Positions 1-64,000 of a stretch of DNA of 64,000 nucleotides are shown piece after piece (within the stretch, counting starts at the first letter, position 1; each line of letters opens with the position of its first letter). The DNA comes from Eublepharis macularius (lineage: Eukaryota; Chordata; Lepidosauria; Squamata; Eublepharidae). Both the position numbers and the translations under genes were made by a program. The notes under the pieces are model-generated. The model saw only the letters and a list, made by a program, of their open reading frames with translations, did no database searches and had not been told where the DNA came from. The DNA lies in assembly GCF_028583425.1 (NCBI RefSeq), contig NC_072806.1, positions 29,930,001-29,994,000 on the forward strand, read 5' to 3'.

Positions 1-619
1 TTGGCATCTGTTGCCTGGTGTGCCGCTTGAAGGTGGGGAGCACCGCCTTCTCCCAGCAAGCTCCTCAGAAGTTTCTGCTCAGAAGGCTTTTCCCAAGCTA
101 CCAGGCGCCACAGGGGAGACCATTTGCCCCCTTGAGGAGCTGGCACGGGTGGGCGGGCCTGAGTCTGTGAGCCTCGTGCAGCAGTTCCACACAGAACAGG
201 CTGCCAAGGCAAGCCTGGGAAGGGGAGTGCAGGCATGGGAAATGGATCCATAGCCCATCAGGCTTAGGACCTGTGAAATATATTTGTCCCAAAGCAATGC
301 ACAGAAAAACGAGGCATGGTTTTTGAGGGCTTTGTTTTGACTGTAACATACATCGGCAGCATGAGAGAAAACAGCACCATAGCCCTGGGGAGTGGCTCAA
401 AATCAAAAAGGGTAATTTGGTTTTTTTTAAAAGATGAAACTAAGCAATGAAATGGCCTACTGGACACCTCTGGCGAGAGTATTTCTGAACAGTGGGGCTG
501 CTGCAAAGAAGGCCCTGTGCTAGGCATCACCAGTCTTTGTCTCCTAAGAAGAAGGTTCCCAGTGTGCCGTCCTTCCAGGAAGAGCTGTTCTTGCAGATAA
601 AGCCATGACAGAGCCCATG

Positions 620-668
620 TTTCGTGTGTAGTAGGTCTCGGGTTCAATCCTTAGCATCCAGATAAAAT
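620..668 (+). repeat. tRNA-Ala SINE fragment
   Basis: GGTCTCGGGTTCAATCCTTAGCATCCAGATAAAA matches the B-box portion of the family seen at 16899 (shown here in part: GGGTTCAATCCTTAGCATC). Confidence 0.5.
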
Positions 669-1032
669 GGCTCTCAGGGAGCTAAGCTAGGAAAGCCCTT
701 TTTCCGGGGCCTGGCAGGCTGCTGCCAGTCACAGGAGATGGCACTGGGCCAGCGGACCTGTGCTCTAACTCAGGAGGTTGCAATTTTAGATGTCTACAGT
801 GACAGCTGTCCTGGGCCCCAACCTCTTGTGGGTCTCCAAGAGAAGATCTGCAGTGGGGCCCGGTGCATGCTGGTGACTGGTGCCACAAACCAAGGTGGGC
901 CCCCTTCTCTCTGACCGTGATCCTTTCCCTTCTCCTTGCTCCTGGTCATCCCCCATTGTGTTCTGCTGAGGGAGAACTATTGTCAGTCCTGCAGCCTCTT
1001 GCTAAGGGCAGTTTTAGGCAGCAAGAAAACTC

Positions 1033-1236
1033 AGAGCCAAGCTACAAGTGACGCCTGACACAGATTGGACACTTGCCAGCTTCCCTCAAGTTTTGATGGG
1101 AAATGTAGGCGTCCTGGTTTTACAGCTTGGCTCTCTAGTACAGCTGCAAGACCAGGATGCCTACATTTCCCATTCAAACTTGAGGGAAGCTGACAAGTGT
1201 CCAATCTGTGTCAGGCGTCACTTGTAGCTTGGCTCT
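1033..1236. mobile_element. Fold-back MITE in ABR intron
   Basis: Two arms of about 90 bases are inverted: the left starts AGAGCCAAGCTACAAGTGAC and the right ends CACTTGTAGCTTGGCTCT. The arms differ by a few bases and the short centre is AT-poor. No coding capacity. Confidence 0.8.
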
Positions 1237-2346
1237 TAGTGATGGCCTAATCTGGCTTGACCCGTGGCAGCTGGGCTTTGATACATTTCCCTTCATGCCG
1301 AGGCTGCTCCAAACCCTGGGAAATCGCAGGGCTTCTGTTGGAGAGCTCCCCAAACCCAGCCTAAGCCCTGGCATCCAGGCAGGCTCAGTTCCTAGTGTAC
1401 AGGAACGTGAAAACCCCTCTGGAAACAGCTCAGCCTGCTTTCCCAGGAGACAGCAAATGGCCACGGGGGTCTGTGTGGAATATGTGCCCTTTTTATTTTC
1501 GGAAGCGGTCTCCCAAAATAACTCGGACATGGGATTGTTTCTTGGCAGGCCATGAAGTGGAGCTGGCCGCTTCTTTCCCTGGGATTTCTGAGCAGGCTTG
1601 GCTTCTCCGGAGCAGGTTGTTGCGCTTGCGAAGCTCTCATCTGGGTGGTGAGAGAGGGATGTTGTGGTGCACTCTGGATGTGGGGGCTTCTCCCCAGCCC
1701 CAAAGCCAGGCTGCCTTATCCCTCGGGTATGCCCTCCGTTGCATGCCAGTTCCTGATGGTCTGGCCAGATGTTTCTTGGCAAGAGCAGCACCCAGGCGGT
1801 GGGTCAGGCAGTGGACCAGTTCCTCTTCACTAGCCTAAAATTGGGGCTGGGGAAAGCCGAAGATGAAAAAAGGCAGTGCCCAGTTTTTGGAAGGACTACA
1901 CCATGGGCACGAGTCTGTTCCCAAGACAGTCTGTTCCCAAGGAATCTGTATTTTTGCATTTGTGTGTGTGTGTGTGTGTATCTGAGTTGTTTGTTCTGCA
2001 ACTTTGAGTTGTTTTTGTGGAGGGGAGGAGCGAGGCACTGAATCGCCTTTCCCAGGATTGTTTGACATCTCACACAGCTGACACTCTGGCTTGCAAGACT
2101 TCATCATGTTCACATGAGGGCTAGAAGCTTATTAAATAAACAATAACAACCAAGCACCCTGAAAGCTAAGTTTCTCAAGAAGCAGAATTCAGTACTCAGT
2201 GCCACAGAAACACAGCATCCGTGCATCCTTGGATATAAATAAATTTTATACGCATGATGTAAAATTGGAATCTCTGGCTTTTCGGAATGCAAAAATGCTC
2301 TCTTTGCAAAGGGGAGCACCTTGACATTGTGGTGCCCCGCCCCAAC

Positions 2347-2446
2347 AGTGTGTGTGTGTGTGTGTGTGTGTGTGAGTGAGTGAGTGAGTGAGTGAGTGAG
2401 TGAGTGAGTGAGTGAGTGAGAGAGTACGAGAGAGAGAGAGAGAGAT
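2347..2446. repeat. (TG)n-(GAGT)n-(AG)n compound microsatellite
   Basis: TG dinucleotides pass into about a dozen GAGT tetramers and then AG dinucleotides. It starts about 320 bases and ends about 220 bases before the ABR exon at 2667. Confidence 0.95.
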
Positions 2447-2666
2447 CTTTCAATGTATAAATCCAGTTCTGTGTGTTTGTTATGTCCGTCTTCAAAACAT
2501 GCAGCCCTTTAGTTCAATAGAAAATACATTTCAAAGAGCTGTTGGGGACTTGGAAGTCTTTGTGCTCCTTGCCTCTGCATGGTTCCCCCTTGCTTGGGGT
2601 GTTTTGGTTGGACTGCCTTCTCTGGAGCCTTTTGGGAGCTCAGTCTCTCCTCTTGTTCCTTTGCAG

Positions 2667-2726
2667 CTGGATCCCCAGACAGTGCAGACCAAGAATTGGC
2701 ACATGGATGTGATTGAGATGAATGGG
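2667..2726 (+). CDS. ABR: ABR exon: end of C2 domain
   Basis: A 60-bp phase-0 exon between TTGCAG and GTAAGG encodes 20 residues beginning LDPQTV and ending VIEMNG, the last strand of the C2 domain in ABR/BCR. No upstream ABR exon was found in bases 1-2660. Confidence 0.93.
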
Positions 2727-5700
2727 GTAAGGAGCAAGTAGAGCTGCCCGCTGCATCCCTCAGTCCTTGCCCAAGTTCTCTGCTCCTGCATGCATTCATT
2801 GCCCTTCCCAGGTGCTTCCTTCCTCTCACCCTTCAATCCAGTGCCTGTGGGTCTGGTTGCCCTAGGATGCCTTTTGAGGGTCAGGCACAGTTAGAGTCAG
2901 GCAAGTCTTAGGTCTTGAACTGCTGTGCTATGGCCATTTCACTGTCGGTATCCTTACAACAACCCTGCAAAGTAGGTTAGGCCAAGAGAGAGAGTAGCTG
3001 ACCCGAGGCTCCTGAGGCAGCTTCATTTATTTTGTTTATTTACTTATACTCCACTTTTCTCCCCAACGAGGACTCAGAGTGGCTCACAACATTCTCCCCT
3101 TCTCCATTTTAGCCCCATGACAACCGTCCTACGAGGTAGGTTAGTTTGACAGAATGCAACTGGCCCAAGGTCACCCAGCAAGGGGACTTGAGGTCACTCA
3201 GCAAGGAGTCTCTCTGAACTTAGTCTGACACTCTGACCACTACATCATGCTGAGCAGAGATTCGAACCCTGGTGGCTCCAGTTCCCACCCAATCGGCTGT
3301 CATGGATAACTTTCTACCTTCTGGGAACACTCACAGCTAAACTACAAGAGACAAATTACACGAGGAGGAGCACATGAAGGGAGTTGCAATGTTAGCTGGG
3401 AAGCTGAGTTTTAAAAGAGATTGGAAGGCTTTGTCAATTTCCCATCTATAGATCCAGGGAGATCACTGCTCAGAAGGTTTGTTTATTTCCTCTTCTCCTC
3501 TTAGAAGGGGAGGTGAAACTGACAGAGCCTTCCAGAGGCTCAGAGGGTTTGTTAATCTCCCTGGCTCTGTGGAGAGGGGAAATTGACAAAGCCTTCCCAT
3601 CTCTTTTAAAACTCAGTTTCCCAGCTAACATTACGACTCCCTTCACGTGCTCCTCCTCGTGTAATTCGTCTCTTGTAGCTTGTCTCTCTGTTGACTTGTA
3701 GCCCCAACGCCTCTCCAGATCCTCTGCAGTCCACATGTGCAGTCCACACAGCAAGCTGGCTGGGTCTGTTGCGGCCTTACTGTCCCTCCATGTGAACAGA
3801 AAGACGTATGCCTTAGGACACCACCCCCTTGCACATTGCAGTAGAAGATCACCTGCAGCAGGCTAGTTGTTTACGGGATATCTGTTTGCCTTACCAGTCA
3901 TATCATTGAAGAAGCCCTGCTAAATACTCTAGACAGGGACTCAGTCCAAAAATTGTTCTTCTGCAAACGTCACCATTATTTGCAGCCAGCACGAGGTACT
4001 TGGGGCTACTGAAGGCAGCGAAGGGGAGTTCCTTTGCTGTGTGTGACCCCCGGCATCATTGGCTCTCTCTTCAGATCAAAGTGGAGTTCTCCATGAAGTT
4101 TACAAGCCGGGACATGAGCCTCAAGAGGACCCCATCGAAAAAGCAAACAGGAGTTTTTGGAGTGAAAATCAGCGTTGTCACTAAGTAAGTTGGAAGCAAA
4201 ACTGGGGGCACAGGCGTGGATACTTCTCTAATCCAGGCATGGGGTCATTAGTTCTGGACCATTGGGGTCATTAGTTCTGGACTTTGTGACACTCTTGCAC
4301 CCAGGACTGTGACTTAGTGGTGGTAGTGCACTGTTGCCTTCCTCTTCAGAGGTTCTAACTCCCTTCCCTGATACAGAACCATCCTTGGCCTTGGAACATG
4401 ATTTCAGGGATAACACTAGGCCAAAGAATACCTCTGAGCATGTGCAGAACACCTTCCTCTCCCCCCTTGCATAAGCACTCCAAACTAACATATCTGGGAT
4501 TAGGGGAAGGGGCTTGAGCCAGCTCTGCTTGTCTTCTCTGGCTTTCCAGTGTGGCAAACAAAGAGGGCGCCCTCCCTCCCATGCCTGCTATGGGAGACTC
4601 TTGCAGTGGAGGTACCCAGAATTGAACCTCTGCCAACAAAGCAGGAGCTCTGCCACTGAGCCAAGGCCCCATTTCTAAATAGTCTCCCTGACCCTTTTTA
4701 GTGCCATCTGGCTGTCAGGTTGGCTGCTTGTGGCACACACCTTTCCATCTCTTCCTCCAGCTCTAAAGGGAGAAACGGGGAGGAAGCCCAGCCCAGCTTC
4801 CCAGCAGTGCACTCTCCTAATTCCAAGTCTCTCTTTCCACTAGGCGGGAACGCTCCAAAGTGCCATACATCGTACGCCAGTGTGTGGAGGAAGTGGAGAA
4901 GCGGGGCATCGACGAAGTGGGCATCTATCGTATCTCAGGGGTGGCCACCGACATCCAGGCCTTGAAAGCCGCTTTTGACTCGAGTGAGTTTCTCCCCACA
5001 TGCAGGCTCCTTAAATACAAAGGGTCCTGCTTGATCAGAGTCCACCTCGTTTAGCATCCGGTTTCCAACAGCAACGCCCAGGTGCTTGCGGGAAGCCTGT
5101 GTTCTGCTTCTGAACATGGAGGGTCTGCCTTGTCTATCACACTTTTATCCCACCCTTCCTCTAAGAGGTAGGACAGCATGCCTCATTCTCCCATTGCTCA
5201 TTTTTAGAATAGTCCTATGAGAAAGGCTAGGCTGAAGGAGAGTGATAGGCCCATGATCACCCAGGGAACTCCTTGGCTGCGTGGGGATTGGAGCCCATGT
5301 CTCCCCATTCCACTGCACGGCACTGATTATTGGCTAAAAGTCACTTGTAGATTGATCCTCTGTGATTGGTCTTACCACCACCACCCTGCCTTTTCAAAGT
5401 CTTCTAAACCAGGGGGCTGCCATCACATCTTGTGTACTAGGTTCTCCGAATTCCCAGCTTTCACTTTTAACAAGTCTCCAGCCCTTTCCATTGCGGAGAT
5501 GTAAGGGGAAAGGCATATCTCCACAATATCTTGTCACCTGAAAACCAGAATGTTGAAGGGAAATGAGGTGTTCCAGCAGGGGTGCCAAGAGCCTGGATGA
5601 GTCCTCGGATAAAGATTTCATCTGGGAACCTCCCCCATATGACCCTGGTTCTAACTGAATATCCTAATAAATCTCCCCACTTGATTTCCTGATACCATGA

Positions 5701-8700
5701 ATAGAATAATAATTGCTTGTCAGGTAAGGAAAACAAGGAAGAAGGGAGCAAGTCTGTTAACAATAGGACATTTTGGAGGTCTTTCATCGATAGGGTCACC
5801 GTAGGTCAGAGGCAACTTGATGGCACATAACACACACACACAAGGAAGACAGTAAAGAAAAAGGGACAGGATGATTAAAGTTTACCTAATTTATGGTCTA
5901 CGCTGTGCAGATTCAATAGGATATGGTGCAAAAAAAGCAAGCAGAATCAGGCCCTCCCCCACCAAGGGAACCAGCCCAAATACTAAAGTGTGTAAATTAA
6001 ATACAGGTGAGGGGGCAGATTACCTGAGAATAAGCCACACTGAATGAAATGAGACATCAGTCTCTTTTAAAAGGCACTCAACTGGGAAAAGAACCTTTAA
6101 AATATTTCTACTTGCCTAAAGCAACAACAACAACAAAAAGCTCAGAACAACATACAGATGTTTAATGAGGAAGGAAAACTGGATAGATGTGAAATGTCAG
6201 TTGTATCCTTCACAGAGAGGAGGCACATTAGCTGAGTTCTCCCAGATTTTCTCTGAGATTGTTCCCACAGTGGCTGTTTCCTCCCCACCGCTGCAGGAAG
6301 CGTTATATTTTTAATTGGCACTAAAATATCATCATCAATGTAATGTTATAACCAATATATGTACTAAGTTCTCTGAATTCCCAGCTTTCATTTTTAAAAA
6401 GTCTCTAGCCCTTTCCATTGCAGAGATGTAAGGGGAAAGGCATAGCTCCACAATAGAAAGGACTACAGATTTTTTAAAAAAAACGAAAACTGGGAATTCA
6501 GAGAACCTGAAACACATGGGCCCCTGGAATTTTGCTTCCTCTCCCCTCCCTGTCCACCCCTCTCCATGGCCCTGTACTGCAGCAGGACAGTTCTTTCCTC
6601 TGTTCCTTTTCAAACCCAGCATCACCTCTTAACTCTGTTGCAGATAACAAAGACACCCTGGTGATGCTCAGCGACATGGACATCAACGCCATTGCGGGCA
6701 CCTTGAAGCTGTACTTCCGCGAACTCCCGGAGCCCCTCCTGACGGACCGACTTTATCCCACTTTTATGGAAGGCATCGGTATGAGCGACTTTGTGTAATG
6801 CGTGAGGAAGGTGGGGAGGGGGACAGAATTTGGAGGCCTTTTCACTGTCCTTTCACGGAACTCGGAAGGCAAGGTCGGATGTCCCTAAAGATGCAGTGGG
6901 CCCCTAAAGATGAATAGCGTTTGTTGAGTGCTCGCGCATCCTTTCTTTTGTAAGTTGCTTTTCAAGTTCTTTCCTTCTTTAGAGATTGAGATCAGAAGTT
7001 GAGGGGTGGATAGTGGGCCAACAGTGGGAGACGCTGAGAATGGCTATGTGGTGCTGTCCAGTAGGATCTGTTTGGCCCTTTGGGGGCTTGGGTTGGGGGT
7101 ATCCAGGCTTCTGTCTCTGTCTGCAGTGAGTCCTCAGTGCAAGGCCTCCTGTCCTTGGCCTGGTAGTTTGGAGTTATAATACACAGTCCAGTTCCTTTCT
7201 GGCCCCAGCCTTCCTGGCTTAATGTATAATCCTCACCCTTCTTCCAAGGAGTTTGGGGTGATGCCTCGCAACAATCCCATGAGGTTTGTTAGACTGAGAG
7301 AGTGTGAGAGTCGCCGGAGGTGGAGCTCAGTGACTGAGAAGGGATTCGAATACAGGTCTCCTCAAACCAAATCCAGCATGCTAAAACAGCATCCCCGTTT
7401 CCCAACACTGGATTACAGCAAGAGCAAGGGCGGGCTTAGCAGCCAGCTGGTTCTGCTGCCTGAGCAAGGCGGGATGTGCATTCACCACCTCCCTCTATCT
7501 CATCTTTCATCTCCAGCGCTCTCTGATCCATCAGCCAAGGAGAACTGCATGATGCACCTTCTACGCTCCCTGCCAGATCCCAACCTCATCACTTTCCTCT
7601 TCTTGCTGGAACACTTGAAACGGTAATTCCCCCTCTGCGGAGAAGGAGAAGGAGGCCTGTGAGTGGGGTCTAGGAGGAGGGCCTGCGTTGGTTTGTGCTG
7701 CAGCAGAACACAAAGGGACTTTACCATTCCGAAGGCCTCCTTAGCAGGACTGGAGGAAACGCATGTTTTAATGGCTGTGGCAGACACCAAGAAAACAGAA
7801 CAGTGACATTCCCGCCCCCCACAAAACTCATTTCCAAGGGGGGGAGTTCCTAGTGGGTTTCTATCCTTTGTTAGTGGGAAGGGTGTATGCCCTTTTGGGG
7901 GCAGGGGGTCCTTCTTGGGCATCGCTGCATCTTGGGAGGGCCCTGTAAGCAGAAGCTGCTCAGAATTCCCTCTTTGCACAAGCACAGGATGAAAGTGGGG
8001 AGTGGCAGGAGGCTGGAGATCTTTCGACTTGACTCGTGTTAGAGTTGCCAGCCTTCCTTACCTCAAAAGTGGGGAATGGGAAGGGGGGGAGGTGATTGGC
8101 AGCCACAGGAGCCCAATCCACATCCCTTGCACACACGTGTTCCAGAGGCCCTGATGACGTCACTTCTGATTGAAAAACAGAAGTGATGGGATTTCAGCAG
8201 GGCTGATTTGGCCCCGTTGAGACCCTCTCGCTTCCAGTTTTTAATCAGAAGCACATCATCGGGGCCTCCAGAGCGCCGAGCGCGTGCACCATTTCACTGT
8301 GTGCTCCAGTGGCTCCCAGCTTTCTTCCCCACTCCCACCCAGCCAGGCGAGCAGGGCTGGGGTGAGAGAGGGGCAGGCTGCCGTCCCTAATTCATGTCAA
8401 CTCCTGCTTCATTTCCTGAATTTGTATAAACAGTGGCATGAGTTCACAGGTTCTCTCTGGTTGCGGGGGGAAATGAGTCCTCCTAGATTTTATGTTCATT
8501 GGGGACAGAGCCTTTTTTTTTTTGTCCTAGGGTCATTCTGTTACATGTGGCTCCCCCCACCCACACGTTTGTTACAAACATTGTCACTCTAGCTTGACCG
8601 AGAAACAGAACTCAGGGACCTCTCTGCCTTGAGTCTTCTCGAGAAAGGCAGAGAATAAATAAATAGCCCTTTGCGGAGAGAAGACTTCTGCAGCTTTATT

Positions 8701-11700
8701 ACTTGGTAGAGGAGAAGAAGTGGGGACCAAAGCTGTGTTTCCCATCTAATTCCACTGGCCAAAAAGAAGAAAACAGTCAATAGGGTACTTGGCATTGTTG
8801 CCCTCAGAGATTCTAAAGTATCTGTTTGCTGGTGAGCGAGAAGATAGCAGCCTGAATTCGACAGCCCCCTCTCGTGGGGATTTGGCTGTTTACGGTCTCC
8901 TGGCCTTGCTCGAGTCTTGCTCTTCTGCTGAGGAATTGCTGTAGGAGCTGTGGGTTGGAAGACTGCCGAGCTGGCCAAAAACACGCCAAGGGGAATTTGG
9001 AATCGGTGGCTGGAATGTTGTATTACTGGCATTTCCCGCTCCCCCCCCCCCAGTTTGTTAGGTCCCAAGCTGGGAAGAATATGAGCAGAAAAGGAGGAGG
9101 CCTCAGTTCAGCCTGAAAGGAAAATCTATTTGGCTTCCTACTTTGAGAAGAGGGCACAGCCAGTTCCCACATCTGTTCCCCTGGACAGCACTCAAACCCT
9201 GTGCAGCTTGGGAGGAGGGGGGGGGGCAGATTACAGCACAGCTGTCTCCAAACATGGCAGTATTTTGATTCTGGTTTCCAAGGCAGTGGCTGGCTGTGGT
9301 CCAGCTCGGCCAGCGGTCATTTCCAGGAAAGGTGTGCTGGAGGGAATTGGATGGCTTCCAGAGTTTAACCTGGGCAAAGAAAGTGGGGGGACCTGTGAGA
9401 TGGCGACCAGATCCAGGCCAGGGTGTGTGCGTATGTGTTGCATCAGGTCTGTGCAGCTTCTGATATGGAAACAGCAGTGCTTGAACAGAGCCAAGGAGGG
9501 GAGAGACAGGAGGTTGGACGACCAGCGATTCTGTCCTTCTGCTCTCTTTCTCTTCCAAATGGGTTATCCTGGAAAGGCCTTGCCACCGTGCCAAAGTGAA
9601 GGAGGTCTGTGAAACTAACCCTTTTTGCTTTGTCCACATGTCTTCATTGCCCAGGGTGGCTGAGAAGGAGCCTGTCAACAAAATGTCGCTGCACAATCTG
9701 GCCACTGTGTTTGGCCCAACGTTGTTGAGACCTTCCGAGGTGGAAAGCAAGGGGCATCTCAGTTTGGCCTCAGACATCTGGTCCCATGACGTCATGGCAC
9801 AGGTACAGGAAGGGCTTGGGAGGGGGCTGTGGCAAAGTTGGAGGGAGAAGCCAGTGCCCCCTGCTGGGCCACCTACTGACCCCAGAACGCCCTTCTGCTG
9901 TAAGCAAGGGTTCTCTTGAAGGCCAGTTCACATGATACAAAAGTCCTGGTGGCCACTTGGAAGACTTGGTAGCTGACGCACGTTGGGAGTTCTCTGCCTC
10001 CTAGATGCATGTGTGCTTGATTCTGATTGCAGTCACAAAGCACGGGGAGGCTGAGCTTTAGCCTTTCTCCCTTGCCCCTTTTTTATGTTCCGAAATGGCC
10101 CGGGAGCTGCTATTTGCTCTAATTCAAAAATTATGTGTAGCCATGCAAGTTACGTAGTTTTTGCAATGGAGCAAATAATGTCTCCCAGGTGGCCATTTCG
10201 GGATATGAATATGGCATGTGGGGAGGTCCGAAGCTCTTTCTCCCCTGAGAGCCATGCTGCAGTTAGCCTGCGTGTGTCGTGTGTGCGTGCGCGCGCACAC
10301 ACAGAACTGCGATTGCACATCTGACTTAAAGTCTTCATGGCAGCTTGGAAGAATTTGTACTGAGTGACTTGGCCCTCTGGTAACATTGCACTTGTCAAAG
10401 AGTGAAGGCATAGCAAAGCCCAGAGATGCTGTTCCCCACCCCCTTCCCAAGGATTCCCCCCCCCCAGTGGAAGGAAAAATTGAAGAGATCTCTTATGAAA
10501 CATTCTCTGACAAAATATCTCAAAGCAGTGTTTTAAAATAATCTTTCTATAACCGATTTATGCAACTGTGAAGCTCTGCTGTCCAAGACTCAAGGGTGAA
10601 AATGTTTGCCACTCGGTCCTTAGCTTAGCAGGCTGGTAGGATACAATCTGTAAAATCATAGAATCATAGGCTTGGAAGGCACCTCCAGGGTCATCTAGTC
10701 CAACTCTCTGCACAATACAGGAAATGCATCCCCCCCCCCGCTCAATGCTCCATGCCCAGAAGATGGCAAAACACCATCAGGATCCCTAGCCAAACTGGTT
10801 TGATTTTCAGTTGTTTTATTTTTTCCCAACTGGCAAAAAAACTTTAGGTACCTTAAATTTGTCTTTTATTTTACTTAATTTATACCCTGCCTTTCTTCCC
10901 AATGGGGACCCAAAGTAGCTTGTATCAGTCTCCTCGCCTCCATTTTATCCTCTCAACAACCCTGTGAGGTAGCTTAGACTGACAGCATGAGACCTCGCCC
11001 AAGGTCACCCAGCAAGCTTCCATTGCAAGGCTGGGACCTGAACCTGTCACTCTCAGATCCTAGTGCAACACTCTTAACTACCACATGGGCTTTCTTAAAG
11101 ATTCAACATCTCCATTTCTGATGCTGGGTAGATAATGGGTATTTATGATTTCAATGAAACAAGGCAGTTATAGTTTTAAATTTCATCAGTATACCCAAAA
11201 GGACAATGTGTACACGCCAAGTTGTATAACGTAACACTGTCTACGTTTTCAAAGTAATACAGTGAGTTTAGGCTTTATTAAGAGAGGAAGCATTAACTTG
11301 TATTTCAGGTTTTCTCAATTCCTAAGTATTCCGCCCCCCCACAAAGCAGGGGATAAAAGGTTAGACCTAAAACATAAAGGGAATGAAAAGTTTACACCTC
11401 CTAGAACTAAAATGTAAAGGGAAATTATCCCTGCAAATCAACCCACGTTTTCTTCTGTATTTGATACATTGGTGTGTCTCTCTCTCTAAAAACTGTCAAC
11501 ACTGGCTCTGCTGTCAGCCCTAGGTGGTTCTTTCTTTTAATTTTAAGGTAGGTTTAGCCCTTTAATGCATTACTGCTTTGATCTACTGAAAAATATTCAA
11601 AACGCTCCAGTGCGTGAGGAGGGGAGGAGTTTTGGAGTCAACTCAGTCCTCTCGGTAGTGTGTGCAGTCAATGTCCTTTGTAGATCCGTAAAGCTGTTTT

Positions 11701-12164
11701 TATAACTTGACCTTGGAACGGAACATAGTGAGGCCAGTCACAAACCTGCTCCACTTCTCTCTATAAATGTTACATCTGGCTTCACTCAGCTCCTCTCTGT
11801 GTTATCTAGCAAGAGGTGCTGTTTGAGGTGCTGGTTATACGCCAGAAGGCAAATTTGCAAGGGCTCCTGGGATATTCTTATCTTGTCAGTGAACTGGCTT
11901 TTGCGTTACCATTTTGTTTTGACTGTATCACGTAAGTTGATCAGAAGATCGCCAACTTGTATTCCACCAAGATTTCATCAGAAACAGGGATCAGCTCTCT
12001 GTTGAGGCACTAAATGACAGCTTTGCACGTGTGTGCATGAAACTAATTTCCTGTTTCTGGGGCTCTTTTCCTAGGTCCAAGTGCTACTGTACTACCTGCA
12101 GCACCCGCCCATCACCTTTGCCGAGCTCAAACGCAACACTCTCTACTTCTCCACGGATGTGTAG
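2667..12164 (+). CDS. ABR: ABR, 3' part of gene (end of C2 domain, RhoGAP domain, C terminus)
   Basis: Seven coding exons (2667-2726, 4075-4184, 4844-4983, 6644-6778, 7517-7622, 9655-9802, 12075-12164) each have AG acceptors and GT donors and join in frame to 262 residues plus TAG. The product matches the C-terminal third of ABR and its paralogue BCR from memory. ABR is favoured by [13 protein letters not shown] and the [15 protein letters not shown] segment. It ends the C2 domain, then has a linker and a full RhoGAP domain with the arginine-finger motif GIYRISG, the [11 protein letters not shown] helix and the [13 protein letters not shown] motif holding the catalytic asparagine. ABR turns off Rac/Cdc42-type GTPases at membranes and the cytoskeleton. 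The upstream DH/PH and most C2 exons lie before the window. The tail TDV is a class I PDZ ligand, as in BCR. It sits tail to tail with TIMM22, as in human. Confidence 0.96.
2945..3290 (-). mobile_element. tRNA-derived SINE, minus, ABR intron
   Basis: The reverse-strand body (CCTACGAGGTAGGTTAG, GGCCCAAGGTCACCCAGC) and a reversed B box GAGATTCGAACCCTGG near the right end are seen. It may include two overlapping copies. Confidence 0.65.
3335..3683. mobile_element. Long inverted-repeat MITE in ABR intron
   Basis: Left and right arms of roughly 100 bases are inverted copies. The left holds CTACAAGAGACAAATTACAC and the right holds GTAATTCGTCTCTTGTAG. The centre has an inner repeat of CAGAGGGTTTGTTAAT type. 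The arms contain CAATGTTAGC / GCTAACATT, shared with the element at 29735-30158. Confidence 0.75.
4075..4184 (+). CDS. ABR: ABR exon: C2-RhoGAP linker
   Basis: This exon follows CTCTTCAG and ends at a GTAAGT donor. It encodes [17 protein letters not shown] and [15 protein letters not shown] and leaves two bases of a split codon completed by the next exon. Confidence 0.95.
4595..4675 (-). repeat. tRNA-Ala SINE fragment in ABR intron
   Basis: AGAATTGAACCTCTGCC and CTCTGCCACTGAGCCAAGG are reversed B- and A-box-like sequences. Confidence 0.4.
4844..4983 (+). CDS. ABR: ABR exon: start of RhoGAP domain
   Basis: The exon lies between CCACTAG and GTGAGT. It encodes [19 protein letters not shown] and the arginine-finger motif [16 protein letters not shown]. 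The final A joins AT of the next exon to make Asn. Confidence 0.96.
5130..5330 (-). repeat. tRNA-derived SINE remnant, minus, ABR intron
   Basis: TTTTATCCCACCCTTCCTCT, ATGATCACCCAGGGAACTCC and GGGGATTGGAGCCCATGTC match the inverted family body and B box. Confidence 0.5.
5437..5530. repeat. Partial MITE copy in ABR intron
   Basis: About 90 bases (CTAGGTTCTCCGAATTCCCAG through GGGAAAGGCATATCTCC) are a direct repeat of 6360-6452, so this is one end of the same element. Confidence 0.6.
5760..5845 (+). repeat. BovB-like or ACA-type 3' end
   Basis: AGGACATTTTGGAGGTCTTT, TAGGGTCACCGTAGGTCAG and CTTGATGGCACATAACACAC with an AC-repeat tail. A second copy is at 18176-18242. Confidence 0.55.
6363..6512. 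mobile_element. Short TIR element before an ABR exon
   Basis: Inverted ends read AAGTTCTCTGAATTCCCAGC and CTGGGAATTCAGAGAACCT. A partial copy is at 5437-5530. It ends about 130 bases before the ABR exon at 6644. Confidence 0.6.
6644..6778 (+). CDS. ABR: ABR exon: RhoGAP core
   Basis: The exon lies between TTGCAG and GTATGA. It encodes [13 protein letters not shown] (with the split codon), [19 protein letters not shown] and the YPTFMEGI stretch, a core RhoGAP segment. Confidence 0.96.
7210..7400 (-). repeat. tRNA-derived SINE remnant, minus, ABR intron
   Basis: CAACAATCCCATGAGGTTTG, AGTGACTGAGAAGGGATTCG and AATACAGGTCTCCTC match the inverted family. Confidence 0.5.
7517..7622 (+). CDS. ABR: ABR exon: RhoGAP core
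   Basis: The exon lies between CTCCAG and GTAATT. It encodes [18 protein letters not shown] and [17 protein letters not shown]. The arginine codon is split across the intron. Confidence 0.96.
8128..8288. mobile_element. Inverted-repeat MITE with CRE palindrome
   Basis: Diverged arms face each other (left CCAGAGGCCCTGATGACGTC; right ATCATCGGGGCCTCCAGAG). The left arm contains TGACGTCA at 8155-8162. It is in an ABR intron. Confidence 0.55.
9655..9802 (+). CDS. ABR: ABR exon: RhoGAP catalytic Asn segment
   Basis: The exon lies between GCCCAG and GTACAG. It encodes [19 protein letters not shown] and [13 protein letters not shown]. The asparagine of NLATVFGP corresponds to the conserved RhoGAP catalytic asparagine. 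Near its end, SHDVMAQ is encoded by DNA containing a TGACGTCA palindrome. Confidence 0.96.
9856..9867. promoter_or_regulatory. CTCF-like core motif in ABR intron
   Basis: GCCCCCTGCTGG is the same core as at 23117, about 55 bases after the donor of the sixth visible ABR exon. It is low-information evidence only. Confidence 0.25.
10268..10304. repeat. Alternating CG/TG/CA tract
   Basis: A run of alternating pyrimidine-purine steps including CGTGCGCGCGCACACACA, self-complementary in its centre and able in principle to form Z-DNA. It is in an ABR intron. Confidence 0.8.
10648..10800 (-). mobile_element. CR1-type LINE 3' end, minus
   Basis: ATAGAATCATAGGCTTGGAA at the left edge and CACCATCAGGATCCCTAGCC at the right are the inverse of the 40585 family tail. 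It is in an ABR intron. Confidence 0.75.
10860..11092 (-). mobile_element. tRNA-derived SINE, minus, ABR intron
   Basis: TTATACCCTGCCTTTCTTCC, AACAACCCTGTGAGGTAGC, CCAAGGTCACCCAGCAAGC and the reversed B box GGACCTGAACCTG are seen. Confidence 0.7.
12075..12164 (+). CDS. ABR: ABR terminal coding exon
   Basis: The exon follows TTCCTAG and reads [19 protein letters not shown] then [10 protein letters not shown] and TAG at 12162-12164. The last four residues STDV form a PDZ-ligand tail (BCR ends STEV). Confidence 0.96.
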   Translation, partial: VQVLLYYLQHPPITFAELKRNTLYFSTDV

Positions 12165-14385
12165 CCCCTGGGCTGTGTGGTCACCCACATTTTCTGAGTG
12201 AAAGGGACGCAGCACAGACTTGGACTCTGTACCCCACCCCCCGACCGTGTTGAGGACGTTGTGCTGCCTTGGGATGTACGCTGACCGCACTTGTTGGACA
12301 GTTTTGTACAAACCACTTGCCAGCCCTGCACTCTTTCTCTGGACAGAAGTCCAGTCTCTGGTACATTTTTATTGATAACTCAGCTGTTGCAGACAGGAGC
12401 GAGTGACAGAAGAGGACCAGGGGCAGGTTGTGTGTGTGTGTGGGGGGGGGGCTTTCTGGTCCATCCATGTCTTTGTATGTCATCTTCTAACAGAGCTTTA
12501 CTGTAACCCAGTCTCCACGCACCCCACCCTGCTTTGCCTTGTTCCAGCTCAGAACCTACAGCACTTGTTGTTTTTGCCCTTCTCCCTTGTGGCCTGCATG
12601 TGTGGTGCCTTGCTTAATTTTCCTGTTTTTCCTCCCCTTCCGCTTTTCTTTCTTTTGGTCTCCGCTCTGCCTGCTTGGCTATGCAGACGGTGGATCCCAG
12701 TGGCTGAATTCTGTGTTCCCTCCTCCGCTGCCAGCCAGCCCTGGTTTGCGAAAGTTCCGCATGGACAGCTGAAGGTGTTTTTTTTCCATGTCCGGCGTCT
12801 CCAGGTTCCTTTTCTGATGCTAGAGAGCCCTTCTCCTATGATTCCAGCCTCTTGCGGTTTGGGGAGGGGGGAGCGGCTGTGTATTTTGGAAAGTGTGGAT
12901 TCATTCCCTCTTCTCATTTTGTAAAGAGGTTTTAAGGTACCCTGCTGGAGGGGATGGGAAGTGGCTTTGCTTGCTAGACTTAGACATGGCTGGATGCTCT
13001 GTGTGCGCGCGTGTGTGCATGTGTGTACATGTACACTATTGCTGGCTTAGCTTCCCCTTCCATTTATTTATGATGACTTCTCTTGGGACGAGTTCAGTCT
13101 TATTCTTCTGCAAAAGAGAGCCAGCCTTCCGGTGGCAACTTGAGCCTTTCCCAAAGAACGTTGGCTGGACGAAGACATGTTAGGAGGGTGAGAACGCTGC
13201 TTGCCCGCCAAGGACCTTTGCCTTCTCTGACTGCACATGGCCTTCACCAGCCAAGAATTGCCACGGAGGCAGCAAGTCTTTCTTTACCCTCTCTCTCAGA
13301 TACATTCCATGGCATGGGTGTAGAATACAGTGGTCTCTCAGTCTTGCTCAGCACCACTACAGGATTCATCTAGGCAGGCCTAAGTGGCATCCAAGGCGCA
13401 GGTTTTAGCCCTCCGAGGTTTCAGTTTTCTCTCTGTGATGAGTAAAAGATGAGTAGCCAAGGGGCTGCCTTGTGCCTGCCCGAACAGGTACGGTGCCTGC
13501 CTAGTCAGTGGGGGAACAGTTTATTCTGCCTTGTTTTCAGAAAGCCTCTATCCTGGTCTCAGGACAGGCCAGATACCAGTTTTCTTTTGACAGCTTAGTG
13601 TGTTGAAGGCATGCTTGTGATTAATAAAAACAGAATGGAAGGAGTGCTCCATTTCTCCATGTTAACTCCTCCTCCTGGTTGGAACCCTTCAGGGATAACA
13701 GCTTCCAGGGAAAGGGGCTGTTTGCATCCCTTCTCCATAAAGAACAAGTCTTCATCATCTGCAGTTTGACAGGTCCAGATATTGCTCTACACTCAGCAGA
13801 AAGCCCTCTTGTAGTTTGTAGCTGACTTCTAGGTAGAAATAACAAAAGGAGGACTTCCTCATCTGCCCCAGAATCCTAATCGGCTTTGATCATGTTTCTG
13901 CCAGCTGAGCTGGAGATGACATGGCATCGTTTAGGGGCCAGAGATTTTACTTGCCCAAGTACCAGGCTTTGTACTTGGGCGAGGTTTTAACCCTACTGCA
14001 CAAGAGAGATTTCTTGGTCTGCATACATCTGTACATGTCCATTGCAGACAGAGAATATGGGAACCAGACAACGTTTTCCCTATCCCGAATGGTTAACTAT
14101 GATACCAGCAGAGATTAAATCCCCCCCTCCCACAATCGCAGTTGCTCTTTCTATCTCGATTTTTCTGATGGGGGGGCAGGAGAGACTAATGCTCCTGAAG
14201 CTACAGCTAAAGTAGAAACTGTTAATATTTGAATTGTTTAAGGATATATTATATAAATATATATATATATATTTTTGGCTGTGTTCTGTTTCAGGTTTTT
14301 TTCCCTGTAGATGACAAACTTTAAATGGCTGTAAACCATGTGAGGAGGTTAAAAATGTTAATAAAATGCAAAGCCCAGATATTTG
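12165..14385 (+). other. ABR: ABR 3' untranslated region
   Basis: About 2.2 kb follow the ABR stop. They contain T-rich tracts, an alternating purine-pyrimidine GT/CG run near 12999-13036 and an AT dinucleotide run near 14240-14273, and end at the first strong poly(A) signal pair. The end is inferred from the AATAAA at 14360; an internal AATAAA at 13623 could give a shorter form. I recognise no interspersed repeats here, which fits a retained UTR. Confidence 0.6.
14360..14365 (+). terminator. ABR: ABR poly(A) signal AATAAA
   Basis: AATAAA lies about 2.2 kb after the stop, just past the AT-rich end of the UTR. An alternative AATAAA is at 13623-13628. Which one is used cannot be told from sequence alone. 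Confidence 0.5.
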
Positions 14386-15399
14386 CACAAATTACACCGA
14401 AGGGGCTGTATGTCAAATCTATCCAGAGCAGCAGCTGCAAATGGTTCCGTGTCATTGGACAGGCCCGTGTTCAGATACTCTGCCACAGCATAGGAGTTGG
14501 GCAAAACATCCCCAGGCATGGGTCTCCTATATCTTTCCCTGCAACAGCAGGTTTATAGCACTTTGGTATCTCAAAATTGTGAGAATGGGGATGTTGTGCA
14601 ATAAACAATGCAGAACCCATAGTGGGGAGGGGGGGTTGACACAAAAGACAACATATCGGGAAGAGGAGAGCTCTCACTTTCATCAGCTTGGCAACAGCCG
14701 TTCTTCTCCTAGGCAACACTTTCTGTTGCCATAGGGATGCTGCCTGATTCCTCCCTTTTCCTGTTGGCTGTCTTGCTCCAGGTCTGGATTTCCACTTGTA
14801 AATTGACTGGAGGTTTGCCATTATTTAATGGAGGGGGTGAGGAAAGTTTGTAGGATCTTGGACAGCTCCCTCCTTCACCCGGCCTTTGTGTATGCATCCA
14901 TAGGACATCATCATCATCTATGGATTACATTTGCATCCTGCCTTTTCTCCATGGAGCCTCCAATGTCACCCACTGTGCTTCATGGCAGGTTGAGGATTGA
15001 AAGTTGGGTGTCTGGCAGTGGCCACAGCAAGATGGTTCAGGAGATTCTCGTACCAAAATGCAATATTCTCTGCCCTGCACTATGTGGGTGATGCTGGAAG
15101 AATCTGAATGAATATCAGGAATATTCCATGAATTTTGCAACTTTTATCTTGACTTACTGATTCCAGTGGCACAGGGTTCCACAGGTTACAAGGAAAAAGA
15201 TGTTAACTTTAAAATTACGAAAAGGAAAAAAAGGTTACCCTTCCAATACGCCAACAAAAGTACCCAAATATGAAAGGCCAGCTCCATGTATGGGAGTTTA
15301 TGCATGGGATAGAAAAAGTACATAGAACTCCCCTCCCCCTCGTAATATTAGTACTCAGGGGCACCCAATGAAGCTGATGGGCAATAGATTCAGGCTGAA

Positions 15400-15715
15400 T
15401 GAAAAGAACTACCACTTTATTTGGTGAATAATTAAAGTATGGAATTCACCACCAGAGGAGGTAGTGATGGCTATGAGCATGGATGGCTTTAAAAGAGGGT
15501 TAGATAAGTTTGTGGAGAGGTCCAGCAGTGGCTTCTAGCCATAGTGACTAAAGAGAACATCTGTGTTTAGAGGCAGTAAGCCTCTGAATGCCAGTGCTAG
15601 GAGGCATCTCTGCCTTGTTCGTTGCCCCTCCAAGGCAACTGGTTAGCCACTGTGGGAAACAATGCTAGACTGGATAGGCCACTGGTCTGATTCATCAGGG
15701 CCAAAATTAGCTTAG
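15400..15715 (+). mobile_element. CR1-like LINE 3' end
   Basis: GGAATTCACCACCAGAGGAG, TTAGATAAGTTTGTGGAGAG and GCCACTGGTCTGATTCATCA are typical of a CR1-like subfamily 3' region. It lies between ABR and TIMM22. Confidence 0.65.
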
Positions 15716-16189
15716 AGATTGCTTCTGCCGATCATCTAGACCCAGGCAGCGAAGGGCTTCCCTGATCAGGATTTAGTACTGATGCACCAGGCTGTGACCC
15801 CAGTGCAAGATGGGAATTGTCCTTTTCAAACTGATAAACAGCAATTGCGAGGACCAGCTTGCTAAAGCCTCGTTCCCCTTTTTTTGTTCATTCTCCATAG
15901 TTCTTTATGGCTTTGTATCAGATGTATGCTGGCACACCACTGCCATGGTGCAGTCTTCACTACAGGAAGTTGTGATCACAACATCTTACTCTCAGTTTAA
16001 TCTGGAGAGGTGTTAAGTGTTGTGATTGACTTACACTTCTGCTGTCCTCATTCAGGAGGCTCACAGAAGTGTACAGCAGTGACAGCATATCAGCCAGAGT
16101 CTAAAAATACGGTTTTGAAATGTTGGATCTTGTGCAAATGGAAAGAATAGACAACTCTTATCAAGCTGCCTGCTACAAATCTGACATCT

Positions 16190-16530
16190 CTTTTGAGGTT
16201 GGTCTCAGCTAGTTCAGATCCCATCAGCATAAATCTAAATTTAGGATTTTTTAAATCCAGTGTGCATAACCTTACACTGATCAAAACTGAACTTCATTTG
16301 CCACGTTGTTGCCCACTCACCCAATTTGGAGAGCCTCCTGAAGCTCTTTGCAACGTGCCTTGTTTTTCACGATCCTGAATTCTTTATCTCCAAACTTGAC
16401 CTCACTACACCACTACTTTCCCCAATTCCAGATCATTTATGAACCAAATAAATGGCACTGCTCCCAATTCGGATCCTTGTGGAACCCCGCTGCTCACTTC
16501 CTTCCATTGTGAGAACCGTCCATTTACTCT
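16190..16530. repeat. LINE-like repeat fragment
   Basis: AACTTCATTTGCCACGTTGT, CCACTCACCCAATTTGGAG and GGATCCTTGTGGAACCCCGC resemble a widespread reptile LINE (CR1/L3-like) segment. A related piece is at about 48345-48460 (GACCATTCACCCAGTGTGGA). Confidence 0.5.
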
Positions 16531-16898
16531 GTCACGTGTGTTGGGGGTTCTTACTGTTGGGGAGCATGCACACCTAACAACGTCCTCATTTACACACTTG
16601 GTGGTTCTAAGCCGTGACTGAATTAGTTCACAGGACTTTTAAGTCACTGAGGGGAGGGCAATCCTTTCATTTGTGAAAGCATCTTGATTTTGTTACAGGC
16701 ATCTTTGAACTGCATGGACTGGAGGGGCAGGGTCTACCCAGCTACCACCAATCCACAGGCCTGGAAGGACAGTTTTGTAGTTTAGCTCCTCAAAAGCTCA
16801 ACTTCTCTTTTAAATGGGGTGCAAACTGGGCACTTGTAAAGTTCTGAAATGAACTGACAGGGGAGAGCTTGGTTTCAAGGGACGAATTACAACTCGTA

Positions 16899-17094
16899 AA
16901 GTGGCCTCATACTGTATCAGACCATCAGGTCATCAAGATCAGCATTGTCTACTCAGACTGGTAGCAGCTCTCCAGGGTCTTAGGCAGAGGTATTTCACAT
17001 CACCTATTACCTGAGCTTTTTCAACTGGAGATGCCAGGGATTGAACCTGAGACCTGCATGCCAAGCCGATGCTCTACCACTGAGCCACAGCCCC
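16899..17094 (-). mobile_element. tRNA-Ala-derived SINE
   Basis: The reverse complement reads GGGCTGTGGCTCAGTGGTAG, AGCATCGGCTTGGCATGCAG, then GGTTCAATCCCTGGCATCTC, very close to tRNA-Ala. A body with GGTGATGTGAAATACCTC and CAGTCTGAGTAGACAATGC follows. The tRNA part is embedded in the SINE and is not a functional tRNA gene. Confidence 0.8.
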
Positions 17095-18175
17095 TCTCTT
17101 TTAATTCTCATTAACTCCAAATACCTAGTGGGGGTAAACAGAAACTGCTCTTCACAGGTTCTCTGTTTAAAAAGTGACTGCTTTTGCTGTCGGTTTTTGG
17201 TGGGGAGAGGGAGATTATACCATTAAGAACACAGGTAGGACAACTACCTAGTTGACTCAAGCCCTTTTATGACACACCAGGAGAGGGAAACTTCCATGGC
17301 TTGAGTGCACAGACAGCAGTGTCCATATTGGTGGCAGCTGCTGAAGAAACTGGGGTGGGGTGAGGAGCAGTGCTTCTTCCTGGCATGTCAGGAGGAATAG
17401 AAATTTTGATTACTTGTAGGATTAGAGAGGCAGTCGCCCCACCTTATTTTCCAAGCCAGGCAGTGCATAAAGGAAGTTAGATACTTTCAGTTCCCAAATC
17501 CATTTTTCTCTCTGTTCCTCCATTTTCTCCGGAAAGTTCTGGTGCCAGAACATGTAGGTTTGGATAATCCAACGGGGTTAATGGACCTCACTTTCCTGCA
17601 CTTGATCGCTTTTATAGCCTACCACTTGGAGCCTGCCTGCAGCCCAGAGTAGATGCATTTAAACTAAGGTCATTTCCCAGGGCTGAGAACTTACTAAGAA
17701 GTATGCTAGGGCAGATGGAGAGTCCATCTAAGCCAGCAATCTGGGGCTAACAGGATGCCTTCAGAAGGTATGCACACACAGCCTGAGCTTAAGACCCTTT
17801 CCTCCCAATCCGGTGCTGAACACCTGGCATTCAGCACTACCGCTGAATAAGAGCTTCTATTTAGCTCGCATGGCTAATTGGCCAGGGTAGACCTCATCTC
17901 CACCGATTTGTTCAATCCTCTTTTTACAGCCATCTAAGATACTTTTATGTGGGTTGTGGATCAATTCAAGCCTGAATTCTCCCTAGCAACTAAAATGATG
18001 AAACTGAGCTATAGTACTTTTGTCAAATTATGAGAAGATAGGACTCAGTAGAAAAGACAATAATGTTAGGAAAGGTGGAAGGCCAGTAGGAAAACAAGAA
18101 GTCCAAAAATGAGATGGCTTGACTCAGTAAAAGAAGCCACAGCCTCCAGTTTGCAAGATCTGAGGCTGTAAATGA

Positions 18176-18242
18176 TAGGACATTTTGGAGGTTGTTAATT
18201 CCTAGGGTCACCGTAAGACTTGACAGCACATAACACACACAT
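18176..18242 (+). repeat. BovB-like or ACA-type 3' end
   Basis: AGGACATTTTGGAGGTTGTT, TAGGGTCACCGTAAGACTTG and ACAGCACATAACACACACA are collinear with the 5760 copy. Confidence 0.55.
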
Positions 18243-18308
18243 TGAACTTTGAACTTTTTCAGCAAGTTGCCTCAAGCTCTTTGTAGTGCCTTTGAAAGAG
18301 TGTCCTCT

Positions 18309-18314
18309 TTTATT
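18309..18314 (-). terminator. TIMM22: Candidate TIMM22 poly(A) signal
   Basis: AATAAA on the minus strand lies about 390 bases after the TIMM22 stop. It is the nearest convincing signal, and transcript ends are not visible in sequence. Confidence 0.4.
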
Positions 18315-18703
18315 TGGTTGTTGCACAACAACTTGAACATGGCCTGGAATAATTTAAATCTTTACGTTTCTCTTGAGTCTAATGTGGTAACGATTCCACA
18401 AGTCTACTTCTGAAGCAGGCAGCAGACTTGCCACAGCAAACACACCCACAGAGGGAATCTAGTTAAGAGAATAGACTGTGTCCTTTGGAATTCACAGTCA
18501 TCTGTCTCTAGCAATGGCTGATCATTGCTTGACTTGGTCTGACTCTGTCTGCAGACTCCATGCTGAGGTGAGGGAGAGACATGTCCTCCTTTAAGGAAAC
18601 CGAGCACAGAAGTATCTCCTGCTGGCTAGGAAGAGGAAAGCTAATTGTGCCAACTGTTCTGTGCTCCTTATCCCAGAAAGTCCTTCCTTGCCGGTTCTGG
18701 CTG

Positions 18704-18780
18704 CTATCGTAGGTAATAGTCAATCACGGCAGAGAATGCAGCAAAGCCCCCACAGCCAAGCATCCCTGCTTTTACGCCAG
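18704..18780 (-). CDS. TIMM22: TIMM22 exon 4
   Basis: It follows CCTTGCAG and encodes AGVKAGMLGCGGFAAFSAV then IDYYLR and TAG (18704-18706). This is the glycine- and alanine-rich last membrane segment and the conserved C terminus. Confidence 0.96.
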
Positions 18781-21700
18781 CTGCAAGGTAAGAGAGGAAA
18801 GCTGTTAGCCCAGAGACTCCTCGTGATGCACCTTGCCCTGCTCTTAGCTAAGCCAAGAGAAAAGATGCCACCCCAACAGGCTACATTTCAGCCTCTTTTA
18901 AATCTGATTGAGACCTGAAGTGCTGCACTGCAGCAAGCTCTTTGCAGTTGAAAAGGGAACAAAAGTCTAGCCCTGCTGGAAACACAGGCCATGAGAGCAG
19001 GAGATGGCTCCCGATTTCCAAAGAAGTTTAAACCAATCAAGCCCAGTGTAACAAGCGTAGACAGAGAGTGTTCAATTTAATGCTCTTATAAGAAGATTAG
19101 AGCTTGGGTTTAAGGCAAGTGAAACCACACTTTTTAAAAACAAGGTTTCTTGTGCCAAACAGGCAAACCTCACTGTGCTCCACTAGCTGCATTCTAATGA
19201 CCAAGACGGGGTTTTTCAAGCTGTGGGAACCCTGAGCATCCTTCAGTAAGAAACTCAGTAATGGCTGATCAGCTCCCCTAAAGCACAGCTCCGCCTATCT
19301 TGGCAAATCTGCCCCCAAAGCAACGTGTATCTGCTCGAGTGACTTTAAGTGCACTCTACAGGGCAGGGGTGGGGGAACGGCAAGACTCAATGACACCCTA
19401 GAATGTGCCCCATAATCCTCTGCAGTGCACAAAGGCTCTGTGGCATAGGTGCATGGGATCCTTTGGTAGACAAGCCAGTGTAGAAATGGCGCTCTGAATG
19501 TAGAAATGATGTTAAAGCTATCAATCTCAGGATTTTTTTTCTATGTGAGCAGCACTAAAGAGAATGTGGGGGCGGGGGGGGGGGGCAGTTATTGGACCAC
19601 ACAAACAATCCAGTCTGCAATATTCCATTGTAGCTAAAGTAGCATTGCAACCACTCAGAGGTCATTACTTACCCCTGAAGCCAATAGCTCCTCCAGTAAT
19701 GCACCCACTCATAACGCTGTTCTTCCAGTCAGATTTCCCTCGGTACTGTGGAAATGAGAAAACACAATGTAGAGACTACGTGGATATTGTCCTTTTAGTA
19801 CAGCATCTGGTTGCCACCAATGGCCAACTGGATGCCTACCAAAAAGACTTGAAGGCAGCGGCCCGCCCTCACCCTCATGACAGGCATACTAATCAGATCT
19901 GGGAGCTCTTTTCAGCAAATAAGGCAAAGAGCTGCCAACAGATCTCTTCTCCATGAACGGCCCTTTCATGCCATCAAAGCCAGAAGCTATCGTCTTGTGA
20001 CAATGAATACCACAAGTTGAGTGCTAAGTGAAGAAGCGCATCAATTGCCCATCCCGAACCTCCCCTGGATCCATTTCATTGGGTGTTATAGGAGATGAGA
20101 AATATCTCCCAATGCATTTTCTTCCCACTGTGTTTGAACAGGAGGACAGCTTGTGGCACTGCTGATTTCGGCCATGTCTATACTGAAGGAGGCTCCTTCT
20201 GAAAACTTGGGGTTAAAACCCAGGCCATTATCACCCCATCATGGATTTTAAGGAAAACCTATCCAGGAAGCAAACTTTGAAGGACTGTTTCTTTCTAATA
20301 CGAACCCATTTGCTCTTACATTTCTTGATTATTTCCTGCTTGCTGCCCATTCATTAAGAGTACAATATCTGCTTTGACCCACACTAGTGCCCTTCATGTT
20401 TGTGGCATGAGTCTTCAGTGGGCAGTCTGTATAAGCTGCATCAGGCCCATTGGGCGGGGGGGAACAGGATCTACATATGTCAAATGAATATTAAACTCAT
20501 CAAAATACATTTGATACTCACAGACTCCACTAGACATTCAGTACAGGAAAACATGGCTCCTACAATGGCAAAGTTCTTGGCATAGGATATTCCTCTTTGG
20601 CCCATGTCTTTCAAAACTTCCCTGGCCGTCGGTGTGCGGTATGGATCCTTGGGGTCGAACCCAACATTGGTGTCAATGCCAGCTGTGAAAATGCCAAAGG
20701 CACCACCCAACACAAACCCTAACAGGAAAAGCAAAAGCAGTCTATCAGCTGCAGTCAGCTCCAAATCTAGGTCGTACCTTTCTCAACCTCATCTCATTCC
20801 AATTTTGTCTCTTTTCCAGCTATCCATTAGGCAGCTCCTACTTAACATCTAGAGACTACTTTTCACATACGTTCTCTTGGAATGTGGGTGTGAGAAAGCG
20901 TTGGGAAGGCAATCATCCACGGTGAAGAGCTATCCATATACTATTAATAATACTTTATATATTGCGTCATAATAGATTTTGTAGGGTTTTATAATATTTA
21001 TTATACATTTTCCCACTATTTATGACATTTATATAATTATGAGTCACTTGACTTACAAAGAGACTCTGTGAAATGATACAAGAGCATGCAAAAAGCAAGA
21101 AAAGGTATTCAAAAAACTGGAGTTCAAAGGCAACATTTTATTACAGCGTAAATGCACTTTTGTGTATCTGATAAAAGCTTCTGCTGGAATAAAACCCTGG
21201 CAGCTTTCACAAGGCTGTTTTGCTCCACTTTGGCTGTCAACCTGGAGTAGGGGCTTTTGGCGCATGCACACAACGGTCATCCCCAGTCATTCTTCTATTG
21301 TTTCCCGTTTTGCATTTAAGTTTCTAGAAAGACTGGAATCATGGCAAGTTTGCACACCATGTGGAAATGATGTAAATTTCCAAACCTGCTCTGTTAATGT
21401 ATGTTTAATGTTGCTGATCTTTGACCATAATATACGATTGATTGACTGAGAACTGGCAGGCTTGAGGGGATGACCAAGCAAAGTATACAGAATATGCCCG
21501 CTAAGGCGCGCACACTATTACAAAGGCTTGTCAGCATGTGCAGAATCAATGCTTACATGCCCAAGAGTGAAAAACTGCCATGTGGATGAAAATGGCCGCC
21601 TCTGCTTATCCTTAGGGTTGCCAACTCCAGGTTGGGAAATTCCTGGAAATTGGGAGGTAGAGCATAGGGGCAGGGTTGCCAGCTCCAGGTAGGGTGTTTA

Positions 21701-22746
21701 TTGTGGGGATAATAATAACATTGTAAACTGCTCTGAGTGGGTGTTAAGTTGTTCTGAAGGGCAATATATAAATTGAATGTTGTTGTTATTTTGGGAGTGG
21801 AGCTTGGGGAGGAGGGTTGAGAGAGAGGCTGGAGCTCAGCAGGTTATAATCCCACAGAGTCCATTGTCAAAGGCAACAATTTTCTCCAGGGAACTGATCT
21901 CTGTCACCTGGAGATCAGTTGTAATTCTAGGAGTTATCCAGCCACCACCTGGAGATTTGCAAGTCTAGGGTGCTCAAAAGGAATGTGATGCCACAGAGTC
22001 CACCTTCTGCCATTTCCTGCAGGGGAACTAATCCCTGAAATCTGGAGATCAGCTGTAATTCCAGATTTCCAGGACCCACTTGGAGATTGGCACCGCAAAG
22101 CCCTCTTCAAAGGAAGAAAGCCAGTGAAGTATCTGCAAGGGATGCTCTTCCGCCCCACCTTAAAAGACCCCCTCCTAGGGTTGCCAGCCTCCAGGTGGTA
22201 ACTGGAGATCTGGAAGTACAAGGGAACTCCAGGCCACAAAGATCATTTTCCCTGGAGAAAATGGCCCCTTTGAAGGGTGGACTTGGTACCATTGTATCTC
22301 ATGAGCTCCTTCCTCTCCCCAAACCCCACCCTCTCCAGGCTCCACCCCCAAAATCTCCAGGAATTTCCCAATCTGGAGTTGGCAACCCTATCTCCTCCCC
22401 ACCCCTTCCCCATGGGTGCTTTCCAAAGGAGCCTGGTCTGTCCTCTCACTACGAACAGCTCCTGGCCCCAGCAGCCCCTTCCCCACCCACCTCCGACGCA
22501 GGCCAGCACCGCCTTGAAGCCGCAGCTCTCCATAACTCGCTCGACCATCTTCTGCTCGTCGCTCTTAGCCGGGGCCGGGAAGCCGCCGAGGGAGGCCGGG
22601 TCGAAGGCTCGAGCCTGCCTCGGCCCGCGCTTGTCGCCCACCAAGTGCTCCAGCAGGAGGCTGTACTGTAACGTCGGGACTCTCTCGGCAGCATCGCGGG
22701 CCGTTTCAGGCCTAGTCCGGTCTGAATCGGAGGCCTCCGCCGCCAT
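18704..22746 (-). CDS. TIMM22: TIMM22, complete gene (4 coding exons)
   Basis: Exons on the minus strand are 22746-22491, 20718-20522, 19745-19673 and 18780-18704. They splice in frame to 603 bases (200 residues and TAG), close to the roughly 194 residues of human TIMM22. The protein is the channel-forming core of the TIM22 translocase, which inserts multispanning carrier proteins into the mitochondrial inner membrane. Visible family features: N-terminal LQYSLLLEHLVGDKR, a first membrane segment around MESCGFKAVLACVGG and FVLGGAFG, then the loop FTAGIDTNVGFDPKDPYRTP, the segment YAKNFAIVGAMFSCTEC, the GCITGGAIGFRAG segment and a last helix ending IDYYLR. The start is the ATG at 22746 (G at -3 and +4); no in-frame ATG lies upstream in the open frame. 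It faces ABR tail to tail, as in human. Confidence 0.97.
19673..19745 (-). CDS. TIMM22: TIMM22 exon 3
   Basis: A 73-base exon follows TTCCACAG and ends at GTAAGT. It encodes YRGKSDWKNSVMSGCITGG then AIGFR, the third membrane segment. One base of a Gly-Ala junction codon is left for exon 4. Confidence 0.96.
20522..20718 (-). CDS. TIMM22: TIMM22 exon 2
   Basis: It follows GTTAG and encodes GFVLGGAFGIFTAGIDTNV, then DPKDPYRTPTAREVLKDMG and YAKNFAIVGAMFSCTECLV, ending at GTGAGT. It holds the most conserved TIM22 loop and the second membrane segment with the CTEC cysteines. Confidence 0.97.
20940..21060. other. AT-rich patch in TIMM22 intron 1
   Basis: A run of TAATA/TTATA-type sequence between 20940 and 21050 is clearly richer in A and T than its surroundings. 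No function is evident. Confidence 0.5.
21611..21970. mobile_element. Composite GGGTTGCCA-type MITE with inserted SINE tail
   Basis: It starts AGGGTTGCCAACTCCAGG and ends in the CCACCTGGAGATTTGCAA edge. Between them, about 21690-21790 matches the 3' part of a tRNA-derived SINE (TAAACTGCTCTGAGTGGGTG, ending in GTTGTT). It is followed by another partial unit to about 22095. The TIMM22 first intron thus holds nested copies. Confidence 0.6.
22176..22392 (-). mobile_element. GGGTTGCCA-type MITE, inverted copy
   Basis: It begins AGGGTTGCCAGCCTCCAGG and ends TCTGGAGTTGGCAACCCTA, opposite in orientation to 21611. It lies in TIMM22 intron 1 about 100 bases from exon 1. Confidence 0.7.
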
Positions 22747-22830
22747 TACTGGGGCTTTTCTCCCACTTTCTGTCACAACACGGGAACTGCAAGTACCATA
22801 AGGCCTTTCGGGGCAGCGGCCGTCTCTCCC
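22480..22830. promoter_or_regulatory. TIMM22: CpG-rich TIMM22 promoter and first exon
   Basis: This stretch is rich in CG dinucleotides compared with the AT-richer, CpG-poor sequence around it, and it covers the TIMM22 start codon and upstream leader. No TATA box is seen, as is usual for housekeeping CpG promoters. Transcription would run to the left. Confidence 0.7.
22491..22746 (-). CDS. TIMM22: TIMM22 exon 1
   Basis: It starts MAAEASDSDRTRPETARD and ends in ACVGG with a GTGGGT donor, leaving one base of a Gly codon. The upstream open frame has only a GTG codon (22774-22776), so the ATG at 22746 is the start. Confidence 0.95.
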
Positions 22831-22991
22831 AATTGGGCTCTCGCCGCAATGCTCTATGGGTGATGCAGTCCAACTGTCGCGCGGCTACTTTTTTCGCTTT
22901 TCAAATTCTGTTTAGAGACTCACCGCCTCATTCGAGGCTACACTGCGCAATTGCCTATCTTATCCAATCACCCCGAACCCTTACTCTTAAA

Positions 22992-23012
22992 AGATGCCAA
23001 AACTTCAATTCC
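22992..23012 (+). promoter_or_regulatory. ZNF143/THAP11-like promoter motif
   Basis: The stretch ends in TTCAATTCCCAGCATGC, close to the vertebrate promoter element ACTACAATTCCCAGCATGC. A weaker related copy, on the other strand, reads ACTACAAGCCCCGTAATTCCC at about 23055-23080. They lie about 250-330 bases upstream of the TIMM22 ATG, a normal distance for this element in housekeeping, often bidirectional promoters. Confidence 0.5.
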
Positions 23013-23116
23013 CAGCATGCCTCTGTAGAAGAGTGACTAATTGTTTCGCTCTTGGGAATTACGGGGCTTGTAGTTTTTCAAAGGATGAGGCAGAAGTCTT
23101 TGACCTGCGCGAGGTG

Positions 23117-23128
23117 GCCCCCTGCTGG
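23117..23128. promoter_or_regulatory. CTCF-like core motif
   Basis: GCCCCCTGCTGG fits the CTCF core GCCMYCTRSTGG and lies just upstream of the TIMM22 promoter region. The same 12-mer occurs in an ABR intron at 9856-9867. Binding cannot be judged from a 12-base match. Confidence 0.3.
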
Positions 23129-23359
23129 TCCTCTTAGGAGCAGTTGCAGGGACGAGAGTTTGTGAAGAACCGATCGGGAGCATCTTTGGAAGATACAGGT
23201 AAGGAGGCTCTAGGTGAGGCTAAGGAAAGGGAAGGAAGGGGAAGAGAGGCCTCCGCCAGCATTTTAGCCTTGGGCAAAGGGAGCAGTGTGATGAGGAGGG
23301 TATCAACATTACAGGGAGGTAGAGGAGGTTGTTTGTACGATTGCCAACTGACCAGAAAG

Positions 23360-23905
23360 GTGAGGCAAGGGGTGCTCTTGTGCTTTTTAAGAGGCAGCTT
23401 GATGTTCCGAAATCAGGCCTTGCTAATGCCTCCGCATCCAGGGAAGCTGCCACCCTTCTGGCTTTCTGCAAACAATGCAAAACTGAATTATTCAAAAAGG
23501 CTTTTTTACTCAAATAGGAGGGCTGTATTGTAGGGAGGGGGGTCTCAGATGCTTTGCTAATGAGTTTGGGACCATAGACTTCACCACTATGTTGCCTTAC
23601 GCACTATCTATTGCTTTAAGGATGTGCTCCTATGTGCTACCTGTGCTTCAAGTATGATCCTGCTGGGTAGTTATATGTTGTCTAATGTTAGTCCTAGAAT
23701 TGCTTATGCTCTTTCAGCATTTCTCCAACTCTGTATTAGATTCATGCTAATGCTATGTCGTTGTAAACTTGTATTTATTTACCTTATGACATTGTTTATG
23801 GAAATGTCCTGGATATTGACTGTATTAACCTCAGACTGTGTAATTCACCTTAAGTCTCAGTGAGAAAGGCGGACTATAAATGACATTAACAACAACAATA
23901 ATGAT
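23360..23905 (+). mobile_element. L2-type LINE 3' end
   Basis: GCTTTCTGCAAACAATGCAA with a T-rich region, then TCAGTGAGAAAGGCGGACTA and TAAATGACATTAACAACAAC, form a CR1/L2-superfamily 3' end with a simple-repeat tail. Confidence 0.6.
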
Positions 23906-24051
23906 CCAGCTGTGTTTTAAAGGTACATTTGATAAGGACCAATGGAAATGGTGATGGCTTTCATTGCTCCTTGGGGCAGGAGACTGCGTGAAGGTCTGCT
24001 TCTGAAGCTTGCCTTATTGGAAAAACTAATTATTACATTCTGGAGGGATTT

Positions 24052-24135
24052 GCCATGCTAGTCTGTTGTAGCAAAAACGGACAGAAGTGCCTGGTGTCAC
24101 CTCAAATGAACCAATTCATCTTGGCACTGTGTGCA
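24052..24135. repeat. Degraded Penelope-like repeat
   Basis: CTAGTCTGTTGTAGCAAAAA followed by CAGAAGTGCCTGGTGTCACC resembles the left part of the Penelope-like unit. Confidence 0.4.
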
Positions 24136-25785
24136 TGCCTGTTAGGCTTCAAGAGGCGCTCCCCCTGCCCCTCCATCACATGGCCATTCTTCCTACAGCA
24201 CATTAACATAGCCACTTTCTTGGGAATGTAATATTGGTAGAAAGGGGGAGAGGGGATCTTCTCCCTTTTAGTACAATAAGTTGCATCTGCTGAAATTTCC
24301 TTTCCTATACCATTATAAAGGTACAGGAATCCTACTGTCTTTTGCTTCGAACGCTAATATGGGGGGGTCCAGCATTTGAAGTCCTCCTTTATATAGCTAT
24401 GCCTCTAACAGCTGGACATTGTGCAGGCGATAATGTTTACCTCTCTGCTGTGCAAAGCTTCATCAAATGATTTCTGCACATCACGCTGCTCTGAGGGACA
24501 CAAGATCAGGCCTGGCTGTTCTCATCTGGTCAGTTGGCAATCCTGCTCTAGTTTCAGGGTCTGACCGACGACCTTGATATGGTTTTAGACTTTTATATAT
24601 TGTGTTTTCATATTGTAAAGCCACCCTGAGCCATGCAGAGGAGTGGAGAACCATGTAAGCCTGGCTGAGCTCCTTGGAGAAAGGGTGGGGGGAAAGATAG
24701 CAGTGGTGGGGCTGAAGTTTTTAAAATAAAATACATTGAAGTTCGGAAAAGAATGTTCCCCAGGCCCAAATTGCACCAAAGTTCTGCTTGTTTTTTAAAC
24801 TTCAATGGGGCCTGGTATGTGTGTTGTTGAGGTGGCTTCGGGTTTTGCATTGTGGTCCTGGAGTGAATAACTTGCTCAGTGCTTTAGCAATGTGGAAGCT
24901 GTGTTAAATTTCCTCAACTTGGTTTGCTGCTCTGATTCTGCAAAACTGTGAGGACCTTTAGGAAGTTCACAGTTCTTTCTGGAATGGGCGGAATCACATG
25001 GGCAGTTTTCTCTTGTCTCCAGTTGTGACAGTCAGGTGAGCATTACATGCTAACAAGTTGGCTGAAAGATGCATGTATGTGTTGGTTGTGAGAATGAACT
25101 GTGACTGGGAGAGAACCAGGATCCAGTTCCCAATACATACACCATTTTGTATGTATTGCAAGGATCATGTACGTGAAGAATTTTCAATCCTTGAGGGAAA
25201 TGTTCTATTTAAAAAAAATATTGTTGCTGGTATACCTTCTGGGTTCCAAACCCCAAGTACCCAGCTTGCCAATGTACCTGTTGGCCAAGCCCACGTTCCA
25301 AAATGCAGGAAGCTGCCAGGTGTGACTAAATGCCTGTCATTCAAAGCCTTAGTTCTGCAAAAAGGGCAGCTCAGCTTCCAAACTGGGACTGGGAAGGAAG
25401 GTTTTGCAAGGAGTTAAGTAACAGCATACCATTAAACGCCCCTGCTTGCACAGTAAGCGAGTTTGCATTCTGATCTGCTGGGAAGCCGACACGATCCTGC
25501 CCACCTATCTATCCTGCGCTGAAGAATGTTTTCCCCCTTTAGATATCTATTACCATGGCAACAGATCCCTCACTGGTAGATTAATGTCAGCCTTCCCTGA
25601 GTGAATTACAGCATGTGCATGGCGCTGTGGTGGTGATCATTTGTTTTTAATTTTCCTTAAAGTGGTGTGCAAATGCTGTCAAAGGAAATGTGATGGAGGG
25701 CTTGGCAAGGGAAAACCTGAAGAGAATCAGAACAGGCCAGAAGGGGAGGTGCATTATCTATGGCTAGGGGGTGTTGTAGAGCAGC

Positions 25786-25870
25786 ACACGAGAAGGGCAC
25801 GTAGCCCTGTGGCAAAGCACTTGCAGTGCAAGCTGAAGGCCCTGTGCTCAGTCCCCAACAACTCTGGTTG
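25786..25870 (+). repeat. tRNA-derived SINE head fragment
   Basis: GTAGCCCTGTGGCAAAGCAC and GCTCAGTCCCCAAC resemble degraded A and B boxes. It lies immediately before the Sauria SINE. Confidence 0.45.
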
Positions 25871-25885
25871 GAGGAGCTTCGGTTG

Positions 25886-26162
25886 CAGGGCTGAACAGCG
25901 TGGTAAGCAGCAGTACTGCAGCCCAAGCTCTGCTCACAACCTGAGTTTGATCCTGGCGGAAGCCGGGTTCAGGTAGCCGGCTCAAGGTTGACTCAGCCTT
26001 CCACCCTTCCGAGGTCGGTAAAATGAGTACCCAGTTTCCTGGGGGTAAAATGTAGATGACTGGGGAAGGCAATGGCAAACCACCCTGTAACAAAAAGTCT
26101 GCCAAGAAAACGTCATCATGTGACGTCCCCCTATGGGTCACACAGGGGACTACCTTTACCGT
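25886..26162 (+). mobile_element. Sauria SINE, near full length
   Basis: A tRNA-like head (AGCGTGGTAAGCAGCAGTAC; box B near GAGTTTGATCCTGGC) is followed by the conserved body (CAGGTAGCCGGCTCAAGGTT, GGTCGGTAAAATGAGTACCC, AGATGACTGGGGAAGGCAAT, AAGTCTGCCAAGAAAACGTC) and a BovB-related GGGGACTACCTTTACC tail. This SINE is typical of squamates and is the best taxonomic marker here. Confidence 0.9.
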
Positions 26163-26284
26163 ATTCTTGTTATTTATAGTATAGCATTTATAGAGATATT
26201 TATTGGTATCACATATTTATTTCACCTTGCACATTAAATTTACACTAAGTATCTAACTCATTCTACTTGATATTTATTCCATGG

Positions 26285-26570
26285 AAGGGTTGAGGTGGGT
26301 GGCTGCAAGAGGCAGGGCCCTTTCTGCGGTAGCACCTTGCTTGTGAAACTCCCTGCCACTATATGCCAGTCACCTTTTAAAAGTTTAATAAAAACATGCT
26401 TTATTCTCTTACCCTTTTAGTAGTTAGTCTTTTTAATTTGAGCATGGCCTTGTATATTGTTCACTTGTTTAAAAGTACCCGAGTTTTGCCACTGGTACCT
26501 TTAATTTTATGCTTGCTTCAGTTTCTCTTTCAAAAATTTGCAGCTAAGTAAAGCGATTAATGATAAATAA
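26285..26570 (+). mobile_element. L2-type LINE 3' region
   Basis: GCAAGAGGCAGGGCCCTTTC, GGTAGCACCTTGCTTGTGAA and AACATGCTTTATTCTCTTAC are shared with 32460-32945 and 51855-52270. Confidence 0.55.
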
Positions 26571-26667
26571 ATCATTATGTAGGCCCCAGAAACCTAATTA
26601 AAGGACTCCGTGTTTGGGCCATTAGCAGAGTCTATCTTGTGGCATAGGAAGCGTGATTATAGGTGGT

Positions 26668-27106
26668 TGTGAGTTCTTTCTGCTGGCTGGTATGTGTGCA
26701 GGAATGAAAATAATAAAAGCATACACTTGGTTTATATTTAGGAAAGAAATAAGAGTTCTTTATTGCAGGAACTCCATACTCTGATAGGAAAGGAGGAGAG
26801 ATCCTAACTACCTATTTAGTCTAAGGATGGACATGGATGGCAGGGCAAGGTCTGCATCCATGCTGCCAAGATGGAGGGAGGAGGAGAGAGAGGTTGCCTG
26901 GAACAATGCCAGGAAGAGAAGAAGTGAGAAGGAGGAAGTCAGGAGGAAGAAATCCTGAGAATAGCAATCTGCAAATTAAAGGACAGTCGGAGCAGTAAAC
27001 AATAGTAAACAGTGAACAGAGTGCCCTGACCTCTCTATCTTTCTAACTCTTTGGTTTGTCCCCCTCTGAAACCTGAGGGACAGCGCTGGATCCTCCTCTT
27101 CCGACA
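26668..27106 (-). repeat. Possible LTR of the same ERV fossil
   Basis: On the minus strand it starts TGTCGGAAGAGGAGGATCC, contains CAATAAAG in its second half (a poly(A)-like signal) and ends CTCACA. It is next to the pol remnant in the position of a 3' LTR. No clear target duplication was found, so the edges are tentative. Confidence 0.4.
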
Positions 27107-27139
27107 ATCAAAATATTTGTTGCTGACTTTATTTTTCAC

Positions 27140-27690
27140 CATAGCCATTATTTGACTGGGGATGATTTCTTGATTGAATGTGTTGAACCATTTACAGACC
27201 GTGTGCTTGTGGGGTAGTTTAAATAAACAACGATTATGTTAGGGGACCGACCCGACTCATCACATTTCCCTTCCTTCTCAATAGGGAGAACAGGAGTGTT
27301 GCAAGGAGGCCCATGAGGCAGTTCCACCAAAACATGCTGTTCCAACACAGCTTCAGCCACCCAAACAATTCCCTCAATCGGTTCCCTTGACATAGGATAC
27401 TGTGGGGTTTTCGGAAACTGAACGTTTGGCCAAATCGTAATTTGTATGATTATGGACCCCAACATCATGGGGTCCACAAGCCCTCAAAGAAGCAGGGATG
27501 GTTTCCAGGAGAGGGTTGCGCAGGGGTCTCTTCCGCAGCCTCTGCTTTCATTGCAGCTAGTAGCAAGAGACCCTGAGCAAATGCCGACTGGGGAAGCAAT
27601 GCATTCGTCTGGCTTACATTCAGTGGTAGCTCTCAATTTACATAAAAGATCCCACCCCAACATATGATCGCTGCCATGATAGGAAAGCCA
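27140..27690 (-). mobile_element. Endogenous retrovirus pol remnant (fossil)
   Basis: On the minus strand a segment reads FPKTPQYPMSREPIEGIV and then CNTPVLPIEKEGK, matching the start of a retroviral reverse transcriptase (the HPCNTPILPVKKPDG region). Sequence just upstream on the same strand could be the protease-RT link. The copy is broken and old. A hAT-type MITE (27695-27968) lies at its upstream edge, inside or next to the remnant. Confidence 0.6.
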
Positions 27691-27694
27691 GCTC

Positions 27695-27968
27695 CAGGGC
27701 TTTTTTTTCTGGGAAAAGAGGTGGTGGAACTCAGTGGGTTGCTCTCGGAGAAAATGATCACATGGCTGGTGGCCCTGCCCCCTGATCTCCAGACAGAGGG
27801 GAGTTCAGATTGCCCTCCGCGCTGCTCCAGTGCCACTCCAGCGGCGCGGAGGGCAATCTAAACTCCCCTCTGTCTGGAGAGCAGGGGGCGGGTCCACCAG
27901 CCATGTGACCATTTTCAAGAGGTTCCAGAACTCCGTTCCACCGCGTTCCGTCTGGAAAAAAAGCCCTG
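27695..27968. mobile_element. hAT-type fold-back MITE, copy 1
   Basis: It has terminal CAGGGCTTTTTTTT and AAAAAAAGCCCTG and a large internal palindrome (arms around ATCTCCAGACAGAGGGGAG). It is flanked by a perfect 8-bp target duplication GCCAGCTC (27687-27694, 27969-27976), as expected for hAT transposition. It has no coding capacity. Confidence 0.9.
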
Positions 27969-28268
27969 GCCAGCTCCTCTTCCCGTCTTCCATGGTTCCC
28001 CAGCTTCACTGTAACTGCAAGCCCCTTTCAAGAGATCTGCCTCTTTCATCCCTCCACCTGCTTCCTTATTACTTTCGGTACCTTAACGTGCCCCGATCTA
28101 CAGTTTTGGTTAGTGTCTGTCTGAGAGCGATAATGTTCATCTTGCCAAGGTGGTGGAGTGTATGTGAAAAACTGAGTTTTGTTAATTGGAAGGAATATTC
28201 ATTGTACCATTGAGTTACAATGTACCTGTATATTTGTATATATATAATGTTAATAAGCTTGAAATAAT

Positions 28269-28662
28269 CAGGGCTTTTTTTCAGCAGGAACGCGGGGGAA
28301 CGGAGTTCCGGAACCTCTTGCAAATGGTCACATGGCTGGTGGCCCCGCCCCTGATCTCCAGACAGAGGGGAGTTGAGATTGCCCTCCGCGCCGCTCCAGC
28401 GATGCAGAGGGCAATCTAAACTCCCCTGTCTGGAGATTAGGGGGTGGAGCCACCGGCCATGTGACCATTTTTGCCAAGGGCAATTTAAACTTTTAAAAAC
28501 TTCCCCCTTGTTCCAGCTGACCCACGTCATTGGCCCTGGGAGCATACGTGCACTTTGCACATGCACATGTGGTACCAGGGGCACCACCTCCCGCCAAGAG
28601 TTGCCCCCTGTGCTGGCAACCCACTGAGTTCCACCACCTCTTTTCCCAGAAAAAAAGCCCTG
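28269..28662. mobile_element. hAT-type fold-back MITE, copy 2
   Basis: Same family as 27695-27968, with extra sequence in the right arm. It is flanked by a perfect 8-bp duplication GAAATAAT (28261-28268, 28663-28670). Confidence 0.9.
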
Positions 28663-29734
28663 GAAATAATGATGGATGATACTGTTGTAATCATTGAACT
28701 GTTTACAAGTAGTCACACCTCTGGCTAATTATAATACTATCGTTGCTGTTGATTGATGTTAAACAATTTTGTATTATAGTAATTATATGATGCACTTAGA
28801 TTTTTGAGCACCTTGCACTTTAATTGAAAAAAACTAAAAAATAGATTTTTGATAATATTGATAGAGTTGATATTATTTACGGGGATGTAAGTTCTTTTGC
28901 ATAGGTTCATTACCCGTAATTGCTCTAGTTCGTGTGCGGGGTGGCGGAATGGGCATCCTGATAAATACTCATCTGCTCCCGCCACAGATTCCTCAGTTTG
29001 TCTGTTCCTAATAAGTAAGCGGTGCCTGGGTTTTCTTGAAATCCCCCACATGCCTCTGGCATGACATTTTCCAGACGTGTGTCTGGGAGCTCCTGCTCTC
29101 CCCCTCCTTGGGCCCTCGGATCCTGCATTCACTTTGATCAATATTTTCCCTCCGCCTTGTTAATTTCTCCTGTTTTGTAGCTGCCCCTGCTTCCCCTTCC
29201 TCCCCAAGCAGTAGGCCCTCCGTGCTGGAGTTTCTAATCTAGAGGGCAGCAGCAGTACAGCTAGCAAGACCAAGGAAAACACGCTGACAACTCAGATGTT
29301 TTAGCCAGATGCGGACTGAGAAACACGGTCAGACTCCATGCACAGAAGCCGCCACTGCCGGCCTGAATGCAACAGAATCTGTTTCAGAGTTTCCTTGTTG
29401 TGCTTGTTCTGACCGGCTCTTCCTCTGTTTCCCTTTTGAGCCACAAGAGGTTGGCAGCATGTGGCGAAAGTTCAGCCAGCGTGATGTCAGAACTTAAGCT
29501 TGCACTGTGTTTGGGGTGGGGAACTGGCCTGGCCGCCACCACTGGGCAAGTCCTGCCTTGATCCGGCTCGCTTTTGGGCATCTGCACAGGGCTGCAGCTG
29601 CAAAGTTCTTGACCGGAGCTTCTGGAGACCTCTTGGATGACCACAGGCTGGGGAAGGTAATGTGCCCAGGCTTGCTGAGCCCAGCTGAGGATAGGGTGGG
29701 GGCTTACCTTGCTTTCTCAGCCTTGTCTGAGAGT

Positions 29735-30158
29735 CTTTCTACACGAGACGCCTCAGCGCATGCTTGTCAAGTGTAGGGAGATGCAATGTTAGCCGAAAAG
29801 TGTAGTTTAAAAGAACAGAGCTAGCGGAGATCACTCCTCAGAAGGTTTGTTAATTTCATCTTCTGCTTTTGGAAGGCTCTGTCAATTTCACCTCTCCAGT
29901 CTCTGTGTGGGATGGCAACCAGAGTGCAGCCAGGAATGGAAATAGGCTGGAGCTGCCTTCCAGAGCCGGACTTGGACCTGTAAAGGTTATAATGGGCTGA
30001 AGTTTCCCTTCTGGCATTTCACAGCCCCTTCACACAGCTCCAGTGTATAGCCAAGGCTTTGCCCTGCCGCCGGCTCTGTCTTTTGAAACTTCTCTTCCCG
30101 GCTAACATTGCATCTCCCGACACGCGTTCTTCACACGTCAGATGTCTCGTGTAGAGAG
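29735..30158. mobile_element. Inverted-repeat MITE related to 3335-3683
   Basis: Termini are TTTCTACACGAGACGC and GATGTCTCGTGTAGAGAG. Inner arms carry GGAGATGCAATGTTAGCCG and its inverse. It is older or more diverged than the fold-back at 1033. Confidence 0.65.
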
Positions 30159-31980
30159 ATACTGAGTTTTATCATGCAAGGCCTGGACATCACTTGCACT
30201 TAGGGGGCAGCGGTGCTGGGCTGTAGATAGCTGAGCATGTTAACTGACAGTGCACGTTTTGGTGGGATCAGGACCCAAGTTGTGGTGCAGCCCTGCTTCA
30301 GCTCTGTGGGAGGGTCCGTATACGGGTGAGGTGCACCGCAGGCCTGGATCTGAGCCAACAAGTCTCTCCCAAGTGGGGAGGCCTGTGAGGGGATGGAAGG
30401 AAGCCGCCAGCAGGAGCAGGAGCAGGCAGATGGCTCAGACAGAACCAAGGGCTGGCTACTTCTGAGGAGGAGTCCGCAGCTTGTCACATGGCACAGAGCC
30501 TAGTGGGTCATGATCCTTCATTCCCCAGGCTCAAGTGCCGCCTACCATACAACCCGGGGCTTGCAGTGCTAGCCCTAGCCAACCTGGCACAAAGGCCTCA
30601 CTTTGACAGGCAAGGATGGAGCCTCTCGTACACGGGGGAGAAACCTGTTCCTGCTTTGTCCACACACCTGTGCTGTATCCTAAGGACAATGGCTGCTGTG
30701 ACCGGGAGGGGGGAGAATGCTGTGTCGCTCCTGTCTCTTTCTGCCTCTCTGGGGTACGGCCACGGGCTACGTCCGGAGGAAGATGGATTTAGGTCAAGCA
30801 GCTTTTCAGAGCACAGCAGCAGAGAAACTCTTCAGCGGTTGGTTTTCGTCTCCTCTGTTAGACCCCAGGTGCCCAGCGCAGGTGCACGCGGGCAGGAAGG
30901 CCAGTAGAAGTGTTTGGGGCCATGTTTGCAAAGCTGTCCTTGCAACACCAAGCAGTGTGAAGCTGTCTCCGGTGCAAGGCTGTGGCGTCTTCTTCTCGGG
31001 AAGCTTCTGTCCGTCAGGGATGGGTTTGGACTCAAACCTTCCTTTAGGTCAGAGGGCTGAACTGAATTATTCTCCTGCTGGATTTCTTTCCAGCTCCGCA
31101 GCAGCTGCCGCCAAAGGAGCTTTGCTTTGTTTATCTGTGGCTAAAATGGGCGTTACGTGTTGTCGTCGGGGCCTCGGTGTAATTACCATCCTGTCTCTGA
31201 AATGTACCATTGTGGTTTCTTTTCCTGTGGCACAGCCCATTGTGATTTGCAGTGTTGAGGAACTGGGCAGACACGGGCTATACTGATCCCTTTGCTGTTT
31301 GCCAGATGTTTCTATTGCAGGCCAGTTTCTGTTCCTGTGACTCCATGACAAACCTGGAGGGGGGCGGAGAGTGGCTGTGCCATCTCCTGCCCTCCCTACT
31401 TTGTTTAAAGGACCTCAGTGGACCCAAAATTGCAACACAAAATACCAGAGAGAAGAGACTCTGGGAAGTTGTGTTCTCCCTGCCTCACCCAATTGCCAGG
31501 TGCTCAAATATCAACCTCCATGGATGGGGAAGCATGCTGCAAAAAAGAAGCCTTTTAAAGAAAAAAAAATCAGCTGCTCGTTCTGCTGCTGCAAAGATGT
31601 GCTTGACAGCATGCGGGTCCTGCCCTCTGGAAAGTTCGAATGAGGTTCTGGATGCAGAATTCAAAACTGAGAGCTGGTTGAAGGGCAACAGATGCAGCCA
31701 CCCCCTTGCAGAAGCTGAGCAGGTCTGGATCTGTTCTGTACTCAAAGGGTGACATGCTGGGAGGCGTATGATTTGCAGAGCCTCCAGTGGAGCAGGCAGA
31801 ACGTTTTGCTCTGTTGTGCTGCCAAGGACAGAAGCGGAAGCTCCGAATCCTTAGAGCTGGCCTGGCCAATGCAGAGTCTGTGTGCTGCCTACCAGTTGCA
31901 AGGGCCAAAGTTGCACACATTGCTCTCCCTCTTTCCTACATGGCCTGAATAAACAGGGGAACAAGCACCTCGCTGCATTA
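30159..31980. other. No gene recognised
   Basis: Mixed-composition sequence with several overlapping open frames up to about 190 codons, none with a recognisable domain or consistent splice context. Repeat edges occur only at its borders. Confidence 0.5.
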
Positions 31981-32035
31981 GCACCCAGCCTCATCCTCTG
32001 AGGTTCCTGGTTCAAATCCTGAAGGATCTAATTCC

Positions 32036-32104
32036 TACAGAGCAAATAGCTTCAGAAATGCTAATTTATGAAAGTAGCATCTCTGAAGCTATTTGCTCTG
32101 CAGG
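32036..32104. repeat. Hairpin repeat
   Basis: CAGAGCAAATAGCTTCAGA and TCTGAAGCTATTTGCTCTG are inverted arms about 20 bases apart. Confidence 0.7.
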
Positions 32105-32158
32105 TATTGGGCGATGCAAGATTGAATCAAGAGCCCGAGACCCCACCACCTCCCATAT

Positions 32159-32419
32159 GAGCCAGTTTGGTGTAGTGGTTAAGAGTGCGGGACTCTAATC
32201 TGGAGAGCCGGGTTTGATTCCCCACTCCTGCACTTGAAGCCAGCTGGGTGACCTTGGGCTACTCACAGTTCTCTGGAGCTCTTTCAGCCCCACCCACCTC
32301 ACAGGGTGTTTTGTTGTGGGGATAATAATGACATACTTTGTAAACCGCTCTGAGTGGGCATTAAGTTGTCCTGAAAGGTGGTATATAAATCGAATGTTGT
32401 TGTTGTTGTTATTATTATT
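32159..32419 (+). mobile_element. tRNA-derived SINE (GAGCCAG type)
   Basis: The head GAGCCAGTTTGGTGTAGTGG and B box GGGTTTGATTCCCCACTCC are followed by CTGGGTGACCTTGGGCTAC, AAACCGCTCTGAGTGGGC and a GTT/ATT-repeat tail. Confidence 0.8.
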
Positions 32420-32459
32420 TTTATATGGCCTAACCCATTAGATGATACTTATTCCGATA

Positions 32460-32945
32460 CCAGCTGCCTGCGCCCGCCTGTAGAGGTGAGGTGTGTGGCA
32501 ACCAGAGGCAGGGCTTTTTCGGCAGTGGCACCTTGCCTTTGAACGTCTTCCCCTTGGAGGCTGACCTGGCACCTGCCATTCGGTCATTTACACTGTAGTC
32601 CAAAGAAGAGTTACTCCAGTCTAAGTCCATTCAAATCAATGGGCTTAGACTGGAGTAACTCTTCTCGGGATTGCGCTGCTCATTACCAGGCCAGTTCCTC
32701 TTTTCCCAGGCTTTTCCCAGAAGTGTTCCGTCTCTTAAAGCTGGTTTTGTGGTCTGCTTCCTAGCCTGCAGGCTTTTAAAATAGCATTTTAGACTGCTGT
32801 ATGTTGTTTTTTGGCTTGTTTTAATACTGATCATGTCATGGTGATTGTATGATTTTATTGAGTTAGTTTTTACTCTGTGTGTCTCTTTAAGCCGGTTTCT
32901 GAAGAGGTGGTAAATATAATTTTTCTAAATAAATCTGTTTTTCTG
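32460..32945 (+). mobile_element. L2-type LINE 3' end with inserted hairpin
   Basis: CAACCAGAGGCAGGGCTTTT, then CAGTGGCACCTTGCCTTTG, is interrupted by the fold-back at 32603-32665. It continues to a T-rich end and TCTAAATAAATCTG. Confidence 0.6.
32603..32665. repeat. Small fold-back repeat inside a LINE tail
   Basis: AGAAGAGTTACTCCAGTCTA and TAGACTGGAGTAACTCTTCT are inverted arms. It interrupts an L2-type 3' end. Confidence 0.75.
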
Positions 32946-33251
32946 TGATCACGTGCAGGGCTAGTGCCAGCATGGGGTCATCAGGTCCATTATACTGCTT
33001 GAGTTATGTCTTCTTTCAAAAATTAGGTTTTTTTAAATATTGTGTGAGTCTAGTAGCCTCCATTTAGAACTAAGAACTTGTTTTTAGAAGAGAAAAAATG
33101 TTTGACGGCACATGTGCATGCACGCACATGCGCACACACACGGTGTTTCCCTTCTCCTGTCCACCCAAAAAAAAAAAAGTGCCAAATTTCACCCATTTAT
33201 GCCCACCCAGGATTTTCTTGGCTCAGATTAGAATGCCAAGATCATGATAAT

Positions 33252-34372
33252 TGTCCGGGGTCAGCAGCCCAGCCCCCGGACTTGCTGACAGGCAGCGGCA
33301 GGGGGCAGCCGGGAGACAGCAGTTCAACCGCTCTGTCTGGCAAACAGAGCCAGAACCTGCCTGCTCCAGGGGGAAGGGGAGAAAGGCCAAAGCCTCAGAA
33401 GGCTGGAGGGAGCAGGGAGAAGCCAGCTAGTCCCACCCCCCAGGGGGAGGAGAGGGGGCTAAGCAGGCTAGAGGAAAAGGGCCAAGGCAGGGGGAATAGG
33501 GACACAGCAATAGCCCAAACAAAGCCCTTACCTTCCAAGGAGGAGAAGCAGCCACTACAGCCCAGAGCCACACCCTGGCTAGACAACAGCAGCCTGGCTC
33601 AGGAGGTGCTAGGAGCCAAGCCCCTCCAGGTGGAGCTGCCACAGGCATTCTGGGGGAGGAGATGGGTAGCCCCGTCCGGCATCAACCAACAGGCAGCACT
33701 GAAGCTGGCCAGGGCAGCTCCTCGCGAGCAAGGCCGGCCAGGCTCAGCAGCACAGAAGCCAGCTGGGGCAGCTCCTCGTGAGCAAGGCCAGGCAGGCTCA
33801 GCAGCACAGAAGCCGGCTGGGGCAGCTCCTCGTGAGCAAGGCCAGGCAGGCTCAGCAGCACCGAAGCCGGCTGGGGCAGCTCCTCATGAGCAAGGCCAAG
33901 GAGACCTCAGCCGGGGATGGCTTGCATTCAATCCCACCCTGCCAGCAAGGCAAGGAAGCCAAGAAGGGATTAGTGGTAGGAGGGAAACACCTGAGGGAAG
34001 GCACAGCTGGGCCAAGTCAGGAGATGGCACAAGCCTAGAAGGAGGGCGGGGCGGGGAAAGGAAGCCCTATATAAGGTGGCTAGGAAGAGCTCTGAGGTGG
34101 TGGGTGTGAGTGAGGAGTGATCATGTGGAGTGAGAGCAGTAGGATGCAAGGGTGGAGGCTTGGGGGAGAGTTCTGGAAGGAGGTGAAGGAGGATGCAGGG
34201 GGTAAGCAGGCCAGGTTGAGCAGGCCAGCGAGTGGACTGAGAGGGAGTCTGGGTGAGGTATACCGCCCCTCCTTCCACAGAGCAGGGTCCTGCAGAATCC
34301 CTGGCCCCCCTGTGACGTCAGGAGCAGACCGCCCAGTGCCACGCCCAGCGGCAGTCGCGGCAAGCCCTGACA
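33252..34372 (+). repeat. 5' LTR of the Gmr1-like element (1121 bp)
   Basis: It begins TGTCCGGGGTCAGCAGCC and ends CGGCAAGCCCTGACA. It contains a GC box near 34044, a TATATAA at 34068-34074 (likely promoter), a TGACGTCA palindrome at 34313-34320, and about 3.4 copies of a 54-bp tandem repeat from about 33713. The same length and apparently the same sequence recur at 37846-38966. Confidence 0.93.
33713..33895 (+). repeat. 54-bp tandem repeat in 5' LTR
   Basis: About 3.4 units, each 54 bases (GGCAGCTCCTCGTGAGCAAG at the start), encode an 18-residue repeat GAAPREQGQAGSAAQKPA. An identical array lies in the 3' LTR at about 38307-38489. The unit length is a multiple of three, so the frame stays open. 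Confidence 0.85.
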
Positions 34373-34425
34373 AGTTGGTGGCCCGTACGGGGAAGGTCGT
34401 TCCAACGCAGGCGCCAGGTGAGGGG

Positions 34426-37400
34426 ATGCACTCCAACGCCATGGCAGAGCTCAGACCATGGCTAGAGGCACACCTGGACGAGATGTGGAGGAAGCTGGAG
34501 GCAACCTTCCGAGCAGCTCAGGTGGAGCTAGCGCAGGCAGTGGAGCACCAGATACAAGCCTGCACCCCCGCAGCCACCCCCCCAGTGGTATGCGCGTTTG
34601 CGTGGGAAATTAACCCACCAGCCGGCAAGGTGGTGCAGGGTCTGTGCACCACCGTGAGAATAGGACGGCAGACCCTACAAGCCCTATTGGACTCAGGGAG
34701 TGCAGTGTCAGCAATTCGTTCCCAACTCATCCCAGCTGACACCCCAGTGCACCGCTGGGTCCCGGTGACAGACGTGATGGGCCGCACCCAGCCGTACCCT
34801 ATGGTCTGGATCACAGTGGAATACCTGGGAGCGCTCCGCCGCCTGGAAGTTGCCAAGGTAGCCCACTTACCGCTCCCTATGCTGCTGGGGAGAGATGCAC
34901 CGGGGTTCTCAAGGCTACTTAGGGAGGCAACCGAGGGACTGGCAAACCCACAGGTCGCCCCAGCGCTGCAAGTGGAGGAGGCCCCCGACCCGGACGAGGG
35001 TCCCTCTACCAGATCAGGGGCAGGCCCGCGGGCCAAGGACCCGGTGGGACCCCCGGCCGACCGCCCCTTCTGCGAGGCCCAAGGGGCAGATGAGTCCTTG
35101 CAGCGCTTGCGGGAGACAGCAGCTCGTGAGGAGGACCGAGTGCAGGATGAGCGGAGGTCCCAACGGCTTCCCCGCATTGAGAAGCAAGGAGGGGTGTGGG
35201 TCCGCCTAGCCCGTGCCCCAAACGGCCAGGGAGAGATCCGCCAGCTACTGGTGCCGGCAGCTTACCGGGCAGAAGTCCTCCGCACGGCCCATGAGCACGC
35301 TTGGGCCGGGCATCTGGGGCACCACAAGACCCTGAAGAAGATCCTCGAGCAGTTCTTCTGGCCCTCCGTGAACGCGGACGTGAAGGCCCACTGCCGCTCG
35401 TGCCCCACCTGTCAGCGGGTGGCAGCCCGGCGCCCACCAAAGGCTCCCCTCTCCCCGCTGCCCGTCATGGAGACGCCCTTCCAACGCATCGCGATGGACT
35501 TTATCGGCCCACTGCCACGCACGCCCCGGGGCCACCGCTTTGCCCTGGTGATCGTGGACTATGCTACACGATTCCCTGAGGTCATCCCGCTTAAGACGAT
35601 GCAGACCCCGGGGATGATACGAGCCCTGTCCAAGCTTTTTGCCATGGTGGGACTGCCTGATGAAATCTTGACAGACCGGGGGGGGCCGTTCCGGGCCAAA
35701 GCCATGCGTCAACTCTGCCAGAATTTGGGGATCCGGCAGATATTCACCTCGGCGTACCACCCTCAGACCGATGGTTTGGCAGAGCGTCTGAACCAGACCG
35801 TCAAGGAAGCCTTGAGGAAGATGACACAGGACAAGCCTCGACAGTGGGACCTATACATCGACCCCCTCATGTTCGCCCTTAGGGAGACCCCGCAGGCGTC
35901 CACCGGCTTTAGCCCCTTCGAACTGCTGTACGGGCGCAAGCCGCGGGGGATGCTCTCTCGGCTGGCGGAACGGTGGGGTCCCCGCACCAGCAGCCCTGCT
36001 CCCCCCATACCGGAGTACATGAGCCAGCTCCGCGAGCGGGTGCAGCAGTCCCAGGCCGAGGCCAACCGCCAGCTGACCCACGCCCAGACAAAGCAGAAGT
36101 CTGCCTACGACCGGGGTGCAAGGATGAGGACCTTCCAAGTTGGAGAGAAGGTCCTGGTACACCACTCGGTGTTCCCACGGGAGGAGGGGAACCCATGGAG
36201 GGGCCCTTACCAAATTCGGAGGGTGCTGGGCCCCACCACCTATGAGCTGCAGTGCGGGCCAGGCCGACGCCGATGCAGAACCCTGCACGTGAACCTGCTC
36301 AAGCGGTGGCATGAGCGGCCAGAGGACGGGTGCGTCTTGGCTGAAGACCCCTTAGACCTCCCAGACAGCGAGCTGCCATGGACCGCTGACGCCCCAGAGT
36401 TCGAGGAGCCGAAGGTGGATCCACAGCTCAACCCTGCACAGAAGGCCCAGCTACAGGCCCTGTGGAGGCAAGTGCCCGGGGTCTTTTCAAGACGCCCTGG
36501 GGTCACGAACCTGGTGCACCATGCCATCCCCACCCAGCCGGGGCAATCTGCACGGGCAACCTGGCGGCCCATCCCCCGGAAGCAGTGGGAGGCGGTGGAT
36601 CGGGAGACAGAGGAAATGCTGCGCCTGGGGGTGATTGAACCGTCCCGAAGTGAATGGCGCAGCCCCATCGTATTGGTGCCGAAGCCAGACGGTTCGACTA
36701 GATTCTGCATCGACTACCGCGAGCTGAACAAGGTGGCCATGTTCGACGCGTACCCCATGCCCCGGGCGGATGTTCTGGTGGGGCAGTTGGGGCCCGCACG
36801 GTACCTATCAGCCCTCGACCTAACAAAAGGGTACTGGCAGGTGCCAGTTCGCCCCGAGGACAAGGAAAAGACAGCCTTTGCCACCCCCCGGGGCCTCTTC
36901 CAGTTCCGCCGCATGCCCTTCGGCCTCCATGGGGCAGCGGCTACCTTTCAGCGACTGGTGGACCAAGTCCTGGGGGACTGTCGGGACTTCGCAATGGCTT
37001 ACATTGATGACATCGTCATCTTCAGTCCCGACTGGCCCACCCACCTGCAACATCTGGAGAGAGTCCTCACCGCGCTCCAGAAGGCGGGGCTGAAGGCCAA
37101 CCCCAAGAAGAGCCACTTGGGGTTCCAAGAACTCAAGTACCTGGGGTTCGTCATAGGGGGTGGGCAGGTCCGCCCTCCCCCTGAGAAGGTGGCCTCCATC
37201 GGGGATGTCCCCCAGCCTCAGACCAAGCGTCAGCTCAGGCGGTTCCTGGGGCTCCTCGGCTACTATGGGCGCTTCATTCCCCATTTTGCATCCTGCGCAG
37301 CCCCCCTGACAGACTGCCTGAGGAAGGGCAGCTCTAGTCGCCTCAGCTGGACACCAGAGCGGACGGCCGCCTTCCAAGACTTACGCACCGCCCTGTCAGA

Positions 37401-38703
37401 CACCACGAAGCTCTGGAACCCCGACTTTGAGAGGCCCTTCATCCTGGCAACTGACGCGTCGGCCTCGGGCCTCGGGGCGATCTTGATGCAGGAGCGAGAT
37501 GGGGAGAGGGTGCCCATCTTGTTCTTAAGCCGCAAGCTCCAGCCAGCGGAGCAGAAGTATGCCACCCTCGAGAGAGAAGCCCTCGCCATCAAGTGGGCCG
37601 TGGGGGCTTTAAGATATTACCTGGCCAATAACCCCTTTACGCTGGTGACGGATCATGCACCGCTCCAGTGGATGCACCGCATGAAGGAGCACAACCCCCG
37701 CGTCCTGAGGTGGTACCTGTCCCTGCTGCCGTACCGATTTGCCATCACCTACCGTCGGGGGGCCAACCACATGGATGCAGACTTCATGTCACGGCTCTTC
37801 GAGCCAGACCCCCCCGAGCCGACATCCAGGCTAAGAGGGGGTGTGTGTCCGGGGTCAGCAGCCCAGCCCCCGGACTTGCTGACAGGCAGCGGCAGGGGGC
37901 AGCCGGGAGACAGCAGTTCAACCGCTCTGTCTGGCAAACAGAGCCAGAACCTGCCTGCTCCAGGGGGAAGGGGAGAAAGGCCAAAGCCTCAGAAGGCTGG
38001 AGGGAGCAGGGAGAAGCCAGCTAGTCCCACCCCCCAGGGGGAGGAGAGGGGGCTAAGCAGGCTAGAGGAAAAGGGCCAAGGCAGGGGGAATAGGGACACA
38101 GCAATAGCCCAAACAAAGCCCTTACCTTCCAAGGAGGAGAAGCAGCCACTACAGCCCAGAGCCACACCCTGGCTAGACAACAGCAGCCTGGCTCAGGAGG
38201 TGCTAGGAGCCAAGCCCCTCCAGGTGGAGCTGCCACAGGCATTCTGGGGGAGGAGATGGGTAGCCCCGTCCGGCATCAACCAACAGGCAGCACTGAAGCT
38301 GGCCAGGGCAGCTCCTCGCGAGCAAGGCCGGCCAGGCTCAGCAGCACAGAAGCCAGCTGGGGCAGCTCCTCGTGAGCAAGGCCAGGCAGGCTCAGCAGCA
38401 CAGAAGCCGGCTGGGGCAGCTCCTCGTGAGCAAGGCCAGGCAGGCTCAGCAGCACCGAAGCCGGCTGGGGCAGCTCCTCATGAGCAAGGCCAAGGAGACC
38501 TCAGCCGGGGATGGCTTGCATTCAATCCCACCCTGCCAGCAAGGCAAGGAAGCCAAGAAGGGATTAGTGGTAGGAGGGAAACACCTGAGGGAAGGCACAG
38601 CTGGGCCAAGTCAGGAGATGGCACAAGCCTAGAAGGAGGGCGGGGCGGGGAAAGGAAGCCCTATATAAGGTGGCTAGGAAGAGCTCTGAGGTGGTGGGTG
38701 TGA
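34426..38703 (+). CDS. pol: Pol polyprotein of the Gmr1-like element (PR-INT-RT-RH)
   Basis: A single long frame holds the aspartic protease (LLDSGSAVSAI, DSG at 34690-34698). Next comes integrase, with an HHCC zinc knuckle near 35290-35420, a catalytic triad with D at 35497, D at 35674 and E at 35782, and a WRGPYQIRRVLGP module near 36200. After that comes reverse transcriptase (FCIDYRELNK, SALDLTKGYWQVPV, FQFRRMPFGLHGA, YIDD at 37000-37011), then RNase H (ATDASASGLGAIL with D at 37453, and LVTDHAPLQW). The frame runs on into the 3' LTR and ends there. A short coiled-coil-like stretch precedes the protease. No Gag part is recognised. Start choice is uncertain. Confidence 0.85.
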   Translation: MHSNAMAELRPWLEAHLDEMWRKLEATFRAAQVELAQAVEHQIQACTPAATPPVVCAFAWEINPPAGKVVQGLCTTVRIGRQTLQALLDSGSAVSAIRSQLIPADTPVHRWVPVTDVMGRTQPYPMVWITVEYLGALRRLEVAKVAHLPLPMLLGRDAPGFSRLLREATEGLANPQVAPALQVEEAPDPDEGPSTRSGAGPRAKDPVGPPADRPFCEAQGADESLQRLRETAAREEDRVQDERRSQRLPRIEKQGGVWVRLARAPNGQGEIRQLLVPAAYRAEVLRTAHEHAWAGHLGHHKTLKKILEQFFWPSVNADVKAHCRSCPTCQRVAARRPPKAPLSPLPVMETPFQRIAMDFIGPLPRTPRGHRFALVIVDYATRFPEVIPLKTMQTPGMIRALSKLFAMVGLPDEILTDRGGPFRAKAMRQLCQNLGIRQIFTSAYHPQTDGLAERLNQTVKEALRKMTQDKPRQWDLYIDPLMFALRETPQASTGFSPFELLYGRKPRGMLSRLAERWGPRTSSPAPPIPEYMSQLRERVQQSQAEANRQLTHAQTKQKSAYDRGARMRTFQVGEKVLVHHSVFPREEGNPWRGPYQIRRVLGPTTYELQCGPGRRRCRTLHVNLLKRWHERPEDGCVLAEDPLDLPDSELPWTADAPEFEEPKVDPQLNPAQKAQLQALWRQVPGVFSRRPGVTNLVHHAIPTQPGQSARATWRPIPRKQWEAVDRETEEMLRLGVIEPSRSEWRSPIVLVPKPDGSTRFCIDYRELNKVAMFDAYPMPRADVLVGQLGPARYLSALDLTKGYWQVPVRPEDKEKTAFATPRGLFQFRRMPFGLHGAAATFQRLVDQVLGDCRDFAMAYIDDIVIFSPDWPTHLQHLERVLTALQKAGLKANPKKSHLGFQELKYLGFVIGGGQVRPPPEKVASIGDVPQPQTKRQLRRFLGLLGYYGRFIPHFASCAAPLTDCLRKGSSSRLSWTPERTAAFQDLRTALSDTTKLWNPDFERPFILATDASASGLGAILMQERDGERVPILFLSRKLQPAEQKYATLEREALAIKWAVGALRYYLANNPFTLVTDHAPLQWMHRMKEHNPRVLRWYLSLLPYRFAITYRRGANHMDADFMSRLFEPDPPEPTSRLRGGVCPGSAAQPPDLLTGSGRGQPGDSSSTALSGKQSQNLPAPGGRGERPKPQKAGGSREKPASPTPQGEERGLSRLEEKGQGRGNRDTAIAQTKPLPSKEEKQPLQPRATPWLDNSSLAQEVLGAKPLQVELPQAFWGRRWVAPSGINQQAALKLARAAPREQGRPGSAAQKPAGAAPREQGQAGSAAQKPAGAAPREQGQAGSAAPKPAGAAPHEQGQGDLSRGWLAFNPTLPARQGSQEGISGRRETPEGRHSWAKSGDGTSLEGGRGGERKPYIRWLGRALRWWV

Positions 38704-38966
38704 GTGAGGAGTGATCATGTGGAGTGAGAGCAGTAGGATGCAAGGGTGGAGGCTTGGGGGAGAGTTCTGGAAGGAGGTGAAGGAGGATGCAGGGGGTAAG
38801 CAGGCCAGGTTGAGCAGGCCAGCGAGTGGACTGAGAGGGAGTCTGGGTGAGGTATACCGCCCCTCCTTCCACAGAGCAGGGTCCTGCAGAATCCCTGGCC
38901 CCCCTGTGACGTCAGGAGCAGACCGCCCAGTGCCACGCCCAGCGGCAGTCGCGGCAAGCCCTGACA
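37846..38966 (+). repeat. 3' LTR of the Gmr1-like element (1121 bp)
   Basis: This is a direct repeat of 33252-34372, offset by 4594 bases, with no difference seen by eye and identical 54-bp tandem repeats. It is followed by the ATAAT target duplication. Confidence 0.93.
38307..38489 (+). repeat. 54-bp tandem repeat in 3' LTR
   Basis: This is the partner of the array at 33713-33895, displaced by the LTR offset of 4594 bases. Confidence 0.85.
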
Positions 38967-38999
38967 ATAATCTCTATCTTCCTTAAGTGGTCTGGTGCG

Positions 39000-39065
39000 G
39001 GGGGGGGGGGCGGGGGCTTTCACTGTTGTCATTGTGAGCTTGGCAGTGTTTGAAGGGGGGGGGGT
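39000..39065. repeat. G-run region beside the young LTR element
   Basis: Two long G runs, near 39000-39013 (broken by one C) and 39056-39064, lie just right of the LTR insertion and could fold as G-quadruplexes. Confidence 0.7.
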
Positions 39066-39194
39066 AGCTTAGATGAAAGGAGTTATTTATTTAAGGAATG
39101 AGTAGGTAAGAATCGTTCTCCTCCTTCAGCATATACATTTTTAATGCTAAGTCTTCACAGACACTGAACTACATTGCACACACTTGGCTTGGCA

Positions 39195-39372
39195 AAATAG
39201 TAGAGTCCAGTAGCACCTTTAAGACTAACTAACTTATTTGTAGCACAAGTTTTCGAGAACCACAGCTCTCTTCGTCAGATGCATCTGACAAAGAGAACTG
39301 TGGTTCACGAAAGCTTATGCTACAAAGAAGTTGGTTAGTCTTAAAGGTGCGACTGGACTCTTTGCTATTTGG
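39195..39372. mobile_element. Penelope-like terminal repeat, inverted pair
   Basis: AGAGTCCAGTAGCACCTTTA and its inverse TTAAAGGTGCGACTGGACTC flank an inverted pair joined at CAGATGCATCTGAC. The arms include CGAGAACCACAGCTCTCTTC and its inverse. The arrangement fits pseudo-LTRs of Penelope-like elements, which may be inverted. Confidence 0.65.
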
Positions 39373-40060
39373 CTTGGCAGGAAATTTATAGAGGTTTCTG
39401 TTGGTTTGTGGGGAAATGGCTGAGGATTCTTTCTGCATTCATTTCGTTTGGAGATCCACCTGGAATTGTGGCAGTCCTACCGGCATAGGAAGGCTTGTGT
39501 CAGCCCTGATCGATTGGACGATTAGACATGGGGGAAGGTGGTATATGCTGGGGAAGGTAGAAGCATACATATTTTAATAATTAAATGAAAAAGGCCAGCA
39601 GAGGCCTATAATGTTGCTCACAAACTCTTGGGAGTTGCCAAGAGGAAAATATTGCGTGCATACACACAGACAGTCACACAGAAATTTCCCCCCCGTTTGC
39701 ATGTCTGTACTGAAAAGCAGAAGTGGCAAAAATCTTGAGGAAATGAACTTTGAAATGAATTTCTTCAGATAACATCAAGGAGGGGCGTAACTTTAAAGAT
39801 GTTTAAGCTCAGACTTATGTTGAACCTCTGTTATCTGCTGGGGAAGGATACCCTGTTATCAATAAACATGCTCCTGAGCATGCACAGAGTGCATTCCATT
39901 GTCCACTGAGCAGCTACTGCCAGAGGCTGCAATTACTTAGGGGATAAGAGAAAGACACTCTGTGCACACTCAGAAATATGTTTATTGAGTATATCTGATA
40001 GTCTTTTTAAAGTAGAAGCATGGCCAAAGATGGGAAGAGGCATTTCTAAATGTAGTGGTG

Positions 40061-40251
40061 GAGAGTGCCCTTAAGTCAGAGTTGATTTATGGCGACCCCT
40101 GGTGGAGTTTTCATGGCAAGAGACTAACAGAGTTGGTTCGCCATTGCCTGCCTCTGCAACCCTGTTCGTTGGAGATCTCCCATCCAATTACTGACCAAGG
40201 CCGACCCTGCTTAGCTTCTGAGATCTGACGAGATCAGGCTCATCTGGGCAA
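40061..40251 (-). mobile_element. 5S rRNA-derived SINE
   Basis: The right third, reversed, matches 5S rRNA: on the plus strand GGCCGACCCTGCTTAGCTTC and GAGATCTGACGAGATCAGGC, preceded by CTCCCATCCAATTACTGACC. The body to the left (TTATGGCGACCCCTGGTGGA, CCATTGCCTGCCTCTGC) is shared with the copy at 43378. It is a SINE3-type element and not a 5S gene. Confidence 0.8.
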
Positions 40252-40304
40252 TCCATAGTTAAATTAATAGGGAAGGAACTGCAAGAGTTTTTTACAGCTT
40301 ACAC

Positions 40305-40535
40305 CACAGCCAGTGTGCTATACTGGTTAGCATTTCAGATTAGGATCTGGGAGATCCAGGTTCAAATCTCTGCTCTGCCATGAGAGATCACCGAGTGACT
40401 TTGGTACAGTCACTCTCTCATAGCCTGACCACTCTCATAGGGCTGCTGTTGTGAGGATACAGCAGAGGAGGAGGAGGATGTAAGCCTCCTTGGGTCCCTT
40501 TTGGAGAGAAACGTGAGCTGCTATATATCTAGTTG
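40305..40535 (+). mobile_element. tRNA-derived SINE (GAGCCAG type)
   Basis: AGCCAGTGTGCTATACTGG and CAGGTTCAAATCTCTGCTC, with the family body, are diverged from the 47719 copy. Confidence 0.7.
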
Positions 40536-40584
40536 TTTTCCATTGCCCCAGAAGGTCAGACCAGAACCAAGAGGTTGAAATTAA

Positions 40585-41025
40585 ATCAAGAGTTTTCAGC
40601 TAAACATTAGGAAGAACTTCCTAATAGTTAGAGTGGTCCCTCAGTGGAACAGGCTTCCTCGGAAGGCGGTGGGCTCCCCTATGGAGGTTTTTAAGCAGAG
40701 GCTAGATGGCCATCTGACAGCAATGCTGATTCTGTGAACCAGGGCAGATCATGAGAGGGAGGGCAGGAAGGGTTATATCACTGCTTAGTTCTCGTGGCCC
40801 CTTCTTACATGCCCAGGGTATGGCCGATCGCCACCTTGGCGTCAGGAAGCAATTTCCCCCAGGCTAGTTTGGGTAGGGATCCTGATGTTTTGCCATCTTC
40901 TGGGCATGGAGCAGGAGTCACTGGGGGTGTGGGGGGGAGGTAGTTGTGAATTCCTTGCATTGTACAAGGAGTTGGACTAGATGACCCTGAAGGTTCCTTC
41001 CAACCCTGTGATTCTATGAATCTAA
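40585..41025 (+). mobile_element. CR1-type LINE 3' end
   Basis: AGGCTAGATGGCCATCTGAC, CCTAGTTTGGG-like and the terminal GGTTGGAA-type end (inverse order: GACTAGATGACCCTGAAGG, CCAACCCTGTGATTCTATGA) mark a CR1-like 3' end in plus orientation, with a remnant of the coding end (CAGTGGAACAGGCTTCCTC). Confidence 0.75.
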
Positions 41026-41029
41026 ATAA

Positions 41030-42620
41030 AATAAGTATTTTGAAACGTCTTGGGGTCAAAGCAGACAAGATAAAACATGCATGGAAACAAATGAGGAAGC
41101 AACATGTTTTTTTTAGAGATGCTTTTTTTTCTCACATTTCTCAGTAGCTTCTGACATTTGTTCCCTTACATTTTCTCCCCTCCACCCCTTGCCAAGCACT
41201 CTCTTCCTCTTTGGAGAGCTTAAAATTCCAATGTGGAAAAAGATTCTGCTTCCCAAAATGCAACACATCATGTTCTATTTGGAAATATGAACTGGAAGCC
41301 AAAAGCTGCTGCCGTTCGTTTCTTATCCGATTCCTTGAGCTTGAAAATTGATTTTTCTTGGCTTTCTCTGCTGGAAGGGACAAAAGTTGTTTTCTATTTC
41401 CCCCTCCCTGGTATAGGTTTTTTTTAAAATTAAAGGTGTAGCTCTTTATTTTTCTAAAATGTGCATTCAGTAGCAGTGAAAGAGGACCCAAAGAGGTCCT
41501 CTTGCAGCTTCAGGATGAAGAGACGGCACCCCCTAAACAGGACAAATTCTGAAGCAGGGGAAGCTGTAAGATTGATGCAAAATTCTTTGATTTTCCCAAA
41601 TGGAGGAGGAGTGATGAGTTATGCAAAACATTAAAACCCCACTCCCGTCACTGGAAATCTCTTTGTGCTTGTAACATTTCATCAGAATTCCACATCAGGC
41701 TTATCTTTGCAAGCAGAGAAACTAGAAACTGCTTTCCTTTCACCACCCAGTTGTAGGGTGAAAGTCTCAGGAAATTTTGTTCTGCACCCCGTGAGCCAGT
41801 TTGATAGCGAGGCTGTTTAGATGGTATATATTGGCTCCCCCTGCTTTTCCTCTTTACTCCATGCTGTGGTCTGTGACTTGGTGAATAACTCCATGACATG
41901 ACCTGAAATCTCTGGATCAGGGGTCTAGTGTCTAGACCCAGGGCTTTGACAGGAGGAGATTGAATGGGGGACTGGACTTCTGTGTCTACCAAAAGGCAGC
42001 GATTGGGAATTTTTAGTGATAAAGAAGACTGGGGTGGGGGAAACAAATGATAGTGGTTATTAAAATTGTGCATGGTGGAAAAGAAGTGAAGAGAGATTAA
42101 TTTTTCTCTGTGGACTTCCAGGGAAGTTGATGTGCAGGGTGGACAAGACTTCTTTGCATAGCACTTCTCAAATGAGAGCAGACTGAGGACCCCCATTTTT
42201 ATCTCTGAAGTCTTGATGTATCCCCCAGGCCCTCCCTTTGTTCCTTGCTGGCACATGCCACACACTGGACAGTCCCTTTTCATAGTGCGCATGGCCATTC
42301 TTGTGCACCCAGGGGTTCCATTCTCTCTCGTCTACAAAATGAGGAAGATCCTTCTCAGCAGCTCACCTTTAAAAGCAAGTGGGAGAAAAATATACTGCCT
42401 CTGGTCTGAGAGGTAGTGGATTCTATAGGGCCACAACTCAGAAGTTTCTGACCCAATTTCTAATCCATCTGAGTTTGTGAGTGACTGGAAGGGGCTTTGT
42501 GCTGGAGATGGCGAGACCTTTCCTTGCTGGTCAGTAACTTCTCACTTGAGGCCAGTTGAGCAGGGGTGAGAAGGGGCCTGGAAGGCTTTTATAGAAATAG
42601 AAAAAAGTCAGCACCACAAA
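41030..42620. other. No gene recognised
   Basis: Unassigned sequence between a CR1 tail and a MITE. A 216-codon minus-strand frame (41648-42298) has no recognisable domain. Confidence 0.5.
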
Positions 42621-42623
42621 TCC

Positions 42624-42898
42624 TGGGCCTTTTTTGCACGGGTGATTTTTCCTGTGCTCGGCCCCGTACCTCTTTGGGTTTTCTTCTGAATTCTGAACTA
42701 TTCAGATTTCAATGTGGTGTTTCAAGGGTTCTCTTCCAAGTTTTCCCCCCATGCAGAAAAAGCACAGGCAGAAAACTCTTGGAAGAGAACCCTTGAAACA
42801 CCGTAGAGAAGGGGGAGTTAATCATCCAGATATCGGAAGAAAACCTGAAGAGGTATGGAGCCAAATGCGACAAAAATCACCCATACAAAAAAGGCCCC
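42624..42898. mobile_element. Inverted-repeat MITE (GGGCCTTTTTTG ends)
   Basis: Ends read GGGCCTTTTTTGCACGGGTG and ACCCATACAAAAAAGGCCC. Inner arms GGTGTTTCAAGGGTTCTC and GAGAACCCTTGAAACACC are exact inverses. The overall element is about 275 bp and non-coding. Confidence 0.7.
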
Positions 42899-43377
42899 GA
42901 ACTTCCAACTGTTGGCTGTTATTTCCTATGGATGCTGAGCGGCATCTGTCAATCTCTGTGATGAAATCCTTTGCAATGGAAAATAGAGTGAAAAATCAGT
43001 TCAATTTTATAATCCGAGTAAGGATGATGATGGCATTAGGACTGTACCTCTTTGGTGCCCCTTGGCCAATCAGAGTTGCTACTGGATCCCAAACAACCAA
43101 TCAGTGTATTTTTTGGCTAGTGCAGATAGTGTCAAGCGTCCAGCCTTCAAAAGAGGGGGAATGCCATTTCCATCCCCTTCCCATGGGGCAGAGTCTTTGT
43201 CCTCATTAACAGAAATCTAAAAGGGCTCTGTTTTCATGTAATCCAGATGGGCAGGAGAGAGGCTCACCCTCTGTTGCTACGCGCACCCCAGCTTGAGAAA
43301 TGCTTCCACGTAATTAACTTTTGGATTGAACTGCCACAGGATGTGCTATTGGCCACTCACTAGCTTGAAAACGAAAT

Positions 43378-43522
43378 CCTGCCATCAAGTCATAGTTGAC
43401 TTATGGTGACCCCTGGTGGTGTTTTCATGGCAAGAGACTGGCAGGGGTGGTTTTCCATTGCCTGCCTCTGCAAGCCTGGTCTTCGTTGGAGGTCTCCCAT
43501 CCAATTACTAACCAAGCCCTCT
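43378..43522 (-). mobile_element. 5S rRNA-derived SINE, partial
   Basis: The same body (TTATGGTGACCCCTGGTGGT, CCATTGCCTGCCTCTGC) and the first part of the 5S head (GGTCTCCCATCCAATTACTA) are present. Confidence 0.7.
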
Positions 43523-43936
43523 GTGTCCCTACTTGTGGGTTTTCTGGGCTATCTAGTTGGCCACTGTGGGAAACAGGATGCAGGACTAGAGGGACCCTTA
43601 GTCTGGGCGAGCTGTTCTGTGTGGCAGTGCCAATCTGGCAACTGCTCTTGGCAAACGGTGGCATTTGGGATGGCTTGGCAATTGGCTAGGGAGGGGCCGG
43701 AAGAGCTGCTGTGCTTTTTTTGGTAGAGGAGAGCCCCACATAATTGTGTGCAGCTGTCTAAAGTTAAAGCCTCCCCCTGTGGTCTTTTAGCATGGCTGAG
43801 ACAAACTTATAATGGGAGGGAGAAAGAGAAGCCTAGTGGTTGGGGCACCTTCTCTTGAAGGATGTGGGAGAGCTGGTGGGTGGAGACAGAAGGGTTTGGG
43901 GGGGGGGTAATTAAGAAAAAGGCCATAAAGAGACAG

Positions 43937-44338
43937 AGGTCAGTTCGCGTGGTCCTTCAGTGGAACAGGCTTCCTCAGGAGATGGTGGGCTCTCCTTCCT
44001 TGGAGGTTTTTAAGCAGAGGCTAGGTGGCCATCTGACAGCAATGCAGATTCTGTGAGCCTGGGCAGATCATGAGTGGGAGAGTAGGAAAGGCTACATAAG
44101 TGCTTAGTTCTCGTGGCCCCTTCTTACATGCCCAGGGTACTGTCAATCGTCACTTTGGGGTCAGGAAGCAATTTCCCCCAGGCCGGTTTGGCTAGGGATC
44201 CTATCCTGACGGTGTTTTGCCATCTTGTGGGCATGAAGCAGGGGTCACTGGGGCTGGGGGTAGTTGCGAATTTCCTGCATTGTGCAGGGGGTTGGACTGG
44301 ATGACCCTGGAGGTCCCTTCCAACCCTATGATTCCAGG
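43937..44338 (+). mobile_element. CR1-type LINE 3' end
   Basis: Second copy of the 40585 family, with CAGTGGAACAGGCTTCCTCA, GGAAGCAATTTCCCCCAGGC and GGATGACCCTGGAGGTCCCT, ending CCCTATGATTCC. Confidence 0.75.
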
Positions 44339-44559
44339 GTGTGGAAATGAGTCTTGTGCAGGGAAAGCAGCGGCTTGGGAGAGAACTGCTGCCCGCTCTG
44401 GGGGGACTAAACCCAGACTCCCTCGATGCACCTGATCGTTAGAAGGGCTCAGTGGGCAGAGGAAGCATTTCCGGGCACGGTGTGTGCGTCTCACCCCCTA
44501 TGTTGAAACGTCGAAGCCGCTTTCCTGTTTGCAAATCTGTTGCAGCAAAGGGCCCAGCC

Positions 44560-45330
44560 AGACCCAAGAGCCCGCGCCAAACCTGGGGCAGCGAAAGGGC
44601 CGCCGGACGCGTGCCGTCGGGGACGCCTCTGGGCCTAAAGGAGCCCCGCCGCGCTGCGAGGAGCCTCCAAGCTGCTGGAGGGGGGGGGGGGCGTAATTTT
44701 GCTTAGCGCCCCCGCCCCGTCCCGGCTTCACCAGATGCCTTGGCGTAGCCCTCCCTCCCTCCACCGACGGCTCTGCCTCGCCCGCCAGCCCAGCGTGGCC
44801 CGCCCCAGCACCTGGCCCGGGCCAGGAACCTGCGAGGCAGCGGCTCTCCCGTTATAAAGGCGGGGGCGCCCTTTCCTTTCCCTCCCTCCCCTCCCGCCTT
44901 GCGGCGTGTGGCCGGGGCCGCGCCTGCTGCATGCCGCCTCCCCGCGCGCGCTCCCGCTCCCGCTCCCGCCCGCGAATCCCTCCTCCGGCGCCGGCGATGT
45001 GGCTCTCCGGTGCTCGGCGCGCTCCGCTCGGCCGGCACCTGCAGCTGGCGGCGGCTGGCGGGAGATGCAGCTGCTGCTGAGGCGGAGGGAGATCGGGCGA
45101 GGCTCCCGGGCAAGTGAGTGTCGCCTCGGCTTGGGGGGAGGCTGCGGCGGTGGGCAGAGGGGCGCGGGCGCGGCTGCCCGCCGGACTTGCCTCGCCGCAC
45201 AGATGCGTGTTGGGCATTCAGACGCGCGGGCAGCCCTGCTTTGGATACGCCCCTCCCTCACCGTCAGCCTAGGCAGAGGCTTCCCGCCGAGCCCTCCACG
45301 CGTCCGTCCGCTGGGCTGCAAAGCCCCGAG
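44560..45330. promoter_or_regulatory. SPECC1: CpG island, probable SPECC1 promoter
   Basis: A GC-rich stretch packed with CG dinucleotides includes repeated GCTCCC/CGCTCC boxes near 44950-44980 and the sequence TTATAAAGGC at 44852-44861, which could act as a TATA-like element. It is the only strong CpG island upstream of the SPECC1 first coding exon on the plus strand. The overlapping long open frames on both strands reflect base composition rather than coding. Confidence 0.6.
44900..45113 (+). other. SPECC1: Possible SPECC1 non-coding first exon
   Basis: The CpG island contains a good donor, CAA|GTGAGT, after 45113. A transcript starting in the island and spliced to the acceptor at 59170 would give the SPECC1 leader. 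The left edge is a guess. A short upstream frame from ATG 45065 (MQLLLRRREIGRGSRA) would read two bases into the next exon and stop before the main ATG. Confidence 0.35.
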
Positions 45331-45439
45331 AAAGCCGGGCTGCTGCTCGCCTTCTCTGCCTTGTTGCAGGGGTTGCCACGCCGGGAGGAATTTGACCTCC
45401 CCCGGCCCTCCTGAGTCCAGCAGAGCAGCCAGGTGTTAG

Positions 45440-46980
45440 CCCGAGAAAAGGACGTGCGGTTTGCAAAACGGGGTGGCTGCGGGTTGGGTTCCCCCCCCTC
45501 TTCTGCAGAGTTTCCTTAGCGACAGAGAGCGGTCGTGTCTCTCTCTTCTCTCCCCCACCCCACATGCCAGTCCCCATCTTGGTTGTAAGGACATCATTAA
45601 AATCAGACCAGAAGTCTGCCTAGTCCAGCATCCTTCTAGGAAGTTCTCAGTAAGGGCACAGAGACCGCAGGACTTCCCTGATTTTTATCCGTCAGCACTT
45701 CATATTCAGAGGTACACTGCTTCTGCATGTGGAGGTTCCATTTAGTGAGTCAGTTGTGTGGCTGGGGTTGTTTTTCCCACTCATGCTCTGCCATGGAGTG
45801 ACTAGAATGGAGAAAGAAGAGGGGGGGCACAGAAAACAGCTTCCTTGTAAAGAAGAATGGGCACCTCACCTGCTTGCAAAGGCAATGGGAGAGAGCAAGC
45901 CTTTGCAAGAATTCCGCTGTGCAACAGTTTGGAGGGGTGTTTGGAACCATCTCCCTGGCACTTTGCCAACTGAATGGAGGTTATTGGCAATTAATAGCCA
46001 TGGCAGTAAAACAGACTGCTCCTGGACATGGCAGTTCTACCTTTGGGGTCAAACAAGGGAAGGCTGTTGCTCGCGGGAGAAATCGGCATGCGTCAGAAGG
46101 ACCTTGATTTGATCCAGGAAGACACTCCTGGCGTTCTTATGTAACTTACAGGGAAGTCCCCTTCCCCTCTCTCCCCCCCCCTCCTCATCTCAGCATTTCG
46201 TTTCCCTGCTTGAATGCTTCTTCCAGCCTTGAAGCTCCGTAGTGGAATGATATCCTAGGATGTAGGCGGAATGTAGAAAGACCGTTTTCGAAGGGGTGGG
46301 AAATGGATGCTAGGAAAGGTTTGAGAAATTCGGGTGTGTTTAAGAAAAAGACGGGGAGGGGCATGCAGCAGAGGTGTTTCAGAAGTGGGGTGGGGGAGAG
46401 GGGAAAGAAGTGGAAAGCTGGAAGCCGAGGAAATGGTCTGGTGAGGTTCAGTCAAGGTGTGGGGTTCAGCCTTCCTACTCTGCCCACTGAAGATTGCCAA
46501 GTCACAGCCTGCAGGGATGGGGGGCAAAGTTCTTTCTCCTTCACGTCTCTTAAAAGCACAAGAGCTCCTCTTGAGATCTGGACAGGGCATCCTGGTATGC
46601 TCCCTATTCCCCAGTAACCCTCCCCCTTCTTTTCCTTTGGCTTCTGACTCCAGTATTCCACTCCAGGGCTGGCACAGGTGGCCATCTTGTGGCATTGAAT
46701 TCTGTAAGTTAATTTTGCTGGGTGGGAAGAAATATTTTGGTCCGTCTGTCCTGCTTCTGCTGTCCATTGGGTGACCTAGTGTTACCCAAGAGGCAGAAGA
46801 CATCCTCCACTTTCTCGGTGCCATACAGAAGAGCCTGGCAGGATTTGTTATCTTTCCGCCAGGCCTGCAAGACGGAGATGTTCCGCCAGGCATTTGGTGG
46901 GGGCTAGGCTGTCCTCTCGCCGGCCATACCACTGAAGACTATCCACCACCCATGCAGGAGCTCATAAGTGTGACGCAGGG
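45440..46980 (+). other. Start of presumed SPECC1 first intron
   Basis: Contains a CR1-like fragment (45595-45780) and unassigned sequence. No exon was recognised. Confidence 0.4.
45595..45780 (-). repeat. CR1-like fragment, minus
   Basis: CAGACCAGAAGTCTGCCTAG, TTCAGAGGTACACTGCTTCT and GGAGGTTCCATTTAGTGAG match the inverse of the 15400-type family. A similar fragment is at 53765-53860. Confidence 0.5.
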
Positions 46981-46984
46981 CATG

Positions 46985-47195
46985 ATGCAAGAGCCAAGCC
47001 CTGTGTCTAAAATGCTGTATTTTAATATTTATATCCGCCAATTGAGAAATTTTAATTGTATATGGAATAGTGTTTTAATGTTTTTTATAATGTGTTTATT
47101 GTTTTTAAACTTTTTGTAAAAATTGGATGTTGTTACACTGCCCTGAGCCTGTCTGACGGGGAGGGCGGTCTAGAAATGTAAATAAATAAATAAGA
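46985..47195 (+). mobile_element. L2-type LINE 3' end
   Basis: A T-rich stretch is followed by CACTGCCCTGAGCCTGTCTG, GGGAGGGCGGTCTAGAAATG and TAAATAAATAAATAAG. Confidence 0.7.
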
Positions 47196-47527
47196 GGGGT
47201 AGGTAACCGCGGGGATGCGTGTCAGTAGTGGCACACCAGACCAGTTTTTTGTCCAGGCAGCTGAAGCACTGGCAGAATGGCGGGGGCCAGTGGTTGGGGA
47301 GAAGGCGGCAGGTATGGCAGGTGCCCATCCTTACCTCTCAGACCTGCATAGCCCCTAACCAAGCTCAAGGCGACTTCCCAAGGTACAGGTTGTGCCACTG
47401 AGGCCTGGCTGGCTTCGAATGTGACTCCTGAGTAGAACACTCATTTCCGCCCACTCTTGTTTGCCAGCATAGTTCAGCGTTTCTGGGGACTTAGGTTAGA
47501 AAAATGGTTGGTTACCTGTGGTACAGA

Positions 47528-47575
47528 ATTTTAATGGGCTTAGACTGGAGTAACTCTTCTTAGGATTGCACTGTT
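47528..47575. repeat. Half of the small fold-back repeat
   Basis: TTAATGGGCTTAGACTGGAG followed by TAACTCTTCTTAGGATTGC matches one arm of the family at 32603 and 58709. Confidence 0.6.
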
Positions 47576-47718
47576 AATCATGACCTGTGGTCTGGTCTAC
47601 GCTGAAAAGCCCCCACATCTTTAGCCTTTTCTTGTAAGGAAGGTGTTCTCAACCCTTTGGTTGCTTAACTTGCCTTTTCAGCCCTTTTTGAGACAGGGCG
47701 ATCAGAAATGTACACACG

Positions 47719-47945
47719 AGAGCCAGCATGGTATAGCAGTTAGCCTGCTAGACTAGGGTCTGGGAGACCCAAGTTCGAATCCCCACTCTGCCATAGAAGC
47801 TCACTGGGTGACCTTGGGCCAGTCACACATACTCAGCCTAACCTACCTCATAGGTTTGTTGTGCGGATAAATTGAGGAGCAGAGAAGGATGTAAGCTACT
47901 TTGAGTCCCCACTGAGGGGGAAAGTGAGATATGAATAAAGTAAAT
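47719..47945 (+). mobile_element. tRNA-derived SINE (GAGCCAG type)
   Basis: The head GAGCCAGCATGGTATAGCAG and B box AAGTTCGAATCCCCACTC are followed by TGACCTTGGGCCAGTCAC. It ends at AATAAAGT. Confidence 0.8.
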
Positions 47946-48094
47946 TAATGAAGTATTTCAAATGTAGTTGCACCATAGATCTATACCGAGTGTTTTGTTT
48001 TCAGTCCTCTTGTTAATAATCTCTAGGTTAGAATTTGCCTTTGCATTAGAACCTCAAGATTTCTTTGATGCCCAACCTCTGCCAGTTCTGATCT

Positions 48095-48315
48095 GATCAG
48101 TGCATTTTATACCCCAGCTTTCTTCCAGGTGGGAACCCAACATAGGTTACATCCTTCTAATCTCTTCCATTTTTTTGTCGCAACAACCCTGTGATGTAGG
48201 TTTGCCTGAGAGCGTGTGGCTGGCCTGAGGTTACCCAGCAAGTTTCCATGGCAGACAGGGAATCCAACTTCTCCCAGATCCTAGTCTGACACTCTAACTG
48301 CTACGCTGCACCTAA
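48095..48315 (-). mobile_element. tRNA-derived SINE, minus
   Basis: TTATACCCCAGCTTTCTTCC, AACAACCCTGTGATGTAGG and GGTTACCCAGCAAGTTTCC are seen, ending in the reversed tRNA head. Confidence 0.7.
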
Positions 48316-48344
48316 ATAAATTAGGATTTCCCCCTTATACTGTG

Positions 48345-48500
48345 CGTCACTTTACATTTACATCCATTAATCTTCGTTGTTGACCATTCACCCAGTGTGG
48401 AGAAATCCTTTTAGAGACCTCCACTACCATTTTGATTTTCTATAAACAATGCTGTCTGCCTCTTAGATTCCCTACTTCAAGGGGCCACCTCCTTGTCCAC
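48345..48500. repeat. LINE-like repeat fragment
   Basis: Related to 16190-16530 (TTACATCCATTAATCTTCG, CATTCACCCAGTGTGGAGAA). Confidence 0.45.
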
Positions 48501-49234
48501 TGTCCATTGTGTTAGTATGAAGTTTTTATCTCAGCCAAATTGACCATTCCAATGCCCTCACAGAAATTGAACTGTGAACATTCTTGTTGTGGACAGCTTT
48601 GTTTCCTGATGGGTTGGAATGTTCCATGCTCAGCCAATCAGAGGAAGAAGCTTCAATGCTACTGGTGCAAAGTAATATATTTATGCCCTTTCTCTCTCAG
48701 AACTCTACAGACTAACCAATGGAACTCATCTCCGTTAGGTTCAGGGTAGACAAAAGGAAGTACTTCATTCGGCATTACCTAGTTAACTTCTACATCTTAT
48801 CATTACTTCAAGATGTTAAGTGGCCTTACAGATTGCTTGGATAGATTCATGGGTCTGTGGTCTAGTTATGATTATTATTGGCATTATCTGGATAATAATA
48901 ATTCCAGGAATGTATTTTCCTAAGTGTTCAAGGCACTCCAATACTCCAATAATCCTTTGGGCCAGTATTGTTCTCCCTACACTGGGATGGAGAGAAAACA
49001 GGCTGTGATTCTTTTCCTGAATTCCAATCAGTAACCATAGGTGAAAAAGACAGGGATAATAGCAGTGATTTTCTATTTGGGAAATGGTGTATGGGGAAGT
49101 TTGCCTCCATGCAACAGACCTGATGCATTTCCTCCTTCCTTGGATGTGAAACATGGAATAAGAGTATTGGGAGCATCTTTGTATTGGTTTCTGAATGTGT
49201 GGGTGTGTTTGATTATCATAAATATTGTCAGAGC

Positions 49235-49365
49235 TCCAGAGGAGTTAGCCGTGTTAGTCTGTAGTAGCAAAATCAAAAAGAGTCCAGCAGCACCTTTAAG
49301 ACTAACCAATTTTATTGTAGCATAAGCTTTCGAGAACCACAGCTCTCTTCGTCAGATGCATGGAG
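49235..49365 (-). mobile_element. Penelope-like terminal repeat with hammerhead-like core
   Basis: From GAGTTAGCCGTGTTAGTCTG to CGTCAGATGCAT. On the minus strand it has CTGACGA (49355-49349), a 4-bp stem with loop, then GAAAGCTTATGCTA (49331-49318), which fits a small hammerhead ribozyme core with one extra unpaired A. Confidence 0.65.
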
Positions 49366-49498
49366 GGCAGAAAGAAACTGGTCAAATATAGAGGAGGGGA
49401 GGAGAGGGGAGGAGGAGAGGGGGGATGTAAACAACTCCTTTGATATGGAAATGCAAACAGCTCCTTTTGATGTGGGGATCAGTTTGCTTGTGTAAAGG

Positions 49499-49695
49499 TT
49501 CAAAGGAGTTTGCCGTGTTAGTCTGTAGTAGCAAAATCAAAAAGAGTCCAGCAGCACCACCAAGACCAACCAATTCCACTGCAGCACAAGCCTTCGAGAA
49601 CCACAGCCCTCCCCGCCAGATGCATCTGACAAAGAGAACCGTGGTCCTCGAAAGCCCACGTCAGGTGCCACTGGACTCTCCCTGGCCCCGCCTAT
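49499..49695. mobile_element. Penelope-like terminal repeat, inverted pair, T-to-C rich
   Basis: Collinear with 49235-49361 for its first arm, followed by an inverted second arm after CAGATGCATCTGAC. The first 44 compared bases are identical. The next 67 differ at about 14 sites, nearly all T in one copy and C in the other. See findings. Confidence 0.7.
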
Positions 49696-50089
49696 GTAAA
49701 TGAAATCAGTTACCTGTGATAATGAGATAACCATTCATAGTCCCTATTCAGTCCCAGCTTGACAGAGTCAAATTTACATATGAATTCCGATTGTACAATT
49801 GACCACTGAGGAAGGCTTTAGGGCTGAAACGCGTATGCTCTGTCTTTGTGTTGGTCATTGGACTGTATCATCATCTGTGTACTGGAGAACATTTTAGCAA
49901 TTTTTAACATCCGCGTGTAGCCTGCCATTCAGGCCTTATGTTTTTAACTTGTTTTTAACTTGAATTTTGTGCACACCCATAATAAATACCTTTTGGGAAT
50001 ATATATTTTACATTTTAGGTTGTAACTTGACCCCTGTATTTTCCCCCGAATGTGTGTCTCAGGCTAGCTTCCTGGAATCCTTCCAGTGG

Positions 50090-50165
50090 AGATTTCAGGT
50101 TTGAAACCGGTCCAGGGCCTTCTACATGCAAAGTGTGTACTCAGCCCCTAAGCCACGTGGCTGGC
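50090..50165 (-). repeat. tRNA-Ala SINE fragment
   Basis: GTTTGAAACCGGTCCAGGGC and ATGCAAAGTGTGTACTCAG, then CCCCTAAGCCACGTGGC, form a reversed, degraded tRNA head. Confidence 0.45.
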
Positions 50166-50309
50166 GGGTGCAGTGGCTGTTACTTTGTGCTGGCCGATCT
50201 CTCTGAGCAGGGCCCTGTTCAGCTGTCCTTTTGGACTGCAGTGGAAATCCCTTGGAGGGGTGACCGAGACTCTTGTTTCCATTGCTACAGACTCAGTCAG
50301 TGGCAACAT

Positions 50310-50402
50310 TGAAAGATGTGTCTGACAAAGGGAGCTTTGATTCTTGAAAGTTTATATCCTAGAAATCATGTTGATCGTTAAGGCGCTACTGCACTCAAAT
50401 AT
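50310..50402 (+). repeat. Degraded Penelope-like repeat
   Basis: GTCTGACAAAGGGAGCTTTG, TTCTTGAAAGTTTATATCC and TTAAGGCGCTACTGCACTC are a diverged form of the right-arm unit seen at 60262. Confidence 0.5.
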
Positions 50403-51459
50403 TGGACGTTGCGGTTAGGAACTTAGGATTCCAGGCAGATTTCCTGTCAAATTCTGTAAGAGGACTGCAAGCTGAAACTTCTGGAAATCTATGAGCCTGT
50501 GAACACATGGAACAGCAAAAATGGAAAATAACTCCTCCAAGTGCTATTTCAGCGCAGGAAAACTGCTTTGGAGAGGAAGGCAGAAGACCCTCCTTTCCCC
50601 CTTGGCTGCGTCCCAAACCCATTTGGGCTATCCTTTATTTTTTAAAAAGCCTTTCCCCGCAGCTGCTGTGCGGCTGCAAGGGAACCCATGCAGGGTCTAC
50701 GGAACCCAGACCCAGCTCATTAAAAACCTGTCCATGTACTTTCGCCCAGAGCATCTACCCCTCAAAGTGATGCCCTCCTTCCCCCTTTTCCTCTAGGGCT
50801 TCATATAGTTTCTCGGCCCAAGATGGTGTAATGGGTGGTAGAGTTGCTCCTGATTATATTTCACTTGACAGAGCACAACCAGTAGCCTTTTCTCTTGCTG
50901 GAGCTGGGACTCGTCCAGTTAAGTGGGGGTCAGGAGGGAAAGCCTCCCTTACCCTGGTTAGTCAGTACATCTGGAGCCTTTGAATGCTGCTGCTAGTCCT
51001 GCCTGGAAGAACTGCACAAACAAAAGAAATAATCCTTTAAAGATTATTTTCAGATTTCTCTTCAATGAAGAAGTTGCTAGGATGTATTTAAAAACGTGCA
51101 AATTATGGGCATGGCTTTGAGGAGGACTATGCTTTTTCTTGGGGAAGGGGTAGAATCCAACACTCCATAGTGTGAGGACCAGACATCCAAAATTTGGGTC
51201 ATGTTCCTTCTTGCAAGAAGTCTCTCTACTTAATTTGGCAGAACAACAAAGAACTTTATGGCAGGATCTTGGCCACCGTATGGAATGTGGCTTGGCTCAC
51301 TGGCATGAGGCCCTCAAATTCATTCATGCGTTGAAATATTTATACCCCACAAAAGAGTGGTATGAGGGAATGAGTCTTGACACCAGTTAGAGTCTGAAGA
51401 GTGAAGATAACCAGCTCTCCCCTTCCTCTTTTAATCTGGCCCCTTTGGTGCCACCCCTC

Positions 51460-52272
51460 CCCCCTCTTTAACCTCCTCAAAGTGCCTCCTCAAAATCTCC
51501 TTACCTTCTCAAGGAGCCCGTTCCACAAGTGGGAACCACTATGGAGAAGCAACAAGTTCTAGCAGATGCCAAGTGGACCACCTTGAGCAGAGGAAGAACT
51601 AGAAAATGGCAGCCATAAGACTGCAGTCGGTTCAGGAGCATACGTGGGGAGAGGCTTCCTGAAGATATTTGGGCCCTAGATCATGAAGGGCTTTAAAAGT
51701 CATAAGCAGCAACAAGTCATACTCAGAAATAAACTGGCAGTCAATGCTACTGTTATAAAATAAGCAGATATGACACCCCAGTACAGGAAAAAAGACAGGT
51801 GCCTTGTCCCCACCCTCCACAGGGGTATCCCCAGTTTGTGTGCCCCCTCTTTTCACAGGCTAGGTGGATGAGCTCCAAAGACAGGGCCTTTTCATTAGTG
51901 GCACCAACAATAAAGAAGCTCACCTGGTAGAAAATAAGTTTTTAGGCACTCGGCAAAGATGTATTTATTTTTCCCAGGCCTTTTAGATCCTCTTTCCCTG
52001 TGGAATTTCATTCATTTCTTCATCAGATTCTGTGCTTTTTATCACTAGTTCTTTGGAGAGGCATTTCCTACCTTGATATGCGTTGTTCTGGTATTTTAAG
52101 AGCTTGCTTCGCCAATCTGTACCTGAGGCTGTTTTACCTTTTTATGCATTTTGGCTCCTCTTTTTAAAAATTCTTTTGTTTCGTCGTTTTGTTTGGCTTT
52201 TTTTTAGAATTCATATTTTTGTAAGCCACCTGCCAATATGAGGTGGGGAAGAAATATTTTAAATAAATAAAT
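51460..52272 (+). mobile_element. LINE-derived region, L2-type 3' end
   Basis: GATCATGAAGGGCTTTAAAA and AATAAACTGGCAGTCAATGC come from a common reptile LINE body. AAGACAGGGCCTTTTCATTA through TAAGCCACCTGCCAATATGA and AAATAAATAAATG form the 3' end. Confidence 0.55.
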
Positions 52273-53019
52273 GACAGCAGCTCCAGAGTCCCTGATTCAT
52301 GCTGGGTTCCCCTTTGGCTGCTTTCTAGGCCAAAGTATGCATCTGGAGTTTGGATTCTGCCTGTCTGGTCGGCTTCTGGGCTTTCCAAGTCTCAGTCCAG
52401 CGTGTCCTAAAGCTGATGCTGGTTCTCTCATGTTTTCTTGCATTTTCTTACCTTTCTGATGAAAGCAAAGGAGCACAGTCAGCTTCCCGTTTCTGGGTCT
52501 TATGCATGACTTCTGTGAATATTGGCACTGATGGGGTTTTCAGGTAGTTCTGCTTGGCTTTCTCTGCAGCCCTGAGGCTCTGGCACTGTGAGTTGGTGCA
52601 GCGCAGAACTTTGCATCTCCAGGCCCCTCAAACCATCAGGGTGAGGCTTGTAGCTTCTGGCCTCCCTCCCTCTCCCACTCAGGAAACCATTTTTCTGCTG
52701 GCCGGTTGACTGTGCTGATTGCTTATTGATTCTCCTTCAACGTCCACTGGGCCTCCTTTATTAACATTTAAAAACAGGGCAGGAGGAATTGCTGAGCCAA
52801 TGGGTGGGGGCCTCGAAAGCCGCGCTGCCTTGCTTTCCCTATGCTGAGGCCCCACGTTGCTATTAGATGCAGGCTTCTCTTCTGCACTCATCTTTGGACT
52901 CTGCACAGGGAAGCACACTTGGCCTCAAGAGTTTCATGCACTCTCCCTTGGACATGGGAAGGCCACAAGGGTGGCCACTGCCTGGGGGTCTTGGAGGGGC
53001 CTCCTGTGTAGCTCTGGAG

Positions 53020-53182
53020 CCAACCTCCAGGTGGGACATCTCCCAGAATTACAACTGATCTCTAGACTAAAGACATCAGTTCACCTGGAGAAAATGGCTG
53101 TTTTGGGACGTAGACTCTATGGCATTATCCCTTGCCCAGGCTCCATCCCGAAATCTTCCCAACCAGGTATTGGCAGCCTTAT
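53020..53182 (-). mobile_element. GGGTTGCCA-type MITE, diverged minus copy
   Basis: CCAACCTCCAGGTGGGACAT at the left and AACCAGGTATTGGCAGCC at the right match the inverse of the 55016 copy. Confidence 0.55.
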
Positions 53183-53479
53183 GTGTATCTTCCACAAAGA
53201 AACTTCAGCTGCTAGTTGGCCCAAGGACTTACCTCTTCCTGGGCCTTTTTATCATTAAGACCCTGCTTTCCCATCTTTGCCTTCAGGACGGGTACTCAGA
53301 CTGGGGTGTGGCTGTCAAAACCTATTGCAGAGCCCTCCTGGGCTCTGCTGGCTTCCACCCACAGTCTTCTGCTCCCACCCACAGTCCTCCACCTGGGTGG
53401 GGTCTACTTGCTCCTGTCCTGGTGGCTTTCCACAGGCTGCCTGTACATGCTGGTCCCATTTCCTTTTGCCCTTCCAGTG

Positions 53480-53600
53480 CTCCAGCTCTTCTATTTATAT
53501 TTATTTATTTTTATTTTATTTTATTTATTTATATTTCAATTTATATACCGCCCATCCCCAGGGGCTCTGGGCGATGAACAGTTAAAATCGATAAAAACAA
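53480..53600 (-). repeat. L2-type LINE 3' end, minus
   Basis: An ATTT-rich tract, then ATATACCGCCCATCCCCAGG and GGCTCTGGGCGATGAACAG, is the inverse of an L2 tail. Confidence 0.6.
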
Positions 53601-53764
53601 GAACTAAAATCAATATTTTATTCTAGCAATTGTCCTCACCAAGAGTGATTATTACTTTGGGCCTCAGTTTATTTCCCACTAGCTTCCAGCAGCTGTTTTC
53701 TTGTCCCGTCCCTGTTAGTAACTAAAACTGCTTCACTGCATCCCAGCCGGGGTTTCGGAAGGTG

Positions 53765-53860
53765 GTGCCCTCCCCCAGCAACAGGCATTTAGAGGTACAC
53801 TGCCTCTGAATACGGAGGTTCTATTTTGCTATCATGACTAGTAGCTATTGACAGTTTTGT
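53765..53860 (-). repeat. CR1-like fragment, minus
   Basis: TTTAGAGGTACACTGCCTCT and GAATACGGAGGTTCTATTTT match the family at 45595. Confidence 0.5.
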
Positions 53861-55015
53861 CCTTTGTGAATTTGTCTCTGTTCCTTGGTTTGCTCTGGCA
53901 TGTCTGCAGAAACAGAGACACTTTGTTAAACATTACAGAGTGCACACTCGGCTCCAACTTTCATGGGTTCTCTGTGAAGAACCCGGAGAATTAGAGTTTG
54001 ACGAGTATGCAGGAAATCTTGGATGCCCTTCTCTTCCTCTGTTGTTCTTGCCCACCTGTGCACACTCACAATTCCCAGGAAAGAAGGAATTATGCTTATG
54101 ATCTGGACAGTGCCTCGCCCCATCCTGTTTCACAGTTTCAGAGAAGGGTTCGCTCAGGTGGGAAATTCTGGTTCATTTTATCAGCCTCCAACAGTAAAAC
54201 GACTTGCGTCCATCCAACGTGTTGTGATGCTCATGCTACAGCCTTTGAAAGTACCTGCCAAGTCTGATGTGGTTTCTTGATCAGAATGTTTCTGCCTGCT
54301 TTAGCTTAGCTTAGCAGTTTGAGTCCCCAAAAGTTACTGGCCTCCCTTAGTGCGCATACCAGCGCTAGTGATTTGTGGTAACAGAAGAGGGGAGAGAAGG
54401 TAAACAGTACTCATGCCAGTTCCTGGATTAATTTTAGAAAGTCTTTTAGTTCAACTGGAACATGGGGCAAAAGGCCTAGAGCATTTGTTTTGCTTCATTT
54501 ATCTTCCACCTTCCTTACTGAGCATCAAGGCAGATTTACAGAAATAAAACACTGTAATAAAGACCAGTAACTACATACAATAAACAATCCCATAAAACAG
54601 GTTTACACAATAAGAGAGAAAGGAAATAAAAACAGTCTTATACATCCCATGCACATTGCAGTATGGAGTAGGCGTGAGACTGCCTAAAAATTTCACAGTC
54701 AATAAAAATTACAATCCTGCTCCCTGTATTAAAAAGTGACCTGCACAATTCATTTTTGTCTCATCCCTATTCCCTTTGTAAAAATGTCTTCTTGAAAGTA
54801 AAAATATGAGGGGGGAAATCCGCTCATCTGTATGCCCAGTAATCTTTTGGCACAACTAACAGCCATGTTCAGCCTATGGGGTATCTTGCCCTCCATTTGA
54901 GCAAACTGTGCAGGCAAGGCCTCTTCTTTAAGAGAACTGGCATTTGAACCTTATTCCAAAAGGTTTGTTAAAGCAGAACTATTTGCATTTGATGTATCTT
55001 GTTGCTTGCTGTCCT

Positions 55016-55201
55016 AGGGTTGCCAGCTCCAGCTTGGGAAATTCTTGGAGATTTAGGGGTGGAGGGATAGCAGGAAGGAATAATGCCAAAGAGTCCACCC
55101 TCCAAAGCAGCCATTTTCTCCAGGGCAACTGATCTCGATGGCCTGGAGATCAGTTGCAATTCCAGGAGATCTCCAGCCACCACCTGGAGGCTAGCAACCC
55201 T
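55016..55201 (+). mobile_element. GGGTTGCCA-type MITE
   Basis: Inverted ends are AGGGTTGCCAGCTCCAG and CCTGGAGGCTAGCAACCCT, with the internal CTGGAGATCAGTTGCAATTC shared with the copies near 21.9 kb. Target duplication unclear. Confidence 0.7.
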
Positions 55202-55763
55202 CTCTCCCCCCGCCCTTTTTTGTATGTTTCCCAAACTTCCAGGGTCTGCAGCCTTGGATTTGCTATTTTCTCCCCTTCATCTGTACAATTGTACCCACAC
55301 TGGTAAATAAAATTCAGTGTTCTGAAAACTAGGGTATGCTTGTACATGTGTAAGCTTGGAAACAGCATTGTGATATAGTTTGGTTTATGTTTCCCCCCCC
55401 AGAAATTAGATGTACAAATTAGCAAGGTGGATGACTGCCGGTAGCTTAGAGTCTGAAAGATAAAGCCATATGTTTTGAGCAAGATGGAAGTGCTTGATTC
55501 TATTGGTCTACCAGGTCTGGACTGAAGGCCCCGGCCTAGCAACAGGCACAAAAGTTTTGAGGGCCTAGAAGTTACACAGAGATGCTCCTATGCAACTAGT
55601 CTGCAACTTGACTTTGATGTATATGTCACTGCAGGTCAAACTGCATGTGTGGGGGAGAGAGTGTGACACCTGGGCAATGCGGGTTAGTGATGTCCATGAG
55701 TTGCTTGAGACCACCTCCCCCCCTGCCCCGCCTGTGCTTACAGTCTTCTCTTTGATACAGCGG

Positions 55764-55885
55764 AGTTAGTTGTGTTAGTCTGTAGTTGCAAAATAGTAAA
55801 GAGTCCAGTAGCACCTTTAAGACTAACCAACTTTATTGTAGCAGAAGCTTTCGAGAACTACAGCTCTCTTCGTCAGATGCATGGA
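55764..55885 (-). mobile_element. Penelope-like terminal repeat with hammerhead-like core
   Basis: From GTTAGTTGTGTTAGTCTG to CGTCAGATGCATG. The minus strand has CTGACGA, the stem loop, and GAAAGCTTCTGCTA, the same core layout as at 49318-49355 but with a different stem III loop. Confidence 0.65.
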
Positions 55886-56544
55886 CTCTTTACTAATCTT
55901 CTCTTTGGTAATGCTCGTACCGGGCCGTCTGTCTTATTTGGCTTGCAGGAACTCAAAATGAGTCATATGGAAGGGAACTGTCGAGGCTGTGGTTTCATAA
56001 GCAGGCGGCCAGAATTTCTCTAATTCTTTCATATCTTGGCTTGTGCTGCTGTTTTTTGCTTCCGACACCAACCAGTGGGGAAGCGCCTTTATCTTGATCT
56101 AAGAATAGCAGGTTTCTGTTGCTTAAGCCATGCCAGGACGACAAGGGGCTCTAGAGCAGGATTGGTCAATGCCTTGGGCAACCATTTCCCCCATCTTCTG
56201 GCAACTGAGACATCCTTTTTGTTTTTCTCAATTACTTCTGAATGCTGAACACTTCCTGGTTTTTGGAATGTTTCGCTCTTACACCCAAAGGGATTTAGAA
56301 CATGAAAGAGTTATTTGCCCTCAGAGGAGCACGGTCTTGGGCTTCTGTGTGGGTTACTATTCTGGGCATGGAAGAAGGGGGCAAGCCTAAAACCAGTGAC
56401 TCAGGAAGAGACATAACGGGCAGCCTGTGACCTCTGTGGATTCCGTGCACTGGGAGCCATCTGATCATGCCCAATGCAGAGAAACCACAAAATTGTCAGC
56501 CCTCAGTAGGGACTGACCAGACTCAAAGCTAGAGCAATGACTCT

Positions 56545-56715
56545 AGATCAGTAGCCATGTTAGCCTGTAGCAGCAAGATAACGTTGGAGTCCACTGGCAC
56601 CATAAGAACTAACAAAATTTCTTCCAGCAGAAGCTTTCGTGGCTCAGATGCATGAAAAGCAGATGTCTGAGTCACAAAAGCTTCCTCTGCAATAAATTTT
56701 GAAAGGTACCATTGT
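56545..56715. mobile_element. Penelope-like terminal repeat, diverged inverted pair
   Basis: GTAGCCATGTTAGCCTGTAG, GAGTCCACTGGCACCATAAG, CAGAAGCTTTCGTGGCTCAG and the reversed second arm CTGAGTCACAAAAGCTTCC are seen. Confidence 0.55.
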
Positions 56716-56999
56716 TTTATTTTGATCCATACAGAGATACAATGGGCAGATTTGGTATGGATGGGCTCACCAAAGATTTTAATGGTCTCGTGATGCGCAA
56801 TTTTGGAATTACCATTCTAAACTTTAAACGCCCCCAGTGCTTTGGGTTTTCTTGGGGAAGTTGCTCCTGACCCCTTGATTGTTTTTTTGGCTCCCCGTCT
56901 GTATTTTGCAAAGCTCCTTGTAATCTGATGTGGTATGGAAATTTAAAAAAATACTTTTGAGCGCCAGAAATTTCTGGTATGTCACAAAGTAGACAGCAA

Positions 57000-59170
57000 T
57001 CTGACCACATTTTTTTTTAAAGAAGTGCAAACAGTGGTTGAGCGGACAAGTGTTTCCCATCTCCCCCTGTCCCTTCCTGCAGCCTCACCCAAGGGCTGCT
57101 TTTTCTGGCAACGTGTCTCTTGCACAATCTGGACAGCAGGTGTCACCCAATCCGTGGAGCTGCAGCCCTGGCGGAGGAGGGAAGAGTCAGTGCCGCCTCT
57201 TAATTTATTTCCAGAGGCTCCTCTGCTTTCCAGAGCGCCTTCTCTGCTCTTGGCACCCGATCAAAGCCACATCAGGAAAGCAGAAACCACTGCTTAAGAG
57301 TCATGAATGTTAAGCCCTTTTTGAGCGGGATGCTTTTTGTGAGGAGTGCTGCAGTGGGCCCGCTGAAATTGGTTCAGGGATGGGAAATCGCAGCACAGCA
57401 AAGAGAATCTGGAATTGGCAGGATCGGTTCTCCCAGCCGCTCAGAACAGCCTGCCCTGAAAGCTGCTATGGGTGTCAAGAGAGCACCTGAACTGACGAAG
57501 CAAAGCAGCCTCCTTTGCTGGTGTGGCCAGTCTCCCATCCGTCAGAGCCAGGTGGTGATGCACCAGGCCAATCCCTTCTTGCATCCTCGAGATTACCAGT
57601 GAGACCCGCTCCAGACGCAAACCAGGAGATCCTGACAGTGGGACTCAGCACCTTTAACCTCTGCATCACCATCAGGTGACATGCCAAAACGAGAGCTGGC
57701 GCCCTGCTATCTTGCTGTCCTACAGTGCCACCACCATAGATTGCCAGGTGATACACAGTATTACAGCTATCAGTTGGTTGACTCTAGGGATGCAGCGGCA
57801 ACCTTTGCTATGAATGAGTTTGCCTGGTGAACTTAACATAATTGAAGGTGGCAAACTTGGGGATCCAATCTTGGGATTTGTTCGTGACTGTGGCAGACCA
57901 CTTGATCTTGTGGACTTGCAGCTGAAAACAATGGATCTTCTCCCTCCATTGCAGAGGTGCAAATAGAACAAGGAACAGATCACAGGAGCCAAGGGAGTGG
58001 GTCAAACATTGTGCCTGAAAGTAGAATGAGCTTAGAGAAGGCTAACTTGATGGTATAACCTAGTGGTTGGAGGGCAGGTGTCATCTCTCCTTCTTCCAAC
58101 CAAGGAAGATGGGAATGTGGCTAGTGTGGCGAGTGGGATCTTTCTAGGGGTGTTTTGGCCTCCCAGTCTGTCTTTAAGCAGGTCAGCTCAGATGAAGGAC
58201 CTAGCCTTATTCTACTTGCAGACACCATATTGAACCCATTCCCTTGTTCTTCCAAAATCCATTCCCAGTTTTATGGGTAACTATAGCAGCTCTTGCTCAG
58301 CTCCTCTGCAAAACAGCTGAGGTGCAAGCAATGAAACCATGCCCCTTCAGTTCCTAAAGAAGAACAACAAAAGGTAGAACCTATTTTAAAACTAATTCAC
58401 GTTGGAAGAGCGATTTAAACTTGGTGGCAGAGAAAATATTTTTTTTTCTGTGCAGCAGTGGTATCCAGATGTAAGAAACAACATGCATGCCTGAAACACT
58501 TTGTGTGTGTGCTACTGAGCAGCTGCCACCACCCTGAACTCTTTAATCAATCTGATCACTCAATGAATCAGTGACATATTTACACCTGTGATTACTAGGT
58601 GATCCAGACTTCCACAAGCATTGGAGCATCCCCAGGGGACACAAGAGGCCAGGAGGGTTCCACTCAGAAAGATGTCAGCTCTAATCTGGCTCCTCACTGT
58701 GAGTGACAGTGAAATCCTAAGCAGACTTACTCCAGTCTAAGCCCATTGATTTCAGTGTGCTTAGACTGGAGTAAGTCTGCTTAAGATTTCACCGAGAGTC
58801 ACCTAACCCCAGTCTGAGTTTCTCTTCAGTTCTCCTTGAGCTTGATTGAGTCACTTGGGACCACCAGCTCCAAACCGCCATGTTAAGCACTAACCAGGTG
58901 AGAATTGGCAGCTGCCCCTCTGTGGCTTTTTCTGTGGTGTTGAAATGCTCCTTCTGAGTCACTCACGGGTGGCAAAAGCCATGCTGAAAACGTGGCTGGC
59001 TGAAAGGTGATCCCATGAGGCTCTCTCTGTCTGAAAGAGATCAGAGAGTCTGTGGCATACCTCCTTCCAGCTGCTCCTTAAAGCAATGCCAGATGTTCTT
59101 TAGTTTGGGGCCCAGAAGCTTTCACACTTATTAACGTGGCATGTCTCTTTGTCTCTCATCTTTGTTCCAG
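57000..59170 (+). other. Intron sequence before SPECC1 coding exon
   Basis: Mostly unassigned, with one fold-back repeat at 58709-58792. It ends in the TTTGTTCCAG acceptor of the SPECC1 exon. Confidence 0.5.
58709..58792. repeat. Small fold-back repeat
   Basis: GTGAAATCCTAAGCAGACTT and AAGTCTGCTTAAGATTTCAC are near-perfect inverted arms around CCCATTGATTTCA. Related copies: 32603-32665 and half of one at 47536-47571. Confidence 0.75.
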
Positions 59171-59202
59171 ACTGACCCACCCACCCCCCATCTGGAAGGA
59201 AA

Positions 59203-59349
59203 ATGAAAAGCACTGCCAGGCCGTGGAGCGCCGTGTCAAAACAGGGGAGCCACGGGACAGAGCGAGGGAAGCCTCTGCCCGCTCCATCTGTCGGCATGAA
59301 GACCTCCAAGTCCTCCACCTCGCTTGCCTTTGATTCCCGGCTCAGCAAG
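59203..59349 (+). CDS. SPECC1: SPECC1 first coding exon (cytospin-B N terminus)
   Basis: The exon follows TTTGTTCCAG (acceptor at 59168-59170), has a 32-base leader, and then reads 49 codons from ATG to a GTGAGC donor at 59350. The product, beginning [18 protein letters not shown] and containing [18 protein letters not shown], lines up with my memory of human SPECC1, which starts MRSAAKPWN and has [23 protein letters not shown]1 is a coiled-coil and calponin-homology protein of the cytoskeleton and nucleus. This N-terminal piece is low-complexity and serine/lysine-rich and carries no catalytic domain. The next exon, expected to begin near LKRASS, was not found before 64 kb. Confidence 0.85.
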
Positions 59350-61360
59350 GTGAGCAGTGCAAGAGTGACTGGGGAGTTTTCAGCCGGGAATGCAAAGGCC
59401 TACCCACTGGTACCAAAAGCAGTTTCTCTGGCTCCTGAGTTGACAAAGAAGGCAGGGAGCTGATTTCTTCCCCTCCCCTGGGTGCTTCTGCATGGGTGAC
59501 ATTGTTCCTGCTCTGAGACACTGGCTACTCACGGGGTGTGTGTGTCCATCCATGTCTCCGTCCCAAGTCAGAGGACCTTCCGTTAAGCACTGCATGGAAG
59601 GGAAGGTTGGAGAAGAAAAGACAAGAACACACCTGAACTGCCTCCCTCCTCTTTCACTGGGCCTTCTCAGTCAGTCAGTCAGTCAGTGTCTCTCTTCTTG
59701 CAAAGTGACTGAAAAATTTTGTAATAATTTTTGCTGCCCTGGTTCCAACCAACAGTATATCCCAACAGCGTTGAACAGCTCAGTAGCATCTGCATGTAAC
59801 CTAAAAGTTCAGTGGGGTGGACCAAGGGATTTGGTTTAGATCCAGGCTTGAATCCCCACTCGGCGATGATGTGTCATTTAATGCTTGCCTTCCTCTACCC
59901 TACTCAAGCGCCGTGCCTGAATACCTAAACTGTGGTTATGTTTGTGCTGAAGTGAGTCTGCACCCCATGGCTTGCTTTGGCCACTGTTGATATCTGCACT
60001 GAGCAAACAATGATTTTGGCAGTGTCCCCTGTCTCTCCAGTCCCTCTGCTTGCAAAGAGACAAGCTGGCCTTGCTGGTGTCTCCCTAGACATGGCTTCCA
60101 GACAAGATTGTATCCCAGTGGGCTCCCCAGTCAGCCATTGAGTGGGATCACCCTTGCTTGACTTCAGCCACACTATGGCTCAATAGTAAAGAGTCCAGAC
60201 CTTTAACTGACTTTATTGTAGCATAAGCTTTTGAGAACCACAGCTCTCTCTGTCAGATGCATATGACGAAGAGAGCTGTGGTTCTCAAAAGCTTATGCTA
60301 CAATAAAGTTGGTTAGTCTTAAAGGTGCTACTGGACTCTTTACTATTTTGCAACTACAGACTAACACTGCTAACTCCTCTGGATCTACGGCTATGGCTCA
60401 AGGTGTTGCTAGACCATTCCCTGACTTCTGAGATGTCCCCTAGGCATATGGTCCATGCACTTGTCTTCAGCAGACGTGAGGACTAGAAACTTGCTGAGTT
60501 CAGTCTGCCAAATCCTGCAACCAGAACCAAGTTCTGAGCTTTTGATCACAAGGAGTAGAAGCTTGTCTTAGTTAAAACTCCTTGCTGCTGGACAGTTTGT
60601 TCCAGAAACAAAAAGGTCAGGAAGTCACCCCCCTCTTCTGGCAGAAGGGCGGCCAGGACACAGGGCCCTTCACACACTGGGTTTCCACCACAGTAGCTTA
60701 GAGGGTTTGGCTACCAAAGGAGGTGGAGCTCTCAGGAGGGTCTGCAAAACCCACACTTCGTGAGTCACTCCAGAGATAAAAGGAAGGAAGTAAATTGGTA
60801 ATGAAGAGAAACAGCTTGAAGTTAATGACACAGGAACTCACATAACTGGGCATGTTTCTCATTTTCTCTCTGCATTTCTTCTCTCTGGGTAAAGCAGGGC
60901 CTGCTGGTTTTTACAAGATTTCTCAATTACCTGCTTCAGGAGGAAGGCAGTGTGCAATGTAGGCTTGGATTGCAGCTCTCCAGCAGTCCCAGGCAGGGCA
61001 AATGAGGTCGAGCTGTCACTTAGGAGATTTCAGTTTTGACTGGTGTAAAACCCAACCCTCCTTTTTAGAGTGCTGTGCGAGCATTTCTGGGAAAAGGAGG
61101 GCTTTCTTCCCAAAAATTCTGGGCAGTGTGTGTCTGTTGTTGCTGAGAGCCACTGTAGGCCACAAGACAAAGATTCTGCCCCCCACCTTCTCCCCCCCCC
61201 CCCACACACAGAGCATTTGGGCCCCCCTTGCATTCCAAAGGACACATACAAGATGCTTGATTCGAACAGGCATGTTGCTGCTGCGCCCTGCCCAGGGTCC
61301 TGGGGCAATCGGAGGCTTGGACTTTTGTACCTCACTGTTGCCCTCTGTTGGTGAACACAA
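59350..61360 (+). other. Intron sequence after SPECC1 coding exon
   Basis: It holds a short CAGT repeat near 59670, the Penelope-like pair at 60180-60390 and unassigned sequence. The second SPECC1 coding exon was not found. Confidence 0.5.
60180..60390. mobile_element. Penelope-like terminal repeat, inverted pair
   Basis: The left arm has TTATTGTAGCATAAGCTTTT. The right arm runs ATGACGAAGAGAGCTGTGG through GTTAGTCTTAAAGGTGCTAC to CAACTACAGACTAACACTGC. The hammerhead-like core is altered at conserved positions here. Confidence 0.65.
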
Positions 61361-61361
61361 G

Positions 61362-61558
61362 AAGTTGCCTCATATTCTGACCATGGGTCCATCAAGGATG
61401 GTACACTACTGTCTACTCAGACCGGCAGTGGCTCTCCAAGGTCCTAGCAGAGTTCTTTCACATCACCTGCTACCTGATCCTTTTAACGAAATACCACGCA
61501 TTGAATCTGGGACCTTCCACATGCCAACCGGATGCTTCACCCCTAAGCCAGGGGCCTT
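61362..61558 (-). mobile_element. tRNA-Ala-derived SINE
   Basis: Same family as 16899-17094 (GGTGATGTGAAAGAACTC; GGTCTGAGTAGACAGTAG), with a degraded tRNA head at the right end. Confidence 0.8.
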
Positions 61559-61758
61559 CTCCAACTGGTGACTCCAGCTCTCTCAACAAATTAGGCAATG
61601 GAGCCGTTGTGCATCTTTTGGCTTATTTGGGGTCTGTTAGCCTTGGGGAGGGGGAAGAATTTAGGTCAAGCAATGTACCTCCCAGTCTGACCCTTGCAAA
61701 TCCTGTTCCATCCATTCTCTTCCTTTGCACGACGTTCTGAAATGTTTCTAGGTAGGAC

Positions 61759-62077
61759 CAGAGCTTTTTTTCAGCTGGAACGTAGTGGAATGGAGTTCTG
61801 GCACCTCTTGAAAATGGTCACATGGCCGGTGGCCCCCGCCTCCTGATCTCCAGACAGAGGGGAGTTTAGATTGCCCTCCGCGCTGCTGAGCGGCGCAGAG
61901 GGCAATCTAAACTCCCCTCTGTCTGGAGATCAGGGGGCGGGGCCACCGGCCGTGTGACCATTTTCGCCGAGGGCAACTTATACTCCCCCCTTGTTCCAGC
62001 TGACCCAAAGTGACGTCATTGTGCGGTCCTGAGTTCCACCACTGAGTTCCACCACCTCTTTCCCCCAAAAAGCCCTG
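61759..62077. mobile_element. hAT-type fold-back MITE, copy 3
   Basis: Same family, with termini CAGAGCTTTTTTTC and AAAAAGCCCTG. The flanks GGTAGGAC and GGAAGGAC are an 8-bp duplication with one mismatch. It contains TGACGTCA near 62011. Confidence 0.85.
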
Positions 62078-62744
62078 GGAAGGACCCTCACATTTTAAAA
62101 ATTATTTTTAGTGTTTTAATGTTTGCTGCCTTGGGGACCCTATTTTGGGTAGAAAGGCAGCATGCAAATGGTTTTAAACATATAATGTTTTACATTCGCA
62201 GCCTCCAGAGCTGGAATATGTGAGGAACGTGCATATTACCAACCACAAAAGTGGCGTTCTTTCTTAGTGAGGGCCATCATGATAATTATTCCAATCGCTA
62301 TCAAAAGGAGCCCACCCGGCGGCAAATTATCAGAATTTGCCAACTGGGGGAACTTGCTATTTTTTAAAAAGTGAAAGCTCTCGTGATGTTTACTCCCAAT
62401 ACCTTCTTTCACGGTCCTGGGATTTCACTAACCTTCCCATCTATAATTACTAGAATCTGGCTTTAGCAGGACATCAGCTCTTTTCTGTCTGATAAATAAA
62501 CTGGATGCCCATAGCATACTGGCTTTTGATTAAAGGAATGCAAACAGCCCAACCTGTGTCCAAAGTATGTGTTTTGGGGGGATCTCTTTCGGCATAGCCC
62601 ATTGAGATGGTCCTCCCCACACAGATGAACGGAGCCTATCAGTTCCAGAATGCTCTAGGAGATTTTGGGAGTCTCAACAACAAACCTAGAACGGCCAGGT
62701 GCTGGCAAGCGATAGAAAGGATTGTTCCACAGTGTTCTCTCCTC

Positions 62745-63009
62745 TCCCCTCACTCTGAAGAAAGTACACCTGGGAGCTTGCAGATTTGAAACGGATTGGG
62801 AAGCCTGTGTTGAAAGACTGGAAGCAAATCTGACACAGCGTGCGGTGGCCCATGAGGTGGCCGTGAGAGTGGCAAAGAAGGCTCTCCACCCCCCCACCCC
62901 CCCGGGCATTACAGCAGAGCAATTTAAGGCTGTACAAGGCCAATTTCTCAGATCCATTCCAGCTTGGATGCTGACAGCGTTCTCGAACTTGCAAAGGTAC
63001 CACCTGTAA
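62745..63009 (+). CDS. Unidentified open frame, possible exon or remnant
   Basis: The frame reads ACRFETDWEACVERLEANL, TQRAVAHEVAVRVAKKALH, a PPTPPGITAEQFKAVQGQF stretch, then LRSIPAWMLTAFSNLQRYHL and TAA at 63007-63009. It has balanced codon use and an amphipathic-helix look, unlike shadow frames. Acceptor-like CTCTGAAG and CTTGCAG precede it, and a donor-like AAGGTACC (after FSNLQR) or CTGTAAGC lies at its end. It falls inside the presumed SPECC1 intron, beside LINE remnants. I do not recognise the protein. It could be a host exon, a retrocopy fragment or a mobile-element domain. Confidence 0.35.
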
Positions 63010-63299
63010 GCTAGTCAGATACTCCCCCCCCCCACAAACACACCGGAAAAAGATAAGAGCTCCTTTGGCATCGATAATAAAAGACTTGTTGGGCATGAGG
63101 CTAACACCAGGCAAACTGAAAGAGGGGGGTGGCATGGTCTCTCTTGGAAAAATTCTTGTTGGACAATGAAGTCCTGGCAAATTTATAGCTGTTTCTCCTA
63201 CTTGCCTTTTCCTAGTAAGGTGACAGAGTGGCTCACTCCAGAGCAACTCCAGGCTTCTCTGGATATCATCCCTGGACCCTGTTAAATCAGATTTAAGGT

Positions 63300-64000
63300 C
63301 TGGTGATGGAGGGGTTATGATGGTGTTAGACGCGTGGATTGTTTCCTGCTGCAAATGGGCAAGGGTGATACTTCCCTCTGATCCTTTTAGATCTGTCGGC
63401 CACTTTTGATACAGTCGGCCATAATATTCTGATGACCCAGTCAAAGCAGGGAAGTTGTCCTCCATTGGTATTGGTCCAGGGCAAAGAGCCAGGACCGCGG
63501 GCACGAAGGCCGTGTTCTCTCGCTTGTGCTTTTTATTATTTCCAGTAGACTGATGGATTAGATCACCCCAAGCTTTGCAGTGGGTTCTCATCAATATGGC
63601 CTATTTCTCAGTCTAGGTCTTAGGATGTTGCCATCCTAAACCAGAGTCTGGATGCCGTGGTTAAATGGATGAGGGTAAGCAGATTGAATTCAGACAAGAT
63701 GGAGAGGATGTGGATCAGCGAATGGAGATATTCTTTTTGGGGGGGGTCACTGATTCGGGATGGGGTTTAGTTCTTGAGGATTTCCCCCCGCCCCCCCCCA
63801 ACACACACCCTAGGGAATGATCTGGCCAGGGAGGCACACCCCATTCTAGGTCACAAACTCTGCTGAGCGTCTTTGTTTCAAGGGAGCTCTTCTCAGCTGA
63901 CTCCAAAAAGATATTTGGTGCTATTTTTGCATGGGTTTGCTTCTGGCGGCAGGAATACTGGACATTGTTACTGGTTGATCTGTTTAGCTGTAGCTATTTT
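63300..64000 (+). mobile_element. L2-type LINE reverse transcriptase remnant
   Basis: Plus-strand frames give LLDLSATFDTVGHNIL (the DLSAAFDTVDH motif of CR1/L2 reverse transcriptases) near 63385-63435 and LNQSLDAVVKWMRVSRLNSDK near 63640-63700. The copy is frameshifted and non-functional and runs to the window edge. Confidence 0.7.

What the first reader, a model, noticed from the sequence alone, without database searches (positions are those of the whole stretch)
33252..38966. Young Gmr1-like retrotransposon with gypsy-type enzymes in copia-like order
Protease, integrase, reverse transcriptase and RNase H occur in that order. The RT (YIDD, FRRMPFGLHGA) and integrase GPY module are of Ty3/gypsy type. 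Placing integrase before RT is typical of Ty1/copia and, among gypsy elements, of the Gmr1-like group. The two 1121-bp LTRs look identical and the 5-bp target duplication is perfect, so this lineage was active very recently in this reptile. No capsid part is recognised, which raises the question of how it moved.
Basis: partly seen in the sequence, partly recalled or inferred. Interest (0 to 1): 0.75.

Follow-up and report, generated by a model that had tools for sequence, protein, structure and literature searches.

The report
Gag-less Gmr1-like retrotransposon, recent insertion
A recently inserted jumping element, probably in a lizard, of a known gypsy group with its integrase in an unusual place has kept all its enzymes but lost the shell protein it needs to move, so it probably relied on a relative's.

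Summary
LTRs 33252-34372 and 37846-38966 are identical (0 of 1121 differ) and flanked by ATAAT. One open frame between them encodes protease, integrase, reverse transcriptase and RNase H in that order, each over its Pfam cut-off. The order is no assembly join: 178 of 178 relatives with both enzymes have integrase first, and a leopard-gecko protein (P0001) matches the RT-RNase H stretch at 69%. Gmr1-like membership is well supported, though the type element Gmr1 was in neither tree. Gag is what is missing: P0001 has SCAN and CCHC domains and about 367 residues before the protease match; this copy has about 85, modelled as one helix without a capsid fold, and 111 relatives' Gag regions match the element only at chance level. 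It is built like the gag-less elements Tos17 and BARE2, which move in others' particles. Whether Gag was lost before, during or after this insertion is open: the genome search did not complete (13 tries). The Pol frame also runs 285 codons into the 3' LTR, longer than shuffled sequence gives but with no sign of selection.

The parts
33247..33251 (.). left copy of the 5-bp target duplication, ATAAT
33252..34372 (+). 5' LTR (1121 bp), identical to the 3' LTR; holds four in-frame 54-bp tandem units at 33693-33908
34068..34074 (+). TATA box TATATAA in the 5' LTR
34376..34393 (+). primer-binding site, complementary over 18 of 18 bases to tRNA-Ile(AAT) with CCA
   Evidence: tRNA sequence recalled, read as tRNA-Ile aat by ARAGORN
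34426..34683 (+). all that lies in the frame before the protease motif: start codons at 34426 and 34441 and about 85 codons; modelled as one 38-residue helix plus a low-confidence rest; no capsid, SCAN or CCHC knuckle. Homology to relatives resumes near 34546, at the end of their CCHC knuckle
34684..34935 (+). aspartic protease (DSG at 34684-34719)
35251..36360 (+). integrase: H2C2 zinc domain 35287-35412, D,D,E motifs at 35488, 35662 and 35755, GPY module 36199-36249
36571..37332 (+). reverse transcriptase, YIDD at 36994-37026
37333..37830 (+). RNase H (motifs at 37450, 37570, 37642, 37774)
37833..37841 (+). polypurine tract AAGAGGGGG, read in the Pol frame as part of LRGGV
37846..38703 (+). 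285-codon continuation of the Pol frame into the U3 part of the 3' LTR, stop TGA at 38701-38703
37846..38966 (+). 3' LTR (1121 bp)
38967..38971 (.). right copy of the target duplication, ATAAT

Best explanation
A young Ty3/gypsy LTR retrotransposon of the Gmr1-like (integrase-first) group that has lost the capsid and nucleocapsid parts of Gag by an in-frame internal deletion and kept everything else: LTRs, tRNA-Ile primer site, polypurine tract and one open frame for protease, integrase, RT and RNase H. Shown: anatomy, domain order, identical LTRs, target duplication, absence of Gag. Inferred: such an RNA cannot build its own particle, so it was packaged, copied and integrated in particles made from the Gag of a complete relative, while still supplying or co-supplying Pol. 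That is the way of life proposed for the gag-less elements Tos17 and BARE2.
For: Identical LTRs and ATAAT duplication. Open protease-to-RNase H frame with all catalytic motifs. Closest relative P0001 has a complete Gag with SCAN and CCHC and 367 residues before its protease match against about 85 here; median 307 over 164 relatives. 111 Gag regions of relatives against the whole window: best E 0.021 outside the element, best inside it 0.51; Pol parts of the same 111 all hit the element. Model of the remnant is a single helix. Homology resumes at the end of the CCHC knuckle in the best local alignment to 2 of 4 relatives tried, P0001 and P0004, and the frame is kept. Precedents: Tos17, mobile without gag (PMC3977881, abstract and passages); BARE2, packaged without its own Gag (PMC3735527, passages); D-type cattle ERVK, trans-complemented (PMC10924933, passages).
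Against: Only one copy was seen. No Gag donor in the same genome was shown, and no second copy with the same break. The first 46 residues of the remnant show no significant likeness to the Gag starts of 105 relatives (1 of 105 with z above 3, median z -0.28), so that it is the old Gag start rests on position alone. An in-frame break is expected by chance once in three.
Confidence: 0.55

Rival explanations
1. A complete Gmr1-like element inserted or was being reverse transcribed normally, and this one copy lost its Gag by a template jump during that reverse transcription or by a genomic deletion afterwards. It is a dead-end copy of an ordinary autonomous family, not a trans-mobilised lineage.
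For: Single copy seen; identical LTRs leave little time but allow one deletion; internal deletions are common in LTR elements (general knowledge). The closest relative found is complete (P0001).
Against: The break keeps the frame, leaves the primer site and start codons, and rejoins close to the end of the CCHC knuckle, leaving the protease whole, the outcome expected if Pol expression mattered. This is weak: one event.
Confidence: 0.38
2. An integrase-first order or missing Gag created by the assembly: two elements joined, or a collapsed repeat.
For: Identical LTRs are also what a collapsed repeat gives; raw reads were not available.
Against: Order shared by 178 of 178 relatives with both enzymes; P0001 matches across integrase, RT and RNase H; the open frame crosses every junction.
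Confidence: 0.03
3. The element needs no Gag of its own or of others: the short N-terminal helix or the basic LTR-encoded tail of Pol has taken over part of Gag's work.
For: The Pol frame stays open 285 codons into the LTR, reached by 1 of 2000 shuffles in that frame and by 2 of 4000 with the tandem units collapsed; the tail is basic (41 K/R, 25 D/E, pI 10.6).
Against: No Pfam family in the tail; no relative in the protein search; the in-frame tandem units differ at synonymous and nonsynonymous sites alike (pN/pS 0.68-1.08 in 5 of 6 comparisons, the sixth has one synonymous difference); codon-position composition differs from Pol; the remnant model has no capsid fold.
Confidence: 0.04

Closest known systems
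Gmr1-like Ty3/gypsy elements (integrase upstream of RT)
   Same: Gypsy-type RT and integrase, integrase before RT, stated as the mark of the group in PMC8220671 and PMC3587641 (passages)
   Different: Gag, with SCAN in over half of frog Gmr elements (PMC4131045, passages) and in P0001, is missing here
P0001, uncharacterized protein LOC129333892 of Eublepharis macularius
   Same: Closest relative found: 45% protease, 62% integrase core, 50% integrase C-terminal part, 78% RT, 70% RNase H; Pol frame also runs on past RNase H
   Different: Complete Gag with SCAN and CCHC; too far for the same family
Tos17 of rice (Copia)
   Same: Active although it lacks gag; LTRs, primer site, polypurine tract and Pol kept; partner Gag proposed (PMC3977881)
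   Different: Copia superfamily, plant; movement observed there, only inferred here
BARE2 of barley (Copia)
   Same: Cannot express Gag; its RNA is packaged in particles (PMC3735527, passages)
   Different: Loss is a deletion that removes the start codon; here most of Gag is gone and start codons remain
D-type ERVK[2-1-LTR] of cattle
   Same: Vertebrate, non-autonomous, identical LTRs, trans-complementation by complete elements (PMC10924933, passages)
   Different: Retrovirus-derived and without any intact gene; here Pol is open throughout

Membership tests
Gmr1-like Ty3/gypsy | integrase upstream of RT | tested here: met
   relatives 178 of 178; criterion from PMC8220671 and PMC3587641
Gmr1-like Ty3/gypsy | Ty3/gypsy-type RT-RNase H and integrase | tested here: met
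   Best PDB match of both pieces is Ty3 (E 3e-81 and 6.2e-43)
Gmr1-like Ty3/gypsy | RT and integrase group with Gmr1 itself against conventional gypsy lineages | tested here: inconclusive
   Trees of 41 of 148 RT-RNase H pieces and 27 of 174 integrase pieces place the window with P0001, but neither holds the type element or an RT-first vertebrate gypsy; the cod protein P0016 dropped out of the integrase tree for a short match
Gmr1-like Ty3/gypsy | Gag with SCAN domain (frequent, not universal) | tested here: not met
   No Gag in this copy; present in P0001. In over 50% of frog Gmr elements by PMC4131045, so not a defining feature
gag-less, trans-mobilised LTR element (Tos17, BARE2 kind) | no Gag, Pol and cis sites kept | tested here: met
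gag-less, trans-mobilised LTR element (Tos17, BARE2 kind) | several copies sharing the same break | not tested
   genome search busy in 13 tries
gag-less, trans-mobilised LTR element (Tos17, BARE2 kind) | complete partner in the same genome; mobility in its particles | not testable with these tools
   needs the host genome and bench work

The most novel reading that the evidence does not exclude
In vertebrate Gmr1-like elements the Pol protein ends inside the LTR: the polypurine tract and LTR start are read as LRGGVC, and in a fish and amphibian branch the LTR-encoded tail carries a conserved motif of the type GxVxxGxYhP (20 of 69 tails, shuffles 0.03 on average). The gag-less window element would be an extreme case, with 285 LTR codons of basic tail that might help bind RNA in place of the lost nucleocapsid.
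Probability: 0.05. Interest if true: 0.6.

Novelty: new member of a known kind. Interest (0 to 1): 0.35.

Why it matters
If the break is shared by many copies, this would be a vertebrate, integrase-first counterpart of Tos17 and BARE2: an element that keeps all its enzymes yet lives on another's capsid. A recent insertion would make the donor findable in the same genome. If the break is private, it is an ordinary defective copy of a recently active family.

Tried and rejected
Assembly join of two elements: rejected by the shared order and the open frame. Hidden Gag in another frame, strand or place in the window: 111 Gag regions of relatives gave 28 matches at E up to 1, best 0.021 at 22726-22797, two inside the element (E 0.51 in the integrase part, 0.82 at the LTR end and leader), all of chance size. 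Many gag-less relatives: 16 of 164 have under 50 residues before the protease, but the four starting with MEVG or MMEVG that I looked at beside P0073 and P0093 begin just after a knuckle which those longer relatives carry, so they look like clipped gene models; the others of the 16 were not examined one by one. Mini-capsid in the remnant: not seen in a single-sequence model, mean pLDDT 69.5. LTR frame as a gene: no relatives, pN/pS near 1 in its repeats. Viral contigs: two scans, no relative. Genome contigs: one, L001, a contaminant. Ages from LTR identity: no rate taken from a call, so no figure is given.

Full report
What is there. Two LTRs of 1121 bp (33252-34372, 37846-38966) are identical, with the 5-bp duplication ATAAT outside them. 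The extra base shared to the right of both LTRs leaves the right border uncertain by one base; TG...CA ends favour 1121. Behind the 5' LTR lies a primer site complementary over 18 of 18 bases to tRNA-Ile(AAT) (tRNA typed from recall), before the 3' LTR a purine tract AAGAGGGGG. The repeat search of the window listed no third copy of the LTR.

Enzymes. Five pieces of the open frame were scanned apart: RVP; Integrase_H2C2, rve and Integrase_p58_C; RVT_1; RT_RNaseH; and nothing in the LTR-encoded tail. Order: protease, integrase, RT, RNase H. The motifs for catalysis are in place by eye (one search gives coordinates; which residues are catalytic is recalled knowledge). The closest solved proteins for both halves are Ty3.

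Relatives. One search (residues 1-500) gave 892 proteins at E up to 0.001 among 7982 scored candidates, search 2 (residues 641-1141) 1995 among 7981; each listed its best 120, together 211 proteins. The best in both is P0001 of the leopard gecko: 51% over 92% of the first stretch, 69% over 100% of the second. In 178 of the 211 both integrase and RT could be placed, and integrase came first in 178 of 178; the other 33 lacked one of the two matches. In the RT-RNase H tree (41 of 148 pieces) window, P0001 and P0121 form a clade at 100%; deeper nodes are weak (51-81% for several). In the integrase tree (27 of 174 pieces) the Ty3 root falls on the window's own branch, so as rooted the two are successive branches; read without the root, window plus P0001 are split from the rest at 94%. 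Neither tree holds Gmr1 itself or an RT-first vertebrate gypsy element.

Missing Gag. P0001 bears SCAN and CCHC domains and its protease match starts at residue 368; here the matching point is at about residue 86 of the frame from 34426. Over 164 relatives with protease and integrase the median is 307 residues before the protease; 94 of 164 show a CCHC knuckle there, the window none. Local alignment resumes at the end of the knuckle in P0001 and P0004, and later in P0003 and P0005. The remnant has no Pfam Gag, is modelled as one helix (4-41) with the rest at low confidence, and is not recognisably like the Gag starts of 105 relatives. A capsid elsewhere in the window was not found.

How it most likely works. 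Shown: an integrated copy with intact cis sites and enzymes but no capsid or nucleocapsid. Inferred: its RNA was copied in particles of a complete relative. Tos17, BARE2 and the cattle D-type ERVK show that elements without Gag can move or be packaged this way (passages). The rival, a private deletion in a copy of a normal family, is nearly as likely, because only one copy could be seen: the genome search was busy at 13 of 13 tries.

The frame and the LTR. The Pol frame has no stop before the 3' LTR and ends 285 codons inside it. In that frame 1 of 2000 dinucleotide shuffles reached 285 codons; 9 of 1000 had so long a frame in any forward frame. With three of four tandem units removed, 2 of 4000 and 17 of 2000. 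Upstream the same frame is open from 34114, with ATG codons at 34123 and 34144 inside the LTR; 148 of 4000 shuffles of the stretch 34123-34441 are open throughout, so that is not remarkable. Against a coding role: no relatives, pN/pS near 1 between the repeat units, a codon-position composition unlike Pol.

Relatives' tails. 69 of 211 proteins ended in a recognisable RNase H end; 26 of 69 then read LRGGVC or alike, and 20 of 69 carry a motif G.[VI][VLICR].G.Y against a mean of 0.03 in 200 shuffles (maximum 1). The pattern was chosen after seeing the tails, and some tails are close relatives, so the contrast with shuffles overstates it. Two amphioxus proteins stop one residue and L001 three residues after RNase H. 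The window's own tail lacks the motif (my reading of the sequence).

Known or new. The integrase-first order is the recognised mark of the Gmr1 group (PMC8220671, PMC3587641, PMC2774666; passages), and a Gmr1-like Gag is the stated source of the SCAN domain (PMC3424704, passages). The original Gmr1 papers are recalled, not read; Emerson and Thomas 2011 is not held. No paper of the library holds 'Gmr1', 'squamate' and 'LTR' together: the 230 papers with two of the three are ranked by number of terms and the first lacks Gmr1; a search for gag-less elements listed no Gmr1-like one by title or abstract start. So: a new member of a known group, with a known kind of defect that has not, in these searches, been described for that group.

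Noticed in passing
relatives P0008 to P0208 (protein ids): Pol tails behind LRGGVC carry a conserved motif GxVxxGxYhP in 20 of 69 tails; by analogy with the window this would be encoded in the LTR.
   Followed up: partly
37846-38703: 285-codon continuation of the Pol frame through the U3 part of the 3' LTR, longer than shuffles give, without sign of selection.
   Followed up: yes
33693-33908 and 38287-38502: Four 54-bp tandem units in each LTR, a multiple of three so that the frame is kept.
   Followed up: partly
L001 1-5441: Contig of a symbiont MAG (Candidatus Thiodubiliella, JAQRGB010000044.1) encodes a CCHC Gag and integrase-first gypsy Pol in one frame; probably host DNA in the assembly.
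   Followed up: partly
9485-9919: Frame with a RhoGAP piece (Pfam E 8e-8), probably an exon of a host gene.
   Followed up: partly
17026-17094, minus strand: Rfam tRNA match (44.8 bits) that ARAGORN does not call; perhaps a tRNA-derived repeat.
   Followed up: no
39202-39361 and 27750-27916: Nearly perfect inverted repeats of 80 and 83 bp arms with 0-1 bp between them.
   Followed up: no
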